Assembly: GCF_016464305.1 (NCBI RefSeq)
Contig: NZ_JAEIOJ010000002.1
Span: 1 to 64,000, forward strand
Origin: Umezawaea beigongshangensis
GTDB lineage: Bacteria; Actinomycetota; Actinomycetes; Mycobacteriales; Pseudonocardiaceae
Direction of reading: 5' to 3'
Length of the DNA stretch: 64,000 nucleotides
Under the pieces are notes generated by a model. The model saw nothing but the letters and a program-made list of their open reading frames with translations. It did no database searches and had not been told where the DNA came from. The position numbers and the translations under genes were made by a program. Shown one piece after another: positions 1 through 64,000 of this stretch. The stretch's first letter is position 1; each line of letters opens with the position of its first letter.

Positions 1-69
1 GCACCGTCACCGGCCGACACCAACCAGACCGTGCGGCTGGAGCGGCCGACCCCCGACCCGCGGCAGTAG
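1..69 (+). CDS. C-terminal tail of an upstream gene (partial)
   Basis: An open frame enters from the left edge and ends at TAG 67-69, giving 22 residues rich in Pro, Thr and Asp and ending in PRQ. Third codon positions are G or C in almost every codon, as in the surrounding real genes. The piece is too short to assign; a hydrophilic Pro/Thr-rich end of this sort is common after a kinase or membrane-protein linker. It could also be chance reading. Confidence 0.4.
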   Translation, partial: APSPADTNQTVRLERPTPDPRQ

Positions 70-76
70 CCGTCGC

Positions 77-105
77 GGGGGGGGGGGGCGCCCCCCCCCC
101 CCCCC
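77..105. repeat. Opposed homopolymer tract G12-CG-C15
   Basis: Twelve G residues (77-88), then CG, then fifteen C residues (91-105), starting 8 nt after the stop of the partial gene. It can fold into a GC-only hairpin and so may act as a terminator, and either strand could form a G-quadruplex. Tracts like this slip readily, so the exact length in the assembly is uncertain. Confidence 0.7.
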
Positions 106-554
106 GCCACCGGCTGGTCGACCGCCGTGTCAGCGCGAGCCGGAGGACGCTCGGCGCCTGCGGCTCAGCACCGGTGCGGCGGTGCCGGCCGCGAGCAGGA
201 CCGCGCAACGGACGAGCAGGGCGAGGACTCCGCGCACACCGGTCCCCGGCGCGTTTCTCCGCGCGCTCCGTCAGCACGCGGAGAAACTCTCGACGTATTC
301 ACGAATCGGGCCCGTCCCCCCTGCGGACGGCACTTCTCTGCAGACAGGGGGAATTGCAGAGACGTGCCGTCCGCCGGTTCGGGCCGATACCGGAGAAGAA
401 GAGCAGGGCGTCGATTTCAGGGGGATCGACGTTCGTTTCTCCTCCGATGCGGAGAAAGTTACGGCACGTCGAACGGCGACCACTCCACCGTTCGGACCAT
501 TAATGATCTTTAAATTCGCTTAACCCACAGGTCGGGAGGGGTGGCGTCCAGCGG
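106..554. other. Intergenic stretch without a recognised gene
   Basis: About 450 bases separate the left-edge gene tail from the end of the NAD kinase gene. Short overlapping open frames exist in all readings but encode Arg/Gly/Ser-rich sequence with no family resemblance. Positions 483-525 are clearly less GC-rich than the rest. I see no convincing promoter, hairpin or RNA here. Confidence 0.5.
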
Positions 555-1559
555 TCAGGCACCGCCCTCGAACAGGGCGGGCGGAGCGCCGTCGGCCGAG
601 GCGGCGGGGGCGTCGGCGAGCGCGAACCGGTCGCGCAGTCTGCCGTAGAAGTCCGAGGGGCGCAGCCGCAGGAGCCGCGCCGTGCGGTCGGAGGGGTGCA
701 CGGAGATCCAGTCACCGGGGTCGAGGACGGCGCGGAGCTGCCCGTCGACGCTCAGCGCGACCTGGCCGGAGTGGTCGAGCACGCGCAGGCCGACGGCCTC
801 GTCCGCGGACATGATGAGGCTGCGGTTGAACGCCATGTGCGGCGCGACGGGGGTGAACACCAGCGCGCGCAGCCGCGGGGACAGCACGGGGCCGCCCGCG
901 GCGAAGCTGTAGGCGGTGGAGCCGGTCGGGCTCGCCACCACCAGCGCGTCGGCCGAGTAGGACGCGAACAGCCGACCGCCCACGTAGACGCCGACGCTGG
1001 CCTGGCGGTCGCGCGCGAGCTTCTCCAGGACGATGTCGTTGACGGCGGTGACGTCGACGGCGACGCCGCGCCCGCCGGTGTCCGGGCGGCACAGGGGCGG
1101 CGCGAGCACCGCTCCCCTGCCGTAGCGCAGCAGCTCCTGGATGCCGTCGGGGACGGACAGCGGGCGGGAGGCGCGCAGGCCCAGCAGCAGCCGCGACTCG
1201 ATTTCCACCCGGTCCTCGCCGTAGGCGGCGAGCGCCTCGGGGATCTCCGCCGGTTCGATCTCGGTGAGGAAGCCGACGCGGCCGACGTTCACACCGAGCA
1301 CCGGCGCGTCGTCCTGCACGGCGATGCGGACCCCGCGCAGGAACGTGCCGTCGCCGCCGATGGTGACGATCAGGTCGGGGTGGCCGGACGCCTCGGCCTC
1401 GTCGTGGGCGCTGCGCCGCGCGCCGCCGTCCTGCTCCCAGACGTCCATCTCCGCCACGGACACGCCCCGCTCGGCGGCCCACTCGCGCACGACCTCACCG
1501 GCCGCGACCGCGGCGGGCCTGCCCCGGTGCACGATCAGCCCGATCCGCCGACACACCAT
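555..1559 (-). CDS. nadK: NAD kinase (ATP/polyphosphate-NAD kinase family)
   Basis: Phosphorylates NAD+ to NADP+ in the cytoplasm. The 334-residue protein carries the family signature GGDGTFLRG at residues 68-76, the NAD-contact block NDIVLEK at 174-180 and the glycine-rich SPTGSTAYSFAAGG block near 210-223, followed by the usual C-terminal beta-sandwich with SVDGQ. The ATG start has GGGAGAAG just upstream. In most actinomycetes nadK sits between tlyA and recN; here it stands alone, divergent from a damaged HxlR gene, so it may be a second, non-canonical copy. Length fits the family, whose members are usually about 300 residues, and no key motif is missing. Confidence 0.93.
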   Translation of the reverse strand: MVCRRIGLIVHRGRPAAVAAGEVVREWAAERGVSVAEMDVWEQDGGARRSAHDEAEASGHPDLIVTIGGDGTFLRGVRIAVQDDAPVLGVNVGRVGFLTEIEPAEIPEALAAYGEDRVEIESRLLLGLRASRPLSVPDGIQELLRYGRGAVLAPPLCRPDTGGRGVAVDVTAVNDIVLEKLARDRQASVGVYVGGRLFASYSADALVVASPTGSTAYSFAAGGPVLSPRLRALVFTPVAPHMAFNRSLIMSADEAVGLRVLDHSGQVALSVDGQLRAVLDPGDWISVHPSDRTARLLRLRPSDFYGRLRDRFALADAPAASADGAPPALFEGGA

Positions 1560-1651
1560 GCGCTTCTCCCGTCCCGAGCCGTGGCACCGATCTTGCCACC
1601 CGACCAGTGGGTTGCATCAAGCTAGTGACTCCTCCCAGCGTCGCTCGCATC

Positions 1652-1988
1652 ATGCGACGAACCAGTTTCCGCGACGTGGAGTGCCCGGTCGCCCGCAGCC
1701 TCGAAGAGGTCGGCGAGTGGTGGAGCATCCTGATCCTGCGCGACGCCTTCCACGGGCTGCGGCGCTTCGACGAGTTCGCCACGAGCCTCGGCGTGACCGC
1801 GACCGTCCTCACCCGGAGGCTGACCACGCTGGTCGACAACGGCCTGCTGGAGCGGCGGCGCCACAGCGAGCGGCCACCACGCGACGAGTACGTGCTCACC
1901 GGCAAGGGCAGGGACTTCCAGCCCGTGCTGCTGGCCCTGCTGGCGTTCGGCAACCGGCACCTGTCCGGGCCGGACGGTCCCGCGCTGG
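1652..1988 (+). pseudogene. Truncated HxlR-family transcriptional regulator
   Basis: From ATG 1652 the frame encodes a typical HxlR winged helix: a conserved Cys in DVECPVARSLEEVG, GEWWSILILRDAFHG, RFDEFATSLGVTATVLTRRL, and the wing KGRDFQPVLLALLAFGNRH. Homology stops near 1985 after GPDGPALVV; beyond that the frame reads only Arg-rich noise to 2494. In family members a short C-terminal segment follows this point. The likely DNA-binding part is intact, so a shortened protein with an aberrant tail could still be made. GTG 1607 is an alternative start but adds a segment atypical of the family. Confidence 0.7.
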
Positions 1989-2494
1989 TGGTCCTTCGCC
2001 GGGGCGCACGGCGGCCTGCTCGCCGCGCACGGCCTCACCGCGATGCGCGCGCGACTCGACGACGTCCGGCCGGTGCGCACGCTCAGCGCCCACTTCTTCG
2101 TCCCGGTGGACGACCGTCCCCCGGCCCACACCGCAGTTGTGGAGCGCGCGGCGGTCGGCACGACCACCACCTCGTTCTCCGCGCGGCAGGGCGACGGCGT
2201 GGCCCCGATCGGCACGGCCGTGTTCGGCGCTCTCCCGATGAGCGGCGGGCCGCGCCCGGAGCTGGTGGCGTGGATGCGCTTCGCCGACGGGCGGCCGGTC
2301 GACGCCGAGTCCGCGGTGCTGCTGTCCGACGCGCTGCCGCCCGCGCTGTTCGCCACGTGGACCACGCCGCGGCCGGTGCTGTCGGTGGACCTGACAGTGC
2401 ACCTGACCGACGCGCTGGACGACGGCGCGCGCCACGGGTGGGCGCGCTCGCCGTGGCGCGTCAGGTCAGGCGCGTGGTGAGCGCCCGGCGGTGA
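1986..2494 (+). pseudogene. Acyl-CoA thioesterase (TesB/4HBT_3 type) remnant, two reading-frame breaks
   Basis: A different frame from the regulator reads WSFAGAHGGLLAAHG from 1986, then RTLSAHFFVPVDDRP and a second hotdog with ARQGDGVAPIGTAVF and RPVLSVDLTVHLTDAL, the pattern of a double-hotdog thioesterase-like protein. The beginning is missing. Near 2440 the frame is lost again, while the downstream frame of the regulator reads ALAVARQVRRVV, which is how such thioesterases end; some 20-30 residues seem to be gone between. The regulator and the thioesterase thus look like two genes fused by a deletion, with a second internal deletion. Real decay or an assembly error at GC-rich sequence would both explain it. 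Confidence 0.6.
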
Positions 2495-2561
2495 GCCCGC
2501 TCGTCGCACCGCCGGACCGACCCGGCTCCGTCCCCCGGCCGCAGCCGGTCGGCTGACCGGC

Positions 2562-3278
2562 TCACCTGCGTCGCAGCAGCTTCACCAGGATCAGCAGCGC
2601 GGCCACGGCCGCCGCGGCGGCGGCCACCGGCACGGGCCTCTTGCGCACCTCGGCGGAGTACGTCCGCACCTGTTCCGTCGCCGCGGAAGCGGTGTCGCGG
2701 GCGCGGTCGGCGGCGTCGGAGGCCACGGACGCGGCGTTCTCGACGACGCGGCTCGCCGTCTCGGTGGCGCGGTCGGCCACCGTGCCACCGAGCTGCGCGG
2801 CCTGATCCGAGGCGGCCGACACGGTCTCCTGGACCTTCTGGGCGACCTGCTCGGTCGAGCCGGTCCGCTCGTCCTGGTCGTCGGCGCCGGTCTCGCCGGT
2901 CGCGCCGGTCTTCGCGGGCTCCTCGGCCCCGCCGGTCGCGCCGGTCGCGCCGGTCTTCGCCGGCTCCTCGGCCCCGCCGGTGGCACCGGTCTTCGCCGAC
3001 TCCGCGGCCCCGCCGGTCGCACCGGTCTTCGCGGGCTCGTCGGCTCCGCCGGTCGCACCGGTCTGCTCGGTCCTGCCGCCGGGAGCGGGCGTCTCCTTCT
3101 TGGCCCTCTCTGCCGCCTGCGCGACCTTCTGGACCTTCTCCGCCGGGGTCCTGGTCGTGTCGGCGATCTGCTCCTGCACGCGCCGGGCGTCCTCGCGCGC
3201 CAGGGCGGGGTCGGCGGGCAGCTCGGACGCCTCGGCGGCCGTGTCGCTGGACGTGCGCTGGCCTGCGGACTCGGTCAT
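2562..3278 (-). CDS. Repeat-containing membrane-anchored protein, DUF3618/DUF883-like C-terminus
   Basis: The 238-residue protein is hydrophilic and Ala/Glu/Thr-rich. After about 75 residues comes a run of four to five 12-residue units of the form KTGATGGAEEPA, then a predicted amphipathic helix region (AASDQAAQLGGTVADRATE, ASVASDAADRARDTASA) and a single C-terminal membrane segment PVAAAAAAVAALLILV followed by KLLRRR. That tail resembles DUF3618-type envelope proteins, which often end in a short helix plus Arg-rich tail. The ATG at 3278 is chosen because GGAGGG lies 6 nt upstream; an ATG 11 codons further out has no such site. The job is unknown; a cell-envelope or stress role is a guess. 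Confidence 0.75.
   Translation of the reverse strand: MTESAGQRTSSDTAAEASELPADPALAREDARRVQEQIADTTRTPAEKVQKVAQAAERAKKETPAPGGRTEQTGATGGADEPAKTGATGGAAESAKTGATGGAEEPAKTGATGATGGAEEPAKTGATGETGADDQDERTGSTEQVAQKVQETVSAASDQAAQLGGTVADRATETASRVVENAASVASDAADRARDTASAATEQVRTYSAEVRKRPVPVAAAAAAVAALLILVKLLRRR
2899..3063. repeat. 36-bp coding minisatellite (12-residue units)
   Basis: Four to five imperfect copies of a 36-bp unit (core GCCGGTCGCACCGGTCTTCG on the plus strand) lie inside the DUF3618-like gene. One copy carries a 6-bp extension, a sign of recent slippage. The unit is a multiple of three so copy number can change without breaking the gene. Confidence 0.8.
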
Positions 3279-3442
3279 CGGTATCCCTCCGTCGGTGATC
3301 TCGTCACCCACCTACCCGAACCGCGCGTCCGGCAACCATCGACGCGTCCGTTCGGGCGTTGTGCCTCGCGGGTGCATCCGTTCACCGCCGGGAGTGGGAA
3401 GATCATCGCCCCGACCGGGTGACCAACAGGAGAGCAGTCGCG

Positions 3443-5020
3443 GTGACGACCACGGCGCGGAAGCGGAAACGCGGTACGCGCACCGACCTCGTGCGCATCA
3501 GGGTGAGCCGCCTGGTGATCGCACTCGTCCTGCTCGCGGCGGCGGCCCGGCTGGTCCAGGTGCAGGGCGTGCGGGCCGCGGCGCTGTCCGCCGAGGCCGA
3601 GCAGCAGCGCACCATCACCGAGACCGTGCAGGGCCTGCGCGGGACCATCGCCGACCGCAACGGCATCAGCCTCGCGTTCAGCGTGTCCACCCGGAAGCTG
3701 TGGATGAACCCGGTGGTGCTGCGCGGGGACTGGAAGGCCAACCCCGACTCCTACCGGGCGCTGAAGCTCGGCAGCACCTACGAGGAGTACACCGCGCGGC
3801 TGGCGGCGAAGCTGCACATCGCCGTCGGCGGGCGCGTCCCGGAGGACTCGCTGCTCGCGTCGATCCGCTCCGACCGCGGCTACGTCGTGCTCGCCGACGA
3901 CGTGGACCCGGTGCTCTCGGCCGAGGTGGTCGAGCTGTACCCGTCGGTCGGGACCGAGGTGCGGCAGCGGCGGGTGTACCCGTCCGCGCCGGTCGGACAG
4001 GCCGTCGTCGGGACGGCGAACTGGCGGACCGACGCGACGCCGCCCGGCATGTACGGCCTGAGCGGCCTGGAGAGCTCGTGGGACGGGCGGTTGCGCGGCG
4101 TCGACGGCAAGCGGATCTACCAGATCGCGCGCTCGCGCGACGACCTGGAACTGCCCGGCGCCTCCCGCACCGTCGAGCAGGCCGTGCCGGGCTCGAACGT
4201 GCGGCTGACGCTGGACGCCGACCTCCAGCACCGCGCCCAGTCGCTGCTGGAGGACCACGTGGCCCTCAGCGGCGCGACCTCGGGCGCCGCGATCGTCGTG
4301 GAGGTCGCCACCGGCGAGGTGCACGCCCTGGCCGTGTCCGGCGAGCTCGACCCGGCCCGCACGGCGTTCGAACCCGGCGCGGCGGCGTCGATCGCCGCCG
4401 AGGCCGCCGCGGTCGAGCAGGGCGTCGACTCCCCCGCCGACGTGGACGCGGAGCGGTTCGCCGCGCTGCTGGACCGCTGCGGCCTCGGCGAGAGCACCGG
4501 CTCGGGACTCCCCGGCGAGACCGGCGGACGGCTGCCGCCGCACAACCAGTGGTCGGCGGCGACGCTGCCGGGACTCGTCGCCGGTGAGGGCGTCGAGACG
4601 ACCCTGCTCCAGCTCGCCGGGATGTACCAGGCGATCGGCAACGAGGGCCTGCGGCTGCCGCCGTCGGTGGTCAAGGAGGAGCGCCGCGCCGACGGCACAC
4701 CCGTCCCGCTGACGAGACCGGACCCGGTGCAGGTGGTGAGCCCGCAGACGGCGCGGGCCGCGCTCGCGGCGCTCCCGGAGACCGGCGCGGCGCGGGCGTT
4801 CCCCTCCGCCGGCGCCGAGGGCCGCTCGCGGCACCTGGACCGCGGCACCGGGCAGACGTGGCTGCGCGACGTGTTCGCCGGACTCGTCCCCGCCGAACAG
4901 CCGCGCTTCGCGCTGGCCGTGGTGCTGCACGGGCAGATCGCGGAGGCCCGCGCGGAGCCGGTGTTCCACGACGTCGCCGCGGACCTGGTGTTGCGCCACG
5001 GCATCCCCGCACCGCCCTGA
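3443..5020 (+). CDS. Penicillin-binding-protein-like transpeptidase homologue, probably catalytically dead
   Basis: The protein (525 residues from GTG 3443, with CAGGAGAG about 9 nt upstream) has a basic N-tail, one membrane segment near residues 22-36, a PBP dimerisation-type region (RGTIADRNGISLAFSVSTRK near 65-85, YPSAPVGQAVVGT near 180) and a transpeptidase-like end with SGLPGE and GEGVETTLLQLAGMY. It looks like a class B PBP (FtsI/PbpA type). However, the SxxK box expected after the PG of FEPG reads GAAASIAAE (about 312-320), the stretch holding SxN is shortened, and the KTGT box is replaced by RHLDRGTGQT near 463-472. All three penicillin-binding motifs are lost while the frame is intact, suggesting a scaffold or regulatory pseudoenzyme in the envelope. 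It converges on the sigma gene across a perfect hairpin. Confidence 0.8.
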   Translation: MTTTARKRKRGTRTDLVRIRVSRLVIALVLLAAAARLVQVQGVRAAALSAEAEQQRTITETVQGLRGTIADRNGISLAFSVSTRKLWMNPVVLRGDWKANPDSYRALKLGSTYEEYTARLAAKLHIAVGGRVPEDSLLASIRSDRGYVVLADDVDPVLSAEVVELYPSVGTEVRQRRVYPSAPVGQAVVGTANWRTDATPPGMYGLSGLESSWDGRLRGVDGKRIYQIARSRDDLELPGASRTVEQAVPGSNVRLTLDADLQHRAQSLLEDHVALSGATSGAAIVVEVATGEVHALAVSGELDPARTAFEPGAAASIAAEAAAVEQGVDSPADVDAERFAALLDRCGLGESTGSGLPGETGGRLPPHNQWSAATLPGLVAGEGVETTLLQLAGMYQAIGNEGLRLPPSVVKEERRADGTPVPLTRPDPVQVVSPQTARAALAALPETGAARAFPSAGAEGRSRHLDRGTGQTWLRDVFAGLVPAEQPRFALAVVLHGQIAEARAEPVFHDVAADLVLRHGIPAPP

Positions 5021-5028
5021 CGTGCCAG

Positions 5029-5070
5029 AACGGCGGGTGACCGCGCGCGTGCGCGCGGTCACCCGCCGTT
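5029..5070. terminator. Perfect 20-bp hairpin between convergent genes
   Basis: Arms 5029-5048 and 5051-5070 are exact reverse complements with two bases between. It starts 8 nt after the stop of the PBP-like gene and ends 10 nt before the stop of the sigma gene, so it fits a bidirectional terminator. No T-run follows, as is usual in high-GC actinomycetes. Confidence 0.85.
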
Positions 5071-5080
5071 CCGCGGTGCC

Positions 5081-6058
5081 TCAGCTGGCGACGGCCAGCA
5101 GGTCGCGGTTGCGCTCGGGGTCGCGGAGCTGCTTCAGGGCGATCTTCTCCAGCTGGCGGATGCGCTCCCTGGTCAGGCCCAGGTGCTTGGCCACGTCCTG
5201 GAGCGTGCGCGGGTGGTCGTCGTCCAGGCCGAAGCGCATGCTGATGATCAGCGCCTCGCGCTCGGGCAGAGTGCGCACCAGGGAGCGGAGCTCCGCGTGC
5301 ACGGCCTCCTGCTCCAGCAGGGCCGACGCCACGGGCACCTCGGAGTCCTCGATGAGGTCACCGATGCTCGTGTCGCCCTCGGCCCCGACCGGGGTGTCCA
5401 GGCTGATCGTCTCCCGCGACGCGCGCCGCAGGTCGGCGATCTTGTTCTCGGGCACACCGGCCTCCCGGGCCAGTTCGGCCGGGGTCGGGTCGCGGTTCAG
5501 CGTCAGCGCGAGCTTGCGCTCCAGCCTGGTGTACTTCGCCAGCTCCTCCACGACGTGGACGGGCAGGCGCACCGTGCGGGTCTGCTCGGCCAGCCCCCGG
5601 CCGATCGCCTGACGGATCCACCAGGTCGCGTAGGTCGAGAACTTGAAGCCCTTGGTGTAGTCGAACTTCTCCACGGCGCGGATCAGCCCGATGTTGCCCT
5701 CCTGGATCAGGTCGCCCAGCGGCAGGCCGCCGCGGAACTGCTTGCGGACCAGCGACACCACCAGCCGCAGGTTCGCCCTGATCATGTGGTCCTTCGCGGT
5801 CACGCCCTCGCGGGCGATCGTCCGCAGGTCGCGGCGCCGGTCGCGGTCGAGCTCGCGCCCGCCCCCGTCGGCTCGGCGCAGCAGCTCCTCGGCGTAGAGT
5901 CCCGCCTCGATGCGCTTGGCCAGCACGACCTCCTCGTTCGCGGTGAGCAGCGGGGTGGCCCCGATCTCCCGCAGGTAGTAGCCGATGGGATCGGGCTCGT
6001 CCTGACGGCCGGGGCCGCGACGCCCACCCCGCACAGCGACCTTCTCCTGAACGGACAC
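5081..6058 (-). CDS. RNA polymerase sigma-70 factor, group 2 (SigB/Hrd type)
   Basis: About 325 residues with region 1.2 (DPIGYYLREIGATPLLT), region 2 (NLRLVVSLVRKQFRGGLPLG, LIQEGNIGLIRAVEKFDYTK, FSTYATWWIRQAI), region 3 and region 4 with the helix-turn-helix TLQDVAKHLGLTRERIRQLE. It lacks the long acidic N-terminus of the principal sigma factor, so it is a group 2 factor directing core polymerase to HrdB-like promoters, often under stress or stationary phase. GTG 6058 is preferred: GGAGG sits 7 nt upstream of it, whereas the GTG two codons earlier is only 1 nt from GGAGG. No anti-sigma gene lies beside it. Confidence 0.92.
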   Translation of the reverse strand: MSVQEKVAVRGGRRGPGRQDEPDPIGYYLREIGATPLLTANEEVVLAKRIEAGLYAEELLRRADGGGRELDRDRRRDLRTIAREGVTAKDHMIRANLRLVVSLVRKQFRGGLPLGDLIQEGNIGLIRAVEKFDYTKGFKFSTYATWWIRQAIGRGLAEQTRTVRLPVHVVEELAKYTRLERKLALTLNRDPTPAELAREAGVPENKIADLRRASRETISLDTPVGAEGDTSIGDLIEDSEVPVASALLEQEAVHAELRSLVRTLPEREALIISMRFGLDDDHPRTLQDVAKHLGLTRERIRQLEKIALKQLRDPERNRDLLAVAS

Positions 6059-6380
6059 GCGCACACCTCCTCAGACCGCAGAACGGCAGCGCGAGCCGTC
6101 CAGGGTGATTCCTCCGACACGAGGGAACCCGCCGCTCACGTCCCCGGTGAGCCGGGCGGTCGATCACCGGCCGAGTGCCGGTTCCTCCTCCTTCAACGCC
6201 GTGGCGCCCAGGTGAATTCCGTGTGTGACCGGCGATTCACCGGTGCGTCGACGACCCGTCGCGGGTACCTCTTCACGACGCCGAAAGACCACAACGCACG
6301 GCCGGTCGGGTGAGTTCCCGAGCGACAGGGGAACATGTGCACCACCGATACCGTCGCACTACCCCTGGAGGAACACGCCC
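6059..6380. promoter_or_regulatory. Divergent control region, sigma factor / DEAD-box helicase
   Basis: This 322-bp gap must hold the promoters of the leftward sigma gene and the rightward helicase. I see the two ribosome sites (GGAGG at 6066-6070 on the minus strand and GGAGGA at 6367-6372) but no confident -10/-35 pair. A long leader would be usual for cold-induced helicases, but no specific RNA structure is recognised. Confidence 0.4.
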
Positions 6381-8063
6381 ATGCCCCTGGACGCGAACGA
6401 AGACCGGACCGGCTTCGCCGAGCTGGCGCTGCGGCCCGAGCTCCTCGGCGCGCTGTCCGGCCTCGGCTACGAGGAACCGACGCCGATCCAGCGCGAAGCC
6501 ATTCCCCCTCTGCTGGAGGGGCACGACCTGCTCGGACAAGCGGCGACGGGCACGGGCAAGACCGCCGCGTTCGCCCTGCCGGTCCTCCAGCGCATGGAGA
6601 AGGACCGCAGCGCCACGGCGCCGATGGCCCTCGTGCTGGTCCCGACCCGCGAGCTGGCCGTGCAGGTGTCGGAGGCGGTGCACCGCTACGGCAAGGACAT
6701 CGGCGCACGCGTGCTGCCGATCTACGGCGGCCAGCCCATCGGCCGGCAGCTGCGCGCGCTGGAACGCGGAGTCGACGTCGTCGTGGCCACGCCGGGACGT
6801 GCGATCGATCACATGGGCCGGGGCACGCTGAACCTGGACCAGCTGAAGATGGTCGTGCTCGACGAAGCCGACGAGATGCTCGACATGGGCTTCGCGGAGG
6901 ACATCGACCAGATCCTCCAGGCCGTGCCGGAGCAGCGGCAGACCGTGCTGTTCTCCGCGACGATGCCGCCGCGCATCGACCGCATGGCGCGCAGCCACCT
7001 CCGGGAGCCGGTGCGCATCCAGATCGGCCGGGAGACCACGCCGCAGGGCGAGGCGCCCCGCGTGCGCCAGGTCGCCTACGTGGTGTCCCGCGCGCACAAG
7101 CCCGCGGCGCTGGGCCGGGTCCTCGACGTCGAGGCGCCCACGGCGGCCATCGTGTTCTGCCGCACGCGCGACGAGGTCGACCAGCTCACCGAGACCCTCA
7201 ACGGCCGCGGCTACCGCGCCGAGTCGCTGCACGGCGGCATCAGCCAGGAGCAGCGCGACCGGGTGATGAACCGGCTGCGCGCCGGTACGGCCGACCTGCT
7301 GGTGGCCACCGACGTCGCGGCCCGCGGCCTGGACGTCGACCAGCTCACGCACGTGATCAACTACAACGTGCCGTCGGCACCGGAGTCCTACGTCCACCGC
7401 ATCGGCCGGGTCGGTCGCGCGGGGCGCGAGGGCGTGGCGATCACGCTGGCCGAGCCCCGCGAGCACTCGATGCTCAAGACGATCGAGCGGGTCACGAAGC
7501 AGAAGATCGAGATCGAGAAGATCCCGACCGTCGCCGACCTGCGCGCACGGCGGCTGGAGCTGACCAGGGCGGCGCTGCACGAGAGCCTGCTGGAGGACGA
7601 CCTGGCGTCGTTCCGGGTGGTCGTGGAGTCGCTGACCGACGAGTTCGACCTCGTGGAGGTCGCGCTCGCCGCGGTCAAGCTCGCGCACGAGGCCAGCGGG
7701 GCCGCCGCCGACGAGGAGGAGATCCCCGAGGTCGCGCCGCGCACCGAGCGGCCGCGCCGCGAGCAGAGCGGACCCGGTGGCGTCGGCGGCGCTCGTCGCG
7801 GCCGGGGCCCCACGGCGGGGATGACGCGGCTGTTCGTCGGTGCGGGCCGCGCGGCCCGGATCCGCCCGCAGGACCTCGTCGGAGCCATCGCCAACGAGTC
7901 GCGGCTCAACGGCCGCGACATCGGCGCGATCGAGATCGCCGACCGGTTCTCGCTGGTGGAGGTGCCGGAGGAGGCCGCGGAGGACGTCATCTCGGCCCTG
8001 CGCGGCGCCACCATCAAGGGCAGGCGCGTGCAGGTCCGCCGGGAGCGCGACACCACCGCCTGA
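6381..8063 (+). CDS. deaD: DEAD-box ATP-dependent RNA helicase (DeaD/CsdA type)
   Basis: Unwinds RNA duplexes in ribosome assembly and mRNA turnover, especially in the cold. The 560-residue protein has the Q motif (PTPIQREAI), Walker A ATGTGKT with Lys60, PTRELA, ATPGR, DEAD in VLDEADEML, SAT, and in the second RecA domain TDVAARGLDVDQ and HRIGRVGRAGREG. An acidic/Arg-Gly linker (EEEIPEVAPRT, ARRGRGP) leads to a C-terminal DbpA-type RNA-binding domain (MTRLFVGAGRAARIRPQDLV). ATG 6381 is chosen from GGAGGA 8-9 nt upstream; an in-frame extension to 6225 has no ribosome site. A large hairpin follows the stop. Confidence 0.95.
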   Translation: MPLDANEDRTGFAELALRPELLGALSGLGYEEPTPIQREAIPPLLEGHDLLGQAATGTGKTAAFALPVLQRMEKDRSATAPMALVLVPTRELAVQVSEAVHRYGKDIGARVLPIYGGQPIGRQLRALERGVDVVVATPGRAIDHMGRGTLNLDQLKMVVLDEADEMLDMGFAEDIDQILQAVPEQRQTVLFSATMPPRIDRMARSHLREPVRIQIGRETTPQGEAPRVRQVAYVVSRAHKPAALGRVLDVEAPTAAIVFCRTRDEVDQLTETLNGRGYRAESLHGGISQEQRDRVMNRLRAGTADLLVATDVAARGLDVDQLTHVINYNVPSAPESYVHRIGRVGRAGREGVAITLAEPREHSMLKTIERVTKQKIEIEKIPTVADLRARRLELTRAALHESLLEDDLASFRVVVESLTDEFDLVEVALAAVKLAHEASGAAADEEEIPEVAPRTERPRREQSGPGGVGGARRGRGPTAGMTRLFVGAGRAARIRPQDLVGAIANESRLNGRDIGAIEIADRFSLVEVPEEAAEDVISALRGATIKGRRVQVRRERDTTA

Positions 8064-8073
8064 GGTCTGTTCC

Positions 8074-8118
8074 ACCACGGGTGTGGTGGTCGGGTCACCC
8101 GACCACCACACCCGTGGT
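8074..8118. terminator. Perfect 22-bp hairpin after the helicase gene
   Basis: Arms 8074-8095 and 8097-8118 are exact reverse complements around one central base, beginning 11 nt after the helicase stop. It is one of the strongest stem structures in the window and lacks a T-run. Confidence 0.88.
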
Positions 8119-8181
8119 GCTCACCCGAGCGGGCGACCCTTTTGACGTGCGCCGGAGGGGTACCCGTCCGAAACTCGGTTC

Positions 8182-8487
8182 ATGTGCATCTACCGAGATT
8201 TCGACGAGGCGGTGAACATGAGCGCCTCGGAGTTGCGGCGCTGGCTCGGAACCAGGGAGTCCAGATCCGTCGGCCAGGTCGCCGAGGACGGCGACCACTC
8301 CGGACGGCGCGTCGTCGACCTGCTCCAGAAGCGCGTGTCCGACCTGACCGAGTCCGACACCCAGACCATGCGCGGGATCGTCGGCTACGTGCACCGGCAC
8401 CTGGCGCAGAAGCCCGGCGGCGACGTCGCGCGCAGCCGCTGGCGCTACTCCCTCATGAACCGGGGGCACGATCCGCTGAGGGACTGA
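8182..8487 (+). CDS. DUF3140 family protein
   Basis: The 101-residue protein matches the DUF3140 pattern: FDEAVNMSASELRRWLGTRE, a SVGQ and SGRR block, MRGIVGYVHRHLAQKP, and the ending SRWRYSLMNRGHDPL. The family is small, cytoplasmic and of unknown function, frequent in actinomycetes. ATG 8182 gives the usual N-terminus; no good ribosome site is close, GGAGGGG being more than 20 nt away, so the start is slightly uncertain. Its 3' end overlaps the convergent gene at 8453-8647 by 35 bp. Confidence 0.85.
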   Translation: MCIYRDFDEAVNMSASELRRWLGTRESRSVGQVAEDGDHSGRRVVDLLQKRVSDLTESDTQTMRGIVGYVHRHLAQKPGGDVARSRWRYSLMNRGHDPLRD

Positions 8488-8647
8488 CCGCCTCGGACGC
8501 CGTCGCCTCCGCCACGCGCGCGTGCAGCCTCGACCGCACCTCGTCGGGCGTGTAGGCGCGGCGCTGCCGCTCGGAGCGGGCCACCACGGCCCCCGTCGCG
8601 GCGACGCCGACGAATCCGGCCAGGCCGAGCAGCTTCCACCAGCGCAT
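8453..8647 (-). CDS. Small single-pass membrane protein
   Basis: A 64-residue protein: MRWW, a membrane helix LLGLAGFVGVAATGAVVA, then a basic and charged tail (RSERQRRAYTPDEVRSRLHA). The layout is typical of small actinobacterial inner-membrane proteins of unknown role. Its start lies 18 bp from the divergent gene at 8666, so the two promoters must overlap each other's coding starts. GC3 is high throughout and the N-terminus is clean, which favours a real gene over a chance frame. Confidence 0.65.
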   Translation of the reverse strand: MRWWKLLGLAGFVGVAATGAVVARSERQRRAYTPDEVRSRLHARVAEATASEAVSPSADRAPGS

Positions 8648-8652
8648 CTGCC

Positions 8653-8658
8653 TAGGCT
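8653..8658 (+). promoter_or_regulatory. -10 box of a leaderless promoter
   Basis: TAGGCT ends 7 nt before the ATG at 8666, and no Shine-Dalgarno sequence precedes that ATG. This is the classic spacing for leaderless actinobacterial transcripts. Confidence 0.6.
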
Positions 8659-8665
8659 ACACAGC

Positions 8666-9322
8666 ATGGCGGAGACGCGGATCACCCTGGACGAGGCTGT
8701 CAACCTGACGCGGACCGGTGACGTGTGGCTCTTCCGCGGGCAGTCGCCCGCCGACCGGGCCATCCGGATGACCACCAACAGTCCCGTGAACCACGTCGGC
8801 ATGTCGGTCGTGCTGGACGACCTGCCGCCGCTGATGTGGCACGCGGAGATGGGCCGGTCACTGCCCGACGTGTGGACGGGCACGCACCAGCGCGGCGTGC
8901 AGCTGCACGACCTGCGCGACGCGGTCGTCACCTGGGCCCGCAAGTACGGCCAGCGGGCGTGGCTGCGGCAACTGGAGTTCGACCACACCCGCGAGTCCGA
9001 CGACGCGCTGCTGCGCACCATCGCCCGGCTCGACGGCACCCCCTTCCCCTCGACGGCACGCCTGGCCTCGCGCTGGCTGCGCGGCCGGCTGCCGAACCTG
9101 CGCGGCCCCAGGCCCGACGGCGACCTGGAGACGGCGTACTGCGCCGAGGTCGTCGCCGTCACCTACGAGGCGATGGGACTGCTGCCCGCCGGCAAGCGCG
9201 CCAGCTGGTACGACCCCGGCCGCTTCTGGAGCGGGGACGACCTGGAGCTGTCCGGCGGCACGCTGAGCCAGGAGATCGCGGTGGACGTGCTGGACGCGGA
9301 GATCCCGGAGCGCGTGAGCTGA
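8666..9322 (+). CDS. Permuted NlpC/P60 (YiiX/YaeF-like) amidase-type protein
   Basis: A 218-residue soluble protein. GDVWLFRGQSP near residues 18-28 and SPVNHVGMSVV around 40-50 carry the catalytic-type His, and the Cys comes late in ETAYCAEVVAVTYEAMGL, the circularly permuted papain-like order of the YiiX family. Such proteins are thought to hydrolyse or bind lipid-linked or peptide amides. There is no signal peptide, so action on cytoplasmic or membrane-inner-face substrates is more likely than on exported peptidoglycan. The substrate is unknown. The start is set by a -10 box 7 nt upstream, which implies a leaderless mRNA. Confidence 0.7.
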   Translation: MAETRITLDEAVNLTRTGDVWLFRGQSPADRAIRMTTNSPVNHVGMSVVLDDLPPLMWHAEMGRSLPDVWTGTHQRGVQLHDLRDAVVTWARKYGQRAWLRQLEFDHTRESDDALLRTIARLDGTPFPSTARLASRWLRGRLPNLRGPRPDGDLETAYCAEVVAVTYEAMGLLPAGKRASWYDPGRFWSGDDLELSGGTLSQEIAVDVLDAEIPERVS

Positions 9323-9398
9323 GCAGGACTGCCGCGGTGTCCGATCGCCGCTCGTGCGCAGACGGCGGTCCGGGTGCTCCGCCCCGGTCGTCCCGTCT

Positions 9399-9440
9399 CG
9401 CTGGACCACACGCTCCGCGAGTTCCGCGTGCGGTCCAGCG
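9399..9440. terminator. Hairpin between convergent genes
   Basis: Arms CGCTGGACC (9399-9407) and GGTCCAGCG (9432-9440), with ACGC/GCGT pairing extending inward. It lies between the YiiX-like gene and the end of the polysaccharide deacetylase gene and could serve both. Confidence 0.65.
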
Positions 9441-9532
9441 AGGCGGCGGACGACCGGCGCACCCCCGCACCGCGCCCACCCCCGTGCGCGAGTCGACCGT
9501 TCAGGCACCGCCGGCCGAGCTTCCGCTCCCCG

Positions 9533-10234
9533 CTACGGGGCCACCACCGCGGCTGTGCCGTCGCGGTTGACCAGGACTCCGGGGCACAGGTTGCGGGCGG
9601 CCAGGTCCCGCACGATCCGGCTCACCGCGTTGACCGTGGTCGTGTAGCCGTCGTGCATCAGGACCACGCCGCCCGCCTGCGCCCTGGCGGCCGCGGCGAC
9701 TATCTGGTCCGTGCTCGCGTTGTTCCAGTCCTGGCTGTCCACGCTCCACAGGACCTGCGCCAGCCCCTGGCTCCTGGCGATGTTCTGCACCGTCCCGTTG
9801 GTCTCGCCGTACGGCGGGCGGAAGAGCGTCGGCGACCTGCCGATGATCTGCTGGGTGATCTGCTGCGTGCTGCTGATCTCCTGCTGGACCTGGCTCGTCC
9901 CCAGCTGCGTGAGGTGCGGGTGCGACCACGTGTGGTTGCCGACCGTCATGCCGGCCTGGTTGATCCTGCGCAGCAGGTCCGGGTACTGCTGCTCGCGGGA
10001 GCCCAGTGTGAAGAACGTGGCCTTCGCGCCCGCCGCTTGCAGCGCGTTGAGCAGCGCGGGGGTCGACGACGGGTTGGGTCCGTCGTCGTAGGTGAGGGCG
10101 ACGTAGCCGTTGCACGCCGCCGCGTCCCGCGGTGCGGCGGTGGCGGCGGGAGCCATCAGCGAGGCCCCCAGCAGCAGTCCCAGAGCCGACGTGCAGGACG
10201 ACCGCACCACGCGGCCGAGTACGCGTCCAGACAT
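9533..10234 (-). CDS. Secreted polysaccharide deacetylase (NodB domain, CE4)
   Basis: Removes N- or O-acetyl groups from chitin oligomers, peptidoglycan or xylan outside the cell. The 233-residue precursor has a signal peptide (RSSCTSALGLLLGASLMAPA, cut near ATAAP) and all NodB motifs: TYDDGP, the metal site NHTWSH, RPPYGET, WSVDSQDW and the closing LMHDG. ATG 10234 is set by GGAGGAAGG directly upstream; an upstream in-frame extension lacks a ribosome site. No sugar-binding module is attached. The exact substrate cannot be told from sequence. The 272 bp upstream hold a less GC-rich patch around 10340-10360 that probably contains its promoter. Confidence 0.92.
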   Translation of the reverse strand: MSGRVLGRVVRSSCTSALGLLLGASLMAPAATAAPRDAAACNGYVALTYDDGPNPSSTPALLNALQAAGAKATFFTLGSREQQYPDLLRRINQAGMTVGNHTWSHPHLTQLGTSQVQQEISSTQQITQQIIGRSPTLFRPPYGETNGTVQNIARSQGLAQVLWSVDSQDWNNASTDQIVAAAARAQAGGVVLMHDGYTTTVNAVSRIVRDLAARNLCPGVLVNRDGTAAVVAP

Positions 10235-10506
10235 CCTTCCTCCTCGAAGGACGACCGGAGCCGGGCAGCGGAGCGGCACTCCGGTGGGTGGAACTCCACC
10301 GTGCCCGTGCTCTCCTCGCCGGGCAATGCGTTTCGGAAACTTTTCGATAGGTATCACCCGACCGGGTGGACGCACTGCGGCGGCAGCCCGACAGGATGCC
10401 GCACGCCCGGTCGTCGCGCGTGACGTGTCCCACGGAGGAGTGGTTCGACACCGCAAGATCGGGGGGTGGTTGCGCCGGACGGGGGCGAAGAGGACAGCAT
10501 GAACCC

Positions 10507-10677
10507 ATGAGCTCGACTCCGATCTACGACGAACTGGCCGCCATCCACCTGGCCGATCTGGACGCGCCCGCGTCCGATCCCCGGCCCGAGGATCCGGTCA
10601 CGGCGACACGTCAGACACCCGTGCCGCCGGCCGCGCCCGCGGGTGGACGACGGCGGCGGCCCGAGACCGGAGCCTGA
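10507..10677 (+). CDS. Small hypothetical protein, 56 residues
   Basis: ATG 10507 opens a 56-residue reading MSSTPIYDELAAIHLADLDA, followed by a Pro/Ala/Arg-rich tail ending in RRRRPETGA. The N-terminal STPIYDEL block resembles short actinomycete proteins of unknown role that I cannot name. The N-terminal third looks structured, the rest disordered. It sits 42 bp before the DUF1349 gene. Confidence 0.5.
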   Translation: MSSTPIYDELAAIHLADLDAPASDPRPEDPVTATRQTPVPPAAPAGGRRRRPETGA

Positions 10678-10719
10678 CGCTCCCTTGCCCCGCGCGCCGC
10701 CGTCCGCTTCGGTGGGCGC

Positions 10720-11313
10720 ATGGGACACGAGATCGTCGTACCGGGCGCGAGCGCGCCGCTGACCGGACCCGCCGCCGTCACGCAGGACGACGGCGTGGTG
10801 ACCGTCGTGGCCGGACCGCGCACGGACCTGTTCGTCTCGCCGGGCGGAGCGCCACCGGTGCTCACGGCCCCGCGCGCGCTGACGCCGGTGCGCGGCGACT
10901 TCGCGTTCTCCGCGAGGGTGAGCTGCGACGGCACCGCGACGTTCGACGCCGCGGTGCTGCTGGCGTGGGCGGGCGAGGACCGCTGGGCGAAGCTGTGCCT
11001 GGAGCGCTCCCCCGCCGACGTGTTCACCGTCGTGGGCGTGGTGACGCGCGGGGTGTCCGACGACGCGAACGCGTGGGTCGTGCCGGGCACGTCGACGTGG
11101 CTGCGGATCTCGCGGCACGGACCGGCCACGGCCTTCCACGCCTCGTCCGACGGCCGCCGGTGGGACCTGGTGCGCCAGTTCGCGCTCGGCGAGGACACCG
11201 AGCTGTCGATCGGCGTGCTGGGTCAGTCGCCGACCGGCGAGGGCTGCACGTCCCGCTTCGAGGACCTGCGCGTCGTGCCGGAGGGCGTCGCGGAGATCCG
11301 CTCGGGCGAGTGA
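10720..11313 (+). CDS. DUF1349 concanavalin-like domain protein
   Basis: The 197-residue protein is one beta-sandwich of the DUF1349 family: TPVRGDFAFSARVS, the core LLAWAGEDRWAKLCLERSP and VVTRGVSDDANAW, then WLRISRHG and FEDLRVVPEG. The fold resembles laminin-G/concanavalin lectins and is found in yeast and bacterial proteins of uncertain, possibly sugar-related, function. No signal peptide is present. It ends just before a hairpin shared with the convergent methyltransferase. Confidence 0.85.
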   Translation: MGHEIVVPGASAPLTGPAAVTQDDGVVTVVAGPRTDLFVSPGGAPPVLTAPRALTPVRGDFAFSARVSCDGTATFDAAVLLAWAGEDRWAKLCLERSPADVFTVVGVVTRGVSDDANAWVVPGTSTWLRISRHGPATAFHASSDGRRWDLVRQFALGEDTELSIGVLGQSPTGEGCTSRFEDLRVVPEGVAEIRSGE

Positions 11314-11319
11314 CGTGCC

Positions 11320-11342
11320 GGAGCGGGCGACGGGCCCGCTCC
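11320..11342. terminator. Short GC hairpin between convergent genes
   Basis: GGAGCGGGC (11320-11328) pairs with GCCCGCTCC (11334-11342), 7 nt after the DUF1349 stop and 9 nt from the methyltransferase stop. Confidence 0.7.
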
Positions 11343-11350
11343 CCCACCGG

Positions 11351-12088
11351 TCAGGCCGGGCGCAGGACGAACACACCCCACCCGAGGTGCTCGCGCGCGA
11401 GCAGGTGGCCCCGTCGCGAGCGCGTGAGGAACTCGCGGACCCCGTCGTGGTCGGGGTCGTCGGGGTTGGCCCTGAGCCACTCGTCCAGCGCCCACCACTG
11501 CGGCGCGACGTAGCGGTCCCAGCTGCCTCCGTCGGCGAGGACCATCTCGATCAGCTCGACACCCGCCGCGGTGAACCGGTCGAGCGTGCCGGGCAGCGAG
11601 GTGAACATCTCCTCGGGGAAGCCGAACGCGTCGAGCACCTCCTGCGGCGGGGGCGAGGTCCAGCAGGGCTCGCCGACGAGCAGCAGCCCGCCGTCGCGCA
11701 GCGCGGGCCTCATCAGCTCGATCGTGCCGGCGAGGCCGTCGCCGATCCACGTGGCGCCCAGGCAGGACACCACGTCGAAGGACGCGGGTTCGGCCACGTA
11801 CCGCGCCGCGTCGCCCCGCACGAAGCGCACCTGGTCGGTGACGCCCAGCTCGGCGGCCCTGGCGTGCGCGGCGGCGAGGAAGACATCGCTGATGTCGACG
11901 CCGACGCCGTGGACGCCGTGACGCAGCGCCCAGGTGCACAGCATCTCGCCCTTGCCGCAGCACAGGTCGAGCAGTCGTCGTCCGGCGGAGAGCCCGGTCA
12001 GCTCCCCCAGCAGGGCGACGTGGTGTTCGGAGACGGGGTTGAGAATCCGGTTGCGGGACTCGGCGATCTCGTGGAAGCGCAGCGACAC
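11351..12088 (-). CDS. Class I SAM-dependent methyltransferase
   Basis: Transfers a methyl group from S-adenosylmethionine to an unknown acceptor. The 245-residue protein has motif I LLDLCCGKGEMLCTWA, motif II GVDISDVFLAAA, DAARYVAEPASFDVVSCLGA and the post-motif VGEPCWTSPP, then an Arg/Trp-rich C-terminal lid. The two adjacent cysteines in motif I are unusual but known in this group. GTG 12088 is selected because GGAGAACGTC precedes it; the frame runs further upstream but reads low-complexity sequence. Confidence 0.85.
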   Translation of the reverse strand: MSLRFHEIAESRNRILNPVSEHHVALLGELTGLSAGRRLLDLCCGKGEMLCTWALRHGVHGVGVDISDVFLAAAHARAAELGVTDQVRFVRGDAARYVAEPASFDVVSCLGATWIGDGLAGTIELMRPALRDGGLLLVGEPCWTSPPPQEVLDAFGFPEEMFTSLPGTLDRFTAAGVELIEMVLADGGSWDRYVAPQWWALDEWLRANPDDPDHDGVREFLTRSRRGHLLAREHLGWGVFVLRPA

Positions 12089-12674
12089 GACGTTCTCCGT
12101 GCTCGAGGAGGGACCGGCCGGACACCGTCGACGACACCCGCACCACGGTCGTCCCGCGTCCTCCTTCTCGTCCACGATCCGTGCCGGACCCGCGACCGTA
12201 CCGGTGGAACGGGGGTCGGCCAACCGGTTTCCCGGCCGCACCGCCGACGGGCGGTCCGCGGCCCGGACGGCGGTGGTGGTGGCCGGTGAGAACCGGCCGG
12301 TCCACTCCCGCTCCTCGGGCTGCCCGAGCAGCGGTGCCCCGAGGACGCCGCGTCGATCACCGCGGTCGTGGACCAGCTCGACGGCCGGTGCGAGCGCCGT
12401 GCACGAGGACGGCACGCCCACCGTCGCGTCGCGGGGTGGGGGTCGCAGCCCCCGGACCACGTGGTGCCCGCCGGTCACCGGACCGGGCCGGTGCTGGTGC
12501 AGGACCTCGCCGACCGCGTGGTGGTGGCCCCGGCGGCGCGGGAGGTCGCGGTGGAGCCGGACGCGACGAGCGTGTCGGTGCCCGTCGTGGGCGGGAGGTG
12601 CCGCTCGGCGCCCGCGCGGAGGCCAGTACTCTCCTGCCACCGCTGTAGGACGGGCCTCGGGAGGACCTCCAGGA
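12089..12674. other. Gap with coding-like but broken sequence
   Basis: About 585 bases without an intact gene. Two short plus-strand stretches have the G/C third-position bias of real genes but lie in different frames: about 12385-12445 (ending in AVHEDGTPTVASRG) and about 12450-12600 (DHVVPAGHRTGPVLVQDLAD and RVVVAPAAREVAVEP). This suggests the remains of a decayed gene, or a gene with a sequence error, whose family I cannot name. The right end holds the promoter and GAGGACC ribosome site of the next gene. Confidence 0.35.
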
Positions 12675-13880
12675 ATGAGCACCCCGATCCACCGCGTGGT
12701 CGTCGTCGGCGCGTCCACCGCGGGGCTGTCCACGGCGGAGTCGTTGCGGCGCGGCGGACATCGCGGGGAGATCGCGCTGATCGGGGACGAGCCGAGTCCG
12801 CCCTACAGCCGCCCTCCCCTGCTGAACCAGGTGCTGCGCGGCGACTGGAGCCCCGAGCGCGCCCAGCTGCGCTCCGCCGACGAGCTGACCGCGCTGCGCC
12901 TGGAACTGCGGGTCGGCACCACGGCCACGGGCCTCGACCTGGACGCGCGCGAGGTGTCGCTGTCCGACGGGTCCACCACGGACTACGACGCCCTGGTGAT
13001 CGCGACCGGCGTGCGTCCGCGCGTGCTGCCCGGCGTGGACGGCGTCTCCGGCGTGCACTCGCTGCGGACGCTGGAGGACGCGCTGAACTTCCGCAAGCGC
13101 CTCGTCCCCCGCAGCCGCCTGGTGGTCGTGGGCGCCGGGCTCCTCGGCACGGAGGCCGCGGCGCTCGCGCGGTCCGAGGGCGTCGACGTGTGCGTGGTGG
13201 AACCGGCGTCGGCCCCGCTCGCGGGACTCGTCGGCGATCAGGCCGGTGCCGTCGTGGCGGCGGCGCACCGGGAGCACGGGGTGGACCTGCGCACCAGCAC
13301 CGGTGTCGCGTCGATCCTGTCGGTCGACCGGCGCGCGACCGGCGTGTGGCTGTCCGACGGCACCACGCTGTCCGCCGACACCGTGCTCGTGGCCATCGGA
13401 TCGCGCCCCAACGTGGAGTGGTTGCGGGGCAGCGGGATCGTGCTGGACGACGGCGTGGTGTGCGACCGCTTCTGCTCCGCCGCACCGGGCGTGTGGGCGG
13501 CGGGGGACGTCGCGCAGTGGCAACACCCGGTGCTGCGGGCGCCGGTGCGGGTGGAGCACCGGGCGAACGCCGCGGCTCAGGGTGCGCTGGTGGCGTCGAA
13601 CATCCTCGCCGAGGGCGCGCTGACGCCCTTCGAATCCGTACCGCACTACTGGTCCGAGCAGTACGACCTGCGCATCGACGTGCACGGGCACCTGGCGGGA
13701 CACGACGAGTGCCACGTCCTGGAGCTGGACCCGGAGTCGCGCCGGTTCCTCGCCGTGTACCGCAGGGGTGAGCACCTCACGGGCGTCGCCGGGATCAACA
13801 TCGCGCCGCGCGTGCTCCGGCCGTGGCGCACCGCGCTGAGCGCCGCGACGACCTGGCGCTCGGTCCTGCACGGCGGCTGA
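12675..13880 (+). CDS. FAD-dependent NAD(P)H oxidoreductase, ferredoxin/rubredoxin reductase type
   Basis: Passes electrons from NAD(P)H to a small iron-sulfur carrier, typically for a cytochrome P450 or dioxygenase. The 401-residue protein has the N-terminal FAD site VVVVGASTAGLSTAESL, IATGVRPRVLPG, the NAD site VVVGAGLLGTEAAALARSEG, the second FAD block GVWAAGDVAQW, and a C-terminal reductase domain with VPHYWSEQYDLRIDVHG. This is the BphA4/putidaredoxin-reductase architecture. The first FAD fingerprint reads GASTAG rather than GxGxxG, a tolerated change. No ferredoxin or P450 lies beside it, so its partner is elsewhere. Confidence 0.92.
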   Translation: MSTPIHRVVVVGASTAGLSTAESLRRGGHRGEIALIGDEPSPPYSRPPLLNQVLRGDWSPERAQLRSADELTALRLELRVGTTATGLDLDAREVSLSDGSTTDYDALVIATGVRPRVLPGVDGVSGVHSLRTLEDALNFRKRLVPRSRLVVVGAGLLGTEAAALARSEGVDVCVVEPASAPLAGLVGDQAGAVVAAAHREHGVDLRTSTGVASILSVDRRATGVWLSDGTTLSADTVLVAIGSRPNVEWLRGSGIVLDDGVVCDRFCSAAPGVWAAGDVAQWQHPVLRAPVRVEHRANAAAQGALVASNILAEGALTPFESVPHYWSEQYDLRIDVHGHLAGHDECHVLELDPESRRFLAVYRRGEHLTGVAGINIAPRVLRPWRTALSAATTWRSVLHGG

Positions 13881-13916
13881 CCGCGCTCGCCCCGACGGCG
13901 TACATGCCTCTCTTGG

Positions 13917-13922
13917 TATATT
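13917..13922 (+). promoter_or_regulatory. -10 box TATATT of a leaderless promoter
   Basis: TATATT ends 6 nt before GTG 13929. The stretch 13901-13922 is the only AT-rich spot nearby and no ribosome site precedes the GTG, so transcription likely starts on the codon. An autoregulatory ArsR site would be expected to overlap it. Confidence 0.7.
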
Positions 13923-13928
13923 TCCGCG

Positions 13929-14255
13929 GTGGCGACGACGTTCGAGGTACTGGCCGAACCGAGCCGCAGGCGGATTCTCGACCTGCTGCGCGGGGGTGAG
14001 TGCCCGGTCAACGAGCTGGTCGAACGGCTCTCGCTGACCCAGCCCGCCGTCTCCAAGCACCTGCGGGTGCTGCGGGAGGCCGGACTCGTCCAGGTCAGGC
14101 AGGACGCCCAGCGCCGCTGGTACCGGCTGCGCCCGGAGCCGCTCGCCGAGATCGACGAGTGGCTCGCGCCCTACCGCGAGCTGTGGAACACCCACCTCGA
14201 CGCGCTCGAACGCCACCTCGACTCCACCCCCGACCGGGGAGGCGACCGCGCCTGA
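13929..14255 (+). CDS. ArsR/SmtB-family winged-helix repressor
   Basis: A 108-residue regulator: FEVLAEPSRRRILDLLRGGE, recognition helix region LSLTQPAVSKHLRVLREAGL, and wing VRQDAQRRWYRLRPEPLAE, ending in WLAPYRELWNTHLDALERHL. There is no metal-binding CxC motif. This subtype normally lies upstream of an SRPBCC (AHSA1-like) gene that it controls; here none follows and the next 424 bp are empty, so the partner may have been lost. It starts at GTG on a probable leaderless transcript. Confidence 0.9.
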   Translation: MATTFEVLAEPSRRRILDLLRGGECPVNELVERLSLTQPAVSKHLRVLREAGLVQVRQDAQRRWYRLRPEPLAEIDEWLAPYRELWNTHLDALERHLDSTPDRGGDRA

Positions 14256-14679
14256 TCACCGCGCGCACCAGCCGGAGGGGCGCCCGCACGTGCTGCGGCA
14301 GCGGTGTGCCGTGACGTCCGGGAGCTGACCGTCGCGACCGGACCGCCGTGCGGACGGCGGCGCGGTGCGCGCAGCGGCAGCGGCGCGCCCGTCGACGAGC
14401 GGTTCGTCGTTCCCGCAGGGCGTCCGGGGAGCAGACCGCGGGTGCGGGGGGCGGTCGTGGCGGCGCTTCTTCCTCGCGAGGTGCCGACGTCGCGGGGAAC
14501 GGGGTCACGTCGTCCGCGACGATCCGCACCGCGGTGAGAACACCGCGCGCGCCGTCCGCGCGACGTCCCGGATCGTCGAGGGGGCACGTCCTCTGCTCGT
14601 CCGCGCACACCCTCGCCCCGGTGGCGCCGAGATCACCTAGGGTGGCAGGCCAGTGCCGAATACTGGGGAGCGTGCGGCA
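14256..14679. other. Intergenic stretch after the ArsR gene
   Basis: Short Arg/Pro/Ser-rich frames on both strands show no family resemblance and weak codon bias. GGGGAG at 14665-14670 is the ribosome site of the following gene. I find no hairpin or promoter I would defend. Genes related to this ArsR normally have an SRPBCC gene at this place. Confidence 0.5.
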
Positions 14680-15090
14680 ATGACGACGGTGCAGAACCGA
14701 GCTGGAACGAGACGAACGCGCGACGATCTGCGCGACGACCTCCTGATCACGACCATCCGGAACGACGTCGAGGCGTCGGCTCCGTGCGAATCGGCCGATC
14801 GGGTCTTCGCGGACGACGGCGGCACGGCCGTCCCGGACGCGGAGCAGATCGCCCGGACGATCTCGGAGGTCGACAGGATGCACGCGGTGCTCACCGGACA
14901 GCTCGCACTCGTGCGCGAGCTGGAGGACGCGCTGCCGTCCGACGGGGAGCCGGTGGTTCCCCTCCAGGGCGGGACGGCGGTGTTCGGCCGCCGGAGCGGT
15001 GCGGGCGGCGCTGATCTCCAGGCGGTGCTCCAGGCGTCCCTGAGGCAGCTGGAGTCCGTGCGCGAGGCGATCACCGGCGTCCGCCGCTGA
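14680..15090 (+). CDS. Hypothetical protein, 136 residues
   Basis: Soluble, acidic, no membrane segment or signal peptide. The first 50 residues are polar (RRTRDDLRDDLLITTIRND); residues 60-90 look helical (DAEQIARTISEVDRMHAVLT, QLALVRELEDAL) and the end is helical again (LQAVLQASLRQLESVREAIT), suggesting a small alpha-helical or coiled-coil domain. I do not recognise a family. GGGGAG 9 nt before ATG 14680 sets the start; codon bias is strong. It precedes the protein kinase gene by 104 bp in the same direction. Confidence 0.65.
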   Translation: MTTVQNRAGTRRTRDDLRDDLLITTIRNDVEASAPCESADRVFADDGGTAVPDAEQIARTISEVDRMHAVLTGQLALVRELEDALPSDGEPVVPLQGGTAVFGRRSGAGGADLQAVLQASLRQLESVREAITGVRR

Positions 15091-15182
15091 CCCCGCTGTC
15101 CGCCGGGCGGCACCACCGCCCGGCGGGCAGCTCCGCGCCACCGTCCACAGCGGACTGACCGGCCGCGGGCCACCGGGCTGAC

Positions 15183-15188
15183 TACGCT
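15183..15188 (+). promoter_or_regulatory. -10 box of a leaderless promoter
   Basis: TACGCT ends 6 nt before GTG 15195 and no ribosome site is present, so the kinase mRNA probably begins at its start codon. Confidence 0.55.
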
Positions 15189-15194
15189 CGCCGC

Positions 15195-16394
15195 GTGGAC
15201 GACGAGCGGGAACGGCCGGGCGCGGACGACGACCCGCCGGCACGGGCACCGGAGTCCGGGCGCACCACGCGGCCGGTGCCGCGACCGGCGCGTCCGGAGA
15301 TCTCCCTGCCCGGTTACGCCGACTTCCGGCTGATCGCGCAGGGCGGCGCGGGATCGGTCTACCGGGCCAGGCAGATCGGGCCGGACCGCGACGTGGCCGT
15401 GAAGGTCCTCCAGGTGTGGGACGACGCCTCGCTCGCCCGGTTCCGCGAGGAGCTGGAGACCACGGTGCGGCTGGGGCGTCGGCACCCGCACGTCGTGACG
15501 GTCGTCGACACCGGGACGGTGCCGGACGGACGGCCGTGCGTCGTGATGGAGTACTACGACCAGGGCTCGCTGCACGACCGGTTGTGCGAGCGCGGTCCGC
15601 TGCCGGTGGCCGAGGTGGTCGCGGCGGGGACGGCGGTGGCCGACGCGCTGGCGTTCGCCCACGCGCGGGGCGTGCCGCACCGCGACGTGAAGCCGCAGAA
15701 CGTGCTCGTGCCACCGGCCTCGTACGTGCTGGCCGACTTCGCCATCGCGCGCGGCGTCGACGCGGCGCTGTCGGCGTCGCTCCAGACGGTCAGCTACCAG
15801 CACGCCTCGCCGCAGGTGCTCGACGGTGCCGCACCGGCCGCGGCGGACGACCTGTGGTCGCTCGGGTCGACGTTGTTCACGCTGCTCGACGGCAGACCGC
15901 CGTTCGCGGCCGACGATCCCGGCGACGCGGTGCTGCCGTACCTGGCGCGGGTGCGGGCGGGGCGGCCGAGGGAGCTGACGCGCGACGACGTGCCGCCCGA
16001 GCTGCGCGCCGTGATCACCCGCTGCCTGCGGACGCGCCGGGAGGACCGCTTCCCCGACGCGGCGGCCCTGCGCTCGGCCCTGGCGGCGATCGGCACCGCA
16101 CCACCGCGGCTCGTCGCGATCCCGCCGCGCGCCGCGGAGCCGGACAGCGCGGCCGCCTCCCCCGACCGGGCGCCGCCGCGGGAGGCGGAGGAGCCGCCGC
16201 GACGCCGCGGTGGCCTGCTGCTCGCACTGGTCGTGGCCGTCGCGGTGGTCGGCGTCGCGGTGGTGGTCGGCGTCGCGATCGGCATCGCCCTGATGTCGGC
16301 CGGCGCCGACAGCGCGCCGTCGCAGCACGCCCCTCCCCCGGCACCCCCCGCGGCGGCGAGCGCGCCGCCGGACCTCGACGAGATCAGGGGATGA
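15195..16394 (+). CDS. Transmembrane serine/threonine protein kinase with DFA in place of DFG
   Basis: A 399-residue PknB-family kinase. After a Pro/Arg-rich N-tail come the Gly-rich loop GGAGSVYRA, the ATP Lys70 in VAVKVL, the catalytic loop HRDVKPQN (Asp164) and then DFA (181-183), where almost all kinases have DFG. The activation segment and the alpha-F region DDLWSLGSTLFTLLDGRPPF are normal. A juxtamembrane Arg-rich stretch leads to one membrane helix near 330-360 and a short Pro/Ala-rich outside tail with no PASTA or other sensor domain. The Gly-to-Ala change may restrain the Mg-binding loop without abolishing activity. Its last 11 bp overlap the convergent gene. Confidence 0.88.
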   Translation: MDDERERPGADDDPPARAPESGRTTRPVPRPARPEISLPGYADFRLIAQGGAGSVYRARQIGPDRDVAVKVLQVWDDASLARFREELETTVRLGRRHPHVVTVVDTGTVPDGRPCVVMEYYDQGSLHDRLCERGPLPVAEVVAAGTAVADALAFAHARGVPHRDVKPQNVLVPPASYVLADFAIARGVDAALSASLQTVSYQHASPQVLDGAAPAAADDLWSLGSTLFTLLDGRPPFAADDPGDAVLPYLARVRAGRPRELTRDDVPPELRAVITRCLRTRREDRFPDAAALRSALAAIGTAPPRLVAIPPRAAEPDSAAASPDRAPPREAEEPPRRRGGLLLALVVAVAVVGVAVVVGVAIGIALMSAGADSAPSQHAPPPAPPAAASAPPDLDEIRG

Positions 16395-17148
16395 CCGAGA
16401 ACTCCACCAGCGCCGCGCGGAACGCGTCCGGTTGCACGGCGAAGACTCCGCTGAACGGGTGCCCCAGCTCGATGGACACCCACAGCACGAGCGCGAGCGC
16501 CAGTGCGAGCACTCCCACGACGAGCACGTGCCGGACACCGGCGCTGAAGCCGATCACGAGCGGGAAGGCCACCATCAGCACCGCGCCCGCGACGGCTCCG
16601 ACGAGCAGCAGCTGGAGCAGGGCGTCACCGCCACCGGCGACGGCCACCCGCTCGCGCCTGCTGTCGACCACCTGCCGCACGTCGCGCAGGGCGTGCTCGC
16701 GGGCGCTCTTGACCTTCTCGTCCTCGACCGGCAGCGCCGCCACACCGGCGCGCAGCGACACGAGCAGCTCGTCGGCCCCCGGATCGGCCCGTCCCCGCTC
16801 CAGCAGCGACCACTCCTGGTCGACCACCCTGGTGGTGTAGTCGCGGATCAGCCCCCGCAGCTGGTCGCGCTCCTGCTCGGGCGCGGCGGCCACCTGCCAG
16901 TAGGCGTCCACCAGCGCGGCGGACTCGGTCGCTGACCGCTCGTGCACGTCGTTGCCCGCCTCCCAGGCGAACACGACGTAGAAGGCGAGGACGACGACGA
17001 ACAACGCGTTCAGCACCCCGCCGACGAACGACGCGGAATCACCGTCGAACTGCCCTTCCGAGGCGCGGCGCAGGCGTCCGGCGACGATCGTCGCGACTAT
17101 CGCGAGAACGACCGGAACGACGACGGCGACCGCGGAGAAGAAAGACAT
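16384..17148 (-). CDS. DUF4239 (bestrophin-like) membrane protein
   Basis: A 254-residue integral membrane protein with four predicted segments: two at the N-terminus (VAVVVPVVLAIVATIVAG; GVLNALFVVVLAFYVVFAW) and two at the C-terminus (LLVGAVAGAVLMVAFPLVIG; VLVVGVLALALALVLWVSI), around a helical cytosolic region with SATESAALVDAYWQVAA. This is the DUF4239 layout, whose function is not established; a channel-like role has been suggested from the bestrophin resemblance. ATG 17148 has GGAGG 8 nt upstream. It is divergent from the surface-protein gene. Confidence 0.85.
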   Translation of the reverse strand: MSFFSAVAVVVPVVLAIVATIVAGRLRRASEGQFDGDSASFVGGVLNALFVVVLAFYVVFAWEAGNDVHERSATESAALVDAYWQVAAAPEQERDQLRGLIRDYTTRVVDQEWSLLERGRADPGADELLVSLRAGVAALPVEDEKVKSAREHALRDVRQVVDSRRERVAVAGGGDALLQLLLVGAVAGAVLMVAFPLVIGFSAGVRHVLVVGVLALALALVLWVSIELGHPFSGVFAVQPDAFRAALVEFSVIP

Positions 17149-17311
17149 CCAGCATTCCTCCCCGGCGGTCGGCGCACCCGACATCGAAGCATCCTCGGGC
17201 GCTGCGCCGCACGTCAACGAGGTTGCCCCCATCGTGAACACCCGGCCGAGGGATGTGTTCCACCGCCGCGAAACCCTACAGTCGTCTGTCAGTTCCGGTG
17301 GGAGGTCATTC

Positions 17312-18757
17312 GTGCGCACGGTCAGGAGGTGGTGTGCGGCCGCGGCCTCCGGCGTCCTCTTCTTCGCACTCCCCGCCGAGATCTCCGCCGCTGTTCCCCC
17401 TGGGCTGGAACATCCCCTGCACGTCGCGTTCGACCGCACGGTGCGCGGGGACTTCGCGATGGCCGGGAACACCGTCACCGAGTGCCCGCCGCACTCCGTC
17501 GCGTGCCGGCGCGCGCAGAACCGGGAGGGCGAGGGGCTCAACAACCACTTCCCGATGCGGTGGGCCGACGTGGACGGCGATCCGGCGACGTTCACCTCCT
17601 CCACGGCGCTGCTGACGATCCCCGCGGGGGCGTCGGTCGTGCACGCCGAGCTGAACTGGGGCGGGGACACCGGCCGGTCGCGCACGGCACCGTGCGGCCG
17701 GGCCGGTCGCCCGGCGGGATCACCGCGGGAGCAGGCCGTCGCGCTGTCGGTGAACGGGACCACCACCAGGATCGGGCCGGGCCGGTTCGCGCTGCGGGAG
17801 GACGAGCCGGCCCGGCTGGGACCGGAGGACGGGCTGCTCTACAGCGCGCACGCCGACGTCACCGCGGAGTTCGCCGGTCTGCCGGGCGGCGCCGCGGCCG
17901 AGGTGGGCGTCGCCGACGTCTGGACCCCGCTGGGCCGGGACTGCGTGGGCGGCTGGTCGGTGGTGGTCGTGTGGTCGGCGGCCGACGCGCCGAGCCGGCG
18001 GGTGACGGTGCACGACGCGCACATCAGGACCTCCCAGCGCGCGCGGACCGTCCGCACACCGCTGCAGGTGGGTCCGGCGGCGCGCCTGGGCGTCACCGCG
18101 CACGAGGGCGACTGGGCGCTGGACGGTGACGAGATCTGGGTGGGCGGGCGGCGACTGGGCGAGCCGGGCAACGCGCTGACCTCCAGCGCGCTCGGGGCCG
18201 CGCGGCCCGCGCACCTCAACGGCATGAGCACCGACGTCGTCGTGTGGCCGCTGCCCGACGACGGAGACGAGGACGGCGGGGACGAGACGGTGCTGGAGTT
18301 CCGGGCCGTGCCGGACGTCTACCTCGTGCAGGGGGTCGTGGTGTCGTGGTCCGACCCCGAACGCGGGGGCGGCGCGGGCAACACGGTCCCACCCGCCCCG
18401 GTCGGGTCCGCGACGCCGGTGGAGCCGGTCCGCAACACCGTTCCGCCCGCGCCGGTGGTCCCACCGGCGCCACTCGTCCCGGTTCCCGTCGCGGAGCCGC
18501 CCGAGCCCGTGCCGTCCCCCGTACCGGTGGTCGAGCCGTCGGAGGAGCCGGTCACCACGGCGGCGCCGGTTCCTCCGCCGAGCAGTGCGGCGCCCCCCGC
18601 GAGCAGCGCGCCGCTCGCGGGCGACGAGCCGGAGGACTCCGTGCCGCCGGAGGAGGACTCGCTGGTGGCGGTGGCCGTGTTCATCGCGAGCCTGGCGGCG
18701 TTCGTGATGCTCGTGTCGATGGGCTCGGTGGCCGCCGCCGTGCGGCCCAAGAGCTGA
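17312..18757 (+). CDS. Secreted, membrane-anchored surface protein (DUF3344-like N-domain)
   Basis: A 481-residue protein: signal peptide (RRWCAAAASGVLFFALPAE, cut near ISAAV), a large extracellular beta-rich domain (NTVTECPP, WADVDGDPATFTSSTALLTI, ASVVHAELNWGGDTG, GGWSVVVVWSAADAP) that resembles DUF3344-type adhesin modules, a Pro/Val-rich stalk of about 100 residues (NTVPPAP repeats), and a C-terminal membrane helix VAVAVFIASLAAFVMLV followed by a short RPKS tail. No LPXTG motif is seen, so anchoring is by the helix. GTG 17312 has GGGAGG 7 nt before it. The role in adhesion or matrix binding is inferred only. Confidence 0.75.
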   Translation: MRTVRRWCAAAASGVLFFALPAEISAAVPPGLEHPLHVAFDRTVRGDFAMAGNTVTECPPHSVACRRAQNREGEGLNNHFPMRWADVDGDPATFTSSTALLTIPAGASVVHAELNWGGDTGRSRTAPCGRAGRPAGSPREQAVALSVNGTTTRIGPGRFALREDEPARLGPEDGLLYSAHADVTAEFAGLPGGAAAEVGVADVWTPLGRDCVGGWSVVVVWSAADAPSRRVTVHDAHIRTSQRARTVRTPLQVGPAARLGVTAHEGDWALDGDEIWVGGRRLGEPGNALTSSALGAARPAHLNGMSTDVVVWPLPDDGDEDGGDETVLEFRAVPDVYLVQGVVVSWSDPERGGGAGNTVPPAPVGSATPVEPVRNTVPPAPVVPPAPLVPVPVAEPPEPVPSPVPVVEPSEEPVTTAAPVPPPSSAAPPASSAPLAGDEPEDSVPPEEDSLVAVAVFIASLAAFVMLVSMGSVAAAVRPKS

Positions 18758-18759
18758 GC

Positions 18760-18794
18760 GGACCGTCCCGCCCCGAGCGGGGGCGGGACGGTCC
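18760..18794. terminator. 15-bp hairpin between convergent genes
   Basis: Arms 18760-18774 and 18780-18794 are exact reverse complements around a 5-base loop. It begins 3 nt after the surface-protein stop and ends 6 nt before the GH92 stop. Confidence 0.85.
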
Positions 18795-18799
18795 GGCCC

Positions 18800-21700
18800 T
18801 CACGCGAGGGTCAGCGCGTAGACCTCGATGCGCGGGTCGTCCGGCAGGGTCACCGAGTGGACGGTCTTCGCGCCGTCCAGGGGCAGCGACCGGCCGAACA
18901 GGCGCACGGGCGGGCCGTCCACGCCGCTGCCCGCCTTGATGCGGTGCGGCATGTCGAGCACGACCGTGCTGCCGGCCGGGGTGGACCCGGCCCAGTCGCC
19001 GACCACGACCGGCACGTCCGCGGTGGTGCCGTCGGTGTAGCGCACGGTCAGCGCGGACGTCACCGGGCCGTTGTGGGCGGCGGCGACGAGGCGCAGCGAG
19101 CCGTGCTTCCCCTGCGGCAGCAGCAGACCCCGGCCGCGGGCCTCGACGAAGTTCGCGGCCGTGCCGGTGGCGTTCGGAGCGACGTAGGTCGTGTCGCCCC
19201 AGACGACGGGGCCGGCCGCGGGCAGCAGGTCGCCGTCGTAGCTCCAGCCCTGACCGTCGAAGTCGCCCTGGGCCGACTGCGCCGTGGTGGCCGTCCCGTC
19301 GTGGTTCGCCTCGCGGGAGAGGTCCACCGCGCACTGCGTCCCCGCCAGGGCGGCGCAGACCGCCGCCTCCCGGACCTCGATCGACGCGGTGAGGTCCACG
19401 GTGCTCGCGCCGGGAGCCGACACGCTCACCTTCAGCGAGCTGGTGCCGACCGGGGTGCCCGCCGGAACGGTCACCTCCAGGGCGACGGTCTGCTGCGCGG
19501 GCAGCCGGTTCGACCTGATCACCAGCGGCGAGCGCGGGGTCGCCCGCACGGTCCAGCCCTGCGGCGCGGTGGTCCGCACGGTCACCGGCAGCGCGCCCGG
19601 TGCCTGGCCGAGCACGTCGAGGTTCAGCGGCACCGTCTGGGCCGTCGCGCCGGTGGGCACGACGGCGGACGCCGGTCGCAGCGAGGCGTCCACGTCGCGG
19701 CGGCCGTCGGCCTGCGCCCTGTTCACCGACGGCGGCGCGGCGTCGCGGCCGGTCCCCCAGGACGACGGCGTCGTGTCGAGCTGGTGGGCCAGCGTGCCGC
19801 CGTGCGCGATCGTCCTCCAGTCCAGCCAGGTCTGCCGCACGTCGCGGCCGTCGAACGACACGCTGCGCACGTAGCGCTTCGCGTCGCTCGCACCGGGCGC
19901 GGTGACGGTCAGCGTTCCGCCCTGCGAGGTGCCGTACCGGCCGATGCGGACGGTCGCGGACTCGAACTGCGGGCTGGACAGCGCGAGGAAGTTCGCGCCG
20001 CTCATCGTCGGGTAGAGCCCGAGGGAGGAGAAGACGTACCAGGCCGACATCGTGCCGAGGTCGTCGTTGCCGGTCATGCCGTCGGGTCCGGTGGTGAACA
20101 GCGTCATCGCCGCCCGCACGACCGTCGCGGTCTTCGCGGGCGCCCCGGCCCACAGGTAGACGTAGGGCGCGTGCAGGTCGGGTTCGTTGTTGGGGTTGTA
20201 GGTGGGCTTGCCGTAGTAGTCGTAGGGCTGGGTGATCCAGTCGGTGCGCGCGGTGCCCGCCGGGTCGGTGAGCAGCTCGTCGTAGACGAAGAAGTCGTCC
20301 AGGCGCCGCTCGGTGGCCTGCCGGCCGCCCATCAGGTCGACCAGTCCGGCCGTGTCCTGCGGGACGAGCCACTGGTACTGGTGGGCGCCGCCCTCGTGGA
20401 ACTGGTGCCCGGCCTCGACCGGGTCGTAGGGGGCGTACCAGGTGCCGGCGGTCGTGCGGGGGCGGAACTGCGCGATCGAGGAGTCCCACAGGTTGCGGTA
20501 CCACTGGCCGCGCTCGGCGAACGTCCTCGCGTCCTCGCGGTGTCCCAGGCCCTCGGCCATCAGGGCCAGAGCGGCGTCGGCCGCGGAGTACTCCAGGGTG
20601 GCCGACGCGGGGTGGACGCAGTCGTTGTCACCGCCCTTGTGCGCGCAGTCCTGACCCAGGACGAGCCCGGAGGGGATGTAGCCGCGGGCCTTGTAGTGCT
20701 CGACGCCGGAGCGGCCGTTGTACTGCGAGTCGGCGGGCGGCAGCGTGGTGGCGTTGGCCTTGAGCAGCCGGTACGCCTCCTCCTCGTGCCCGGCGAGCAG
20801 GCCCTTGGACCACGCCTCGACCAGGAAGGGCGTCACCGGGTCACCGGTCATGATGTTGGTCTCGCTGTTGGCCAGCGCCCAGCGCGGCAGCCAGCCGCCG
20901 TCGCGGCCGACGTCCAGGATCGACAGGGCCACGTCGCGGGCGACCTGCGGGCGCAGCACCTCCAGGAGCTGGTTCTGCGGCCGGTAGGTGTCCCAGAGGG
21001 AGAAGTTCTGGTACGGCGTGTGGTCGGTCGCCACGTGCACCCGGTCGTCGAACCCGGTGTAGCTGCCGTCGACGTCGCCGGCGAGGTTGGGGTGCAGCAG
21101 CGAGTGGTAGAGCGCCGTGTAGAACGCGGTCTGCCGCTCGGGGGTGCCGCCGCTGATGCCGATGGAGCGCAACTGCTCGGCCCACGTGTCGTGCAGGGCC
21201 GTGCGGGTGGCGTCGAAGTCGTGGGAGTCGCCGGTCTCGGCGGCGAGGTTGCGCCGCGCGCCCTCCACGCCCGTGTAGGACAGGCCGACCTTGAGCACGA
21301 CGTCGCGGTCCGCGGTCGCGTCGAAGGTGACCCACGCGCCGTTGCCGCCGGTGCCGGCGGCGTCGCGCGAGCCGGGGGTGCGGGTGGAGCCGCGCCACGT
21401 GCCGGTCGCGGTGAAGGGGCGGTCGAACGTGGCGGTGAAGTAGGTGGTGTGCTCGTCGCGGCCCGCGCAGAAGCCGCCGGAGCGCACGCGGCCCTCGACG
21501 GTGCGGTCGCCGACGACGTGGATCTCGGAGTCGAACACCGACTGGTTGGCCTTGCCGGTGTTGAACAGGACGTTGGCCGCGCCGGTGGCCGGGAAGGTGT
21601 AGCGCTGCCAGCCGGTGCGCTCGGTCGCGGTCAGCTCGGCGTTCACGCCGTAGCGCTTCAGGCCGACCCGGTAGTGACCGGGCGAGGCGTCCTCGTCGTC

Positions 21701-22090
21701 GTGCGAGTACTCCGAGCGGTAGGCGGCGGGGTCCACGGTGTCGACCGCGCCCGTGGTGGGCATGATCGGCAGCTCGCCCACCACGCCGCAGCCCACGCCG
21801 GACAGGTGGGTCTGGCTGAAGCCGTAGATCGAGTTCTGCTGGTGGTCGTAACCGCCCTGACCGCCGGTGTCGGGGCTGACCTGGACCATGCCGAACGGCG
21901 CGCTCGCTCCGGGGAAGGTGTTGCCGAAGTTCTGCGTGCCGACGAACGGGTTGACCAGCGTCGTCGGATCGGCGGGTTCTGCCGCCGCTGCGGCCGGTGC
22001 GGCGATCGCACCGCCGGACAGCAGTCCGGCGATCAGCAGGCCCGCCGTCGCCGCGGCGGGGGCACGGTGTCGTCTGACTCCAGGCGGCAT
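18800..22090 (-). CDS. Secreted GH92 alpha-mannosidase with C-terminal NEW3-like and CBM-like domains
   Basis: Glycoside hydrolase family 92 members are Ca-dependent exo-alpha-mannosidases acting on mannans or N-glycans. The 1096-residue precursor begins with a signal peptide (ending near APAAAAAEP) and the family N-domain NPFVGTQNFGNTFPGASAPF. The catalytic domain includes YNPNNEPDLHAPYVY, the region MTGNDDLGTMSAWYVFSSLG and LYPTMSGANFLAL. Residues from about 780 form an NEW3-type alpha-galactosidase-associated domain (QTVALEVTVPAGTPVG), and the last 160 a galactose-binding-like module (NHDGTATTAQSAQGDFDGQG). A LacI-type palindrome lies 18 nt before the start. GH43 lies upstream on the same strand with its own 131-bp gap. 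Confidence 0.95.
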   Translation of the reverse strand: MPPGVRRHRAPAAATAGLLIAGLLSGGAIAAPAAAAAEPADPTTLVNPFVGTQNFGNTFPGASAPFGMVQVSPDTGGQGGYDHQQNSIYGFSQTHLSGVGCGVVGELPIMPTTGAVDTVDPAAYRSEYSHDDEDASPGHYRVGLKRYGVNAELTATERTGWQRYTFPATGAANVLFNTGKANQSVFDSEIHVVGDRTVEGRVRSGGFCAGRDEHTTYFTATFDRPFTATGTWRGSTRTPGSRDAAGTGGNGAWVTFDATADRDVVLKVGLSYTGVEGARRNLAAETGDSHDFDATRTALHDTWAEQLRSIGISGGTPERQTAFYTALYHSLLHPNLAGDVDGSYTGFDDRVHVATDHTPYQNFSLWDTYRPQNQLLEVLRPQVARDVALSILDVGRDGGWLPRWALANSETNIMTGDPVTPFLVEAWSKGLLAGHEEEAYRLLKANATTLPPADSQYNGRSGVEHYKARGYIPSGLVLGQDCAHKGGDNDCVHPASATLEYSAADAALALMAEGLGHREDARTFAERGQWYRNLWDSSIAQFRPRTTAGTWYAPYDPVEAGHQFHEGGAHQYQWLVPQDTAGLVDLMGGRQATERRLDDFFVYDELLTDPAGTARTDWITQPYDYYGKPTYNPNNEPDLHAPYVYLWAGAPAKTATVVRAAMTLFTTGPDGMTGNDDLGTMSAWYVFSSLGLYPTMSGANFLALSSPQFESATVRIGRYGTSQGGTLTVTAPGASDAKRYVRSVSFDGRDVRQTWLDWRTIAHGGTLAHQLDTTPSSWGTGRDAAPPSVNRAQADGRRDVDASLRPASAVVPTGATAQTVPLNLDVLGQAPGALPVTVRTTAPQGWTVRATPRSPLVIRSNRLPAQQTVALEVTVPAGTPVGTSSLKVSVSAPGASTVDLTASIEVREAAVCAALAGTQCAVDLSREANHDGTATTAQSAQGDFDGQGWSYDGDLLPAAGPVVWGDTTYVAPNATGTAANFVEARGRGLLLPQGKHGSLRLVAAAHNGPVTSALTVRYTDGTTADVPVVVGDWAGSTPAGSTVVLDMPHRIKAGSGVDGPPVRLFGRSLPLDGAKTVHSVTLPDDPRIEVYALTLA

Positions 22091-22107
22091 GGGGACACCC
22101 TTCTCGC

Positions 22108-22121
22108 TGACATCGTTGTCA
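22108..22121. promoter_or_regulatory. LacI-family type operator upstream of the GH92 gene
   Basis: TGACATCGTTGTCA is a near-perfect palindrome (arms TGACA/TGTCA, centre TCGT) 17 nt before the GH92 ATG, where a bound repressor would block initiation. It closely resembles the TGACAACGTTGTCA class recognised by several actinobacterial LacI-family sugar regulators. No lacI gene is in the window, so the regulator would be encoded elsewhere. Confidence 0.7.
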
Positions 22122-22221
22122 CGCCCCGATGCGGACCCGGGGACCGGAGGTCACGGTCTCAGCGGGTTCCCCGCCTGTCAAAGAACCTGTCCGATTTCAG
22201 CCAGGCCGTCCACCGCCCGGC

Positions 22222-23889
22222 TCAACGGACGACCAGCCCCACGGTGACGGCCGCCGGGGTCTCGTGGTGGTGCCGGGTGTTGGCGACGTCGGTGTAGCTG
22301 CCGTCGGCACGCTGCCGCTGGTAGGTGATCGTCACCCGGGAGACGCCGCGCCGGTGCGGCGTCACGGTGACCTCGCCGCCGCTCACCGTGACGGTGGCGG
22401 CGCCCGCGGGCCGGACCTCGGCGCGCACCCGGTTCAGCGGGTTGGTGAGGTCGAACGCGGCTCCCGGCGCGCTGTGCACCCGCACGGTCGTCGTGACCGG
22501 CCGTCCCGCGGCGGTCCGCAGCACGCGCTGGTCGGCCACCGGGGTGATCGGCCCGACGCCCGACGGCATCGGCTCGTCGGTGGTGGACGACTCGATCGCC
22601 AGGTTCCCGTCGTCCAGGAGGAACCGGGAGGTGTAGAGCGCCCTGCCCGCGGTGGTCGACGGCCGCCCGTGGTGCACGTAGTACTGCTCCGCGCCGTCCG
22701 GGGACGCCGCGATGCTGCCGTGACCGGTCGAGTAGAGGCCCTTCGCCGGGTCCTGCGCCAGGACCGGGTTGTCCGGGCTCTTGCGCCACGGGCCGAGCGG
22801 GCTGGACGCGGTCGCGTAGCCGACGCCGTAGAACTCGTTCTCGTAGTTGTTGGCCGAGTAGGTCAGCAGGTACAGCGGCCGGCCCTGCGCGTCCGTCGTG
22901 CGGATCGTCGTCGAGCCCTCGGCCCAGCGCCGGTCCTTCTTCGCCCCTCCCGACCTCGCGTAGTCGTCGACGTGCGCGTTCTCCCACTCCTGCGGGTCCG
23001 CGCCGTGGTTCAGGATCGGGACGTAGCCGTCCTTCCTGGTGCCCGGCGGGTCCTCGGGAGCGAGGTTGGCGTTGCGGTACGCGGGCGCGATGCTCGGCAC
23101 GGTGCGGCCGGTCGGGTCGCTCCACCAGTCGCCGGTCAGCTCCACGGCGTAGATGTTCGACTCCTCGACGTACTTGCCGAGAGCGTCGTCCCAGACCCAG
23201 TTCCGGTAGGCGTTGCGGGAGAAGTAGAGGTAGATCCGGCCGTCGGCGTCGAAGAACACGTCGGGGTCGATGAACGGGATGTAGGTGCCCAGCGGCGCGG
23301 TCCGGCCCTCCTCCTGCGTGGCGGGCGGCTTCTTCTGCTCGGCGTCCATGATCAGGTTGACGTCGTGGTAGTCCGGGTCGTACGGGAAGTAGTCCAGCGG
23401 TGCCTCGACGATGTCGCGGAACGGTCCGGCGGGCGAGTCCGCCACCGCGACACCGACCTTGGACGGCTCCTCGAAGTCCGCGTACCGGAAGTTCTCGGCG
23501 ACGCGCGTGTTCATCCGGCCCGAGTAGAACAGGAAGTACAGGCCGGTGGCCGGGTTGTGGTAGACCTCCGGCGCCCAGAACCAGTCGTGGGCCCAGTTCC
23601 CGTCCTGCCCCTCCCGCAGCGCGCCGCCGGGCAGGTGCTCCCAGGTCGCGAGGTCGGGCGAGCGGTAGACGCCGAAGTGGTGGCCGGGATCGGCTCCCTC
23701 GGTGGAGTAGGCGTAGTAGTAGCCGCTGGCCCGGTCGAAGAGCACGTGCGGGTCCGCGCCGGGGCTGCCCGCGTCGTTGAACCAGGTGGCGTCCGTGGCC
23801 GGGGCGCGGTGCGGTGGCGCGGCCTCGGCTGGCACCGGCGCGAGCACCAGCGCCAGGACGACGGCACCGCGCAGCAGACTCTTCCTCAT
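22222..23889 (-). CDS. Secreted GH43-type five-bladed beta-propeller glycosidase
   Basis: The 555-residue precursor has a signal peptide (LLRGAVVLALVLAPVPAEAA) and a GH43/GH62-clan propeller: SPGADPHVLFD (likely catalytic base Asp), FWAPEVYHNPATGLYFLFYSG, YIPFIDPDVFFDADGRIYLY, then WAEGSTTIRT and STGHGSIAASPDG. A C-terminal beta domain of about 110 residues (TTTVRVHSAPGAAFDL) follows. GH43 enzymes mostly act on arabinan, xylan or beta-galactan; the subfamily cannot be fixed from sight. ATG 23889 is chosen over a GTG/ATG eight codons earlier because it starts a normal signal peptide. Confidence 0.85.
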   Translation of the reverse strand: MRKSLLRGAVVLALVLAPVPAEAAPPHRAPATDATWFNDAGSPGADPHVLFDRASGYYYAYSTEGADPGHHFGVYRSPDLATWEHLPGGALREGQDGNWAHDWFWAPEVYHNPATGLYFLFYSGRMNTRVAENFRYADFEEPSKVGVAVADSPAGPFRDIVEAPLDYFPYDPDYHDVNLIMDAEQKKPPATQEEGRTAPLGTYIPFIDPDVFFDADGRIYLYFSRNAYRNWVWDDALGKYVEESNIYAVELTGDWWSDPTGRTVPSIAPAYRNANLAPEDPPGTRKDGYVPILNHGADPQEWENAHVDDYARSGGAKKDRRWAEGSTTIRTTDAQGRPLYLLTYSANNYENEFYGVGYATASSPLGPWRKSPDNPVLAQDPAKGLYSTGHGSIAASPDGAEQYYVHHGRPSTTAGRALYTSRFLLDDGNLAIESSTTDEPMPSGVGPITPVADQRVLRTAAGRPVTTTVRVHSAPGAAFDLTNPLNRVRAEVRPAGAATVTVSGGEVTVTPHRRGVSRVTITYQRQRADGSYTDVANTRHHHETPAAVTVGLVVR

Positions 23890-23998
23890 CAGCACCCCAC
23901 GTCCTCGCACCACCCGATCGGTCCGTCCTCCGCATCCTGTGCCCCGACGCGCCGCCGGGCAAGCCGGTCGACCTGTTCGTCGTACGCGGCTCCCCCGC

Positions 23999-25003
23999 TC
24001 AGGAGAGCACCACGACCGCGAGCGGGAAGATCAGCGCGAGCACCGCGCCGATGCTGACGTTCACCGCGAGGTGCTCGACGAGGACCGCGACGAACTCGCG
24101 GATGATCGCGTTGGGCAGGAAGTACCGCGCGGTCGGCGCCCCGACGACGTGCCCGTTGACGCGCGCCTTGCGCGCCCAGAGCGCGGCGCGGAAGGCGTGG
24201 AAGTTGTTGGTGACGACCACGCAGCGGGCGTCGGGACGCACCCGGTCCATGATCGCCCGGCTGAACCGCAGGTTCTCCAGGGTCGTCGTGGACCGCTCCT
24301 CCAGCAGGATGCGGTCGTCCGGAACCCCTCGCTCGATCAGGTGGTCGGCCATCGCGCGCGCCTCGGACACCTCCTCGTCGGCCCCCTGACCACCGGAGGT
24401 CACGATCATCGGCGTGCGGCCGGCCGCCGTCGAGGCGTCGAAGACCTTCCGCGCGAGGTCGAGCCGGTTCGCCAGCAGCGGCGGCACGCGCGATCCGGCC
24501 AGTCCCGCGCCGAGCACCACGACGAAGTCCACGGCGTCGCGGCGCGGCATCCGGCCGTAGAGGAACGAGTACAGCAGGTAGCAGGTGAACACGAACGACG
24601 CGTAACCGATCAGCAGGGCCGTCGAGACGGTCACCACGAGCAGCGGGGTCGACCGGGTCAGCACCCCCGCGAACGCCAGGACGGCGAAGCCCACGATGCC
24701 GAGCCCGACGAGCAGGGACAGCAGGTTCGCCGGGCGGGCGCCCTCCCGCTTGATCATGGTCACACCGTTGGTGATCAGGAACACCGCCAGCAGGAGCCCG
24801 AGCAGCGGGGTCAGGACGAACACCGCCGACGCGGCCACGGCGGGCACGAGCGGCGTGCGGTACGACAGCGTCCAGTACCACCCCGCGGCGAAGAAGAGCA
24901 GGGTGAGCCCCAGGTACACGCCGTTGCGCAGCTGGCGGCGGTCGCGGGCGACGCTGACGACGAAGAGGACGAGGAAGACGGTGGCGACGAGGTGGAACGG
25001 CAC
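23999..25003 (-). CDS. YdcF/SanA-type DUF218 membrane protein
   Basis: The 334-residue protein has six to seven membrane helices before and around a DUF218 domain: VVLGAGLAGSRVPPLLANRL, MIVTSGGQGADEEVSEARAM, YLIERGVP-like segment, LLEERSTTTLENLRFS and VVTNNFHAFRAALWA. The family is implicated in envelope integrity and polysaccharide or vancomycin-related phenotypes in other bacteria, with unknown chemistry. GTG 25003 starts the first helix. It is divergent from the redox response-regulator gene, 100 bp away. Confidence 0.88.
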   Translation of the reverse strand: MPFHLVATVFLVLFVVSVARDRRQLRNGVYLGLTLLFFAAGWYWTLSYRTPLVPAVAASAVFVLTPLLGLLLAVFLITNGVTMIKREGARPANLLSLLVGLGIVGFAVLAFAGVLTRSTPLLVVTVSTALLIGYASFVFTCYLLYSFLYGRMPRRDAVDFVVVLGAGLAGSRVPPLLANRLDLARKVFDASTAAGRTPMIVTSGGQGADEEVSEARAMADHLIERGVPDDRILLEERSTTTLENLRFSRAIMDRVRPDARCVVVTNNFHAFRAALWARKARVNGHVVGAPTARYFLPNAIIREFVAVLVEHLAVNVSIGAVLALIFPLAVVVLS

Positions 25004-25103
25004 GGCGCAACGGTAGCCGCCGCCACCCGGCGACCTCCTCGTCCCCGCACGTCCGCGAGGTAGCGTTCACGCTGAGCACGAGGCCCTGCGAGAGGACCTG
25101 CGA

Positions 25104-26762
25104 ATGGGCAAGCCCGTCCTGCTGACCGTCGACGACGACCCGAGCGTGTCCCGCGCGGTCGCCCGCGACCTGCGTCGGCGCTACGGCGAGGAGTTCCGCA
25201 TCGTCCGCGCGACCTCCGCGCAGGAGGCGCTGGACGCGCTCAAGGAGATCAAGCTGCGGGGCGAGCCGGTGGCCGCGGTGCTCGCCGACTACCGGATGCC
25301 GGTCATGGACGGCATCGAGTTCCTGGAGCAGGCGATGGACCTGTTCCCGCTGGCCCGGCGGGCGCTGCTCACCGCGTACGCCGACACCGACGCGGCGATC
25401 CAGGCGATCAACGTCGTCGACGTGGACCACTACCTGCTCAAGCCGTGGGACCCGCCGGAGGAGAAGCTCTACCCGGTGGTCGACGCGCTGGTGGAGACGT
25501 GGCGGTCCACCGACGACCGGTCCGTGGAGGAGATCAAGGTCGTCGGGCACCGCTGGTCGGCCAGGTCGTTCGCCTGCCGCGACTTCCTGGCTCGCAACGC
25601 CGTGCCCTACCGGTGGTACAGCGTGGACGAGCCGGAGGGCGAGCGGCTCGTGCAGGCCGCCGGTGGCCGCGCGGAGGACATCCCGCTGGTGGTGACGCCC
25701 GACGGGCAGGCGCTGGTGTGCCCGACGGAGAGCGAGATCGCCACCGCGGTGGGCCTGTCGGTCGACCCGGTGCAGGAGTTCTACGACCTGATCGTCGTCG
25801 GCGGCGGCCCGGCGGGGCTGGGCGCGGCGGTGTACGGCGCGTCGGAGGGCCTGCGCACGGTGCTGGTGGAGCGGCACGCGACCGGCGGCCAGGCCGGGCA
25901 GAGCTCCCGCATCGAGAACTACCTCGGCTTCCCGGACGGCGTGTCCGGCGCGCAGCTCACCGACCGGGCCCGGCGGCAGGCGCTGAAGTTCGGCGCGGAG
26001 GTGCTGTCGGCGCGCGACGTGGTGTCGCTGGAGGCGCGCGGCTCGGCCCGCGTCGTGCACTTCGGCGACGGCTCGGAGATCTCGGCGCACTCGGTGATCC
26101 TCGCGACGGGCGTGTCCTACCGGAGCCTGGACGCGCCGGGCGTGCGGGAGCTCACCGGACGTGGCGTGTACTACGGCTCGGCGATGACGGAGGCACCCGG
26201 CTGCATCGGGCAGGACGTCTACGTCGTGGGCGGCGCGAACTCGGCGGGGCAGGCGGCGGTGTTCTTCTCCCGGCACGCCCGCACGGTCACGCTGGTGGTG
26301 CGCGGCCCGTCGTTGCAGGCGTCCATGTCGCACTACCTGATCGAGCAGCTCGACGCCCTGGAGAACGTCGTGGTGCGGTCGGGCACGGTCGTGGACGAGG
26401 CGCACGGCAGCGACCACCTCCAGCAGCTCACGCTGCGGTCGGTGGAGACGGGCGAGACGGAGAAGGTGGAGACGGGACACGTGTTCGTGTTCATCGGCGC
26501 AGCGCCCCGCACCGAGTGGCTCGACGGCGTGGTGCACCGCGACGAGCGCGGTTTCGTCCGCACCGGCCCGGACCTGCTGGTGGACGGGAAGCGCCCGCCG
26601 GGCTGGACCGTGCCGCGCGACCCGTACTACCTGGAGTGCAGCGTGCCCGGCGTGTTCGTGGCGGGCGACGTGCGGGCGGACTCGGTCAAGCGGGTGGCCT
26701 CGGCGGTGGGTGAGGGCGCGATGGCCGTGACCCTCGTGCACAGGTTCCTGGAGGAGCGGTGA
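25104..26762 (+). CDS. Response-regulator / thioredoxin-like / thioredoxin-reductase-like fusion
   Basis: The 552-residue protein joins three parts. Residues 1-130 form a receiver domain with phospho-acceptor Asp62 in ADYRMPVMDG and Lys in LLKPWDP. Residues 142-220 resemble a thioredoxin/glutaredoxin fold (HRWSARSFACRDFLARNAVP) with a single Cys. Residues 226-552 are a thioredoxin-reductase-type flavoprotein: LIVVGGGPAGLGAAVYGASE, ATGGQAGQSSRIENYLGFP, YVVGGANSAGQAAVFF, VAGDVRADSVKRVAS. Where thioredoxin reductase has CxxC, this has GCIGQ with one Cys367, so disulfide exchange must differ or be absent. It overlaps the kinase gene by 4 bp, indicating a two-component redox output in which phosphorylation could gate a flavin reaction. 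Confidence 0.9.
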   Translation: MGKPVLLTVDDDPSVSRAVARDLRRRYGEEFRIVRATSAQEALDALKEIKLRGEPVAAVLADYRMPVMDGIEFLEQAMDLFPLARRALLTAYADTDAAIQAINVVDVDHYLLKPWDPPEEKLYPVVDALVETWRSTDDRSVEEIKVVGHRWSARSFACRDFLARNAVPYRWYSVDEPEGERLVQAAGGRAEDIPLVVTPDGQALVCPTESEIATAVGLSVDPVQEFYDLIVVGGGPAGLGAAVYGASEGLRTVLVERHATGGQAGQSSRIENYLGFPDGVSGAQLTDRARRQALKFGAEVLSARDVVSLEARGSARVVHFGDGSEISAHSVILATGVSYRSLDAPGVRELTGRGVYYGSAMTEAPGCIGQDVYVVGGANSAGQAAVFFSRHARTVTLVVRGPSLQASMSHYLIEQLDALENVVVRSGTVVDEAHGSDHLQQLTLRSVETGETEKVETGHVFVFIGAAPRTEWLDGVVHRDERGFVRTGPDLLVDGKRPPGWTVPRDPYYLECSVPGVFVAGDVRADSVKRVASAVGEGAMAVTLVHRFLEER

Positions 26763-28180
26763 GCACGTCGGGGCTGCTGTCGCACGAGGACCTGCGGGCG
26801 CTGTTCCTGTTCGAGCAGCTCGACGACGAGCAGCTCGACTGGATCGTCGACAACGGCGACGTGGTGGAGCACCCGGCGGGCGCGGAGGTCGCCCGCGAGG
26901 GCGAGACCGCCGAGTGCTTCTACGTCCTGCTCGACGGCGAGATCCGGCTCAGCCGGGCCGTGCGGGGCGACGACGTGGAGCTGATGCGCGGGAGCCGGGC
27001 CGGGGTGTACGCGGGCGCGACGCAGTTCTACCTGGGCGACCAGGTGACGCAGACGTACTCGGCGACGCTGCGCGCGCTGACCGACGTGCGCCTGCTGGCC
27101 CTGCCCGCGCCGCAGTTCGCGGCGGCGTTCAGCCGGTGGTTCCCGATGGCCGTGCACCTGTTGCAGGGCATGTTCGTGGGCATCCGCAACAGCGACGAGA
27201 TCGTGGGCCAGCGGGAGAAGCTGCTGGCCCTGGGCAAGCTGTCCGCGGGGTTGATGCACGAGCTGAACAACCCGGCCGCCGCGGCGGCGCGGGCGACGCA
27301 GGCGCTGCGCGAGCGGGTGGCCGGGATGCGCTCGAAGCTGGCGAAGCTCGCCGACGGGCGCATCGACGGCGAGCAGCTGCGCACGCTCACCGAGTTGCAG
27401 GACGACTTCGTGGAGACCGTGCGCGACGCTCCTCCCCTCTCTGCGCTGGAGACCTCCGACCGGGAGGACGAGCTGGGCGAGTGGCTCGACGAGCGCGGCA
27501 TCGCCGGGAGCTGGGACCTGGCGGCGGTGTTCGTCGGCGGCGGCCTGGACACCTCGGCGCTGACGCGGGTCGAGCGGACCGTGGCGGAGACGTTCCTCGA
27601 ACCGGCCCTGCGGTGGCTCGCCTACACCGTCGAGACCGAGACGATCATGTCCGAGCTGATCGACGCCAGCGGGCGCATCTCCACGCTGGTCGGCGCGGCC
27701 AGGCAGTACTCCCAGATGGACCGGGCGCCGTCGCAGGTCGTGGACCTGCACGAGGGCCTGGACTCGACGCTGGTGATGCTGGGCCGCGACATCGGGCCCG
27801 GCATCGACGTGGTGAAGGACTACGACCGCACGCTGCCCCGCCTGCCGGTGTACTCGGCGGAGCTGAACCAGGTGTGGACGAACCTGATCGACAACGCCGT
27901 GGACGCGATGGGCGACCGCGGCACGCTGACGGTCCGCACCGCGAGGGAGGGCGGCGACGTGCTGGTGGAGATCGGCGACACCGGCCCCGGCGTGCCGCCC
28001 GATCTGCGGCGGCGCGTCTTCGAGCCGTTCTTCACCACGAAGGGCGTCGGAGAGGGCACCGGCCTGGGGCTGGACGTGTCGTGGCGGATCGTCGTGACCC
28101 GGCACGGCGGGGACCTGCGGGTCGTGTCGGAGCCGGGTGACACCCGCTTCCAGGTGCGCCTGCCGCTGCCCGCCGCCTGA
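26759..28180 (+). CDS. Sensor histidine kinase with N-terminal cyclic-nucleotide-binding-like domain
   Basis: The 473-residue cytosolic protein starts with a CRP-like sensor (FEQLDDEQLDWIVDNGDVVE, FYVLLDGEIRLSR, YAGATQFYLGD), then the phospho-acceptor helix LGKLSAGLMHELNNPAAAAA with His167, a long helical insert, and an ATPase domain with the N box WTNLIDNAVDAM, GDTGPGVP and the G2 box GEGTGLGLDVSW. It has no membrane segment. GTG 26759 overlaps the stop of the receiver-flavoprotein gene (GTGA), so the two are translationally coupled and almost surely a signalling pair. The ligand could be a cyclic nucleotide or another small effector; the sensor loop lacks an obvious cAMP phosphate-binding RxS motif. 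Confidence 0.9.
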   Translation: MSTSGLLSHEDLRALFLFEQLDDEQLDWIVDNGDVVEHPAGAEVAREGETAECFYVLLDGEIRLSRAVRGDDVELMRGSRAGVYAGATQFYLGDQVTQTYSATLRALTDVRLLALPAPQFAAAFSRWFPMAVHLLQGMFVGIRNSDEIVGQREKLLALGKLSAGLMHELNNPAAAAARATQALRERVAGMRSKLAKLADGRIDGEQLRTLTELQDDFVETVRDAPPLSALETSDREDELGEWLDERGIAGSWDLAAVFVGGGLDTSALTRVERTVAETFLEPALRWLAYTVETETIMSELIDASGRISTLVGAARQYSQMDRAPSQVVDLHEGLDSTLVMLGRDIGPGIDVVKDYDRTLPRLPVYSAELNQVWTNLIDNAVDAMGDRGTLTVRTAREGGDVLVEIGDTGPGVPPDLRRRVFEPFFTTKGVGEGTGLGLDVSWRIVVTRHGGDLRVVSEPGDTRFQVRLPLPAA

Positions 28181-28190
28181 CGCCGTCGCC

Positions 28191-28236
28191 GGTGACGGTC
28201 GGGCGTCGGGGACACTGTGGACGCCCGACCGTCACC
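28191..28236. terminator. 17-bp hairpin after the sensor kinase gene
   Basis: Arms 28191-28207 and 28220-28236 are exact reverse complements with a 12-base loop, starting 10 nt after the kinase stop. It separates the two-component genes from the HAD gene. Confidence 0.82.
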
Positions 28237-28254
28237 ACCCCTCCCGGAGAGAAC

Positions 28255-28914
28255 ATGATCGAGATTCCCTGCGACGGCCTGCTGTTCGACAACGACGGCG
28301 TGCTCGTCGACTCGGACGCGGGAGTGCGCGCCGCCTGGGGACGCTGGGCGACCGATCGCGGCCTGGACCCCGACGAGGTCAACGAGATGGTGCACGGCCG
28401 CCGTGCCGCGGACACCGTGGCGCTGCTCGTCGCCGAGGCGGGACGGGCCGCCGCGCTGCACGAGGTCACCGAGCTGGAGCTGGCCGAGGCCGAGGGCACG
28501 ACCGAGATCCCCGGCGCGGGCGCGCTGCTGCGGTCGCTGCCTCCGCACGTGTGGGCGGTCGTCACCTCCGGGGTGGCCCCGCTGGCGAAGGCGCGGATCA
28601 GCGCGGCCGGACTCCCCGCGCCGACCGTGGTCGTGACCGCCGAGGACGTGGCCGAGGGCAAGCCCGCGCCGGACTGCTACCTGGCCGCGGCGCGCGCGCT
28701 GGGCGTCGACCCGGCTCGCGCCGCGGTGCTGGAGGACAGCGGCGCCGGGATCGCGGCGGGTCGCGCCGCCGGTGCCGGGGCGCTCGTGGGCGTGGGCGTG
28801 CGCGGCCTGGAGACGGACGCGGACGTCGTGGTGCGCGACCTGAGCGGACTGAGCTGGGCGGACGGTGTGCTGCGGGTGGCGCAGGACTCCGTGCTGCGGG
28901 CCGGGCGGCGGTGA
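28255..28914 (+). CDS. HAD-superfamily phosphatase (glycerol-3-phosphatase/phosphoglycolate-phosphatase-like)
   Basis: Hydrolyses small phosphate monoesters in the cytoplasm. The 219-residue protein has motif I LLFDNDGVLVDSD, where the family's DxD appears as DND, motif II VVTSGV, Lys in EGKPAPDCYLAAA and motif IV VLEDSGAGIAAGRAAG. The small helical cap fits HAD subfamily IA. ATG 28255 follows CCGGAGAGA. The preceding hairpin means it is probably expressed on its own. Sugar phosphates are plausible substrates given the neighbourhood, but this is not shown by sequence. Confidence 0.9.
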   Translation: MIEIPCDGLLFDNDGVLVDSDAGVRAAWGRWATDRGLDPDEVNEMVHGRRAADTVALLVAEAGRAAALHEVTELELAEAEGTTEIPGAGALLRSLPPHVWAVVTSGVAPLAKARISAAGLPAPTVVVTAEDVAEGKPAPDCYLAAARALGVDPARAAVLEDSGAGIAAGRAAGAGALVGVGVRGLETDADVVVRDLSGLSWADGVLRVAQDSVLRAGRR

Positions 28915-29023
28915 GGCGGTTCCGGCGCCGTCTGCGGAGCACCCGGTCGGGTCGCCGGTCGGGTCGCCCAGCTCCAGGCGGAGCGAGGCTCGTGCGGTGC
29001 CCGCCAGCCGTCCGGGCACGGCC

Positions 29024-30139
29024 CTAGAGGCGGCTCGTGTCGGCCGGGACGCCCAGGGCGACCTTCGCGTAGACCTCGAACAGGCGGCGCGAGACGATGG
29101 CGTGCTGCCCGGCGACGTGCGCGTCGCGCAGGCAGCGCTGGAGCACCGACGACTCGAACACCGCACTGCCGCCGCCGGTGAGGAACGCCAGCCTGGCCAC
29201 CTCGGACGACTCGGCGGCGGCGTGCGAGCACGCCAGGCGCAGCCGGGCCCGCCGCCCCTCCGGCAGCGCGCGCCCGGCCACGGCCTCGGCCCAGCAGAGC
29301 GCGGTCTCCTCGCGCAGGAACGCCCCGGCCGCGGACAGCCTGGCCTCGGCGGTGGCCAGGTCGAGCTGCGCGCCGGTCTGCTCGGCCAGCCGGACCGTGG
29401 TGTGCGCGGGCGTCTTGTCCGCGGCCAGCGCCGCGATCTCGTCGACCGCCCGGCGGGCGATGCCCAGGCACACCGCCGCGACGCCGAGGGCGAGGAACGT
29501 GAAGTGCGGGAACAGCGGCAGCGCGCCCTCGACGACCGGGCGGCCCGCCGGTGGCCACGCCGTGCGGCGGTCGGGCACCACCACGCCGTCCACGGAGAAC
29601 TCGTGCGAGCCCGTGGCGCGCAGCCCGGCCGCGTGCCACGTGTCGTGCACGCGCACGTCCTCGGCGCGGAAGACGGCCAGTCGCGGCCCGCCGGGCAGCA
29701 GCACACCGCCGACGACGGCCGTCGCGTGCGGCACCGCGCTCCCCCAGCCCCAGCGGCCGTGCACGAGGTGGCCGCCGTCGACCGCCTCACCCGCGCCCTG
29801 CGGCGCCGCGGTGCCCGCGATCACCGCGGCCGGGTCGCCGAAGACCTCGTCCGCGCCGTCCTCGGGCAGGAACCAGGCCAGCGAGGAGGTGGCGCTGGTC
29901 GTCATCACGCACCAGCCCGTGGAGCCGTCGGCGCGCGACACCTCCTGGAGCAGGTCGATCCACGCCGGCAGGTCCAGCTCGGCGCCGCCGTGCCGGGCGG
30001 GCGCGAGGGCGCGCAGCACTCCCGAGCCGACGAGCGCGTCCCACACCTCGTCGGTGAGCCGCCGCGCCGCCTCCGCCCCGGCGGCGTGCTCCCGAATCGT
30101 CGGCAGCAGTTCCAGTACCCGCTCGCGCACGTCGTCCAC
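29024..30139 (-). CDS. Acyl-CoA-dehydrogenase-fold flavin monooxygenase (HsaA-like)
   Basis: The 371-residue protein has the all-helical/beta acyl-CoA dehydrogenase fold with type-2 C-terminal domain: APARHGGAELDLPAWIDLLQ, GSTGWCVMTTSATSSLAWF, DGRW-type beta region HGRWGWGSAVPHA, and helices TGGGSAVFESSVLQRCLRD and DAHVAGQHAIVS. These features match flavin-dependent hydroxylases such as HsaA and related biosynthetic oxygenases rather than true acyl-CoA dehydrogenases; such enzymes receive reduced flavin from a separate reductase, not seen nearby. GTG 30139 starts the normal first helix (DDVRERVLELLPTIREHA); a start at 30214 would add an Arg-rich segment. Confidence 0.82.
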   Translation of the reverse strand: MDDVRERVLELLPTIREHAAGAEAARRLTDEVWDALVGSGVLRALAPARHGGAELDLPAWIDLLQEVSRADGSTGWCVMTTSATSSLAWFLPEDGADEVFGDPAAVIAGTAAPQGAGEAVDGGHLVHGRWGWGSAVPHATAVVGGVLLPGGPRLAVFRAEDVRVHDTWHAAGLRATGSHEFSVDGVVVPDRRTAWPPAGRPVVEGALPLFPHFTFLALGVAAVCLGIARRAVDEIAALAADKTPAHTTVRLAEQTGAQLDLATAEARLSAAGAFLREETALCWAEAVAGRALPEGRRARLRLACSHAAAESSEVARLAFLTGGGSAVFESSVLQRCLRDAHVAGQHAIVSRRLFEVYAKVALGVPADTSRL

Positions 30140-30233
30140 GCTTGGATCTTGCCCCGGACGACGGTCGCCCGTCAGGCGATCGGGGAAGTCGCGGCGGGCC
30201 CGCTCGGCCGACACCCCTCGCGAGCCGCCGGCG

Positions 30234-31406
30234 TCAGAGGACGTCCAGGGCCGCGCTGAAGTCGGCGACCAGGTCGGTCGGGGCCTCCAGCCCCACCGAG
30301 ACGCGGACCGCCGCGGGCGAGATGCCCGCCGCCTCCAGCGCGGTGTCGTCCAGCTGCCGGTGGCTCGTGGTGGCCACGTGGCTCACCACCGTCGTCGTGC
30401 CGCCCAGCGACGGCACGACGCGGGCCAGGCGGAGGCCGTCGCACAGCGCCGCCGCGGCGGCCCGGCCACCGCGCGGGGACACCGTGACGACACCGCCGAA
30501 CCGGCCGTCGTCGAACAGCTCCTTCGCCAGCGCGTGATCGGGGTGCTCCTCCAGGGACGGGTGCAGCACCGACTCGACGGCCGGGTGGCCGCGCAGCGCG
30601 GCGGCCAGCGCGACCGCGGTGCCGTTCTGCCGCTCCACGCGCAGCGGCAACGTCCGGAGACCGCGCAGCAGCAGGAACGCCTCGTCGGGGGCCAGCGAGC
30701 CGCCGAGGTCGACCCGCACCTGCCGCACCCGCGCCAGCAGATCCGGCGAGCCGGCCACGACACCGCCCGTGGCGTCGCCGTGCCCGCCGAGGTACTTCGT
30801 GGCCGAGTGGACCACCAGGTCGGCGCCCAGCTCCAGCGGGCGGCACACGAGGGGGGTCGCGAAGGTGGAGTCCACGACGAGCACCGCACCGGCCCGGCGC
30901 GCGACGGCGGCGTACGCGGGCAGGTCCGCCACGCGCAGCACCGGGTTGGACAGCGTCTCGCAGAACAGCACCCGCGTGGCCGGGGTCGTGGCGGCGGCGG
31001 CCTCCGCCGGACCGTCCACGAAGGACACCGCGACGCCCCAGCGGGGCAGCAGGCGGGCGAGCAGGTGGTGCGTTCCGCCGTAGAGGTGCTTCTGCGCCAC
31101 GACGTGGTCGCCCGCCGAGAGCAGCGCGAGCAGCGTCGTGCTGATCGCCGCCGAACCGGAGGCGAACGGCTGACCGGCCGCCGCGCCCTCCAGCTCGGCC
31201 ACGGCCACGGCGAACGCGTCGCTGGTGGGGTTGTCGATGCGGCTGTAGGAGTAGCCGGGTTCCTCGTCGCCGATGACGGCGGCGAACTCCGCCGAGGTGG
31301 CGAACTCGAACGTCGAGGTCCGGTACACCGGCGGGGTCGACGGGCGGCCGACGGGAGTGGCCGGGGTGCGCGGGTGGACGGCTCGGGTGTGCGGGTCAGC
31401 AGCCAC
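30234..31406 (-). CDS. Cystathionine gamma-synthase/lyase-type PLP enzyme
   Basis: The 390-residue protein is a Cys/Met-metabolism PLP enzyme: YSRIDNPTSDAFAVAVAELE, GSAAISTTLLALLSAGDHVV, YGGTHHLL, CETLSNPVLRVADL, VVDSTFATPLVCRPLELGAD and the PLP lysine in HSATKYLGGHGDATGG. Substrate choice (O-acyl-homoserine, cystathionine or methionine) cannot be read from sequence. The GTG start lies inside the end of the rhodanese gene (11-bp overlap), so sulfur transfer and sulfur amino-acid metabolism are coupled here. A desulfurase/lyase producing sulfide or persulfide for the rhodanese is possible. Confidence 0.9.
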   Translation of the reverse strand: MAADPHTRAVHPRTPATPVGRPSTPPVYRTSTFEFATSAEFAAVIGDEEPGYSYSRIDNPTSDAFAVAVAELEGAAAGQPFASGSAAISTTLLALLSAGDHVVAQKHLYGGTHHLLARLLPRWGVAVSFVDGPAEAAAATTPATRVLFCETLSNPVLRVADLPAYAAVARRAGAVLVVDSTFATPLVCRPLELGADLVVHSATKYLGGHGDATGGVVAGSPDLLARVRQVRVDLGGSLAPDEAFLLLRGLRTLPLRVERQNGTAVALAAALRGHPAVESVLHPSLEEHPDHALAKELFDDGRFGGVVTVSPRGGRAAAAALCDGLRLARVVPSLGGTTTVVSHVATTSHRQLDDTALEAAGISPAAVRVSVGLEAPTDLVADFSAALDVL

Positions 31407-31854
31407 AGGACGCCCCCGCGGGCACGGCGGTGAGCGCGTCCACCGGACCCCGCAGCACGCCGTCGGCGGTGGCCACCGGCAGTCCCTCGCGGGCCCAGTA
31501 CTCGAAACCGCCGATCATCTCCTTGACGCGGTAGCCGAGCAGCGCGAACTCCAGCGCGGCTCGGGTGGCGCCGTTGCAGCCGGGGCCCCAGCAGTAGGTG
31601 ACGACGGTGGCGTCCCGGTCGACGAGCGCCTCCGCCTCGGCCGCGACACGCGCCGTGGGCAGGTGCAGCGCGCCGTCGACGTGACCGCGCGCCCAGCTCG
31701 CGTCGTCGCGGCTGTCCACGACCACGAGCCCGGCCACGCCCGCCGCGAGGTCGGCGGCGACGTCCGAGCAGTCGGTCTCGACCGCCAGCCTGGCGGCGAA
31801 GTGCCTGACGGCCTCGCGCTGATCCGCTGCGGGTACCCGCTTCACCGACGACAT
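31396..31854 (-). CDS. Rhodanese-like sulfurtransferase with C-terminal SCGC tail
   Basis: The 152-residue protein has one rhodanese domain: LVVVDSRDDASWARGHVDGA and the active loop TYCWGPGCNGATRAA with Cys88 as the probable persulfide carrier and Cys93 as a second thiol. The fold ends with MIGGFEYWAREGLPV. The protein then ends in ASCGC, a CxC pair that could accept sulfur or bind metal. ATG 31854 follows AGGAGGAGC. It is the first gene of a two-gene unit with the PLP enzyme and starts 134 bp after the end of the ebo operon. Confidence 0.88.
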   Translation of the reverse strand: MSSVKRVPAADQREAVRHFAARLAVETDCSDVAADLAAGVAGLVVVDSRDDASWARGHVDGALHLPTARVAAEAEALVDRDATVVTYCWGPGCNGATRAALEFALLGYRVKEMIGGFEYWAREGLPVATADGVLRGPVDALTAVPAGASCGC

Positions 31855-31987
31855 GCGGCTCCTCCTGCTGTTCCGGTTGGTTCCATCCTCGGGAGCGGGA
31901 GGGAGCCGGAACCAGTGGCAGGACTGCTGACCACCGTCAAGATGGCGCCACGGCGGCGCGGAGGCTCGGCCTCCGCGCCGCCGCACG

Positions 31988-32845
31988 TCAGAAGCGGAGG
32001 TTCGCCAGGTACTCGTACCCGACCTTCGCCGTCACCAGCGCGTCGGCGGGCTGGTCGTTCTCCACGACGTACTCGTCGACGCGGTGGTGCCACGTCTCCC
32101 GGAAGATCCGGGCGAAGTCGATCGTGCCGGTGCCGAGGTCGGCGAAGCTTCCGTCGGGCTTGCGGTCCTTGACGTGGTACTGCCGCACGCGCGGGAAGTT
32201 CTGCCGGAACACGTCGACGGGGTCGACGCCCGCCACGACGGCCCAGTACAGGTCCAGCTCCAGGTGCACGTCCCGGCGCGACGTGCCGCTGGTGATCACG
32301 TCGTAGGGGCGCTTCCCCTCCAGCACCTCGAACTCGTGGGCGTGGTTGTGGTAGCCCAGCTTCAGCCCGGCCCGGCGGAACACCTTCGACGCCGCGTCCA
32401 GGCGCTCGGTGAACGACACCCACTCCGCGAGCGTCGGGTAGTTCACGTACGGCACGACGACGTGGGTGTTGCGCAGCGTCTTCGCGTCGGCGATCACCTG
32501 GTTCAGGTCGCCGTCGATGCCCACGTGCGCGGACGTCGCCGCCAGCCGGTGCCGGCGCAGGATCTTCGCGAACTCCGCGGCGGTGCGGCCGTAGGTCCCG
32601 GCCAGCTCCACCCGGCGGTAGCCGATGTCGGCCAGCGCGGACAGCACGGGCTCCGGGTCGTCGCCCATGATCCCGCGCAACGTGTAGAGCTGGATGCTGA
32701 TGGCCTCGCGGGGCACGCGGCGGCCGTGCCACCCGTGCCCCCCGCCAGTGGCGGCGGCGGTGCCGGGCAGGGCGCCCGCGACACCGGCGGCTGCGGCTGC
32801 GCCGAGGGCGCCGAGAACTGCTCTTCTGGACGGGCTGTGCGTCAT
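31988..32845 (-). CDS. Tat-exported sugar phosphate isomerase/epimerase-like TIM barrel
   Basis: The 285-residue precursor begins with a Tat signal (SRRAVLGALGAAAAAGVAGA), then an AP-endonuclease-2-type TIM barrel: ISIQLYTLRGIMGDDPEPVL, GYRRVELAGTYGRTAAEF, HVGIDGDLNQVIADAK, LGYHNHAHEFEVLEGKRPYD, HLELDLYWAVVAGVDPVDV and YHVKDRKPDGSFADLGTG. The metal ligands Glu, Asp, His and Glu are in place. Relatives act on keto-sugars, hydroxypyruvate or inosose; an exported form suggests an extracellular free sugar rather than a phosphate. It lies 14 nt after the preceding isomerase, with AGAGGAC before ATG 32845, as the last gene of the operon. Confidence 0.88.
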   Translation of the reverse strand: MTHSPSRRAVLGALGAAAAAGVAGALPGTAAATGGGHGWHGRRVPREAISIQLYTLRGIMGDDPEPVLSALADIGYRRVELAGTYGRTAAEFAKILRRHRLAATSAHVGIDGDLNQVIADAKTLRNTHVVVPYVNYPTLAEWVSFTERLDAASKVFRRAGLKLGYHNHAHEFEVLEGKRPYDVITSGTSRRDVHLELDLYWAVVAGVDPVDVFRQNFPRVRQYHVKDRKPDGSFADLGTGTIDFARIFRETWHHRVDEYVVENDQPADALVTAKVGYEYLANLRF

Positions 32846-32859
32846 CGCGCGCTGTCCTC

Positions 32860-33870
32860 TCAGGATTCTTCTCGGGTGGAGAACGCCGCGTCGAAGGCCG
32901 CGGCGGGCGGGTCGAACACGAGCCCCCTGATGAACTGCACGGCCTCCTCGGCACCGCGCAGCCGGTCCATCCCGGCGTCCTCCCACTCCACCGAGATCGG
33001 GCCGCTGTAGCCGATGGCGTTCAGGGCGCGGAACGCCTGCTCCCACGGGACGTCGCCGTGCCCGGTGGACACGAAGTCCCAGCCGCGCCGGGGATCGGCC
33101 CACGCCAGGTGCGAGCCGAGGCGGCCGTTGCGGCCGTCGAACCGCTTCTTGGTGTCCTTGCAGTCGACGTGGTAGATCCGGTCGGCGAAGTCGAGGATGA
33201 AGCCGACCGGGTCGAGGTCCTGCCACACGAAGTGCGACGGGTCCCAGTTCAGGCCGAACGCGGGCCGGTTGTCCACGGCGTCGAGCGTGCGGCGGGTGGT
33301 CCAGTAGTCGTAGGCGATCTCCGACGGGTGCACCTCGTGCGCGAAGCGCACGCCCACCTCGTCGAACACGTCGAGGACCGGGTTCCAGCGGCGGGCGAAG
33401 TCGGCGTACCCGTCGTCGATCACCGCCTGCGAGACCGGCGGGAACATGGCCACGTACTTCCAGATCTTCGACCCGGTGAAGCCCACGACGGTGTCCACGC
33501 CGAGCTTCGCCGCGGCCCGCGCGGTGTCGGCCATCTCGGCGGCGGCCCGCTGCCGCACGCCCTCCGGTTCGCCGTCGCCCCAGATGCGGGCGGGCAGGAT
33601 GTTGCGGTGCCGCTCGTCGATCGGGTCGTCGCACACGGCCTGGCCGACGAGGTGGTTGGAGATCGTCCACACCTTGAGCCCGTGCGACTCCAACTGGGCG
33701 AGCTTCGCCGGGACGTAGTCCGGCTCGGCCAGCGCCCGGTCGACCTCGAAGTGGTCACCGGAACAGGCGATCTCCAGCCCGTCGTAGCCCCACCGGGCCG
33801 CGAGCGCGCAGACCTCCTCGAACGGCAGGTCGGCCCACTGTCCCGTGAACAGGGTGACGGGTCGGCTCAT
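32860..33870 (-). CDS. Sugar phosphate isomerase/epimerase (cytosolic TIM barrel)
   Basis: A 336-residue AP-endonuclease-2/xylose-isomerase-like barrel: [101 protein letters not shown] and [11 protein letters not shown], with the Glu/Asp/His/Glu metal site intact. Close relatives sit next to Gfo/Idh/MocA dehydrogenases in 3-keto-sugar and inositol pathways. ATG 33870 overlaps the stop of the EboF gene by one base (TGATG), with GGAG about 7 nt upstream, so it is cotranslated with the ebo genes. Confidence 0.9.
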
Positions 33871-35255
33871 CACTGCTCTCCTCTCGTGTGCACCGCGAGT
33901 CCCTGCAACTCCAGCAGGAGGTTCTTCACGTCGGTGGCGGCGATCCGGTCGCGCGGCGGCGCGGTGGTGTCCGAGCACAGCAGCACGGGTCCGTCGGCCG
34001 CGCTGTCCGGCAGCCGGCCGTGGGTGCCGCGCACGTGCGACGGGTCGAGCGGCACGACGTTCATCGCGTACCGCAGGCCCGCCTTCTTGCGGACGAGGTT
34101 CAGCCCGGCCCTGGCCCTCGCCAGCGGATCGGCCGGGTCGAAGAACAGCTCGGCCGGGTCGTAGCCGGGTTTGCGGTGGATGTCCACGCCGCGCGCGAAG
34201 TCCGGGGCGCGGTCGTCGTCGAGCCAGTAGTAGTAGGTGAACCACGCGTCGGGCTCGGCGACGGCGACGAGTTCGCCGGAACGCTCGTGGTCCAGACCGA
34301 CGGCGGCCTGCGCGGTGCGGTCGAGCACCTGGTCCACGCCGGGCAGCGCGGCGACGACCGCCCGCGCCCGCGGCACGTCGGCGGGGTCGGCGACGTAGAC
34401 GTGGGCGATCTGGTGGTCGGCGACGGCGAACGCGCGGGACGTCCACGGGTCCAGGTACTCCATGCCCGCCTGCGCGTAGACCTCCAGCAGGCCCTCCGCG
34501 CGCAGCGCCCGGTTGACGTCGACGGTCCGGCGGGCCGGGGTGATGCCGTACTCGGACAGGGCCACCACGGTCGCGCCCGCGCCGAGCGCGTCGACGAGCA
34601 GCGGCGCGATCTCGGCGTCCACGGCGGCGGCCGCCGCGACGGCCTGCGGGGAGTCCGGGCCGAAGCGCTGGAGGTCGTAGTCCAGGTGCGGCACGTACAC
34701 CAGCAGCAGGTCCGGGCGCTGCTCGACGAGCACCTTCCTGGCCGCGCCGACGATCCACCGGCTGGAGGCGATGGACGCCGTCGGCCCCCAGTACTGGAAC
34801 AGCGGGAACTCGCCCAGCTCCTCCACCAGCCGGTCGTGCAGCGCGGGCGGGCGGACGTAGGCGTCGGGCGACTTGCGGCCGTCGGCGTGGTAGATCGGCC
34901 GGGGCGTCACGGTGACGTCGGTGGACGCCCCCATCGCGTACCACCAGCAGACGTTGGCCGCGGTGTAGCCGGGCTGCGCGCGGCGCGCGGTCTCCCACAG
35001 CTTCTCCCCGCCGACGAGGCGGTTGTGCTGGCGCCACAGGTGGACCTCGCCCACGTCGCGGAAGTACCAGCCGTTGCCGACGACACCGTGCTGCGCCGGG
35101 GTGAGTCCGGTGAGGAACGTGGACTGGGCGCTGCACGTGACGGCGGGCAGCACGGTGCCCAGCTCCGCCCGCCAGCCCAGTCGTGCGAGGTTCGGCATGT
35201 GCGGCAGCAGCGCCGGGGTCATCCCGACGACGTCGATCACGACCAGCGGCGTCAC
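33870..35255 (-). CDS. eboF: EboF-like alkaline phosphatase / nucleotide pyrophosphatase family protein
   Basis: The 461-residue protein belongs to the type I phosphodiesterase/nucleotide pyrophosphatase branch of the alkaline phosphatase superfamily: [10 protein letters not shown] with the first metal Asp, nucleophile region [35 protein letters not shown] with Asp/His ligands, VALSEYGI, and late metal His residues in DHQIAHVYV and RGTHGRLP. No signal peptide is seen. In ebo clusters this is the EboF component. GTG 35255 overlaps the EboE stop by 4 bp (GTGA). It may remove or exchange a nucleotide or phosphate group from the pathway product. Confidence 0.88.
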
Positions 35256-36424
35256 GGGCGCGCTCCTTCCTCGACGGGCAGATCGCGGGCGGACGCCTGC
35301 GCGGGTACGGCCGGGTGCGGCGGGGCCAGGTGCTCGCGCGCCCAGCGCAGCTCGGCGGCGATGCCGCGCACGAGCCCGGTGTCGTCCTGCCCGACCGCGC
35401 CGGGCAGCACGCCCCAGGTGTAGGTCTCGACCTCGACGTGCGGCAGCGGACCGTGCGCGGCCAGCGCGGCGACGGCGTCGCGCAGCACGTCGGTGGTCGC
35501 CGACAGGGGCGCGGCGGGGCGGGCGTGCAGCGGCACGTGGAAGTGCACCCGCCACGGGTCGCGGCCCGGCAGCTCGTGCCGGGCCTGCGGCAGGTCGTCG
35601 GACGCGAGGACCACTCCCCCGCTGCGCTCGCGGACCTGGTGCAGGTAGCGGGGTTCGGTGAACGCGGCCAGCGCGGCGCGGCCCTCGGGCGTGCTCGGCC
35701 CGCTGACCTCCAGCGCGGCGGACGCCTGCACCTTCACCACGCGCAGGCCCGCCGCGTGGATCTCGGCGACGGCGGCGGCCGGGTCGGCGAAGGACACCGC
35801 GAGGTGGCAGGTGTCCAAGCAGATGCCCACGTGCCGGGGGTCGACGCGCCCGGCGAGGCGGGTCACCGCGTCGTGCACGGTGTCCAGCACGCAGCCGGGC
35901 TCCGGTTCCACGGCCAGCGCGATCGGCTTGCCGGTCCACGCGGCCTGCGCGCGCAGCACCCTGGCCAGCTCGTCGAGCGCGGCGAACGCGACGGAGTCGT
36001 CCTCGGGGGTCCACGGGTCGCGCCAGCCCAGCGGGAGCGTCGAGATGCTGCCGCTGGTCGCGTCGTCGGGCAGCAGGTCGGCCAGCACGGTCGCGCAGTC
36101 GGTGGTGTAGCGCAGCCGCGCCGGGTCGGTCCAGCTCGGCCGGTACACCGAGTGCTTGACGACGGCGTCGTGGAAACCGCCGTAGGGGAAGGCGTTGAGG
36201 GTGCGGACCTCCAGGCCGCGGGCGTCCAGCGCGGCCCGCAGGCGTGCCCGCGCTGCGGCGTCCTCGGCGAGGCCGCGGGCGACGTCGGCGGAGAGCCACA
36301 GGCCGAGGCCGAGCCGGTCGGCGCCGAGCAGGCGACGCACCGGCAGGGCGAAGCGGTCGAACTGGGCGAGCACGCCGCGCAGGTCCTCGGCGGGGTGCAC
36401 GTTGGTGCAGTAGGACAGGTCCAT
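35252..36424 (-). CDS. eboE: EboE family metabolite traffic protein (TIM barrel)
   Basis: The 390-residue protein opens with the EboE signature [20 protein letters not shown], followed by [80 protein letters not shown], and the C-terminal [15 protein letters not shown] and [13 protein letters not shown]. EboE is a sugar-isomerase-like barrel of unknown reaction, required with the other Ebo proteins for moving a metabolite precursor in cyanobacteria. ATG 36424 overlaps the EboB stop by one base. A disordered tail of about 25 residues closes the protein. Confidence 0.92.
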
Positions 36425-37290
36425 CAGCGATCACCGCCGCCGCGCAGCACGGAGTTGCCGGAGAACGTCTCCGGCGCGGCGCTGAAGCCGGGCAGGTCGT
36501 CGAGCACGAGCCGCCCGCTCTGGCCGTAGAACTCCACCGGGTTGCGCCACAGCACGTCGTCCACGTCCGACTCGGTGAACCCGGCCGCCAGCATCGCCAG
36601 ACCGGTCTTGTGCGTCTTGAGCGGGTCGGAGCGGCCCCAGTCGGCGGCGGAGTTCACCAGCACCCGTGTCGTCCCGTACTCCTTGAGGATCGCGACCATC
36701 CGCTCCTCGTCCATCTTGGTGTCGGGGTAGATGGAGAACCCCATCCAGGCGCCGGAGTCGGCCACGGCACGCACGGTGGTCTCGTTGAGGTGGTCCACGG
36801 CCACCCGCTCGAACGGCAGGCCGGACTCCTTCACCAGGTCGAGCGTGCGGCGCGTGCCGGCCGCCTTGTCCCGGTGCGGGGTGTGCACCAGGGCGGGGAG
36901 GTCGTGCTCGATCGCGAGCTGGAGCTGCCTGGCGAACGCCTCGTCCTCCTCCGGCGTCATCGAGTCGAACCCGATCTCGCCGACCGCGACCACGCCGTCC
37001 TTCTCCAGGTAGCGCGGCAGCACGTCGAGCACCGGCGTGCAGCGCGGGTCGTTGGCCTCCTTGGGGTTCAGCGCGATCGTGCAGTGGTGGCGGATGCCGA
37101 ACTGGGCGGCGCGGAAGCGCTCCCAGCCGATGAGGGCGTCGAAGTAGTCGGTGAACGAGCCGACCGACGTGCGGGGCTGGCCGAGCCAGAAGGCCGGTTC
37201 CACCAGCGCGCGCACACCGGCGGCGTGCATGGCCTCGTAGTCGTCGGTGGTGCGGGACGTCATGTGGACGTGCGGGTCGAAGATGCGCAC
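36424..37290 (-). CDS. eboB: EboB-like TatD-family metal-dependent hydrolase
   Basis: The 288-residue protein is an amidohydrolase-fold TatD relative: HxH in RIFDPHVHMTSRT, the metal Glu in VGEIGFDSMTPEEDEAF, ALVHTPHRDKA, VDHLNETTVRAVAD and late Asp in NSAADWGRSDP. In ebo clusters this is EboB. The reaction is unknown; the metal site is complete, so hydrolysis or isomerisation of a small molecule is likely. GTG 37290 follows the EboA-fusion stop by one base, with GGGGGATG upstream, so it is coupled to that gene. Confidence 0.9.
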   Translation of the reverse strand: MRIFDPHVHMTSRTTDDYEAMHAAGVRALVEPAFWLGQPRTSVGSFTDYFDALIGWERFRAAQFGIRHHCTIALNPKEANDPRCTPVLDVLPRYLEKDGVVAVGEIGFDSMTPEEDEAFARQLQLAIEHDLPALVHTPHRDKAAGTRRTLDLVKESGLPFERVAVDHLNETTVRAVADSGAWMGFSIYPDTKMDEERMVAILKEYGTTRVLVNSAADWGRSDPLKTHKTGLAMLAAGFTESDVDDVLWRNPVEFYGQSGRLVLDDLPGFSAAPETFSGNSVLRGGGDR

Positions 37291-37291
37291 C

Positions 37292-38725
37292 TCACATCCC
37301 CCTTCCGAGCAGTCGGGCCGCGTCGGCGGGCACGTCGCGGCCCGCTGCGGTGCGTTCGGCGGTGTAGTCGGCGACCATGCGCCGCAGCTCGTCGTCGGTG
37401 CGCCGCTCCAGCCCGGCCACCGCGGCCAGCGGCACTCCGGTGAACAGGCACTTGAGCACGCCGTGCCGCCAGCCGTGCTGGTCGAGGTGCTCGGCGGCGA
37501 ACGGGCCGAGCGCGGCGGCGACGAGACGGACGTCGTTGGTGCGCAGCGCGTCCCGGACGATCTCCAGGCCCGCGTCCACCGCCCGGTTCCCCACCAGCGC
37601 CAGGCCGCGCAGCACGCCGCGCTTCTCGGCGTCGTCGCCGTGCCGGTAGAGCGCGAGCAGCTCCGCGGACAGCGCGTCGTCGTCGAGCACGGTGGCGAGC
37701 GCGCCGAGCAGTTCGGCGCGGGCGGAGTCGTCCAGGGTGCCGTGCACGAGGCCCCGCGGGTCGTCGTCGGGCCGGGCGGCGGTCCGGCCGACGCGGCGGC
37801 CCGCCGCCGGGAACAGCCGGCCGATCTGGACGGGGTCGCGGCGCACGGCGCGCTGGGCGTCGGCCAGCCACGGGTGGCGGGGGCGGGCCGGTTCGTCGGG
37901 CATCGCCGCGCGCAGCGCGTCGAACGCCCGGCCGGCCACGTCCGGGGCGGCGTGGCTGTGCCGGGGCAGTTCGACGGCGGCGACGCCCGCGTAGCCGACG
38001 GCGGCGAGCGCGGCGAGCGTGCCGCGCAGGTCCAGCTCGCCCTCGCCGAACTCCAGGTGCTCGTGCACCCCGGGCCGCATGTCGTCGAGCTGCACGTTGA
38101 CCAGCAGGCCACCGGCGCGGCGCACGCAGGTCGCCGCGTCGTCGGGTTCGACGGCCACGCAGTGCCCGACGTCCAGGGTGATGCCGAGCAGCTCGGGCGA
38201 CCCGAGCTCCTCGCGCAACCGCAGCGCCTGCGTGAGGTGCTGCACGAACATGCCCGGTTCGGGTTCCAGGCCGAGCGTCACGCCCAGCGGGGTGGCGCCC
38301 TCCAGGACGGCGGCCACGCCGGAGCGCATCCGCCGCCACGCCTCCTCCCGCGGGACCTCCGCGGGCTTGATGCCGGACCAGAACGACACGCAGTCGGCGT
38401 TCAGCTCCGCGGCGACGCGCACCGCGCGGAGCAGGAAGTCCACCCGCACGTCGTGCGCCTCGTCGACGAGCGTCGGGTGGTGCTTGCGCCGGGGGTCGAG
38501 CAGGAACCGCGCGCCGGTCTCCACGACGCAGCGCAGGCCGAGCCGGTCGAGCCTGGCGGCGACGTGCGCCACCCGTGCGGGCAGGTCGTCGGCGAACGGG
38601 TCGAGGTGGTGGTGGTCCAGGGTCAGCGCCACGGAGGTGTAGCCGAGCCCGGCGATGACGTCGAGGGCGTCGTCCAGGCGGTGGTTGCTGAAGCCGTTGG
38701 TGCCGTAGCCGAGGTGGAAGGTCAC
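37292..38725 (-). CDS. eboA: Fusion: sugar phosphate isomerase-like barrel + EboA domain
   Basis: The 477-residue protein has two halves. Residues 1 to about 285 are an AP-endonuclease-2-type barrel (FHLGYGTNGFSNHRLDDALD, LTLDHHHLDPFADDL, GLRCVVETGARFLLDPR, LGLEPEPGMFVQHL, GITLDVGHCVAVEPDDA, VNVQLDDMRPGVHEHLEFGE). Residues from about 300 on match EboA (GRLFPAAGRRVGR, LYRHGDDAEKRGVLRGLALV, GLEIVRDALRTNDVRLVAAA, GWRHGVLKCLFTGVPLAAVA, ERTAAGRDVPADA). In cyanobacteria EboA is a separate protein of unknown fold and function; its fusion to an isomerase implies it handles the same sugar-like metabolite. GTG 38725 overlaps the UbiA stop by 4 bp. Confidence 0.9.
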   Translation of the reverse strand: MTFHLGYGTNGFSNHRLDDALDVIAGLGYTSVALTLDHHHLDPFADDLPARVAHVAARLDRLGLRCVVETGARFLLDPRRKHHPTLVDEAHDVRVDFLLRAVRVAAELNADCVSFWSGIKPAEVPREEAWRRMRSGVAAVLEGATPLGVTLGLEPEPGMFVQHLTQALRLREELGSPELLGITLDVGHCVAVEPDDAATCVRRAGGLLVNVQLDDMRPGVHEHLEFGEGELDLRGTLAALAAVGYAGVAAVELPRHSHAAPDVAGRAFDALRAAMPDEPARPRHPWLADAQRAVRRDPVQIGRLFPAAGRRVGRTAARPDDDPRGLVHGTLDDSARAELLGALATVLDDDALSAELLALYRHGDDAEKRGVLRGLALVGNRAVDAGLEIVRDALRTNDVRLVAAALGPFAAEHLDQHGWRHGVLKCLFTGVPLAAVAGLERRTDDELRRMVADYTAERTAAGRDVPADAARLLGRGM

Positions 38726-39576
38726 GTCGGGCTCACCTTCCGGCTCAGCCGCCGCGCGAGCGGCAGCGCCAGGGCCACGGCGGCGGCACCGGCGAGCGAT
38801 CCGGCTCGCGCGGCCAGCGCCGACTGGAGCGGCACCATGCCGTGGACGCCCGCCTTCGTCGCGGTCCGCACGGACGCCGCGTCGGGCGCCCGCACGGCGG
38901 CGAGCTGGGGGCGGCCGACGGTGACGACGTAGCCCGCGGCGGCGACGAGCCCGGCGAGCCGGTCCCGCCGGGACGCAGACGGCCCGGCGACGGCGGCCAG
39001 GGCGCTGAGCGCCGTGCCGCCGAGGGCGGTGCGGGCCGTCGACGCCGACGTGCCGTGCACCTCGCCGCGCGACAGCGCCGTCACGCCGAGGGTGTGCCCC
39101 GCGACGGCCGCCGCGGCGGGCAGCGCGCTCCGCGATCCGGCGGCGCCCGCGCCGAGCAGCACGTCCAGCGCCCGGCAGGCCGCCATGCCCACCGGTCCGG
39201 CCGGGGTGTTCTTCAGGACGGTGTCGTAGGACCACACGGCGAGGGCGAGCGGCACGGCGACGCGCAGCGCGTCCCGGCCACCCGCCCACGCGGCGAGCCC
39301 CAGGCCGGTGGCGCTGAGCCCGGTGGCCACGATCAGCGCGCGGCGCGGGGAGATCCTCCCCGACGGCACGGGCCGCTCGGGGCGCTCCACCGCGTCGAGG
39401 TCGCGATCGGCCCAGTCGTTGAGGGCCATGCCAGACCAGTACAGGGCGGCCGAGGACAGCGGCAGCAGCACGCGGCGGCCGCGCAGCGGGTTCCCCGCCG
39501 CCGCGGCACCGGCGACGGTGTCGCCGAGGACGGTGAGCGCGGCGGGGGCGCGGACGAGTTCGACGTAGGCCCTCAC
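38722..39576 (-). CDS. eboC: EboC-like UbiA-superfamily prenyltransferase
   Basis: The 284-residue protein has seven to eight membrane helices and the first prenyl-diphosphate motif ALNDWADRDLDAVERPERPV, near residues 55-75. The second Asp motif is replaced by YDTVLKNTPAGPVGMAACR, as in the EboC/SCO-type branch. It should transfer an isoprenyl chain to an acceptor in the membrane, making a lipid-anchored intermediate. GTG 39576 overlaps the stop of the inositol-phosphate-synthase gene by 4 bp (GTGA), which suggests that the cyclitol or sugar made by that enzyme, or a derivative, is the acceptor. The lipid substrate is unknown. Confidence 0.9.
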   Translation of the reverse strand: MRAYVELVRAPAALTVLGDTVAGAAAAGNPLRGRRVLLPLSSAALYWSGMALNDWADRDLDAVERPERPVPSGRISPRRALIVATGLSATGLGLAAWAGGRDALRVAVPLALAVWSYDTVLKNTPAGPVGMAACRALDVLLGAGAAGSRSALPAAAAVAGHTLGVTALSRGEVHGTSASTARTALGGTALSALAAVAGPSASRRDRLAGLVAAAGYVVTVGRPQLAAVRAPDAASVRTATKAGVHGMVPLQSALAARAGSLAGAAAVALALPLARRLSRKVSPT

Positions 39577-40739
39577 GCGCCCCTCCCCAGTTCGCGCGCC
39601 CAGGCGTGCAGCTCGCGGGTCTGCTCGGCGAAGCGGTGCTCGTCGTGGCCGAGGGGGTCCTTGAAGAAGAACGCCAGCGCGCCCAGCGGGCCGGACTGCC
39701 CGTCGGCGTGCGCGGCGGCCACGAGCCGGCCCAGGTCGAGCACGAGCGGCGCGGCCAGCGAGGAGTCCAGGCCGGTCCAGGTGAACTGGAGGCTCATCCG
39801 CGCGCCGAGGAAGCCCTCGAACGACACGTGGTCCCACGCGGTCTTGGTCTCGCCCAGGTCGGGGACGTTGTCGATGTGCAGGGGCGCGGCGACGGGCTCG
39901 CCGAGCAGCGCGGCCAGGCCGCGGGCCTTGGACTCCAGCTTGCTGGCGGCGTGCTCGGGGTCCTCCAGGGTCGCGCCGTCGCCACCGCCGAGCAGGTTGG
40001 TGCCCGACCACGAGCGCACCCGCAGGCCGCGCGCGGTGAACATGGGGGCGAGGACGGTGCGCAGCAGCGTCTCACCGGTCTTGCCGTCCCGCCCGGCGTA
40101 GGGCAGGCCGAGGTCCTCGGCGAGCCGGTGCAGCACGGGCAGCGCGACACCGGTGGACGGGGTGAAGTCGACGAACGGGCAGCCCGCCCGCAGCGCCGCG
40201 TACGCCGTCAGCGAGCTGGGCGGCAGCACGGCGCGCTCGGGGTCGGCCAGCGCCACCTCCAGCAGCGCGAGGTCGTCGTGCTCGGGCAGGTGCGGCACCG
40301 GCGGTTCGGTGGAGGACACGTTGACCACGACGACGCGGGCCAGGTCGTGCCGCTCCCGGAAGGACACCAGGTCGGCGGTCAGCCGCTCCGCCGCCACCGC
40401 CTGCGCTCCCCGGTGGGTGGCCGGGTGGTAGCCCTCGCGGATCTCGGCGTCGGCCGCGCGCAGCCCGCCGGCCAGCGAGGGCAGCAGGTGGTGCGGCAGG
40501 ACACCGGCGTGCGCGAGCTGTTCGGCACGCTTCTCCAGGGGCGTCGTCACGACGTCGTGGCCGCCGACGACGAGGTCGTCCCACGACGGCAGGTCCACGT
40601 CCGCCAGTTCCACTCTGGCGGTGACGCAACCGGTGGGCGGCGCGAGCCCGGCCCGCAGCGCGAGCAGTCCGCTCACCGCCGTCGTCGCCACCGATCCGCG
40701 CGCCCCGATCAACCACAGTCCGGTCCGCTGGTCCGTCAT
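39573..40739 (-). CDS. ino1: Inositol-3-phosphate synthase homologue (MIPS, Ino1 family)
   Basis: MIPS converts glucose 6-phosphate to 1D-myo-inositol 3-phosphate with NAD. The 388-residue protein has the NAD motif IGARGSVATTAVSGLLALRA, VVVVNVSSTEPP, DFTPSTGVALPVL, the hallmark GRDGKTGETLLRTVLAPMF, SWSGTNLLGGGDGATLEDP, KTAWDHVSFEGFLGARMSLQ and the catalytic-type Lys in FFFKDPLGHDEHRF. The key residues look intact, so activity is likely. ATG 40739 is preferred over GTG 40742. It heads the ebo-type operon. This is the place where canonical clusters have EboD, an AroB-like cyclase, so the first committed step may be a different sugar cyclisation. The organism's housekeeping MIPS is probably elsewhere. 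Confidence 0.92.
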   Translation of the reverse strand: MTDQRTGLWLIGARGSVATTAVSGLLALRAGLAPPTGCVTARVELADVDLPSWDDLVVGGHDVVTTPLEKRAEQLAHAGVLPHHLLPSLAGGLRAADAEIREGYHPATHRGAQAVAAERLTADLVSFRERHDLARVVVVNVSSTEPPVPHLPEHDDLALLEVALADPERAVLPPSSLTAYAALRAGCPFVDFTPSTGVALPVLHRLAEDLGLPYAGRDGKTGETLLRTVLAPMFTARGLRVRSWSGTNLLGGGDGATLEDPEHAASKLESKARGLAALLGEPVAAPLHIDNVPDLGETKTAWDHVSFEGFLGARMSLQFTWTGLDSSLAAPLVLDLGRLVAAAHADGQSGPLGALAFFFKDPLGHDEHRFAEQTRELHAWARELGRGA

Positions 40740-40772
40740 CACTACCGCCCTTCAGGAGAGGTTGGTGGTGCC

Positions 40773-40811
40773 GGGACGGGCGGGCGCGGGGTCGCCGCGC
40801 CCGCCCGTCCC
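40773..40811. terminator. Perfect 16-bp hairpin between the giant gene and the ebo operon
   Basis: Arms 40773-40788 and 40796-40811 are exact reverse complements with a 7-base loop, 10 nt beyond the stop of the 1612-residue protein gene. Only about 33 bp remain before the ino1 start, so it is either a true terminator followed by a very compact promoter or an attenuating stem allowing partial readthrough. Confidence 0.8.
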
Positions 40812-40820
40812 GCTGGTGCC

Positions 40821-43800
40821 CTACTCGCGGTGCAGCGCGATCTCCCCGTTCAGCACGGTGATCACCGCGTCCGCGTCGCGGACGAGCACGGCGCGCACGC
40901 CCGTGTCCGGAACACCGGACGCGAGGGTGCGGAACCGCTGGAGCTCCTGGACCGCCCTGTGGTCCTTGCCCGCCGCCTCGGCCGTGCGGGCCTTGGCGAG
41001 CTGCTTGGTCAGGGCGTCGTGGGACGCCCGCGACAGCCGGTTGGTCGCCTTGAACCGGTCGAGCAGCTGGGACACGTCCCGCAGCGACGTGGTGACCGCG
41101 AACGGCACCGTCCTGGTGGTGGTGTTGCCCGCGACGTCGGTCGCGGACACCCGCAGCTCGTGCACGCCCAGGGGCAGCTCGTGCAGCGCCACCGCCACGC
41201 CGGAGGTCAGCGTGCGCTGACCCAGGGTCGCGGTGACCGCGCCGACGCCGGAGGTGGCGTCACCGGCCTGCCACGACACGACCACGTCGGTCGCGTCGCC
41301 GTACACCCGGTCGTTCGCGACGCCCGAGACGAGCAGCGTCGGCGAGGTGCCGTCGATCTCGATCGTCGCCGCGCGCTCCACCTCGGTGTTGCCCGCGACG
41401 TCCACCGACCGGTGCAGCAGGGTGTGGGTGCCGTCGCCGGACACCGCGACCGGGCCGCTGTAGGCCGTCCACGGGCCGCCGTCGAGCCGGTGCTCCGTGC
41501 GGGCCACCCCGGAGGCCGGGTCCGCGGCGGTCAGCACCACGGCCACGTCCCCGGTGTGCCAGCCGCTCTCGCCGGGTGCGGCGAACTCGGCGGACGTGAC
41601 CGGGGCGGTGCCGTCGAGCTTGATCTCCAGCGACGTGGCCTGCTCCACGTTGCCCGCGACGTCGGTGGAGCGGTACTCCACGACGTGCCTGCCGTCGCCG
41701 GTCACCACGACCGCCTCGGTGTAGGCGGTCCAGTTCCCGCCGTCGAGCCGGTACTCCGTGCCCGCGACCGCGCCGTCCGCGTCGGTGGCCGACAGCTGCA
41801 CCGACACCGGTGCCGCCGTGTACCAGCCGGAGCTGCCCGGCTGGGTGCTCGTCGTGGCCGTCGTCACCGGCGCCACCACGTCGAGGTCCTTGACGCGCAC
41901 GTTGCGGAACCAGACGTCGTCGCCGTCGCCGTGGTTCTGCAGGCCGATGTGGCCCCGCGTGAGGTCGCGCGCCGGGTCGGTGCTGGTGTAGTCGTTCACC
42001 AGCGTCCCGTTCAGCAGCACCTGGATGCGCTGCCCGGTCACCACGATCTCGTAGGCGTTCCACTGGCCGGCCGGCTTCAGCGCCGCGTCGCGCGCCGCGA
42101 GGTCGGCGGACTGGAAGGAGTACACCGAGCCGGTGGTGCGGTCGGCGGCGTCGGTCGGGTCGATCTGGATCTCGTAGCCGTTGTCCACCGCGACCCACGG
42201 GTCGTCGCCGGGGTCGGGGAACCCGATGAAGACACCGGAGTTGTCGTCACCGGCGAGCTTCCAGTCGAGCTTCAGGCTGTAGGAGCCCAGTTCGCCCTCG
42301 TGCCACAGCAGACCCATGCCGCCCTCGGTGCGGACGGAGCAGTCGGGCTGGTGCGCGAAGCGTCCCGGACCGGCCTGGTTCCACGTCTCCAGGCTCGCGG
42401 CGGTGCCGTCGTAGAGGCTGCGGTAGCCCTCCTCCGGCACGACCGGCTCGCACGTCGGCGTCTCGACCGGGTCGGTGCTGAAGTGCAGCGCGTCCACGTC
42501 GAACAGGCTGCCCGCGCCGCCCGTGAAGACCAGGTACAGCTCGTGCGTGCCGCCGGGGTCGGTGACGGGCGTCGGCGCGAGGTCGACGTAGTTGTCCCAG
42601 CCACCGGTGTTCGCCACCGGCACCGACTGCACCAGCGGACCGTTCGGCGCGTCGACGCGCACCTCGATCGTGCCACCGGAACCGCCCGAGGAGACGCGGT
42701 AGCCGATCCCGGTCACCCCGGCGAGGTTCACCGGGCCGTACTTGACCCAGTCGCCGTTCTCGATCTCGCCGACCCGCTTGCGGCCCTCGGCGGTGTCGCG
42801 CTCCAGCGCCCGCGCGCCCTGCGCGCCGGTGTAGAACTCGGCCTGCTTGTGCTTGGGCTGGAGCACCGCCTCGTCGGAGCCGGTGAGCGCCGGGGCGCCC
42901 TGGCCGCCGCCGTCGGTGTAGGTGGCGTTGATGACGCCGAACACGTTGGCGTCCGCGCCGTGACCGCCGTCGGCCGGGGTGGGGATGGTGCCCTCGCAGC
43001 CGGTGGCCCGGCTGAGCGGGTGGCCGTGGCTGTCGTGGCCGAGGATGTACTCCACGACGACCTTCGAGCAGTCGATCGGCGTGTCCTCCGGGTCGGTCAC
43101 CGTCACCGAGAACGGCACCTGGTCGCCGAAGCTGAACACCGAGCCGTCGGCCGGGGTGTTGAGCACCACGACCGGCGCGGTGTTGCCGACGTTGATCACG
43201 ACGCTGGCCGAGCCGGTGAGCCCGGTCGGGTCGGTCACCGACAGCTTCGCGCTGTACTGGCCGACGGTGTCGTAGGTGTGGCTCACCGGCCCGGCCTGCG
43301 TGGAGTCGGTGGTGCCGTCACCGTCGAAGTCCCAGGCCCAGCTCAGCTCGGGACCGTCCTCGTCGGTGGTGCCGGCGGGGTCGAAGTTCACCGTCAGCGG
43401 CGCGGGGCCGGACGTCTTGTCGGCGGCGAGCTTCGCCACCGGCGTGTGGTTGCCCTGCGTGTAGTCGATCCGGTAGACCGCCGAGTCGGCGGCGCCGCCG
43501 AAGTAGCCGCTGCCGTAGTCGAGCACGTACAGCGAGCCGTCCGGCCCGAACTCCAGGTTCATCGGCCTGGTCAGCGTCATCGAGTCGAAGAACGGGGTGA
43601 TCGCGCCGCGCTCGCCGTTCTCGCCGACGTCGATCGTCTTGATCCAGCCGCGGTCCCACTCGTAGGCGAAGTTCTTGCCGTCGAAGTACGCCGGGAACTT
43701 CGTCACCGAGTTCAGGTCCGGGTCGAAGTCGTAGGTCGGCCCGCCCATCGGGGACTCGCCGCCGGTGCCGAACTCCGGCACGGAACCGCCGTCGTAGGGG

Positions 43801-45659
43801 ATCCAGGCGGGCTGCACGGGCGGCAGGTCCACCAGGCCGGTGTTGTGCGGGCTGTCGTTGCGCGGGGCGGCGCAGTCGAACTTCGCGCCGGACGCGCCCG
43901 TGGCGAAGTCGTAGTCGTTGTACGCCTGGTTGTCCCCGACGCACAGCGGCCAGCCGTAGTTGCCCGGCTCCTTGACGAGGTTGAACTCGACGGTGCCGCC
44001 CGGTCCGCGGTTCGGGTTGGCCGAACCGGCGTCGGGGCCGTAGTCGCCCAGGTGGATCCACCCGGTCTTCTTGTCCACGGCGAACCGGAACGGGTTGCGG
44101 AAGCCCATCGCGTAGATCTCGGGACGGGTCTTCTCGGTGCCGGGCGCGAACAGGTTGCCCGCGGGCACGGTGTAGGAGCCGTCCTCGGCGACCGCGATGC
44201 GGATGATCTTGCCGCGCAGGTCGTTGGTGTTGGCCGAGGAGCGGCGGGCGTCGAACGCGGGGTTGCGGTCGGCGCGCTCGTCGATCGGCGTGTAGCCGTC
44301 CGAGGCGAACGGGTTGGTGTCGTCGCCCGTGGACAGCAGCAGGTTGCCCTGCGCGTCGAAGTCGATCTCACCGCCCGCGTGGCAGCACAGTCCCCGGTCG
44401 GCCGGTACCTGCAAGATCCGCTGCTCGCTCGCCAGGTCCAGCGTGCCGTTGTCGGACAGGGTGAACCGCGAGAGCTGGTTGTGGCCCCTGAACCGCTCGA
44501 AGTCGGCGGGCGTGCCGTTCTCCGGCGCGTCACCGGCCGGGGTGTTCAGCGGCGGTGCGTAGTAGAGGTACACCCACTTGTTGGTCGCGAAGTCCGGGTC
44601 GACCGCGATGCCCTGCAGGCCGTCCTCGTCGTGGTTGTAGACGGGGATCTGCCCGGCCAGCGAGGTGGTCGCCTCGGGGGTGGTCAGCCACACGCGGCCG
44701 TCGCGGGAGGTGTGCAGGACCCTGCGGTCGGGGAGGACGGCGAGCGCGATGGGCTCACCGGTCTTCTCCTCGCCCAGCGCCAGGGTGATCTGGTCGAAGT
44801 CCGCGTCGGTCGGCGGCTCGTCCGGCGCGGTGTCCTGCGGCTCGCAGTCGGCCGCGACGGCGCCCGCGGCGTACTTGATCCCGCCGAGCAGGTGCGCCCG
44901 GAACGCCGGGTCCGCGTAGGACTCCTTCGTGTGGCCCATGCCGGTGTACCAGGAGCGGCCCTCGCCCTGCGGGTGGCACCACACGATCGGGTGATCACCG
45001 GCGGGATCGGTGGGGGTGTAGCTGGTCTCGTCCAGCGCGGCCAGCACGTGCACGTCCTCGCGCGGGTTGCTCTGGTAGCTGTACCACTCGTCGGTGCGGG
45101 TCCAGGTCTCCGGCAGGGTGGCCGTGGAGGGGTGGTCGTGGTCCTCCACCAGGACGTCGGCCTCCTGGATGGCCGGGTGGGACTTGAAGTAGGAGCCCAC
45201 CAGCTCGCCGTACCAGGGCCAGGTGTACTCGGTGTCGGCCGCGGCGTGCACGCCCGCGTAACCGCCGCCGTCCTGCACGAACCGCTCGAACGCGGCCTGC
45301 TGCTGGTCGTTCAGCACGTCGCCGGTGGTCGACAGCCACACCACGGCGTCGAACCGGTCGAGGTTCGCGTCGGTGAAGGCCCCCGCGTCCTCGGTGGCCT
45401 CCACGGAGAACGCGTTCGCCGCGCCCAGGGCCTGGATCGCGGCGATGCCCTCGGGGATGGAGTCGTGCCGGAACCCGGCGGTCTTGGAGAAGACCAGGAC
45501 GTGCTCACCGTCCGGGTGAGCCGCCGCCGGAGCGGCTGCGGTGACGAGCCCTGTGCCGACACCGGTCAGCAGGGCCAGGGCTGCGACGCCGAGTCGCCTC
45601 GCCGTCGGTGAAGGTGGTCGCAACTGCGCATCGAGCTCACTGCTTCGCTTACCACGCAC
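40821..45659 (-). CDS. Secreted 1612-residue ThuA / sugar dehydrogenase / PKD / CBM6 / DUF1080 multidomain protein
   Basis: Domain order: signal peptide (1-47); ThuA domain about 50-265 (VLVFSKTAGFRHDSIPEGIA, GGYAGVHAAADTEYTWPWY, HPIVWCHPQGEGRSWYTGMG); PQQ-type glucose/sorbosone dehydrogenase propeller about 285-735 (CCHAGGEIDFDAQGNLLLST, GRNP-type MGFRNPFRFAVD); PKD about 742-825 (WAWDFDGDGT); a linker; CBM6-like about 935-1062; DUF1080, the 3-keto-disaccharide hydrolase family, about 1072-1262 (LYDGTAASLETW, DNSGVFIGFPDPG, YEIQID); two OmpL47-type repeats 1270-1440 (YRSTDVAGNVE) and an Ig-like segment; a helical tail. It probably binds, oxidises and cleaves glycosides at the cell surface through 3-keto intermediates. 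GTG 45659 follows GGAGAG. It is the last gene of the ROK/ABC block. Confidence 0.92.
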   Translation of the reverse strand: MRGKRSSELDAQLRPPSPTARRLGVAALALLTGVGTGLVTAAAPAAAHPDGEHVLVFSKTAGFRHDSIPEGIAAIQALGAANAFSVEATEDAGAFTDANLDRFDAVVWLSTTGDVLNDQQQAAFERFVQDGGGYAGVHAAADTEYTWPWYGELVGSYFKSHPAIQEADVLVEDHDHPSTATLPETWTRTDEWYSYQSNPREDVHVLAALDETSYTPTDPAGDHPIVWCHPQGEGRSWYTGMGHTKESYADPAFRAHLLGGIKYAAGAVAADCEPQDTAPDEPPTDADFDQITLALGEEKTGEPIALAVLPDRRVLHTSRDGRVWLTTPEATTSLAGQIPVYNHDEDGLQGIAVDPDFATNKWVYLYYAPPLNTPAGDAPENGTPADFERFRGHNQLSRFTLSDNGTLDLASEQRILQVPADRGLCCHAGGEIDFDAQGNLLLSTGDDTNPFASDGYTPIDERADRNPAFDARRSSANTNDLRGKIIRIAVAEDGSYTVPAGNLFAPGTEKTRPEIYAMGFRNPFRFAVDKKTGWIHLGDYGPDAGSANPNRGPGGTVEFNLVKEPGNYGWPLCVGDNQAYNDYDFATGASGAKFDCAAPRNDSPHNTGLVDLPPVQPAWIPYDGGSVPEFGTGGESPMGGPTYDFDPDLNSVTKFPAYFDGKNFAYEWDRGWIKTIDVGENGERGAITPFFDSMTLTRPMNLEFGPDGSLYVLDYGSGYFGGAADSAVYRIDYTQGNHTPVAKLAADKTSGPAPLTVNFDPAGTTDEDGPELSWAWDFDGDGTTDSTQAGPVSHTYDTVGQYSAKLSVTDPTGLTGSASVVINVGNTAPVVVLNTPADGSVFSFGDQVPFSVTVTDPEDTPIDCSKVVVEYILGHDSHGHPLSRATGCEGTIPTPADGGHGADANVFGVINATYTDGGGQGAPALTGSDEAVLQPKHKQAEFYTGAQGARALERDTAEGRKRVGEIENGDWVKYGPVNLAGVTGIGYRVSSGGSGGTIEVRVDAPNGPLVQSVPVANTGGWDNYVDLAPTPVTDPGGTHELYLVFTGGAGSLFDVDALHFSTDPVETPTCEPVVPEEGYRSLYDGTAASLETWNQAGPGRFAHQPDCSVRTEGGMGLLWHEGELGSYSLKLDWKLAGDDNSGVFIGFPDPGDDPWVAVDNGYEIQIDPTDAADRTTGSVYSFQSADLAARDAALKPAGQWNAYEIVVTGQRIQVLLNGTLVNDYTSTDPARDLTRGHIGLQNHGDGDDVWFRNVRVKDLDVVAPVTTATTSTQPGSSGWYTAAPVSVQLSATDADGAVAGTEYRLDGGNWTAYTEAVVVTGDGRHVVEYRSTDVAGNVEQATSLEIKLDGTAPVTSAEFAAPGESGWHTGDVAVVLTAADPASGVARTEHRLDGGPWTAYSGPVAVSGDGTHTLLHRSVDVAGNTEVERAATIEIDGTSPTLLVSGVANDRVYGDATDVVVSWQAGDATSGVGAVTATLGQRTLTSGVAVALHELPLGVHELRVSATDVAGNTTTRTVPFAVTTSLRDVSQLLDRFKATNRLSRASHDALTKQLAKARTAEAAGKDHRAVQELQRFRTLASGVPDTGVRAVLVRDADAVITVLNGEIALHRE

Positions 45660-45727
45660 GGATGTTCTCTCCTCGTTCGCACCGAACTGGGGACCGTGAA
45701 AGGGCGGGTGATCTCCTCTCGTGCCGC

Positions 45728-45761
45728 GGCACCGTTCCGGACCGTCCGCCGGACCGGTGCC
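45728..45761. terminator. 13-bp hairpin after the oxidoreductase gene
   Basis: GGCACCGTTCCGG (45728-45740) pairs with CCGGACCGGTGCC (45749-45761) with one mismatch. It lies between the stop of the Gfo/Idh/MocA gene and the start of the giant secreted protein gene and could attenuate transcription into it. Confidence 0.6.
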
Positions 45762-45785
45762 GTCCCGTCTCGTGCTCCGTCCCGG

Positions 45786-46934
45786 TCAGGCCGGGATCTG
45801 CTGCCAGGCGGCGTTCGCCGCCGCGCTGTCCTCCACCGCCGCGAGGACCCGCTGCACGCGGAGCCCGTCGGCGAAGCTCGGCGCCGGATCGGTCCCGGCC
45901 CCGACGGCGTTCACGAGGTCGACGACCTCGTGGACGAAGGTGTGCTCGTAGCCGAGCAGGTGACCGGGCGGCCACCACCCGCCGACGTAGGGGTGGTCGG
46001 CCTCGGTGACCAGCACGCGGCGGAAGCCCGCCGCGTCGGCGGGGTCGTCGCCGTCGAAGAAGCTCAGCTCGTTCATGGACTCGAAGTCGAAGGCCAGGCT
46101 GCCGCGCGAGCCGTTGACCTCCAGGCGCATGGCGTTCTTGCGGCCCAGCGCGTAGCGGGTCGCCTCGAAGCTGCCGATCGCGCCACCGGCGAAGCGGGCC
46201 AGGAACAGCGCCGCGTCGTCGACGGTGACCTCGTCCGTCCCGCCGTCGCCCGTCGGGCGGGACCGCACGAACGTCTCGGTCAGCGCCGACACGCCCGTGA
46301 CCAGGTCGCCGGTGACGAACTGCGCGGCGTCCACGATGTGCGCGCCGAGGTCGCCCAGCGACCCCGACCCCGCCCGGTCGCGCCGCAGCCGCCACGTCAT
46401 CGGCGACTCCGGGTCGGACAGCCAGTCCTGGAGGTACACCGCGCGGACGTGCCTGACGGTGCCGAGCCTGCCCTCCGCGACGAGGCGGCGGGCCAGCGCC
46501 AGCGCGGGCACGCGCCGGTAGTTGAACGCCACCATCGACCGCACGCCCCGCGCGGCGGCCGCCTCGGCCGCCGCGGTCATCCGCTCCGCCTCGGCCACCG
46601 AGTTGGCCAGCGGCTTCTCGCACAGCACGTGCTTGCCCGCCTCCAGCGCGGCCACGGCGATGTCGCAGTGCGAGTCGCCCGGCGTGCAGATGTCCACCAG
46701 CTGCACGTCGTCGCGCCGCACCAGGGCCGCCCAGTCCGTCTCGACGGCGGCCCAGCCGAACTTCGCCGCCGCCTCCTTCGCCCGGGTCTCGTCCCGTCCG
46801 CCCAGCACCGCCAGCCGCGGCACCAGCGGCAGGTCGAAGAAGCGGTGCGCGTTGCGCCACGCCTGGGAGTGCACGGCACCCATGAAGGCGTGCCCCACCA
46901 TGCCGACGCCGATCTCACCGCGGTTGTCGCTCAT
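45786..46934 (-). CDS. Gfo/Idh/MocA-family NAD(P)-dependent oxidoreductase
   Basis: The 382-residue cytosolic enzyme has the Rossmann start VGMVGHAFMGAVHSQAWRNA, the block VQLVDICTPGDSHCDIAVAA, the catalytic Lys in GKHVLCEKPLANSV, and AFNYRRVPALALARRLV, then GDLGAHIVDAAQFV with the usual Asp/His pair. Family members oxidise inositol, glucoside C3 (ThuB-type) or other sugars. ThuB partners ThuA in trehalose and sucrose 3-keto catabolism, and a ThuA domain is encoded next door, which supports a C3 dehydrogenation or its reversal. GTAGGG precedes ATG 46934. Confidence 0.92.
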   Translation of the reverse strand: MSDNRGEIGVGMVGHAFMGAVHSQAWRNAHRFFDLPLVPRLAVLGGRDETRAKEAAAKFGWAAVETDWAALVRRDDVQLVDICTPGDSHCDIAVAALEAGKHVLCEKPLANSVAEAERMTAAAEAAAARGVRSMVAFNYRRVPALALARRLVAEGRLGTVRHVRAVYLQDWLSDPESPMTWRLRRDRAGSGSLGDLGAHIVDAAQFVTGDLVTGVSALTETFVRSRPTGDGGTDEVTVDDAALFLARFAGGAIGSFEATRYALGRKNAMRLEVNGSRGSLAFDFESMNELSFFDGDDPADAAGFRRVLVTEADHPYVGGWWPPGHLLGYEHTFVHEVVDLVNAVGAGTDPAPSFADGLRVQRVLAAVEDSAAANAAWQQIPA

Positions 46935-46996
46935 CCCTACCGGCCCTTCGTCGCTCGTGCGCTGCGCTCCACCCGTGTCCCCCCGCGGGGGCCGGG

Positions 46997-48046
46997 TCAC
47001 GAGTCGAAGCCCACGTCGAGGTAGGAGTCCACGTTCTCCTTGTGCACGACCGCCGAGTACGTGGTGATCAGCGCGGGGATCTCGTGCTCGGCGAGGTCGG
47101 AGATGCCCTTGGCCTGCCCCAGCATCCGGGCCAGCGCGATGGCGGAGGACGCCATCGAGGGGCTGTAGAGGACGGTCGCCTTGACCACGCCGCTGTCGGC
47201 CTTGATCAGGTCCATCATGTTCCGCGATCCCGCGCCGCCGACCATGATGAACTCGCTGCGTCCCGCGCCCTCGATCGCGGCCAGCACGCCGATGCCCTGG
47301 TCGTCGTCGTGGTTCCACAGCGCGTCGAGCTTGCTCGCGCCCTGGAGCAGGTTCGAGGTCTGCTGCTCTCCCGACTCCGGGGTGAACTGCGCGGACACCC
47401 GCGGGCCGACGGAGAAGCCGCTGCGGGCCAGCGCGTCCTTGAACCCCTGGCTGCGCTGCTGCGTCAGCGGCAGCGAGTCGATCCCGGCGACCTCGCCGAT
47501 GACCGGGTTCGAGATGTTCTTGGCCTTCATCTGGTCGGCGATGTAGTTGCCCGCGTTGACGCCCATGCGGTAGTTGTCGCCGCCGATCCAGGCCCGGTAG
47601 GCCAGCGGCGTGTCGAAGATCCGGTCGACGTTGACGACCTGGATGCCCGCGTCGGTGGCCTGCCGACCGACCTCGGTGAGCGCGCTGCCGTCGAAGGGCA
47701 GGATCACCAGCACGTCGACCTTGTCGTTGATCAGCGTCTCGACCTGGCCGATCTGCTGGTTGACGTCGTTGGTGCCCTCGGTGGTCCTCAGCGTCACGTC
47801 GGAGAACTGCTCCGCCTGGGCGCGGGCGTTCTTCGTCATGGCCGCCATCCAGCCGTGGTCGGCGGCGGGAGCGGAGAACCCGATGGTCACCTGCTTGCCC
47901 GGCGCGCTGTTGGCGCCGGTCCCGCCCGCGACGGCGTTGGTGGCGCCGGCGTTCGGCGACTCGTTGGAGGTGCAGCCCGCGAGGACGGCGGTGGCACCGA
48001 CGGCGGTGGTTCCCCAGAGGAAGCGGCGGCGGTCGAGTGATGGCAT
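46997..48046 (-). CDS. Sugar ABC transporter substrate-binding lipoprotein (RbsB/periplasmic-binding type I)
   Basis: The 349-residue precursor has a twin-arginine signal (DRRRFLWGTTAVGATAVLAG) with a lipobox ending in Cys25, then a type I binding fold: VTIGFSAPAADHGWMAAMTK, NDVNQQIGQVETLINDKVDV, VDVLVILPFDGSALTEVGRQ, VVNVDRIFDTPLAYRAWIGG, LDALWNHDDDQGIGVLAAIE. This is the ribose/inositol/xylose group of binding proteins. It is attached to the outer face of the membrane and delivers a monosaccharide or cyclitol to the permease encoded upstream. GGAG lies 6 nt before ATG 48046. Confidence 0.93.
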   Translation of the reverse strand: MPSLDRRRFLWGTTAVGATAVLAGCTSNESPNAGATNAVAGGTGANSAPGKQVTIGFSAPAADHGWMAAMTKNARAQAEQFSDVTLRTTEGTNDVNQQIGQVETLINDKVDVLVILPFDGSALTEVGRQATDAGIQVVNVDRIFDTPLAYRAWIGGDNYRMGVNAGNYIADQMKAKNISNPVIGEVAGIDSLPLTQQRSQGFKDALARSGFSVGPRVSAQFTPESGEQQTSNLLQGASKLDALWNHDDDQGIGVLAAIEGAGRSEFIMVGGAGSRNMMDLIKADSGVVKATVLYSPSMASSAIALARMLGQAKGISDLAEHEIPALITTYSAVVHKENVDSYLDVGFDS

Positions 48047-48149
48047 GGCGAACTCCAGCGGTGTGGGTGCGGGTGGAAGCGGTGACGGACGGCCGCGCGT
48101 CCGGTGGGCGCGCGTCGGGTCGCCGTGCGTCGAGCGGTGCGGCTGTGCG

Positions 48150-49193
48150 TCAGGTCGCCCGGACGCGGCGGCGCAACCGGGTGCTCTGGAGCAGCACGGC
48201 GGCGACGATGATCACGCCCTTGGCGATGTTCTGGATGTCGGTGTCGAGGTTGTTCTGGGTGAAGATGCTGTTCAGCACGGTGAAGATCAGGACGCCGACG
48301 AGGGTGCCGACCAGGCTGCCCCGTCCGCCGGTGAGCAGCGTGCCGCCGATGACGACCGCGGCGATGGCGTCCAGCTCGTAGAACAGGCCGTTGGTGGAGG
48401 CGCCGGAGGTGGTGCGGGCGACGACCATGATCGCGGCGATGCCGCAGCACAGACCGGCGATGCCGTAGACGATCGCGGTGTGCCGCTTGACGTCGATGCC
48501 CGCGAGGCGTGCCGCCTCGGCGTTGCCGCCGACGGCGAAGGTGCGGCGACCGAAGGTGGTGCGGTTGAGCACGGTCCAGCCGATCGCGAACACCAGCGCC
48601 AGCATCCAGATCAGGACGGGGACGCCGAGCAGGTCGCCGCGGAAGAAGGTGGTGAAGCCGGTCTCGGAGACGACCTGCGTGCGCCGCCCGGACAGCCGTT
48701 CGGCCAGTCCCCTGGCCGAGGCGTACATCGCGAGGGTGGCGATGAACGGCACGATCTTGCCGTAGGAGATCAGCACCCCGTTGATCAGACCGCAGCCCAG
48801 GCCCACGGCCAGCCCGCACAGCACCATGACGAACGGCCCGAAGGACTGGGTGGCGAGCGTGGTCATCCACACGCTGCACAGCGCCACCATCGAGCCGACC
48901 GACAGGTCGATGCCGCCGCTGATGATCACGAACGTCATGCCGACGCTGACCACGCCGATGGCGGCGGCCAGCCGCAGCATCGTGGAGATGTTGGCCTCGG
49001 TGAGGAAGCTGTCGGGCCGGGTGACGTACCCGACCAGGCACAGCACCACCAGCACGCCGACGAGGCCGGCGAGCCGCACGTCGAAGGGGAACCCGCCGCG
49101 CCGCCGGTCGCGCTCGCCCGGCGGGGCGGGCCGGGCGGCCTGGTGGTCGCCGGTGTCGGCGGTGAGCACCGGGATCGAGGACTTCTGGGTCAC
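48150..49193 (-). CDS. Sugar ABC transporter permease (RbsC type)
   Basis: The 347-residue protein has a charged N-tail and eight to ten membrane helices with the family motifs VGMTFVIISGGIDLSVGSMV, KIVPFIATLAMYASARGLAE, GRRTFAVGGNAEAARLAGID and VVIGGTLLTGGRGSLVGTLV. A single permease of this sort forms a homodimer with the two-domain ATPase. GTG 49193 overlaps the ATPase stop by 4 bp. Confidence 0.94.
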   Translation of the reverse strand: MTQKSSIPVLTADTGDHQAARPAPPGERDRRRGGFPFDVRLAGLVGVLVVLCLVGYVTRPDSFLTEANISTMLRLAAAIGVVSVGMTFVIISGGIDLSVGSMVALCSVWMTTLATQSFGPFVMVLCGLAVGLGCGLINGVLISYGKIVPFIATLAMYASARGLAERLSGRRTQVVSETGFTTFFRGDLLGVPVLIWMLALVFAIGWTVLNRTTFGRRTFAVGGNAEAARLAGIDVKRHTAIVYGIAGLCCGIAAIMVVARTTSGASTNGLFYELDAIAAVVIGGTLLTGGRGSLVGTLVGVLIFTVLNSIFTQNNLDTDIQNIAKGVIIVAAVLLQSTRLRRRVRAT

Positions 49194-50782
49194 GACGCCT
49201 CCTCTGCCACGCCACCGAGCTCGGTCGCGGCGCTGCCTTCCATCACGATGTCGAGAACGGCCGCCTCGGTGAGGTCGCTCGCCGGTCGGTCGGCGAGCAC
49301 CTCCCCCTCGCGCAGGACCAGCACGCGGTCCGCGAGGCCGAGCACCTCGGGTACCTCGCTGGAGACGAGGACGACGGCCACGCCGTCCGCCGCCAGCTCG
49401 TGGATCAGCCGGTACAGCTCGGCGCGCGCGCCGACGTCCACGCCCCTGGTGGGCTCGTCGAGCAGCAGCACCCGGCAGCCGCGCACGAGCCAGCGCGCCA
49501 CGACGGCCTTCTGCTGGTTGCCGCCGGAGAACGTGCCGACGAGGCGGCGCGGATCGGCCGGGCGCAGGTCCAGCCGCTCCAGGGTGGTGCGCGAGTCGCG
49601 CATCTCCCGCGCCCGGTCGGTGAACCCGAAGGAGCTGTACTTGCCCAGGCTCGCCAGGGTCACGTTGTGCGCCACCGGGAGTTCGAGCAGCAGGCCCTGG
49701 CTCTTGCGCTCCTCCGGTGCGAGCCCGATCCCCGCGCGCACGGCCGCCGCGACGCTGCCGGGCCTGAGCCGCGTCCCGTCGACCGACACGCTGCCGGAGT
49801 CGGGCTTGCGGGCGCCGAACACGGTCTCCAGGATCTCGCTGCGCCCGGCGCCGACGAGGCCCGCGATGCCGAGGATCTCCCCGGCGTGCACGGTGAAGCT
49901 CACGTCGGAGAACTCGCCGCGGCGCGTCAGGCCCTGCACGCGCAGCACCTCCACCGACCGGTCGGCCGTGGACGCCTCCCGCTCCGGGAACACCGTCCGC
50001 ACCTCGCGGCCGGACACGAGGTCGACCAGCTCGGAGGTCGGCGTGTCGGCGGGCAGCCCCGAGGCGACCGTGCGGCCGTCCTTGAGGACGGTGACGCGGC
50101 TGCCGATGCGGCGGATCTCCTCCAGCCGGTGGGAGATGTAGACCACGGACACGCCGTCGGCGGCCAGCTCGGCGACGATGCGGAAGAGGTTGTCCACCTC
50201 GTCGGAGGCCAGCGCCGCCGTGGGCTCGTCCATCACGATGAGCCGCGCGTCGTGGGCCAGCGCCCGCGCCATCGACACGAGCTGCTGCCCGGCGGCCGAC
50301 AGCAGGCCGACCTCGCGCTCGGGCCGGATCTCGGGGTGGCCGAGCCGCCGCATCAGCGCCGCCGCCTCGGCCCTGGCCGCACCGCGGCGGCTGAACCCGA
50401 AGCGGGACTTCTCGTGGCCGAGGAAGATGTTCTCCGCGACCGACAGGCCCGGCACGAGGTCCAGCTCCTGGTACATCGTGGCGACGCCGAGCCGCAGCGC
50501 CGTCACCGGGGAGGACAGCGTCGTGGGCCGGCCGTGCCAGCGGATCTCGCCGTGGTCGGGCTGGTGCGCGCCCGCCAGGACCTTGATCAGGGTGGACTTC
50601 CCGGCGCCGTTCTGGCCGAGCAGGCAGTGCACCTCCCCCGCCTCGACCCGCAGGTCCACGCCGTCCAGCGCGCGGACGCCGGGGAAGGTCTTCACGATGC
50701 CGCTCATCACCAGCAGCGGCTCGCCGCCGGTGCCGTGGGCCACCGGGTCGGCGGTGTGCGGGCTCGGTTCTCGCTGGCTCAT
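49190..50782 (-). CDS. Sugar ABC transporter ATP-binding protein, two nucleotide-binding domains (RbsA type)
   Basis: The 530-residue protein holds two ABC domains. The first has Walker A GQNGAGKST, signature region LLSAAGQQLVSMARALAHD and Walker B LIVMDEPTAAL; the second has a degenerate Walker A GLVGAGRSE, signature FSGGNQQKAVVARWL and Walker B LLLDEPTRGVD. This is the ribose/galactose/inositol importer arrangement. ATG 50782 overlaps the ROK stop (ATGA) with GGAGG upstream, so regulator and transporter are made from one message. Confidence 0.95.
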   Translation of the reverse strand: MSQREPSPHTADPVAHGTGGEPLLVMSGIVKTFPGVRALDGVDLRVEAGEVHCLLGQNGAGKSTLIKVLAGAHQPDHGEIRWHGRPTTLSSPVTALRLGVATMYQELDLVPGLSVAENIFLGHEKSRFGFSRRGAARAEAAALMRRLGHPEIRPEREVGLLSAAGQQLVSMARALAHDARLIVMDEPTAALASDEVDNLFRIVAELAADGVSVVYISHRLEEIRRIGSRVTVLKDGRTVASGLPADTPTSELVDLVSGREVRTVFPEREASTADRSVEVLRVQGLTRRGEFSDVSFTVHAGEILGIAGLVGAGRSEILETVFGARKPDSGSVSVDGTRLRPGSVAAAVRAGIGLAPEERKSQGLLLELPVAHNVTLASLGKYSSFGFTDRAREMRDSRTTLERLDLRPADPRRLVGTFSGGNQQKAVVARWLVRGCRVLLLDEPTRGVDVGARAELYRLIHELAADGVAVVLVSSEVPEVLGLADRVLVLREGEVLADRPASDLTEAAVLDIVMEGSAATELGGVAEEAS

Positions 50783-52035
50783 GCCGGAGCCTCCTCGTTG
50801 TCCTCGATCGGCACGACGGTCGGGTCGTCCAGCACGCGGCTCAGCGCGTGGACCGCGCCGCCGATCGACGAGGCGCGGAAGCCGAGCCGGGACGCGACGA
50901 CGGTGGCGCCGCCCGCCCCGTCGGCGAGCACGCCCGCGGCGACCTCGGTCCGGATCGGGTCCACCAGCCACTCGGGCAGTGCCGCGAAGTAGCCGCCGAG
51001 CACCACCACCGCCGGGTTGAGCAGGTTGACCAGGACGGCGATCCCGGAGCCGAGCGCGACGCCGATCTGGTGCAGCGCGTCGAGCGTCCGCCGGTCGCCG
51101 GCCTCGGCCCTCGCCCGCACGATCGCCATCCGCTCGTCGGGGTGCAGCGCCGGGTCGCGCACCGGGTCGTCGGGCGTGGAGCACGCGTGCAGCAGCGCGC
51201 CGAGCCCGACCCGCGTCTCCCAGCAGCCGCGACGGCCGCAGGAGCACCTGCGCCCGAGCGGGTCCAGCGACATGTGGCCGACCTCGCCGGCGTGGCCCAG
51301 CGCGCCGCGCACCAGCACGCCACCGCAGACGAGTCCGCCGCCGACGCCGTGGTCACCGGTCAGGTGGACGAAGTCCTGCGGCGAGTTCGCCGGACCGGCG
51401 TCGATCTCCGCGGTCGCAGCGAGGTTCGCGTCGTTGTCGATGCCGAAGAACTCCAGCGGCAGGCCGGTGCGCGCGGCGAGGCCGTCGAGCACGGTGACCT
51501 CGCGCCAGCGCAGCCGCGGGGCGGTGCGGACGATTCCGGTGCCGGTGTCGACCAGGCCGGGGACCGCGACGGTCGCACCGCTCACCCAGCCGCCGCGCGC
51601 CTCGACCGCGGCGAGCACCCGGTCGGCCACGGCTGCGAGTTCGTCGAGCGCACGCTCCGGCCCCAGCGACGCGACGTCGAGGGGGACGCGCTCGGTGTGC
51701 AGCACGTCGCCGGTGAGGTCGACCGCGGTCGCGCTGACGTGCTCGACGTGCACGTCCAGCCCGATGCCCGACGCCGCGGCGGGACGCAGCTCGACGAGCT
51801 CGCCCGGCCTGCCCTGCCCACCGGCCGTGGTGCCCGCGCTGCGCACGAGCCCGCGCTGCGCCAGCTCGGTGACGAGGGAGGAGACCGTGGCCTTGGACAG
51901 CCCGGAGTGCACCGCGAGCTGGGCTCGCGAGACCCGGCCGTGCTCGCGCACGGTGCGCACGAGGAGGGCGAGGTTGGCACGACGCAGACCACTGCGGTCC
52001 GCCGGGCTGGTACTGCTCAGCACGGACTGCTCCAC
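50779..52035 (-). CDS. ROK-family transcriptional repressor, first gene of the sugar operon
   Basis: The 418-residue protein has an N-terminal winged helix (ANLALLVRTVREHGRVSRAQ, SGLSKATVSSLVTELAQRGL) and a ROK sugar-kinase-like domain: GLDVHVEHVSATAVDLTGDV, VAVPGLVDTGTGIVR, NDANLAATAE, GGGLVCGGVLVRGALGHAGE and the zinc cluster GHMSLDPLGRRCSCGRRGCW. The ligand should be a sugar taken up by the coupled importer. GTG 52035 has only a weak ribosome site. A palindromic operator lies about 105 bp upstream, consistent with autoregulation. The Asp in the sugar-kinase active site block GIDNDAN is kept; the phosphate-binding part is not kinase-like. Confidence 0.93.
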   Translation of the reverse strand: MEQSVLSSTSPADRSGLRRANLALLVRTVREHGRVSRAQLAVHSGLSKATVSSLVTELAQRGLVRSAGTTAGGQGRPGELVELRPAAASGIGLDVHVEHVSATAVDLTGDVLHTERVPLDVASLGPERALDELAAVADRVLAAVEARGGWVSGATVAVPGLVDTGTGIVRTAPRLRWREVTVLDGLAARTGLPLEFFGIDNDANLAATAEIDAGPANSPQDFVHLTGDHGVGGGLVCGGVLVRGALGHAGEVGHMSLDPLGRRCSCGRRGCWETRVGLGALLHACSTPDDPVRDPALHPDERMAIVRARAEAGDRRTLDALHQIGVALGSGIAVLVNLLNPAVVVLGGYFAALPEWLVDPIRTEVAAGVLADGAGGATVVASRLGFRASSIGGAVHALSRVLDDPTVVPIEDNEEAPA

Positions 52036-52139
52036 TTCGTTGAGGAGCCGATCGAATGACGGTGTCTCAGCTCACAATGGAGCCTGAACTACGACCCGCA
52101 CTCGACGCAATACGCCAATCAGAGCAAGAAGTCGGGGGT

Positions 52140-52164
52140 ACTTTTGTATAAAACATGCAAAAGT
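52140..52164. promoter_or_regulatory. ROK-type operator/promoter in an AT-rich island
   Basis: ACTTTTG (52140-52146) and CAAAAGT (52158-52164) form an inverted repeat around an 11-bp AT-rich centre that contains a TATA-like -10 on the minus strand. The surrounding 52110-52185 is the most AT-rich part of the window. ACTTT/AAAGT half-sites are typical of ROK-family operators. It is placed to control the leftward ROK-ABC-dehydrogenase operon. Confidence 0.7.
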
Positions 52165-52283
52165 TGGTAAAGATCAGTCGAAACTTCGGCGACACGGAGC
52201 GCCCGCACGAGGACGTGCGGGAGCCGCTGGGGGGTGTGCGGAAGGAGGCCGCGCGGCTCAGCCGACGGTGACCACTGAGCGGC

Positions 52284-53486
52284 TCAGCCGACGGTGGAGA
52301 ACGCCCGGTCCGTCGCCGACCACGCCGCACCCGTGACACCGGCCAGGTCGCCGAGCTCGGACAGCACGATGGGCAGGTTGCCGGTGGCCAGCGGCAGCGA
52401 ACGCCGGTAGACCGCGCCGCGCACCTCGGCCAGCAGCGAGTGCCCCAGCCGGGACACGCCGCCGCCGATCACGACCATGCCGGGGTTGAGGAAGCTGACC
52501 AGGGACGCGACGACCTGACCGAGCCTGCGGCCGCCCTCGCGCACCAGGCTGGCCGCGGCGAAGTCGCCCGCACCGGCCGCGGCGCCGACGTCCTCCGCGG
52601 TGAGCGCTCCCCTGGCCTCCAGCGCGGCGGCGAGCAGCGTCGACCGGCCGCTGCGCGCCAGGGTCAGCGCCTCGCGGGCCAGCGCGGCACCGCCGAAGTA
52701 CGCCTCCAGGCACCCGACCTCGCCGCACGCGCAGGCGGGCCCGAAGTCGTCGAGCCGGATGTGACCGATGTCGCCCGCGGTCCCGGCGACGCCCCGGTAC
52801 ACCCGGCCGCCGAGCACGATGCCGCACCCGATGCCCGTGCCGACCTTGACGAAGATCAGGTCGTCCAGGGAACGCGCCACTCCGGCGTGCCGCTCCCCCA
52901 GCGCCATGACGTTCACGTCGTTGTCGACCGTGACCGGGCAGCTCCACTTGCCCGCCAGCTCGTCGCGCACCGGGTAGCGGTCCCAGCCCGGCATGATCGG
53001 CGGCGCGACCGGCATGCCGTCGCGGAAGCTCACCGGTCCCGGCAACCCGATGCCCGCGCCGATCAACCGTCCCGGAGCCTGCGCGAGCACCCGGTCGGCC
53101 AGCGCGACGACCCGGCCGAGGACCGCGACGGGGCCCTGCCGGACGTCGCACTCCTCGCTCTCGTGGGCCAGCACCTCGCAGCGTCCGTCTGTGACGGCGA
53201 CCGTGATCGAGGTCGCGCCCACGGCCGCGCCCAGCAGCCGCAGGTCGTCGGCGAGGTGGACCAGCGTGGAGCGCCGTCCCCCGCGACTGGCCGCCGGGCC
53301 GCCGACCTCGGCGAGCCCGCAGTCGACGAGCTTGCCCAGCTCGGCGGTCAGCTTGGCGCGCGGCAACCCCACGCGCTCGCCCAGCGCCACCCTGGAGATC
53401 GCGCCCTCGTCCCGCAGCAGGGCCAGCAGCTCCGCCTGGTGGCGCGATCCGACCCGCGGTCGCCGAGACGTGCCCGCTGCGCTCAT
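52284..53486 (-). CDS. Second ROK-family regulator or sugar kinase
   Basis: The 400-residue protein has an N-terminal winged helix (RHQAELLALLRDEGAISRVA, GERVGLPRAKLTAELGKLVD) followed by a ROK domain: VAVTDGRCEVLAHE, GAGIGLPGPVSFRDG, TVDNDVNVMALGERHAGVA, VKVGTGIGCGIVLGGRVYRG and the zinc motif GHIRLDDFGPACACGEVGC. It is about 30% related by eye to the adjacent ROK protein in domain plan but not in sequence detail, so the two are not a recent duplication. ATG 53486 has AAGGGCGG upstream. It may answer to a second sugar of the same locus or to the phosphatase genes on its right. Confidence 0.92.
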   Translation of the reverse strand: MSAAGTSRRPRVGSRHQAELLALLRDEGAISRVALGERVGLPRAKLTAELGKLVDCGLAEVGGPAASRGGRRSTLVHLADDLRLLGAAVGATSITVAVTDGRCEVLAHESEECDVRQGPVAVLGRVVALADRVLAQAPGRLIGAGIGLPGPVSFRDGMPVAPPIMPGWDRYPVRDELAGKWSCPVTVDNDVNVMALGERHAGVARSLDDLIFVKVGTGIGCGIVLGGRVYRGVAGTAGDIGHIRLDDFGPACACGEVGCLEAYFGGAALAREALTLARSGRSTLLAAALEARGALTAEDVGAAAGAGDFAAASLVREGGRRLGQVVASLVSFLNPGMVVIGGGVSRLGHSLLAEVRGAVYRRSLPLATGNLPIVLSELGDLAGVTGAAWSATDRAFSTVG

Positions 53487-53563
53487 CGAGCCGCCCTTCC
53501 TCGCACTGATCGACGTCCAGTGTGCCGCGTGTCGCGCACGGACACGCGAGGCGGGTGCGCCGA

Positions 53564-55417
53564 TCAGGTTCTGGGCACGCCGATGGCGAGCACGACCACG
53601 TCGTCGTCGTGCCCCGCCCCCACGAGGGTGCTCACCGCCACGTCCACGATCTGTCTCGTCGGCAGCCCGGCCAGCTCCTGCAGCAGCAGGCGCAGTCCGG
53701 CGGTGGCCTCGTCGAGGTCCGTGCCGCGCCGCTCCACGAGACCGTCCGTGTGCAGGAAGACCGTCGTGCCGGGTTCGAGGACGACGAGGTGGTCGGCACG
53801 CCGGTGCTCGCGCAGCTCGGGAAAGCCGAAGAGCATGTCGTGCCCGGTGCTCGTGCCGGTGCTGCCGTCCGGGTGGATCAGCACGGGCGGCGGGTGCCCG
53901 GCGTTGCTGAAGCACAGGGTCCACCGGCCCGATCCGTCGCCGTGCGGCAGCAGGTGGGCGTGCAGCAGGGTGCCGTGCGCGGCGACCGGGATTCCGGCGA
54001 GTGCCTCCTCCAGCGCCTCCACGATCGTCGACGGCGGCTCGCCGGGCGTGCACCAGGCGGCCTGCCGCAGCATGCTGCGCACCTGGCTCATCATCGTGGT
54101 CGCGTGCACGTCGTGACCGGTGATGTCGCCGACGGTCACCGCCAGCGCCCGCTCACCGGGCTGGCCGGGGTACGGCACGGACACCGCGTCGTACCAGTCG
54201 CCGCCGACGGTCTCCTCCGCGGCGGCGGGCAGGTAGCACGCCGCCAGCTCCAGGCCCTCGATCTCGGGCAGGTCGGTGAGCAGGGCCTCCTGCATCAGAC
54301 GCGCCACGCCCTCGCGCTGCTCGACGTAGCGGGCGCGTTCCAGCGCCCGCGCGGTGTACGCGGCGATGGTGGTGATCACGGCGCGCTCGGCGGAGTCGAT
54401 CCGGCGCGGGGTGTCCCAGCCGAACACCAGGACGCCCAGCAGGTCGCGCGACCCCGTCACCGGCGCGCAGACCAGCGCGTGCAGGCCCAGGGCCACGAGG
54501 AGACGCACGACGTCCGGCGGGAACTCGGCGGCGAAGCTCTCCCGGTCCTCGTGCCAGATCGTCCGGTGCTCCCTCGCGGCGACGGCCGTCGGCAGCGCCG
54601 CGCCGAACCCGCTGCCGCCGAACCCGCCGTCGCCGCCGCGCGACGCGCGCGGGTCGGCGACCTGTCTCAGCCGTCCGTTCTCCACGACGAGCAGGCCGAC
54701 GTGCGCGGGCTTCAGCTCGCCGGAGACCAGTTCGCTGACCTCGTGGCGGATCTGCTCCACGCTCAGCGTCGTGTTGAGCGCCTGCGCCGCGGTCAGCAGC
54801 AGCTGGCTGCGGGCGAAGGCCAGCTCGACCAGCACCGACAGCTCGCGGCTGCGTCCGCGCTCGTGCTCGGCCTGCCGGGCGGCGACGCGCAGCCGCAGCT
54901 CGGCCGAGCACGCGGCGGCGACGTCGCCCAGCGCGTCCAGGTCGTCGCGCGTCCAGTCCCGCGGCTCGGGGTCGATCGCGCACAGCGCGCCCAGCACGTG
55001 GCCTCCGCTGTCGGTGAGCGGCGTCCCGGCGTAGGCGACGACTCCGAGGCCGGGAACCGCGAGGCCGCCGCGCAGCTCCGGGTCGGCGCGGACGTCGGCC
55101 ACCGCCAGCGGTCGCCCGGTCGCCACGACGTGCGAGCACGGCGAGTGCGACAGCGGGGTCCGGCGCGAGGTCGCCCAGGGTTCGGCCAGGCCCCGCGCGC
55201 CGGGGAGCACCTGGTGGTCCGGCTCGACGAGCGTCACCAGTGCCGCGGACACGCCCAGCTGCCGCCGCGCCATCCCGGCGAAGCGGTCCATCGACTCGTC
55301 CGGGGCAGCGCTCAGCCCGCTCTCGCGCACCGCGGTGACGCGCGCCGGATCGTGCAGGACCCCGGCCGTGGCGGACCGCTCGCCCGCGGAGGCCCCTGGG
55401 GGCGACTCTCCCGGCAC
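53564..55417 (-). CDS. GAF-domain PP2C-type (SpoIIE/RsbU) serine phosphatase
   Basis: The 617-residue protein has two GAF domains (about 45-190, VSAALVTLVEPDHQVLPGA, HSPCSHVVATGRPLAVADVR; and about 215-360, AQALNTTLSVEQIRHEVSEL, ALVCAPVTGSRDLLGVLVFG) and a SpoIIE phosphatase domain (LPEIEGLELAACYLPAA, VGGDWYDAV, VGDITGHDVHATTMMSQVRS, FSNAGHPPPVLI, VFLHTDGLVERR, HDDDVVVLA) with all Mg-binding Asp residues. Such proteins dephosphorylate anti-anti-sigma factors in response to a signal sensed by GAF. GTG 55417 follows GGAGTTCGG. It is divergent from an RsbW-like kinase gene, the expected partner type. Confidence 0.92.
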   Translation of the reverse strand: MPGESPPGASAGERSATAGVLHDPARVTAVRESGLSAAPDESMDRFAGMARRQLGVSAALVTLVEPDHQVLPGARGLAEPWATSRRTPLSHSPCSHVVATGRPLAVADVRADPELRGGLAVPGLGVVAYAGTPLTDSGGHVLGALCAIDPEPRDWTRDDLDALGDVAAACSAELRLRVAARQAEHERGRSRELSVLVELAFARSQLLLTAAQALNTTLSVEQIRHEVSELVSGELKPAHVGLLVVENGRLRQVADPRASRGGDGGFGGSGFGAALPTAVAAREHRTIWHEDRESFAAEFPPDVVRLLVALGLHALVCAPVTGSRDLLGVLVFGWDTPRRIDSAERAVITTIAAYTARALERARYVEQREGVARLMQEALLTDLPEIEGLELAACYLPAAAEETVGGDWYDAVSVPYPGQPGERALAVTVGDITGHDVHATTMMSQVRSMLRQAAWCTPGEPPSTIVEALEEALAGIPVAAHGTLLHAHLLPHGDGSGRWTLCFSNAGHPPPVLIHPDGSTGTSTGHDMLFGFPELREHRRADHLVVLEPGTTVFLHTDGLVERRGTDLDEATAGLRLLLQELAGLPTRQIVDVAVSTLVGAGHDDDVVVLAIGVPRT

Positions 55418-55559
55418 CCGAACTCCGTCCCGTGAGGCACGATCCCGCGGTGGGTCGGCGTCGCCCCACGGTAGCCCTGCGAGGATCTCCGCACACCACC
55501 GCCGATCACGCGGTCGTGCGGCGCGAGGTGTGTTCCGGGCCGGGAGCGGGTACCTCCTC

Positions 55560-55591
55560 GGTGCCGCTCGGTCGTCGGGAGGAGCGGCACC
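55560..55591. promoter_or_regulatory. Leader hairpin before the RsbW-like gene
   Basis: GGTGCCGCTC (55560-55569) pairs with GAGCGGCACC (55582-55591), ending just before the GAGGAGAG ribosome site. It could mask or present the site and so tune translation. It may also be a chance stem. Confidence 0.45.
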
Positions 55592-55605
55592 ATCCGAGGA
55601 GAGAC

Positions 55606-56010
55606 GTGGACACCGCTGAGACCGAGCAGAACCAGCACGACTTCGACATCGGAAGTCCGGAGGACCCACGCCTCTCCGAACTGCGCGCCTGGGTGCGCGA
55701 TCTGCTCGCCGACCTGCACTCGGACGTCGTGGCCGACGCGGAGCTGGTGGTCACCGAACTGGCGGCGAACGCCTGCGAGCACGCCGAGGGACCGCGGTCG
55801 CTGCGGCTGATCCGCCGGTCGGACGAGCCGGTGGTGGACGTCGAGGTCGACGACGCGAGCCCCGACGCGCTGCCACGTCCCGGCCTGTCCACCCTCGGGG
55901 ACTTCCGGGGTCGCGGGCTGCTGATGGTGGAGACGATGAGCACCTCCTGGGGCGTGCGGCAGCACCCCGGTCGCAAGACGGTCTGGGCACGCCTGCCCGC
56001 CGTGCCCTGA
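55606..56010 (+). CDS. RsbW-like ATP-binding protein (anti-sigma / HATPase_c_2)
   Basis: The 134-residue protein has the GHKL fold of serine kinases acting in partner switching: LADLHSDVVADAELVVTELA with the N box TELAANACEHA, VDVEVDDASPDALP, the G1/G2 part GDFRGRGLLMVETMS and TSWGVRQHPGRKTVWARLP. Such proteins hold a sigma factor or phosphorylate an antagonist. The adjacent SpoIIE phosphatase would reverse that phosphorylation. No STAS anti-anti-sigma gene is nearby. GTG 55606 follows GAGGAGAG. Confidence 0.88.
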   Translation: MDTAETEQNQHDFDIGSPEDPRLSELRAWVRDLLADLHSDVVADAELVVTELAANACEHAEGPRSLRLIRRSDEPVVDVEVDDASPDALPRPGLSTLGDFRGRGLLMVETMSTSWGVRQHPGRKTVWARLPAVP

Positions 56011-56098
56011 TCCGGCCGGTGTGTCGGCCCGCCGTCTGCGGGGAACACCGGGAGTGCGCGCGCCGAGGAGCGCGCCCAGGAGCGGAGAGGGCCCGGAC

Positions 56099-56449
56099 AT
56101 GAGCGAGCACGAGCAGCACTCCGACGACCTGACCGGCCGGGTCGTGTACGACCCCGACGGCTTCAAGATCGGCAAGCTCGGTCAGGCGTGGATCGGCGAG
56201 CACGACGAGCGGCCGCGGTGGGTGACCGTGAACACGGGTCTGTTCGGCCTGCGCGAGTCCTTCCTGCCGGTGCGGGGTCTGCGGCTGGACGAGGACGGCG
56301 AGATCCAGACGCCGTACTCCAAGGACCACGTGAAGGACGCCCCGTCGATCGAGCCCTCTGGCCGGCTCGACCCCGCCGAGCAGCGACGGCTCGCCGAGCA
56401 CTACGCCGAACAGCCCGTCGACGACACCGCCGGCAGCACCAGCGTCTGA
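56099..56449 (+). CDS. PRC-barrel domain protein
   Basis: The 116-residue protein contains one PRC-barrel: LTGRVVYDPDGFKIGKLGQA, RPRWVTVNTGLFGLRESFLP, GLRLDEDGEIQTPYSKDHVK, followed by an acidic tail (RLDPAEQRRLAEHYAE). PRC barrels are RNA- or protein-binding modules also found as general stress proteins in actinomycetes. GGAGAGG lies about 8 nt before ATG 56099. Its neighbours are stress-type signalling genes. Confidence 0.9.
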   Translation: MSEHEQHSDDLTGRVVYDPDGFKIGKLGQAWIGEHDERPRWVTVNTGLFGLRESFLPVRGLRLDEDGEIQTPYSKDHVKDAPSIEPSGRLDPAEQRRLAEHYAEQPVDDTAGSTSV

Positions 56450-56555
56450 CGGTCCACACCGGACCAGACGCGCCAGCGGCCGTCGCGGGGGTGGTGCGCA
56501 CCGGGTCGCGCTGCGGTCGTCGTCGCCACGTGAGGACCGGAGAACCCGTTCCGTC

Positions 56556-56624
56556 CCCGGAGGACGACGAGCCCGGAGGACGACGAGCCCGGAGGACGAC
56601 GAGCCCGGAGGACGACGAGCCCGG
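56556..56624. repeat. 16-bp direct tandem repeat, four copies
   Basis: CCCGGAGGACGACGAG occurs four times back to back (56556, 56572, 56588, 56604), then CCCGG. The period of 16 would shift frame on each change, so it is non-coding sequence between the PRC-barrel gene and the amidase remnant. The copies are identical, so it is probably young. Confidence 0.9.
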
Positions 56625-56644
56625 CGCACGCCGCGGAACGGGGG

Positions 56645-56670
56645 TCGCCACCACGCGCCCGTGGTGGCGA
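56645..56670. terminator. 11-bp hairpin
   Basis: TCGCCACCACG (56645-56655) pairs with CGTGGTGGCGA (56660-56670) around a 4-base loop. It is about 195 bp after the PRC-barrel stop, beyond the tandem repeat; it may be a terminator although the distance is long. Confidence 0.5.
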
Positions 56671-56702
56671 GGTTCGAGCCGTGCCGACGAGGCGGGGTGG
56701 GG

Positions 56703-56937
56703 ACGACCGCGCGCGAGGTGCTCGACTAGCACCTCGCGCGCGTCGGGCGGGTGAACCCGGTGGTCAACGCCGTCGTCACCCCCGACGAGGACGAGGTGTT
56801 CGGCCACCGCGGCGACGCAGGTGCTGCCCGCGGGACTCCCGATCGTCGGCGGTCACCTCGCGGACCTCGCCGTGCTGTACGCCGCGCACGCCTTCGAGGG
56901 CGCCACCGGCTTCGGGCGGCTCGCTCCGCCCGCGTGA
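56703..56937 (+). pseudogene. Remnant of an amidase-signature-family gene, internal TAG and large deletion
   Basis: In one frame 56703-56820 reads TTAREVLD, TAG (56727-56729), HLARVGRVNPVVNAVVTPDE, the pattern of an amidase N-terminus with a stop where a small residue normally stands. From 56821 the next frame reads VLPAGLPIVGGHLADLAVLY and AAHAFEGATGFGRLAPPA to TGA 56937, which is how amidases end. The 350-400 residues holding the Ser-Ser-Lys active site are gone. Codon bias is still that of a normal gene, so decay is recent. Confidence 0.6.
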
Positions 56938-56952
56938 CCGGGTCCGGGTCGG

Positions 56953-56994
56953 TACCCTGCGCGGATGACCGCACACGTGAGGCCGAACGGGTGA
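56953..56994 (+). promoter_or_regulatory. Leaderless promoter and 9-codon upstream ORF coupled to the next gene
   Basis: TACCCT (56953-56958) lies 6 nt before ATG 56965, which opens a 9-codon frame (MTAHVRPNG) ending at TGA 56992-56994. That stop overlaps the GTG start at 56991. A ribosome loading on the leaderless ATG would end exactly on the next start, explaining why no ribosome site precedes it. Confidence 0.6.
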
Positions 56995-57710
56995 GCGCGC
57001 GCTTCCAGGAGCTCGACTGGCGTCCGACCCCCATGGGAGAACTCGTCCTGCGCCGCCGGAGGGACCCGGCCGTCGACGAGGACGTGTACGAGATCAAGCT
57101 GGGCGCCGAGTTCCTCATGTCGAGCATGTTCACCGTCGCCGAGATCGAGCTGGCGCGGCTCGCCCTCGCGGAGCTGAGCGGGACCGCGCTGGACGTGGCC
57201 GTCGGCGGGCTCGGCCTCGGGTACACCGCGCTGGCGGTGCTGGAGAACCCCGGTGTGCGGTCGCTGGCCGTGGTCGAGGCTCTCGGCGAGGTGATCGAGT
57301 GGCACGAGCAGGGCCTGGTCCCCGCCGGGTCCACGCTCACCGCGGACCCCCGTTGCACGTTCGTGCGAGGCGACTTCTTCGCCCTGGTCCGCGACTCGGC
57401 ACTCGCGGACGTCGCGCCCGAGCGCCGGTTCCACGCCGTCGTCCTCGACGTCGACCACTCGCCGCGGCACGTGCTGCACCCCGATCACGCCGACTTCTAC
57501 GAGGTGGAGGGACTGCGGCGGCTGGCGCACAGCCTTCATCCCGGCGGGGTGTTCGCGCTCTGGTCGAACGACCCGCCGGACGAGGACTTCATCGCCACGC
57601 TCGCGCGGTGCTTCACCGGTGTCCGGGCAGAGGTGATCAGCTTCGCCAACCCGCTCCAGGGCCGCGAGTCCACCAACACCGTCTACCTCGCCCGGACTCC
57701 CCCGGCCTGA
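56991..57710 (+). CDS. Spermidine-synthase-like methyltransferase-fold protein
   Basis: The 239-residue protein has a spermidine synthase/SAM-type Rossmann fold: TPMGELVLRRRRD, YEIKLGAEFLMSSMFTVAEI, ALDVAVGGLGLGYTALAVLE as nucleotide loop, SLAVVEALGEVIEWHEQGLV, CTFVRGDFFALV and VVLDVDHSPRHVLHPDHADF, then GGVFALWSNDPPDEDF. The true aminopropyltransferase DDGG-type site is not evident, so it may act on a different substrate. No decarboxylase gene lies beside it. GTG 56991 is set by overlap with the upstream 9-codon ORF. Confidence 0.78.
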   Translation: MSARFQELDWRPTPMGELVLRRRRDPAVDEDVYEIKLGAEFLMSSMFTVAEIELARLALAELSGTALDVAVGGLGLGYTALAVLENPGVRSLAVVEALGEVIEWHEQGLVPAGSTLTADPRCTFVRGDFFALVRDSALADVAPERRFHAVVLDVDHSPRHVLHPDHADFYEVEGLRRLAHSLHPGGVFALWSNDPPDEDFIATLARCFTGVRAEVISFANPLQGRESTNTVYLARTPPA

Positions 57711-57724
57711 CCGGGTCCGCCCGG

Positions 57725-58060
57725 TCAGGCGCCCGGCGAGGTCAGCACTCCCGCGGGCGACGTGTCCACCGGCGACCTGTCCATCGGGAGGGTCTCCGGC
57801 GGCACGGGTCCGGTCGTCGTCGTGCCCGCGGTGCGGGGACCGGCCGGACCCGCCGGACCGCCGCCGTGCCCGCGGGGCAGCAGCGCGACCGCCAGGACGA
57901 CGGCGGCCGTGGTGAGCCCGGTCCCGGCGACGGCGAGGGCACGACGGCGCCGGCGGACCCGTCCACCGGCGCGGACGACGTCGGCCGCGGTGCACCGCAG
58001 CTCGGGCTCCCCCGCGCGCAGCGCGTCGAACACCTCTCTCAGGTCGCTCTCCCGCAGCAG
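57725..58060 (-). CDS. Small single-pass membrane protein with TSP-rich outside tail
   Basis: The sequence LREVFDALRAGEPELRCTAA, Arg-rich VRRRRRA, membrane helix LAVAGTGLTTAAVVLAVALL, then a Gly/Pro/Thr tail ending in DTSPAGVLTSPGA resembles small actinobacterial anti-sigma-like membrane proteins. The start is unclear: GGAGGT lies 5-6 nt before CTG 58060, while the next in-frame GTG at 58033 has only GAGAGAG before it. 111 residues from CTG, 102 from GTG. Its tail shares the TSPAG motif with the neighbouring repeat protein. Confidence 0.6.
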   Translation of the reverse strand: MLRESDLREVFDALRAGEPELRCTAADVVRAGGRVRRRRRALAVAGTGLTTAAVVLAVALLPRGHGGGPAGPAGPRTAGTTTTGPVPPETLPMDRSPVDTSPAGVLTSPGA

Positions 58061-58133
58061 GTCACACCTCCGATCCGCGCCGACACGGACCCGAGCGCGC
58101 CGGTTCCCGGCGAGGACCTCCGCGCGACGCCGG

Positions 58134-58505
58134 TCAGCGCCGGGTCGTCGCGGTCGGAGACGTGGTGACCGGGGTCGTCTCCACCGGGGTCGTGGCCACC
58201 GGCGGGGCACCGGCCGGAGACGTCTCCACCGGCGGCGCACCAACCGGAGACGTCTCGATCGGCGTCGTGGCAGCCGGTGACGTCTCGATCGGCGGCGCAC
58301 CAGCCGGAGACGTCTCCACCGGCGTCGTGGCGGCCGGAGACGTCTCCACCGGCGTCGTGGCGGCCGGAGACGTCTCGATCGGCGTCGTGGGGACCGACAC
58401 CGTGCCGGGGGCTCCACCGCCGGACGCACCGGCGATGGCCGGCACGGCCAGCCCGGCGGCGCCGAGCACGATCGCACCGATCACGAGCATCTGACGCTTC
58501 TGCAT
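58134..58505 (-). CDS. Secreted Thr/Pro-repeat protein
   Basis: The 123-residue precursor has a signal peptide (MLVIGAIVLGAAGLAVPAIA) and a mature part built from about nine decapeptides of the form PVETSPAATT/PVETSPAGAP/PIETSPAATT, ending TATTRR. Such sequence is disordered and would be a good target for O-glycosylation in actinomycetes. ATG 58505 has GAGGAGC upstream. The stop lies 73 bp before the start of the small membrane protein gene, so the two could be cotranscribed. No function is known. Confidence 0.7.
   Translation of the reverse strand: MQKRQMLVIGAIVLGAAGLAVPAIAGASGGGAPGTVSVPTTPIETSPAATTPVETSPAATTPVETSPAGAPPIETSPAATTPIETSPVGAPPVETSPAGAPPVATTPVETTPVTTSPTATTRR
58201..58380. repeat. 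30-bp coding tandem repeat, six units in register
   Basis: Six consecutive 30-bp units start at 58201, 58231, 58261, 58291, 58321 and 58351; degenerate copies flank both ends. Each contains the short palindrome GAGACGTCTC or a one-base variant. They encode the decapeptides of the secreted Thr/Pro protein. Confidence 0.9.
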
Positions 58506-58602
58506 GTGCTGCTCCTCTGAACTCACGACGGGCGGCCACCGGTTCGGCGACGCCCTCGCCCCTCTTCATGCGATCGGCCGGTCCGGTGGTTGCACCGCGT
58601 TC

Positions 58603-59853
58603 TCAGCCGGTGGACCGGGCTCGGCTCACGACCGGGTCCGACCGCCGCGCGGGGTCGTGCCGGGGAAGCAGGAGCGGGGTCGCCAGCAGGAGCACACCGG
58701 CGACGGCGATGGCGGTGCGGGGACCGGCGAGCCCGGCCAGCAGGCCCCACAGGGCGGTCGTGGCCGCCGTCGTGGCCTTGCCGGTGACCGACCACGCCGC
58801 CAGGACGCGAGCGACCCGGTCCACCGGGACCAGGTCGAGCCGGTGGGTGGCGAACACCGGGGTGAACACGCTCGTGCAGGTGATCAGTCCCAGCTCGACC
58901 ACGATCACGAGCACCAGCCCGGACGGTCCGGCGTGGACGAACGCCAGACCGACGGACCAGCAGACGCGCAGCGTCCCGGCGACGAGCAGCACCTCGCGCC
59001 GGCCGAACCGCGCGACGAGCCGGGGGGACAGCCACGAGCCCAGCAGACCTCCGAGGCAGGGCAGGCCGAACGCGAGGCCGTACTGCCAGGGCGCGAAGCC
59101 GAGGTCGCCGAGCATCAGGACGGCCAGCAGCGGCGCGACGGCCATGATCAGGCCGTTGACCAGGACCGTGTTGAACAGCAGTGCGCGCAGCGCCGGGTCG
59201 GTCAGCACGTGACGCCACCCCTCGACCAGCTCACCGGCGCGGGAGCGCCGTGCGCCGGTCCGCGCGGGAGGTGCTTCCCCGCCGCCGATCGCGCGGAGTC
59301 CCGCCGCCGACAACAGGTAGCTGACCGCGTCGGCCACCACGGTCGTCACCGGACCGAGCAGTCCGATCGCGGCGGTGCCGAGCGGCGGTCCGAGCGCGGT
59401 GGCGGTCCAGGCCGTGGACTCGAACCGCGCGTTCGCGACGAGCAGGTCCGACGGCGGCACCAGCGACTTCAGGTACGCGCCACCGGCCACCTGGAAGGTG
59501 ATGTCGGCCGCGGCGACGACGACCGCCACGACCAGGAGCTGGGTGAAGCTCAACCGGCCCAGCGCGAGCGCGGCGGGAACGCTGATCAGCGCCGCGAACC
59601 GGACCAGGTCCATCGCGATCATCACCGGCCGCTTGCGGCGGAACTCCAGCCACGGGCCGAGCGGCACCGTCACCACCGCGCCCACGGCCAGCCCGGCCGC
59701 CGCCAGCAGCGACACCTCGGTCGCCCCGGCGTGCAGCACCAGGATCGCGATCAGGGGGAACGCGTCGAAGGCGAGCCGCGTGCCGAACGTGCTGACGGCG
59801 CTCGCCGCCCACAGCCAGCCGAACCGCCGTCCCAGCGACCGTCCGCCCACCAC
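58603..59853 (-). CDS. Major facilitator superfamily transporter (EntS/DHA3-type exporter)
   Basis: The 416-residue protein has twelve predicted helices: FGWLWAASAVSTFGTRLAFD, PLIAILVLHAGATEVSLLAA, the loop PLGPWLEFRRKRPVMIAMDL and the second half with FGLPCLGGLLGSWLSPRLVA and VARFGRREVLLVAGTLR. The layout fits the MFS_3/enterobactin-exporter-like group for drugs or siderophores; the substrate is unknown. GTG 59853 is chosen because GGGGGG lies 5 nt upstream and the first helix follows directly; GTG 59910 is possible. No regulator is next to it. Confidence 0.88.
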   Translation of the reverse strand: MVGGRSLGRRFGWLWAASAVSTFGTRLAFDAFPLIAILVLHAGATEVSLLAAAGLAVGAVVTVPLGPWLEFRRKRPVMIAMDLVRFAALISVPAALALGRLSFTQLLVVAVVVAAADITFQVAGGAYLKSLVPPSDLLVANARFESTAWTATALGPPLGTAAIGLLGPVTTVVADAVSYLLSAAGLRAIGGGEAPPARTGARRSRAGELVEGWRHVLTDPALRALLFNTVLVNGLIMAVAPLLAVLMLGDLGFAPWQYGLAFGLPCLGGLLGSWLSPRLVARFGRREVLLVAGTLRVCWSVGLAFVHAGPSGLVLVIVVELGLITCTSVFTPVFATHRLDLVPVDRVARVLAAWSVTGKATTAATTALWGLLAGLAGPRTAIAVAGVLLLATPLLLPRHDPARRSDPVVSRARSTG

Positions 59854-60019
59854 GTCGTCCCCCCTCGCCTGCGAGACCGGCGCACCCCCGGCGCCGATCG
59901 GTGAGATCACAGCGGACCGCGCGCCCGCCGGGCGACCTCCGGTTCCGCGGGTGCGGGCGCGGCGTGCAGGAACTCGCCGGTCCACGGCGTCCGACCGGCC
60001 GGCCGCCGTGGACCGGCGG

Positions 60020-61114
60020 TCAGGGGACGATCAGCGCCTTCACCACGCGCTGCGCGGCGACGTCCTCCAGCGCGGTCTGCGCGTCGGCGAGGGCGTACTC
60101 GGCGCTGATCAGGTCGGTCCACGGGAACTGCCGCGCGTAGCGGTCCACCACCCGCACCGCCCGGTGCACGTGCCCGGCGTCGCTGCCCCAGCAGCCGCGG
60201 ACGTCGAGGTGCTTCTGGTTCAGGTCCAGGTGCGGGTTGATCGTCGCGGAGCCGACGTCGGTGTACTGGCCGACGACCACGTAGCGCCCGGCGTCGCGGG
60301 TGAGCCGCATCCCCTCGGGCACCGCCGACGGCACACCGGTGGCCTCGATCGTGACGTCCGCTCCCCGTCCCCCGGTGGCGTCCCGGATCATCGCGAGGCG
60401 CTCCTCCGGGGTCGTGCTGGCGATGTCGATCACCGCGTCGGCACCGAAGGCGGTGGCCGCCGCCAGCCGCACCACGGGTCCGCCGACGACGATCACCGAC
60501 CCGGCTCCGCGCAGCTGGGCGAGCACGGCGGCGCACAGGCCGACCGGTCCCGCGCCCTGCACGACGACGGTGTCGCCGAAGGCGATCTCGGCGAGGGTCG
60601 CGGCGTGCAGCGCCGTCGGCATCCCGCAGCCGCCGGCGAGGAACGCGCGCCAGTCCAGGGAGTCGGGCAGGGGGACCACGTGCACGCCGGGCTTGAGGTG
60701 GATCTGCTCGGCCCAGCCGCCGAGCAGGCCGTCGTCGGCCGACATCGTCACCCCGTAGACCCGGCGCGACGGGCACCGCGTGGTGGCGTGCCCGACCGTG
60801 CAGTACCAGCACCGGCCGCAGGTCCCGTGCACGTCCAGGAACGTCACGACCTGGCCCACGTGCAGGGGCACGCCGGACACGTCGCGCGGGACCTCCCCCG
60901 GACCGAACGCGGCGATCCGCCCGACGCTGACGTGCCCCGGCACGATCGGGTAAGGCACACCGGCGAGCTGCCCCCTCCACAGGTGCACGTCCGTGCCGCA
61001 CACCTCGCTGCCGAGCGTCGTCAGCAGGATCGCGCCCGGTTCGAGCTCCGGCGGCGGGAACGTCCGCAGTGCGAGCGGTTCACCGGGTCCGGTCATCACG
61101 GCTGCGGAGATCAC
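60020..61114 (-). CDS. Zinc-dependent alcohol/sorbitol dehydrogenase (MDR family)
   Basis: The 364-residue enzyme has the catalytic zinc ligands in EVCGTDVHLWRGQ and VPGHVSVGRI, a structural-zinc-type cluster CGRCWYCTVGHATTRCPSRR, and the nucleotide site VVVQGAGPVGLCAAVLAQLR. Later blocks are EATGVPSAVPEGMRL and DLNQKHLDVRGCWGSDAGH. The GHE of standard enzymes reads GHV, and the cluster has three Cys with normal spacing plus a fourth. It oxidises a secondary alcohol or polyol with NAD(P). GTG 61114 starts the normal first strand; the frame extends 17 codons further without support. Confidence 0.9.
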   Translation of the reverse strand: MISAAVMTGPGEPLALRTFPPPELEPGAILLTTLGSEVCGTDVHLWRGQLAGVPYPIVPGHVSVGRIAAFGPGEVPRDVSGVPLHVGQVVTFLDVHGTCGRCWYCTVGHATTRCPSRRVYGVTMSADDGLLGGWAEQIHLKPGVHVVPLPDSLDWRAFLAGGCGMPTALHAATLAEIAFGDTVVVQGAGPVGLCAAVLAQLRGAGSVIVVGGPVVRLAAATAFGADAVIDIASTTPEERLAMIRDATGGRGADVTIEATGVPSAVPEGMRLTRDAGRYVVVGQYTDVGSATINPHLDLNQKHLDVRGCWGSDAGHVHRAVRVVDRYARQFPWTDLISAEYALADAQTALEDVAAQRVVKALIVP

Positions 61115-61186
61115 ACCGGTTCCGTTCTCTGGTCGGGTCCGTCGTGGACGGCGGACCCCGATCATCTCCCACGACCGGGGCCGGTC

Positions 61187-64000
61187 TCAGCCGACGTCGC
61201 GCACGGGCACCCCTCCGCGGGAGGCGCCGAGCACGACGAGGTCCACGTCGCCCGGTCCGCTCGCCCCGGCTCCCGGTGTGATCACCGCGAGCGAGAGCGT
61301 GTTCTCGCCGTGCTCGCGCAGCAGCCCGGCCGGCAGCGGGAACTCGCGCTGCGGGCTCGCGTCGCCGAAGTACTGGCCCACGTTCCAGCCGTTGAGGAAG
61401 ATCAGCACGCGCTGTCCGGCCGGTGCGCTCCCGCCGAAGCGCAGCCTCACGGAGGTGTCCTGCCCGCGCGGCAGGTCGAGCCGCGCGGTGCCGCGGAACC
61501 ACGAGACGCCGGGAGCCACGGCGACGTCGCCCGGCGAGGCCGTGCGCTGCCAGCCCCGGTCGGGGGCGTCCGGCAGGTGCCAGCCGACGCGTTCGCCGTG
61601 CAGACCGCCGGTGTTGAGCGGGCCGCGCGCCACGTCCACCAGGTCCTGCCCGCCGCGCGCGCCCTGCACGCGCCAGCCGATGGGCGTGGACGAGCCCGTC
61701 AGCTCGGCGTGGACCAGGCCGCGCGGCTGCTTGTGCCGGACGTCGTCGGCGGTCCAGTCGTCGTTGTGGCCCGTGTTCTCCACCAGGACGGACACGACGG
61801 CCTCGTGGCCGGGCCGCAGCAGGCCGGGTGGGATGGGGAAGTCGCCGGGACCCGGATCGGGGTTCACCGGTTCCGCGTCCGCTTGCACTCCCCCGGCGGC
61901 CGAGCCGAGGTGGTGCCCGTCGACCCACACCAGGTAGATCCCGCGGCGGCCGGTGATGGCGTTGAGCTTCAGCGACGTCTCGTCCCCGGTGGGCGTGAAG
62001 CGTCCCCGGTACCAGACGTTGCCGTGGTGGAAGCCGTACTCGTCGCTGTAGAGGACGTGCTCGCCCCGCGGCTTGATCGGGCTGACCGTGGTGGTCCGGT
62101 CGGCCACCGCCCAGGCCGAGTCGTCGAAGGCGGGCTCGGTCTCCGGCACGTCGGCTCGGTGCCGCCAGCCGGTCAGGGCCGGCAGCTCCACCGGCCGGGG
62201 GCCGGGGAGCGTCCCGAGCAGCGTGCCGCTGCGCGTGCGGGTCACGTCGACGGCGGCGTTCCCGACGACCAGGCGGCGCGCGGAGGACGGTCCGAACACC
62301 TCGACCTCACCGGCCCGCTCGGTGTCGGCGCGCAGGAACACGGTGCCGCCGGCGACGCGGGCCGACCGCGCGAGCGACGTGCCGCGCACCAGCACGGTGC
62401 CGTCACCGGTGTCCAGCCGCCAGAACTGCGCCGCGACGTCGCTGGTGGCCAGCAGCAGGAGCAGGGGACCCCGGCCGCCGCCGGTGATCTGCACCCTGGC
62501 CAGGCCGGAGTGGCGGTGGTCCAGCCGCAGGTCGCCGGTGGCGGGGTCGAAGGAGGTGCGGACGTCGCCGTCGAGCACCCGCACCGACGGCGCGGAGGAG
62601 TACCGCAGGACGGTCGAGCCGTCCTCGCCGTCGCGGCCGTGCAGCACGGCGACGTCGCGGCCCCCGGTCGAGGTGTGGGTGAGGATCTCCGAGGAGGACC
62701 ACACGAGCCGCTGCCCGCCGAGGTCGTACCCCGCCACCAGGATCTTCGCGTCCCGGCCGCCGACCCCGGTCGGCACCGCGTAGCGGCCGTCGGGCGTGAC
62801 CCAGTCCAGCGTGGTGCTCGCGGGGGTGGCCGAGCCGCGCTCGGCGTGGCGCACGAGGACGAACTGGGTGCCGGTCTCGGTGTTGGCCCTGGCGAGGGTC
62901 TGCACGGCCGGATCGCTCGACGCCGGAGCGGGCGCGGGATCGGTCCTGGTCAGCGGTGCCACGGTCGTCGCGAAGTAGCCCTGCCGCTTGAACTCGTCGT
63001 ACTTGTCGGTGAGCTGCCGGGACTCGGTGATCGCCGCGCCGTAGTCGTAGGAGCTGTAGACGTCGTCGGGCTGCGGCAGCCAGCCCCACGAGGTGCCGCC
63101 GAAGGCCATGTAGTACCCGAACACCGTCGCGCCGCTGGCGACCACGTTGGACTTGTAGAACGACCGCATGTAGGCCGGGCCGGTCAGTTCGCGGCACCGG
63201 TCGTACCCGGCGTCGTGCAGGTCGATGGCGCCCGCCTGGTACTCGGCGGCGTAGACCGGCGCGTCCTCGCGCAGCCGCCGGGTCACGCCGTCGCCCCACG
63301 GTCCCCACGCGTCGGGGTTCGGGCAGTCGAAGGACTGCGGGTAGTCGTCCACGCCGGGGATCTGCACCGCGCCCCGCCCCGACGACCAGTTGGGCAGGTC
63401 GCCGCCGCAGCAGTTGTTGTGCGTGATCGGCACGTCGACGCCGTGGCCGCGCGCGGTCTCCTGGAGCTGCTCCATGTAGAGGGGGTCGACGTTCGCGCCG
63501 TACTCGTTCTCGACGTTGTAGGCGATGACCGACCCGCCGCGCGTCACCTGGTGCCGGGCGATGATCGGGTCGAGGTGGCCCAGCCAGTCGCGGTAGGCGG
63601 CCGTGTAGCCCGGATCGCTGGAGCGCGCCCGGCCCTCCACGAGCTTGAGCCACGCCGGGAGGCCGCCGCCCGTGGTCTCGGCGTTGATGTAGGGGCCGGG
63701 CCGCGCGACGACGTACAGGCCCAGCTCCTCCGTCATCCGCAGCAGCCGCTCCACGTCGCGCACGCCGGTGAAGTCGTACACGCCCGGCGCGGGCGAGTGG
63801 TAGCCCCAGTGGAAGTACAGCGAGACGCCGTTGAACCCGGCGGCCCGGATCTTCTCCAGCACGTCGCGCCACAGGTCGGGGCTGGGCAGCCGGAAGTAGT
63901 GGAACTCCCCCGACCACAGCAGGACCCTGCGGCCGTCGACGGTCATCGAGTACCGGTCGTAGCCGACCTCGTGGCGCTGCTGACCGGCGGCGGGCGACGG
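61187..64000 (-). CDS. GH35 beta-galactosidase (5' end outside the window)
   Basis: The frame runs leftward from beyond the right edge to a stop at 61187, at least 938 residues in the window. The catalytic barrel has the family signatures WSGEFHYFRLPSPDLWRDVL, GFNGVSLYFHWGYHSPAPGV, ARPGPYINAETTGGGLPAWL, the acid/base Glu in IAYNVENEYGANVDP and the nucleophile Glu in VYAAEYQAGAIDLHD. Beta-sandwich domains follow, including jelly rolls with WVDGHHLGSAAGG and FLNGWNVGQYFGDASP. It removes terminal beta-galactose from plant or fungal glycans, probably outside the cell; the expected signal peptide would be upstream of the edge. Confidence 0.94.
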   Translation of the reverse strand, partial: PSPAAGQQRHEVGYDRYSMTVDGRRVLLWSGEFHYFRLPSPDLWRDVLEKIRAAGFNGVSLYFHWGYHSPAPGVYDFTGVRDVERLLRMTEELGLYVVARPGPYINAETTGGGLPAWLKLVEGRARSSDPGYTAAYRDWLGHLDPIIARHQVTRGGSVIAYNVENEYGANVDPLYMEQLQETARGHGVDVPITHNNCCGGDLPNWSSGRGAVQIPGVDDYPQSFDCPNPDAWGPWGDGVTRRLREDAPVYAAEYQAGAIDLHDAGYDRCRELTGPAYMRSFYKSNVVASGATVFGYYMAFGGTSWGWLPQPDDVYSSYDYGAAITESRQLTDKYDEFKRQGYFATTVAPLTRTDPAPAPASSDPAVQTLARANTETGTQFVLVRHAERGSATPASTTLDWVTPDGRYAVPTGVGGRDAKILVAGYDLGGQRLVWSSSEILTHTSTGGRDVAVLHGRDGEDGSTVLRYSSAPSVRVLDGDVRTSFDPATGDLRLDHRHSGLARVQITGGGRGPLLLLLATSDVAAQFWRLDTGDGTVLVRGTSLARSARVAGGTVFLRADTERAGEVEVFGPSSARRLVVGNAAVDVTRTRSGTLLGTLPGPRPVELPALTGWRHRADVPETEPAFDDSAWAVADRTTTVSPIKPRGEHVLYSDEYGFHHGNVWYRGRFTPTGDETSLKLNAITGRRGIYLVWVDGHHLGSAAGGVQADAEPVNPDPGPGDFPIPPGLLRPGHEAVVSVLVENTGHNDDWTADDVRHKQPRGLVHAELTGSSTPIGWRVQGARGGQDLVDVARGPLNTGGLHGERVGWHLPDAPDRGWQRTASPGDVAVAPGVSWFRGTARLDLPRGQDTSVRLRFGGSAPAGQRVLIFLNGWNVGQYFGDASPQREFPLPAGLLREHGENTLSLAVITPGAGASGPGDVDLVVLGASRGGVPVRDVG

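Follow-up and report, generated by a model that had tools for sequence, protein, structure and literature searches.

The window, a stretch of 64,000 nucleotides from Umezawaea beigongshangensis, carries a forward-strand gene whose product, judged by its domains and motifs, is an FtsI/PBP3-type class B penicillin-binding protein (PBP) without a catalytic site. The neighbours of the gene are a 249-aa ORF, a sigma-70 factor, an HxlR regulator and a DEAD helicase, and it does not lie in a division or cell wall cluster. The features assigned to the locus are as follows.

3428..3432, + strand: Shine-Dalgarno-like AGGAG, 10 bases 5' of the GTG, read from the sequence
3443..5020, + strand: gene for the dead FtsI paralogue, 525 aa, with a GTG start picked from the AGGAG and the alignment
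3482..3601, + strand: putative membrane anchor and juxtamembrane helix, residues 14-53; a helix in the AlphaFold2 model, with 5 of 5 invariant anchor-region columns kept
3638..4192, + strand: pedestal or PBP dimerisation domain, residues 66-250 (alignment limits); PF03717 matches at 63-228 and 22 of 22 invariant columns are kept
4193..5017, + strand: transpeptidase-fold domain without catalytic motifs, residues 251-525, from the PF00905 match, conserved columns and predicted fold
4379..4390, + strand: position of SxxK, which reads AAAS (residues 313-316), from the alignment
4442..4447, + strand: junction of a 46-residue deletion that removes SxN (residues 334/335), from the alignment
4814..4825, + strand: position of KTGT, which reads AEGR (residues 458-461), from the alignment

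The frame 3443-5020 (+) is open over 525 codons, as the earlier note on this DNA had stated, and its GC content by codon position is 0.77, 0.53 and 0.97. A promoter scan limited to sigma-70 types found no promoter-like site, and a terminator scan returned one terminator-like site where 0.5 would be expected. The adjoining 249-aa ORF (2562-3311, - strand) is divergent and has no Pfam match; units of the KTGATG type recur in it, and its C-terminal segment is hydrophobic.

The window protein has the build of an FtsI/PBP3 class B PBP, with a single anchor (a predicted helix), a pedestal and a transpeptidase fold, the last seen as a partial PF00905 match and in PBP3 structures at Z about 42. In Pfam, the PBP_dimer match scored 35.4 bits against a cut-off of 24.4 and the Transpeptidase match (PF00905) 64.8 bits against 22.1, the latter confined to residues 333-511 and profile positions 113-297, so that it starts at the deletion. 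Scores for the NCBIfam equivalogs of PBP2/MrdA (TIGR03423, 124.9 bits against 455) and SpoVD (TIGR02214, 96.5 bits against 688) place the protein in neither group. It is about 100 residues shorter than FtsI of the family; the dead copy of genome G019, described below, has 627 residues.

An AlphaFold2 model of the protein has the FtsI fold with a mean pLDDT of 87, although its input alignment (A1, 32 rows, mostly canonical FtsI) biases the prediction toward that fold. The top PDB relative by sequence was M. tuberculosis PBP3 (6kgh, E 6e-62). VIA-align also placed 6kgh first (Z 42.2, rmsd 2.2, 353 aligned residues), tied with the other PBP3 entries 6kgs and 6kgw and with 4ye5 and 7rcz, all within 1 Z of it, and Foldseek ranked P. 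aeruginosa PBP3 first. With its catalytic residues gone and its predicted fold kept, the protein looks in these two respects like a pseudoenzyme.

Loss of the catalytic motifs

Our ingroup alignment comprised 60 rows, 54 canonical and 6 dead, and the S-K, S-N and KTG residues were kept in 54/54 canonical FtsI rows. In the window protein the three motifs that define the enzyme read AAAS, deleted and AEG. The earlier note had called the first AAAS-type and the second deleted, and the alignment agrees on both. It had also described KTGT as replaced by RHLDRGTGQT; the loss itself is confirmed, but the string it named (residues 463-472) lies just downstream of the AEGR that occupies the aligned position.

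A relocated Ser/Lys pair that sustains transpeptidase or hydrolase activity would undo this picture, as the earlier note recognized. Two S..K strings occur in the protein, STRK at residue 82 and SVVK at 408, and neither is at the active-site position. In the model, the old SxxK position is carried on a helix (residues 312-326), and both strings appear to lie off it, STRK in a strand of the pedestal and SVVK after the missing block. The patterns S.N and K[TS]G occur nowhere in the protein, and sequence and predicted secondary structure together reveal no apparent substitute pair. We therefore regard a relocated catalytic center as very improbable.

The same residues bear on the proposal, also made in the earlier note, that the protein is a beta-lactam decoy or resistance factor. 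A PBP decoy must be acylated to work. The window protein has lost the nucleophile, the general base and the KTG lysine, so neither stem peptides nor beta-lactams are expected to acylate it, and without the serine on which covalent capture depends the decoy idea fails. Nothing beyond PBP homology speaks for it, and we give it next to no credence.

Distribution, origin and constraint of dead FtsI copies

An intact FtsI with all three motifs is encoded elsewhere in the same genome (G000, contig C11). The genome has nine PF00905 matches in total, and the other eight keep SxxK, SxN and KTG. Given the intact FtsI and these motif-complete genes, the window gene is, on sequence grounds, a spare, dead FtsI copy.

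Searches of 390 family genomes found an FtsI-like match in 380 and two matches (E 1e-12 or better) in 11. In six of these 11 (the window genome, G019, G257, G033, G137 and G138), one FtsI is intact and one is dead. For the remainder, the pairs in G076 and G249 are apparent fragments of one gene, the second matches in G221 and G233 are distant PBP-like proteins (L075 and L074), and G173 has two copies (L062 and L070) with all three motifs in both, which may be how the process that yields dead copies begins. Dead copies occur in 4 of 46 genera (g1, 1/1 genome; g20, 1/7; g28, 1/8; g34, 3/3), and a dead second FtsI is thus rare and patchy in the family. Three candidates were scored per genome in the first family search and five in the later family and order searches; at the E cut-offs used (1e-60, 1e-12 and 1e-18), diverged copies may be missed. 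An order sample that included family members gave matches in 267/397 genomes, with two matches only in G000 and G033. A class-wide search matched 242/246 genomes, often twice, which may reflect split matches or other PBPs, and we confine our claims on dead copies to the order. Contigs searched with the window protein gave one distant match, in Photobacterium (32% over residues 375-468).

The dead copies differ in how far the active site is lost. The G019 copy has lost all three motifs; in both it and the window copy the SxN block is missing entirely, as is the KTG lysine. The G257 copy reads AVQK and MTG, and its SxN serine is not aligned. The three g34 copies (G033, G137 and G138) are nearly full length and read GAAA or GTAA at the first motif, SSD for SSN, and KSG or KPG at the third. 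The neighbourhood of the dead copy is common to all three g34 genomes. A neighbourhood shared by all dead copies was considered and rejected, as the adjoining genes outside g34 were unrelated among the genes checked.

In the tree, the window and G019 copies fell inside the g20 FtsI clade (support 100/100), and the G257 copy next to FtsI of its own genus (100/99), while the three g34 copies stood apart. Both the window and G019 copies are long branches (1.3 changes per column for the window copy). With either one left out, the remaining copy still falls within the g20 clade. The placements of the main tree hold in a second tree built after removal of the motif regions (49 of the 60 rows; the 11 dropped were mostly near-copies). 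Pairing of the window and G019 copies was moderately supported in the main tree (93/80) and in the second tree (86). The main tree was given L074 and L075 as outgroup, L074 being also one row of A1. The alignments omit duplicate fetches (L003, L056, L057, L058, L066 and L071), fragments or copies cut by contig ends (L032, L064, L065, L072 and L073), and L004 and L055.

A single clade of all six dead copies was rejected (p-AU 7.8e-9), as was a grouping of the window and G019 copies with those of g34 (p 0.006). From these topologies, dead FtsI copies appear to have at least three separate origins in the family. Duplication of the genome's own FtsI was rejected as the source of the window copy (p-AU 3.5e-4). 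Since the window copy groups with the FtsI of another genus, it was probably acquired from a g20-like donor, as suggested by the tree alone. In the lineage of the window and G019 copies, the motifs may have been lost either once or twice.

Orthologues with intact motifs had been named in the earlier note as a sign of recent decay at this locus. This is half of what we found: among intact proteins, those closest to the window copy are ordinary FtsI from a different genus, whereas the G019 copy with its triple loss pairs with the window copy, at the moderate support given above. We set aside decay in one genome only, as the G019 copy sits, with that moderate support, on the same branch and the g34 dead copy is kept in 3/3 genomes.

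Selection was directly measurable in g34, where dN/dS of the dead copies is 0.18-0.24 versus 0.075-0.103 for intact FtsI in the same genomes. The g34 copies are under purifying selection. By region, dN/dS is highest in the N-terminal part with the anchor (0.31-0.50), followed by the pedestal and start of the transpeptidase domain (0.19-0.24) and the rest of the dead domain (0.16-0.21); the anchor region is therefore the least constrained part in these copies. For the window copy, synonymous sites are saturated and dN/dS is not measurable, and selection on it can be approached only indirectly, through conserved columns and the persistence of the open frame.

The window copy keeps 27/27 columns that are invariant in anchor and pedestal (35/37 at a 95% threshold). 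Among 64 invariant non-catalytic transpeptidase columns it keeps 38, with 14 changed and 12 deleted, and is more worn than the g34 copies, which keep 54 to 56 of the same columns. Across canonical FtsI (1402 pairs), identity in the transpeptidase core tracks identity in the pedestal. Core identity of the window copy fell below the pedestal-based prediction by a median z of -4.1 over 54 canonical rows, whereas the remaining five dead copies lay at -1.6 to -3.4 and six canonical controls at -0.3 to 0.2; these z values are descriptive rather than p values, as the pairs share ancestry.

Part of this evidence could also describe a decaying pseudogene whose frame is still open by luck. Drift would also give the long branch, the changed and deleted transpeptidase columns would fit, the gene is rare and patchy, and the dN/dS of the window copy offers no test. 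Decay is nevertheless unlikely in our judgement, given that every invariant column of anchor and pedestal is retained and the g34 copies are constrained. Furthermore, the GC content of 0.97 at third codon positions and the intact frame contrast with randomly substituted frames, which break. When a canonical gene received 0.5 random substitutions per site under three GC biases, a fully open frame of 525 codons survived in 0, 0 and 3 runs out of 300, and this simulation was lenient in that indels were left out. Because random substitution so seldom leaves 525 codons open, chance does not account well for the frame. The G019 copy is likewise open at a distance comparable to that of the window copy.

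A proposed role in septal synthesis

The SEDS-bPBP model gives FtsI two tasks: it cross-links, and through its pedestal it activates FtsW allosterically. Laboratory mutants can separate the two. Our preferred reading, to which we assign a probability of about 0.5, is that the window protein is an FtsI pseudoenzyme that tunes a SEDS glycosyltransferase, probably FtsW, via its anchor and pedestal. One helix would hold the protein in the membrane, with the pedestal and transpeptidase-fold domains predicted to lie outside. Anchor and pedestal would join a SEDS glycosyltransferase, with FtsW the first candidate, and docking could occur in place of, or beside, the real FtsI. The switching on of septal glycan polymerisation may thereby be altered without cross-linking.

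Docking on a SEDS protein is the simplest account, because what the window copy has kept corresponds to the portion of E. coli FtsI that passes activation on to FtsW: mutations that activate or inactivate FtsWI concentrate at the contact between the FtsI pedestal and FtsW loop ECL4 (PMC8078798). The at least three separate origins, combined with the kept anchor and pedestal, suggest that the recurrent dead copies have a regulatory rather than an enzymatic job in division wall building. The earlier note had read the gene as a pseudo-transpeptidase kept for a structural or signalling role. Its non-catalytic retention is borne out by the intact FtsI elsewhere, the recurrent losses, the selection in g34 and the kept columns, and the reading as a whole is supported in part.

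Roles for division PBPs beyond catalysis have been described in other systems. B. subtilis PBP 2B supports division without its catalysis if PBP 3 is present (PMC5656894). Similarly, C. difficile PBP3 promotes asymmetric division in part independently of its own catalysis (PMC12713402). In S. aureus, the essential functions of PBP1 extend beyond catalysis, and its enzyme activity is essential as well (PMC9426605). The window copy would resemble PBP 2B S309A in that a division PBP serves a structural role apart from catalysis (PMC5656894), but S309A is a laboratory mutant of the division PBP, whereas the window copy is a natural, separate paralogue beside an active FtsI. It would share with C. 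difficile PBP3 the status of an additional class B PBP that aids a division without catalysis, but that protein has an active-site serine (PMC12713402), and the window copy has none. Compared with actinobacterial FtsI/PBP3 (PbpB), such as M. tuberculosis PBP3, the pedestal and transpeptidase fold are alike, but the window copy lacks SxxK, SxN and KTG, is shorter, and sits outside the division cluster with an intact FtsI in the genome. Further parallels are the dead copies of G019, G257, G033, G137 and G138, genomes in which a nucleophile-less second FtsI likewise accompanies an intact one; their origins are separate, except that the G019 copy pairs with the window copy. Among the open-access papers listed, titles and abstract openings pointed to no description of naturally dead FtsI paralogues.

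The opposite effect would follow if the same docking made the dead FtsI a brake, a natural dominant-negative that ties up FtsW or FtsQLB and thereby reduces septal synthesis, as might happen during a developmental stage. The kept anchor and pedestal columns suit a brake equally. Sporulation in C. difficile suffers more from a catalytic mutation in PBP3 than from its deletion, and competition for a SEDS partner is one possibility raised by the authors (PMC12713402). On the other side, K211I in E. coli FtsI activates FtsWI (PMC8078798). The K211 column holds Thr in 52/54 canonical rows and Ile in the window copy, in a stretch where the local alignment is uncertain; this points weakly toward activation at most, and we place no weight on it. 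We consider a brake possible but doubtful.

A further alternative is a cell-wall sensor, whose transpeptidase fold would recognise stem peptides or muropeptides, leave them chemically unchanged and signal their presence to the divisome. The KSG or KPG and SSD residues of the g34 copies, the constraint on their dead domain and the confident fold prediction for the window copy are all compatible with a sensor. A ligand site common to all dead copies is unlikely, however, because neither the window copy nor the G019 copy retains the SxN block or the KTG lysine, and we hold this alternative to be quite unlikely overall.

Several observations speak against tuning of a SEDS glycosyltransferase: the anchor region is the least constrained part in g34, neighbourhoods outside g34 are unrelated, the branch of the window copy is long, and the gene is rare and patchy. 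Contig C11 carries an FtsW-type gene about 6 kb from the intact FtsI. Among the genes checked beside the dead copies, by contrast, none was a SEDS or other division gene. Across 25 genomes, three SEDS genes exceeded the cut-off in G000 and G017 and two in each of the rest, with a third match in G138 under the cut-off. G017 has a single FtsI match, so the extra SEDS gene does not follow the dead copies, and no SEDS gene distributed like a partner of theirs was seen in these genomes. The third SEDS (FtsW/RodA) gene of the window genome (L108, 6050-7816 of G000:C22) lies near a GH25 lysozyme-like gene and has no adjoining PF00905 match.

More broadly, though with less confidence than for the window protein, we suggest that bacteria may have repeatedly converted a spare FtsI into a dedicated non-enzymatic SEDS regulator that switches or limits FtsW via the pedestal and leaves cross-linking to others, perhaps for the spore or hyphal septum in filamentous actinobacteria. 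If true, natural proteins with only the FtsW-activating half would be independent evolutionary evidence for the SEDS-bPBP model and simple reagents for testing it. Annotation as a penicillin-binding protein need not mean penicillin binding.

Other genes of the window

Two further genes of the window, both on the - strand, have unusual profile matches. The NAD kinase gene (555-1559) is matched above cut-off by Pfam; all 18 listed NCBIfam models fall below their curated cut-offs, and most NCBIfam NAD kinase models match as two separate stretches, perhaps owing to an insert between the domains. For the methyltransferase-like gene (11351-12733), the longest frame starts far upstream and the real start is probably later, since the methyltransferase matches begin only near residue 240.
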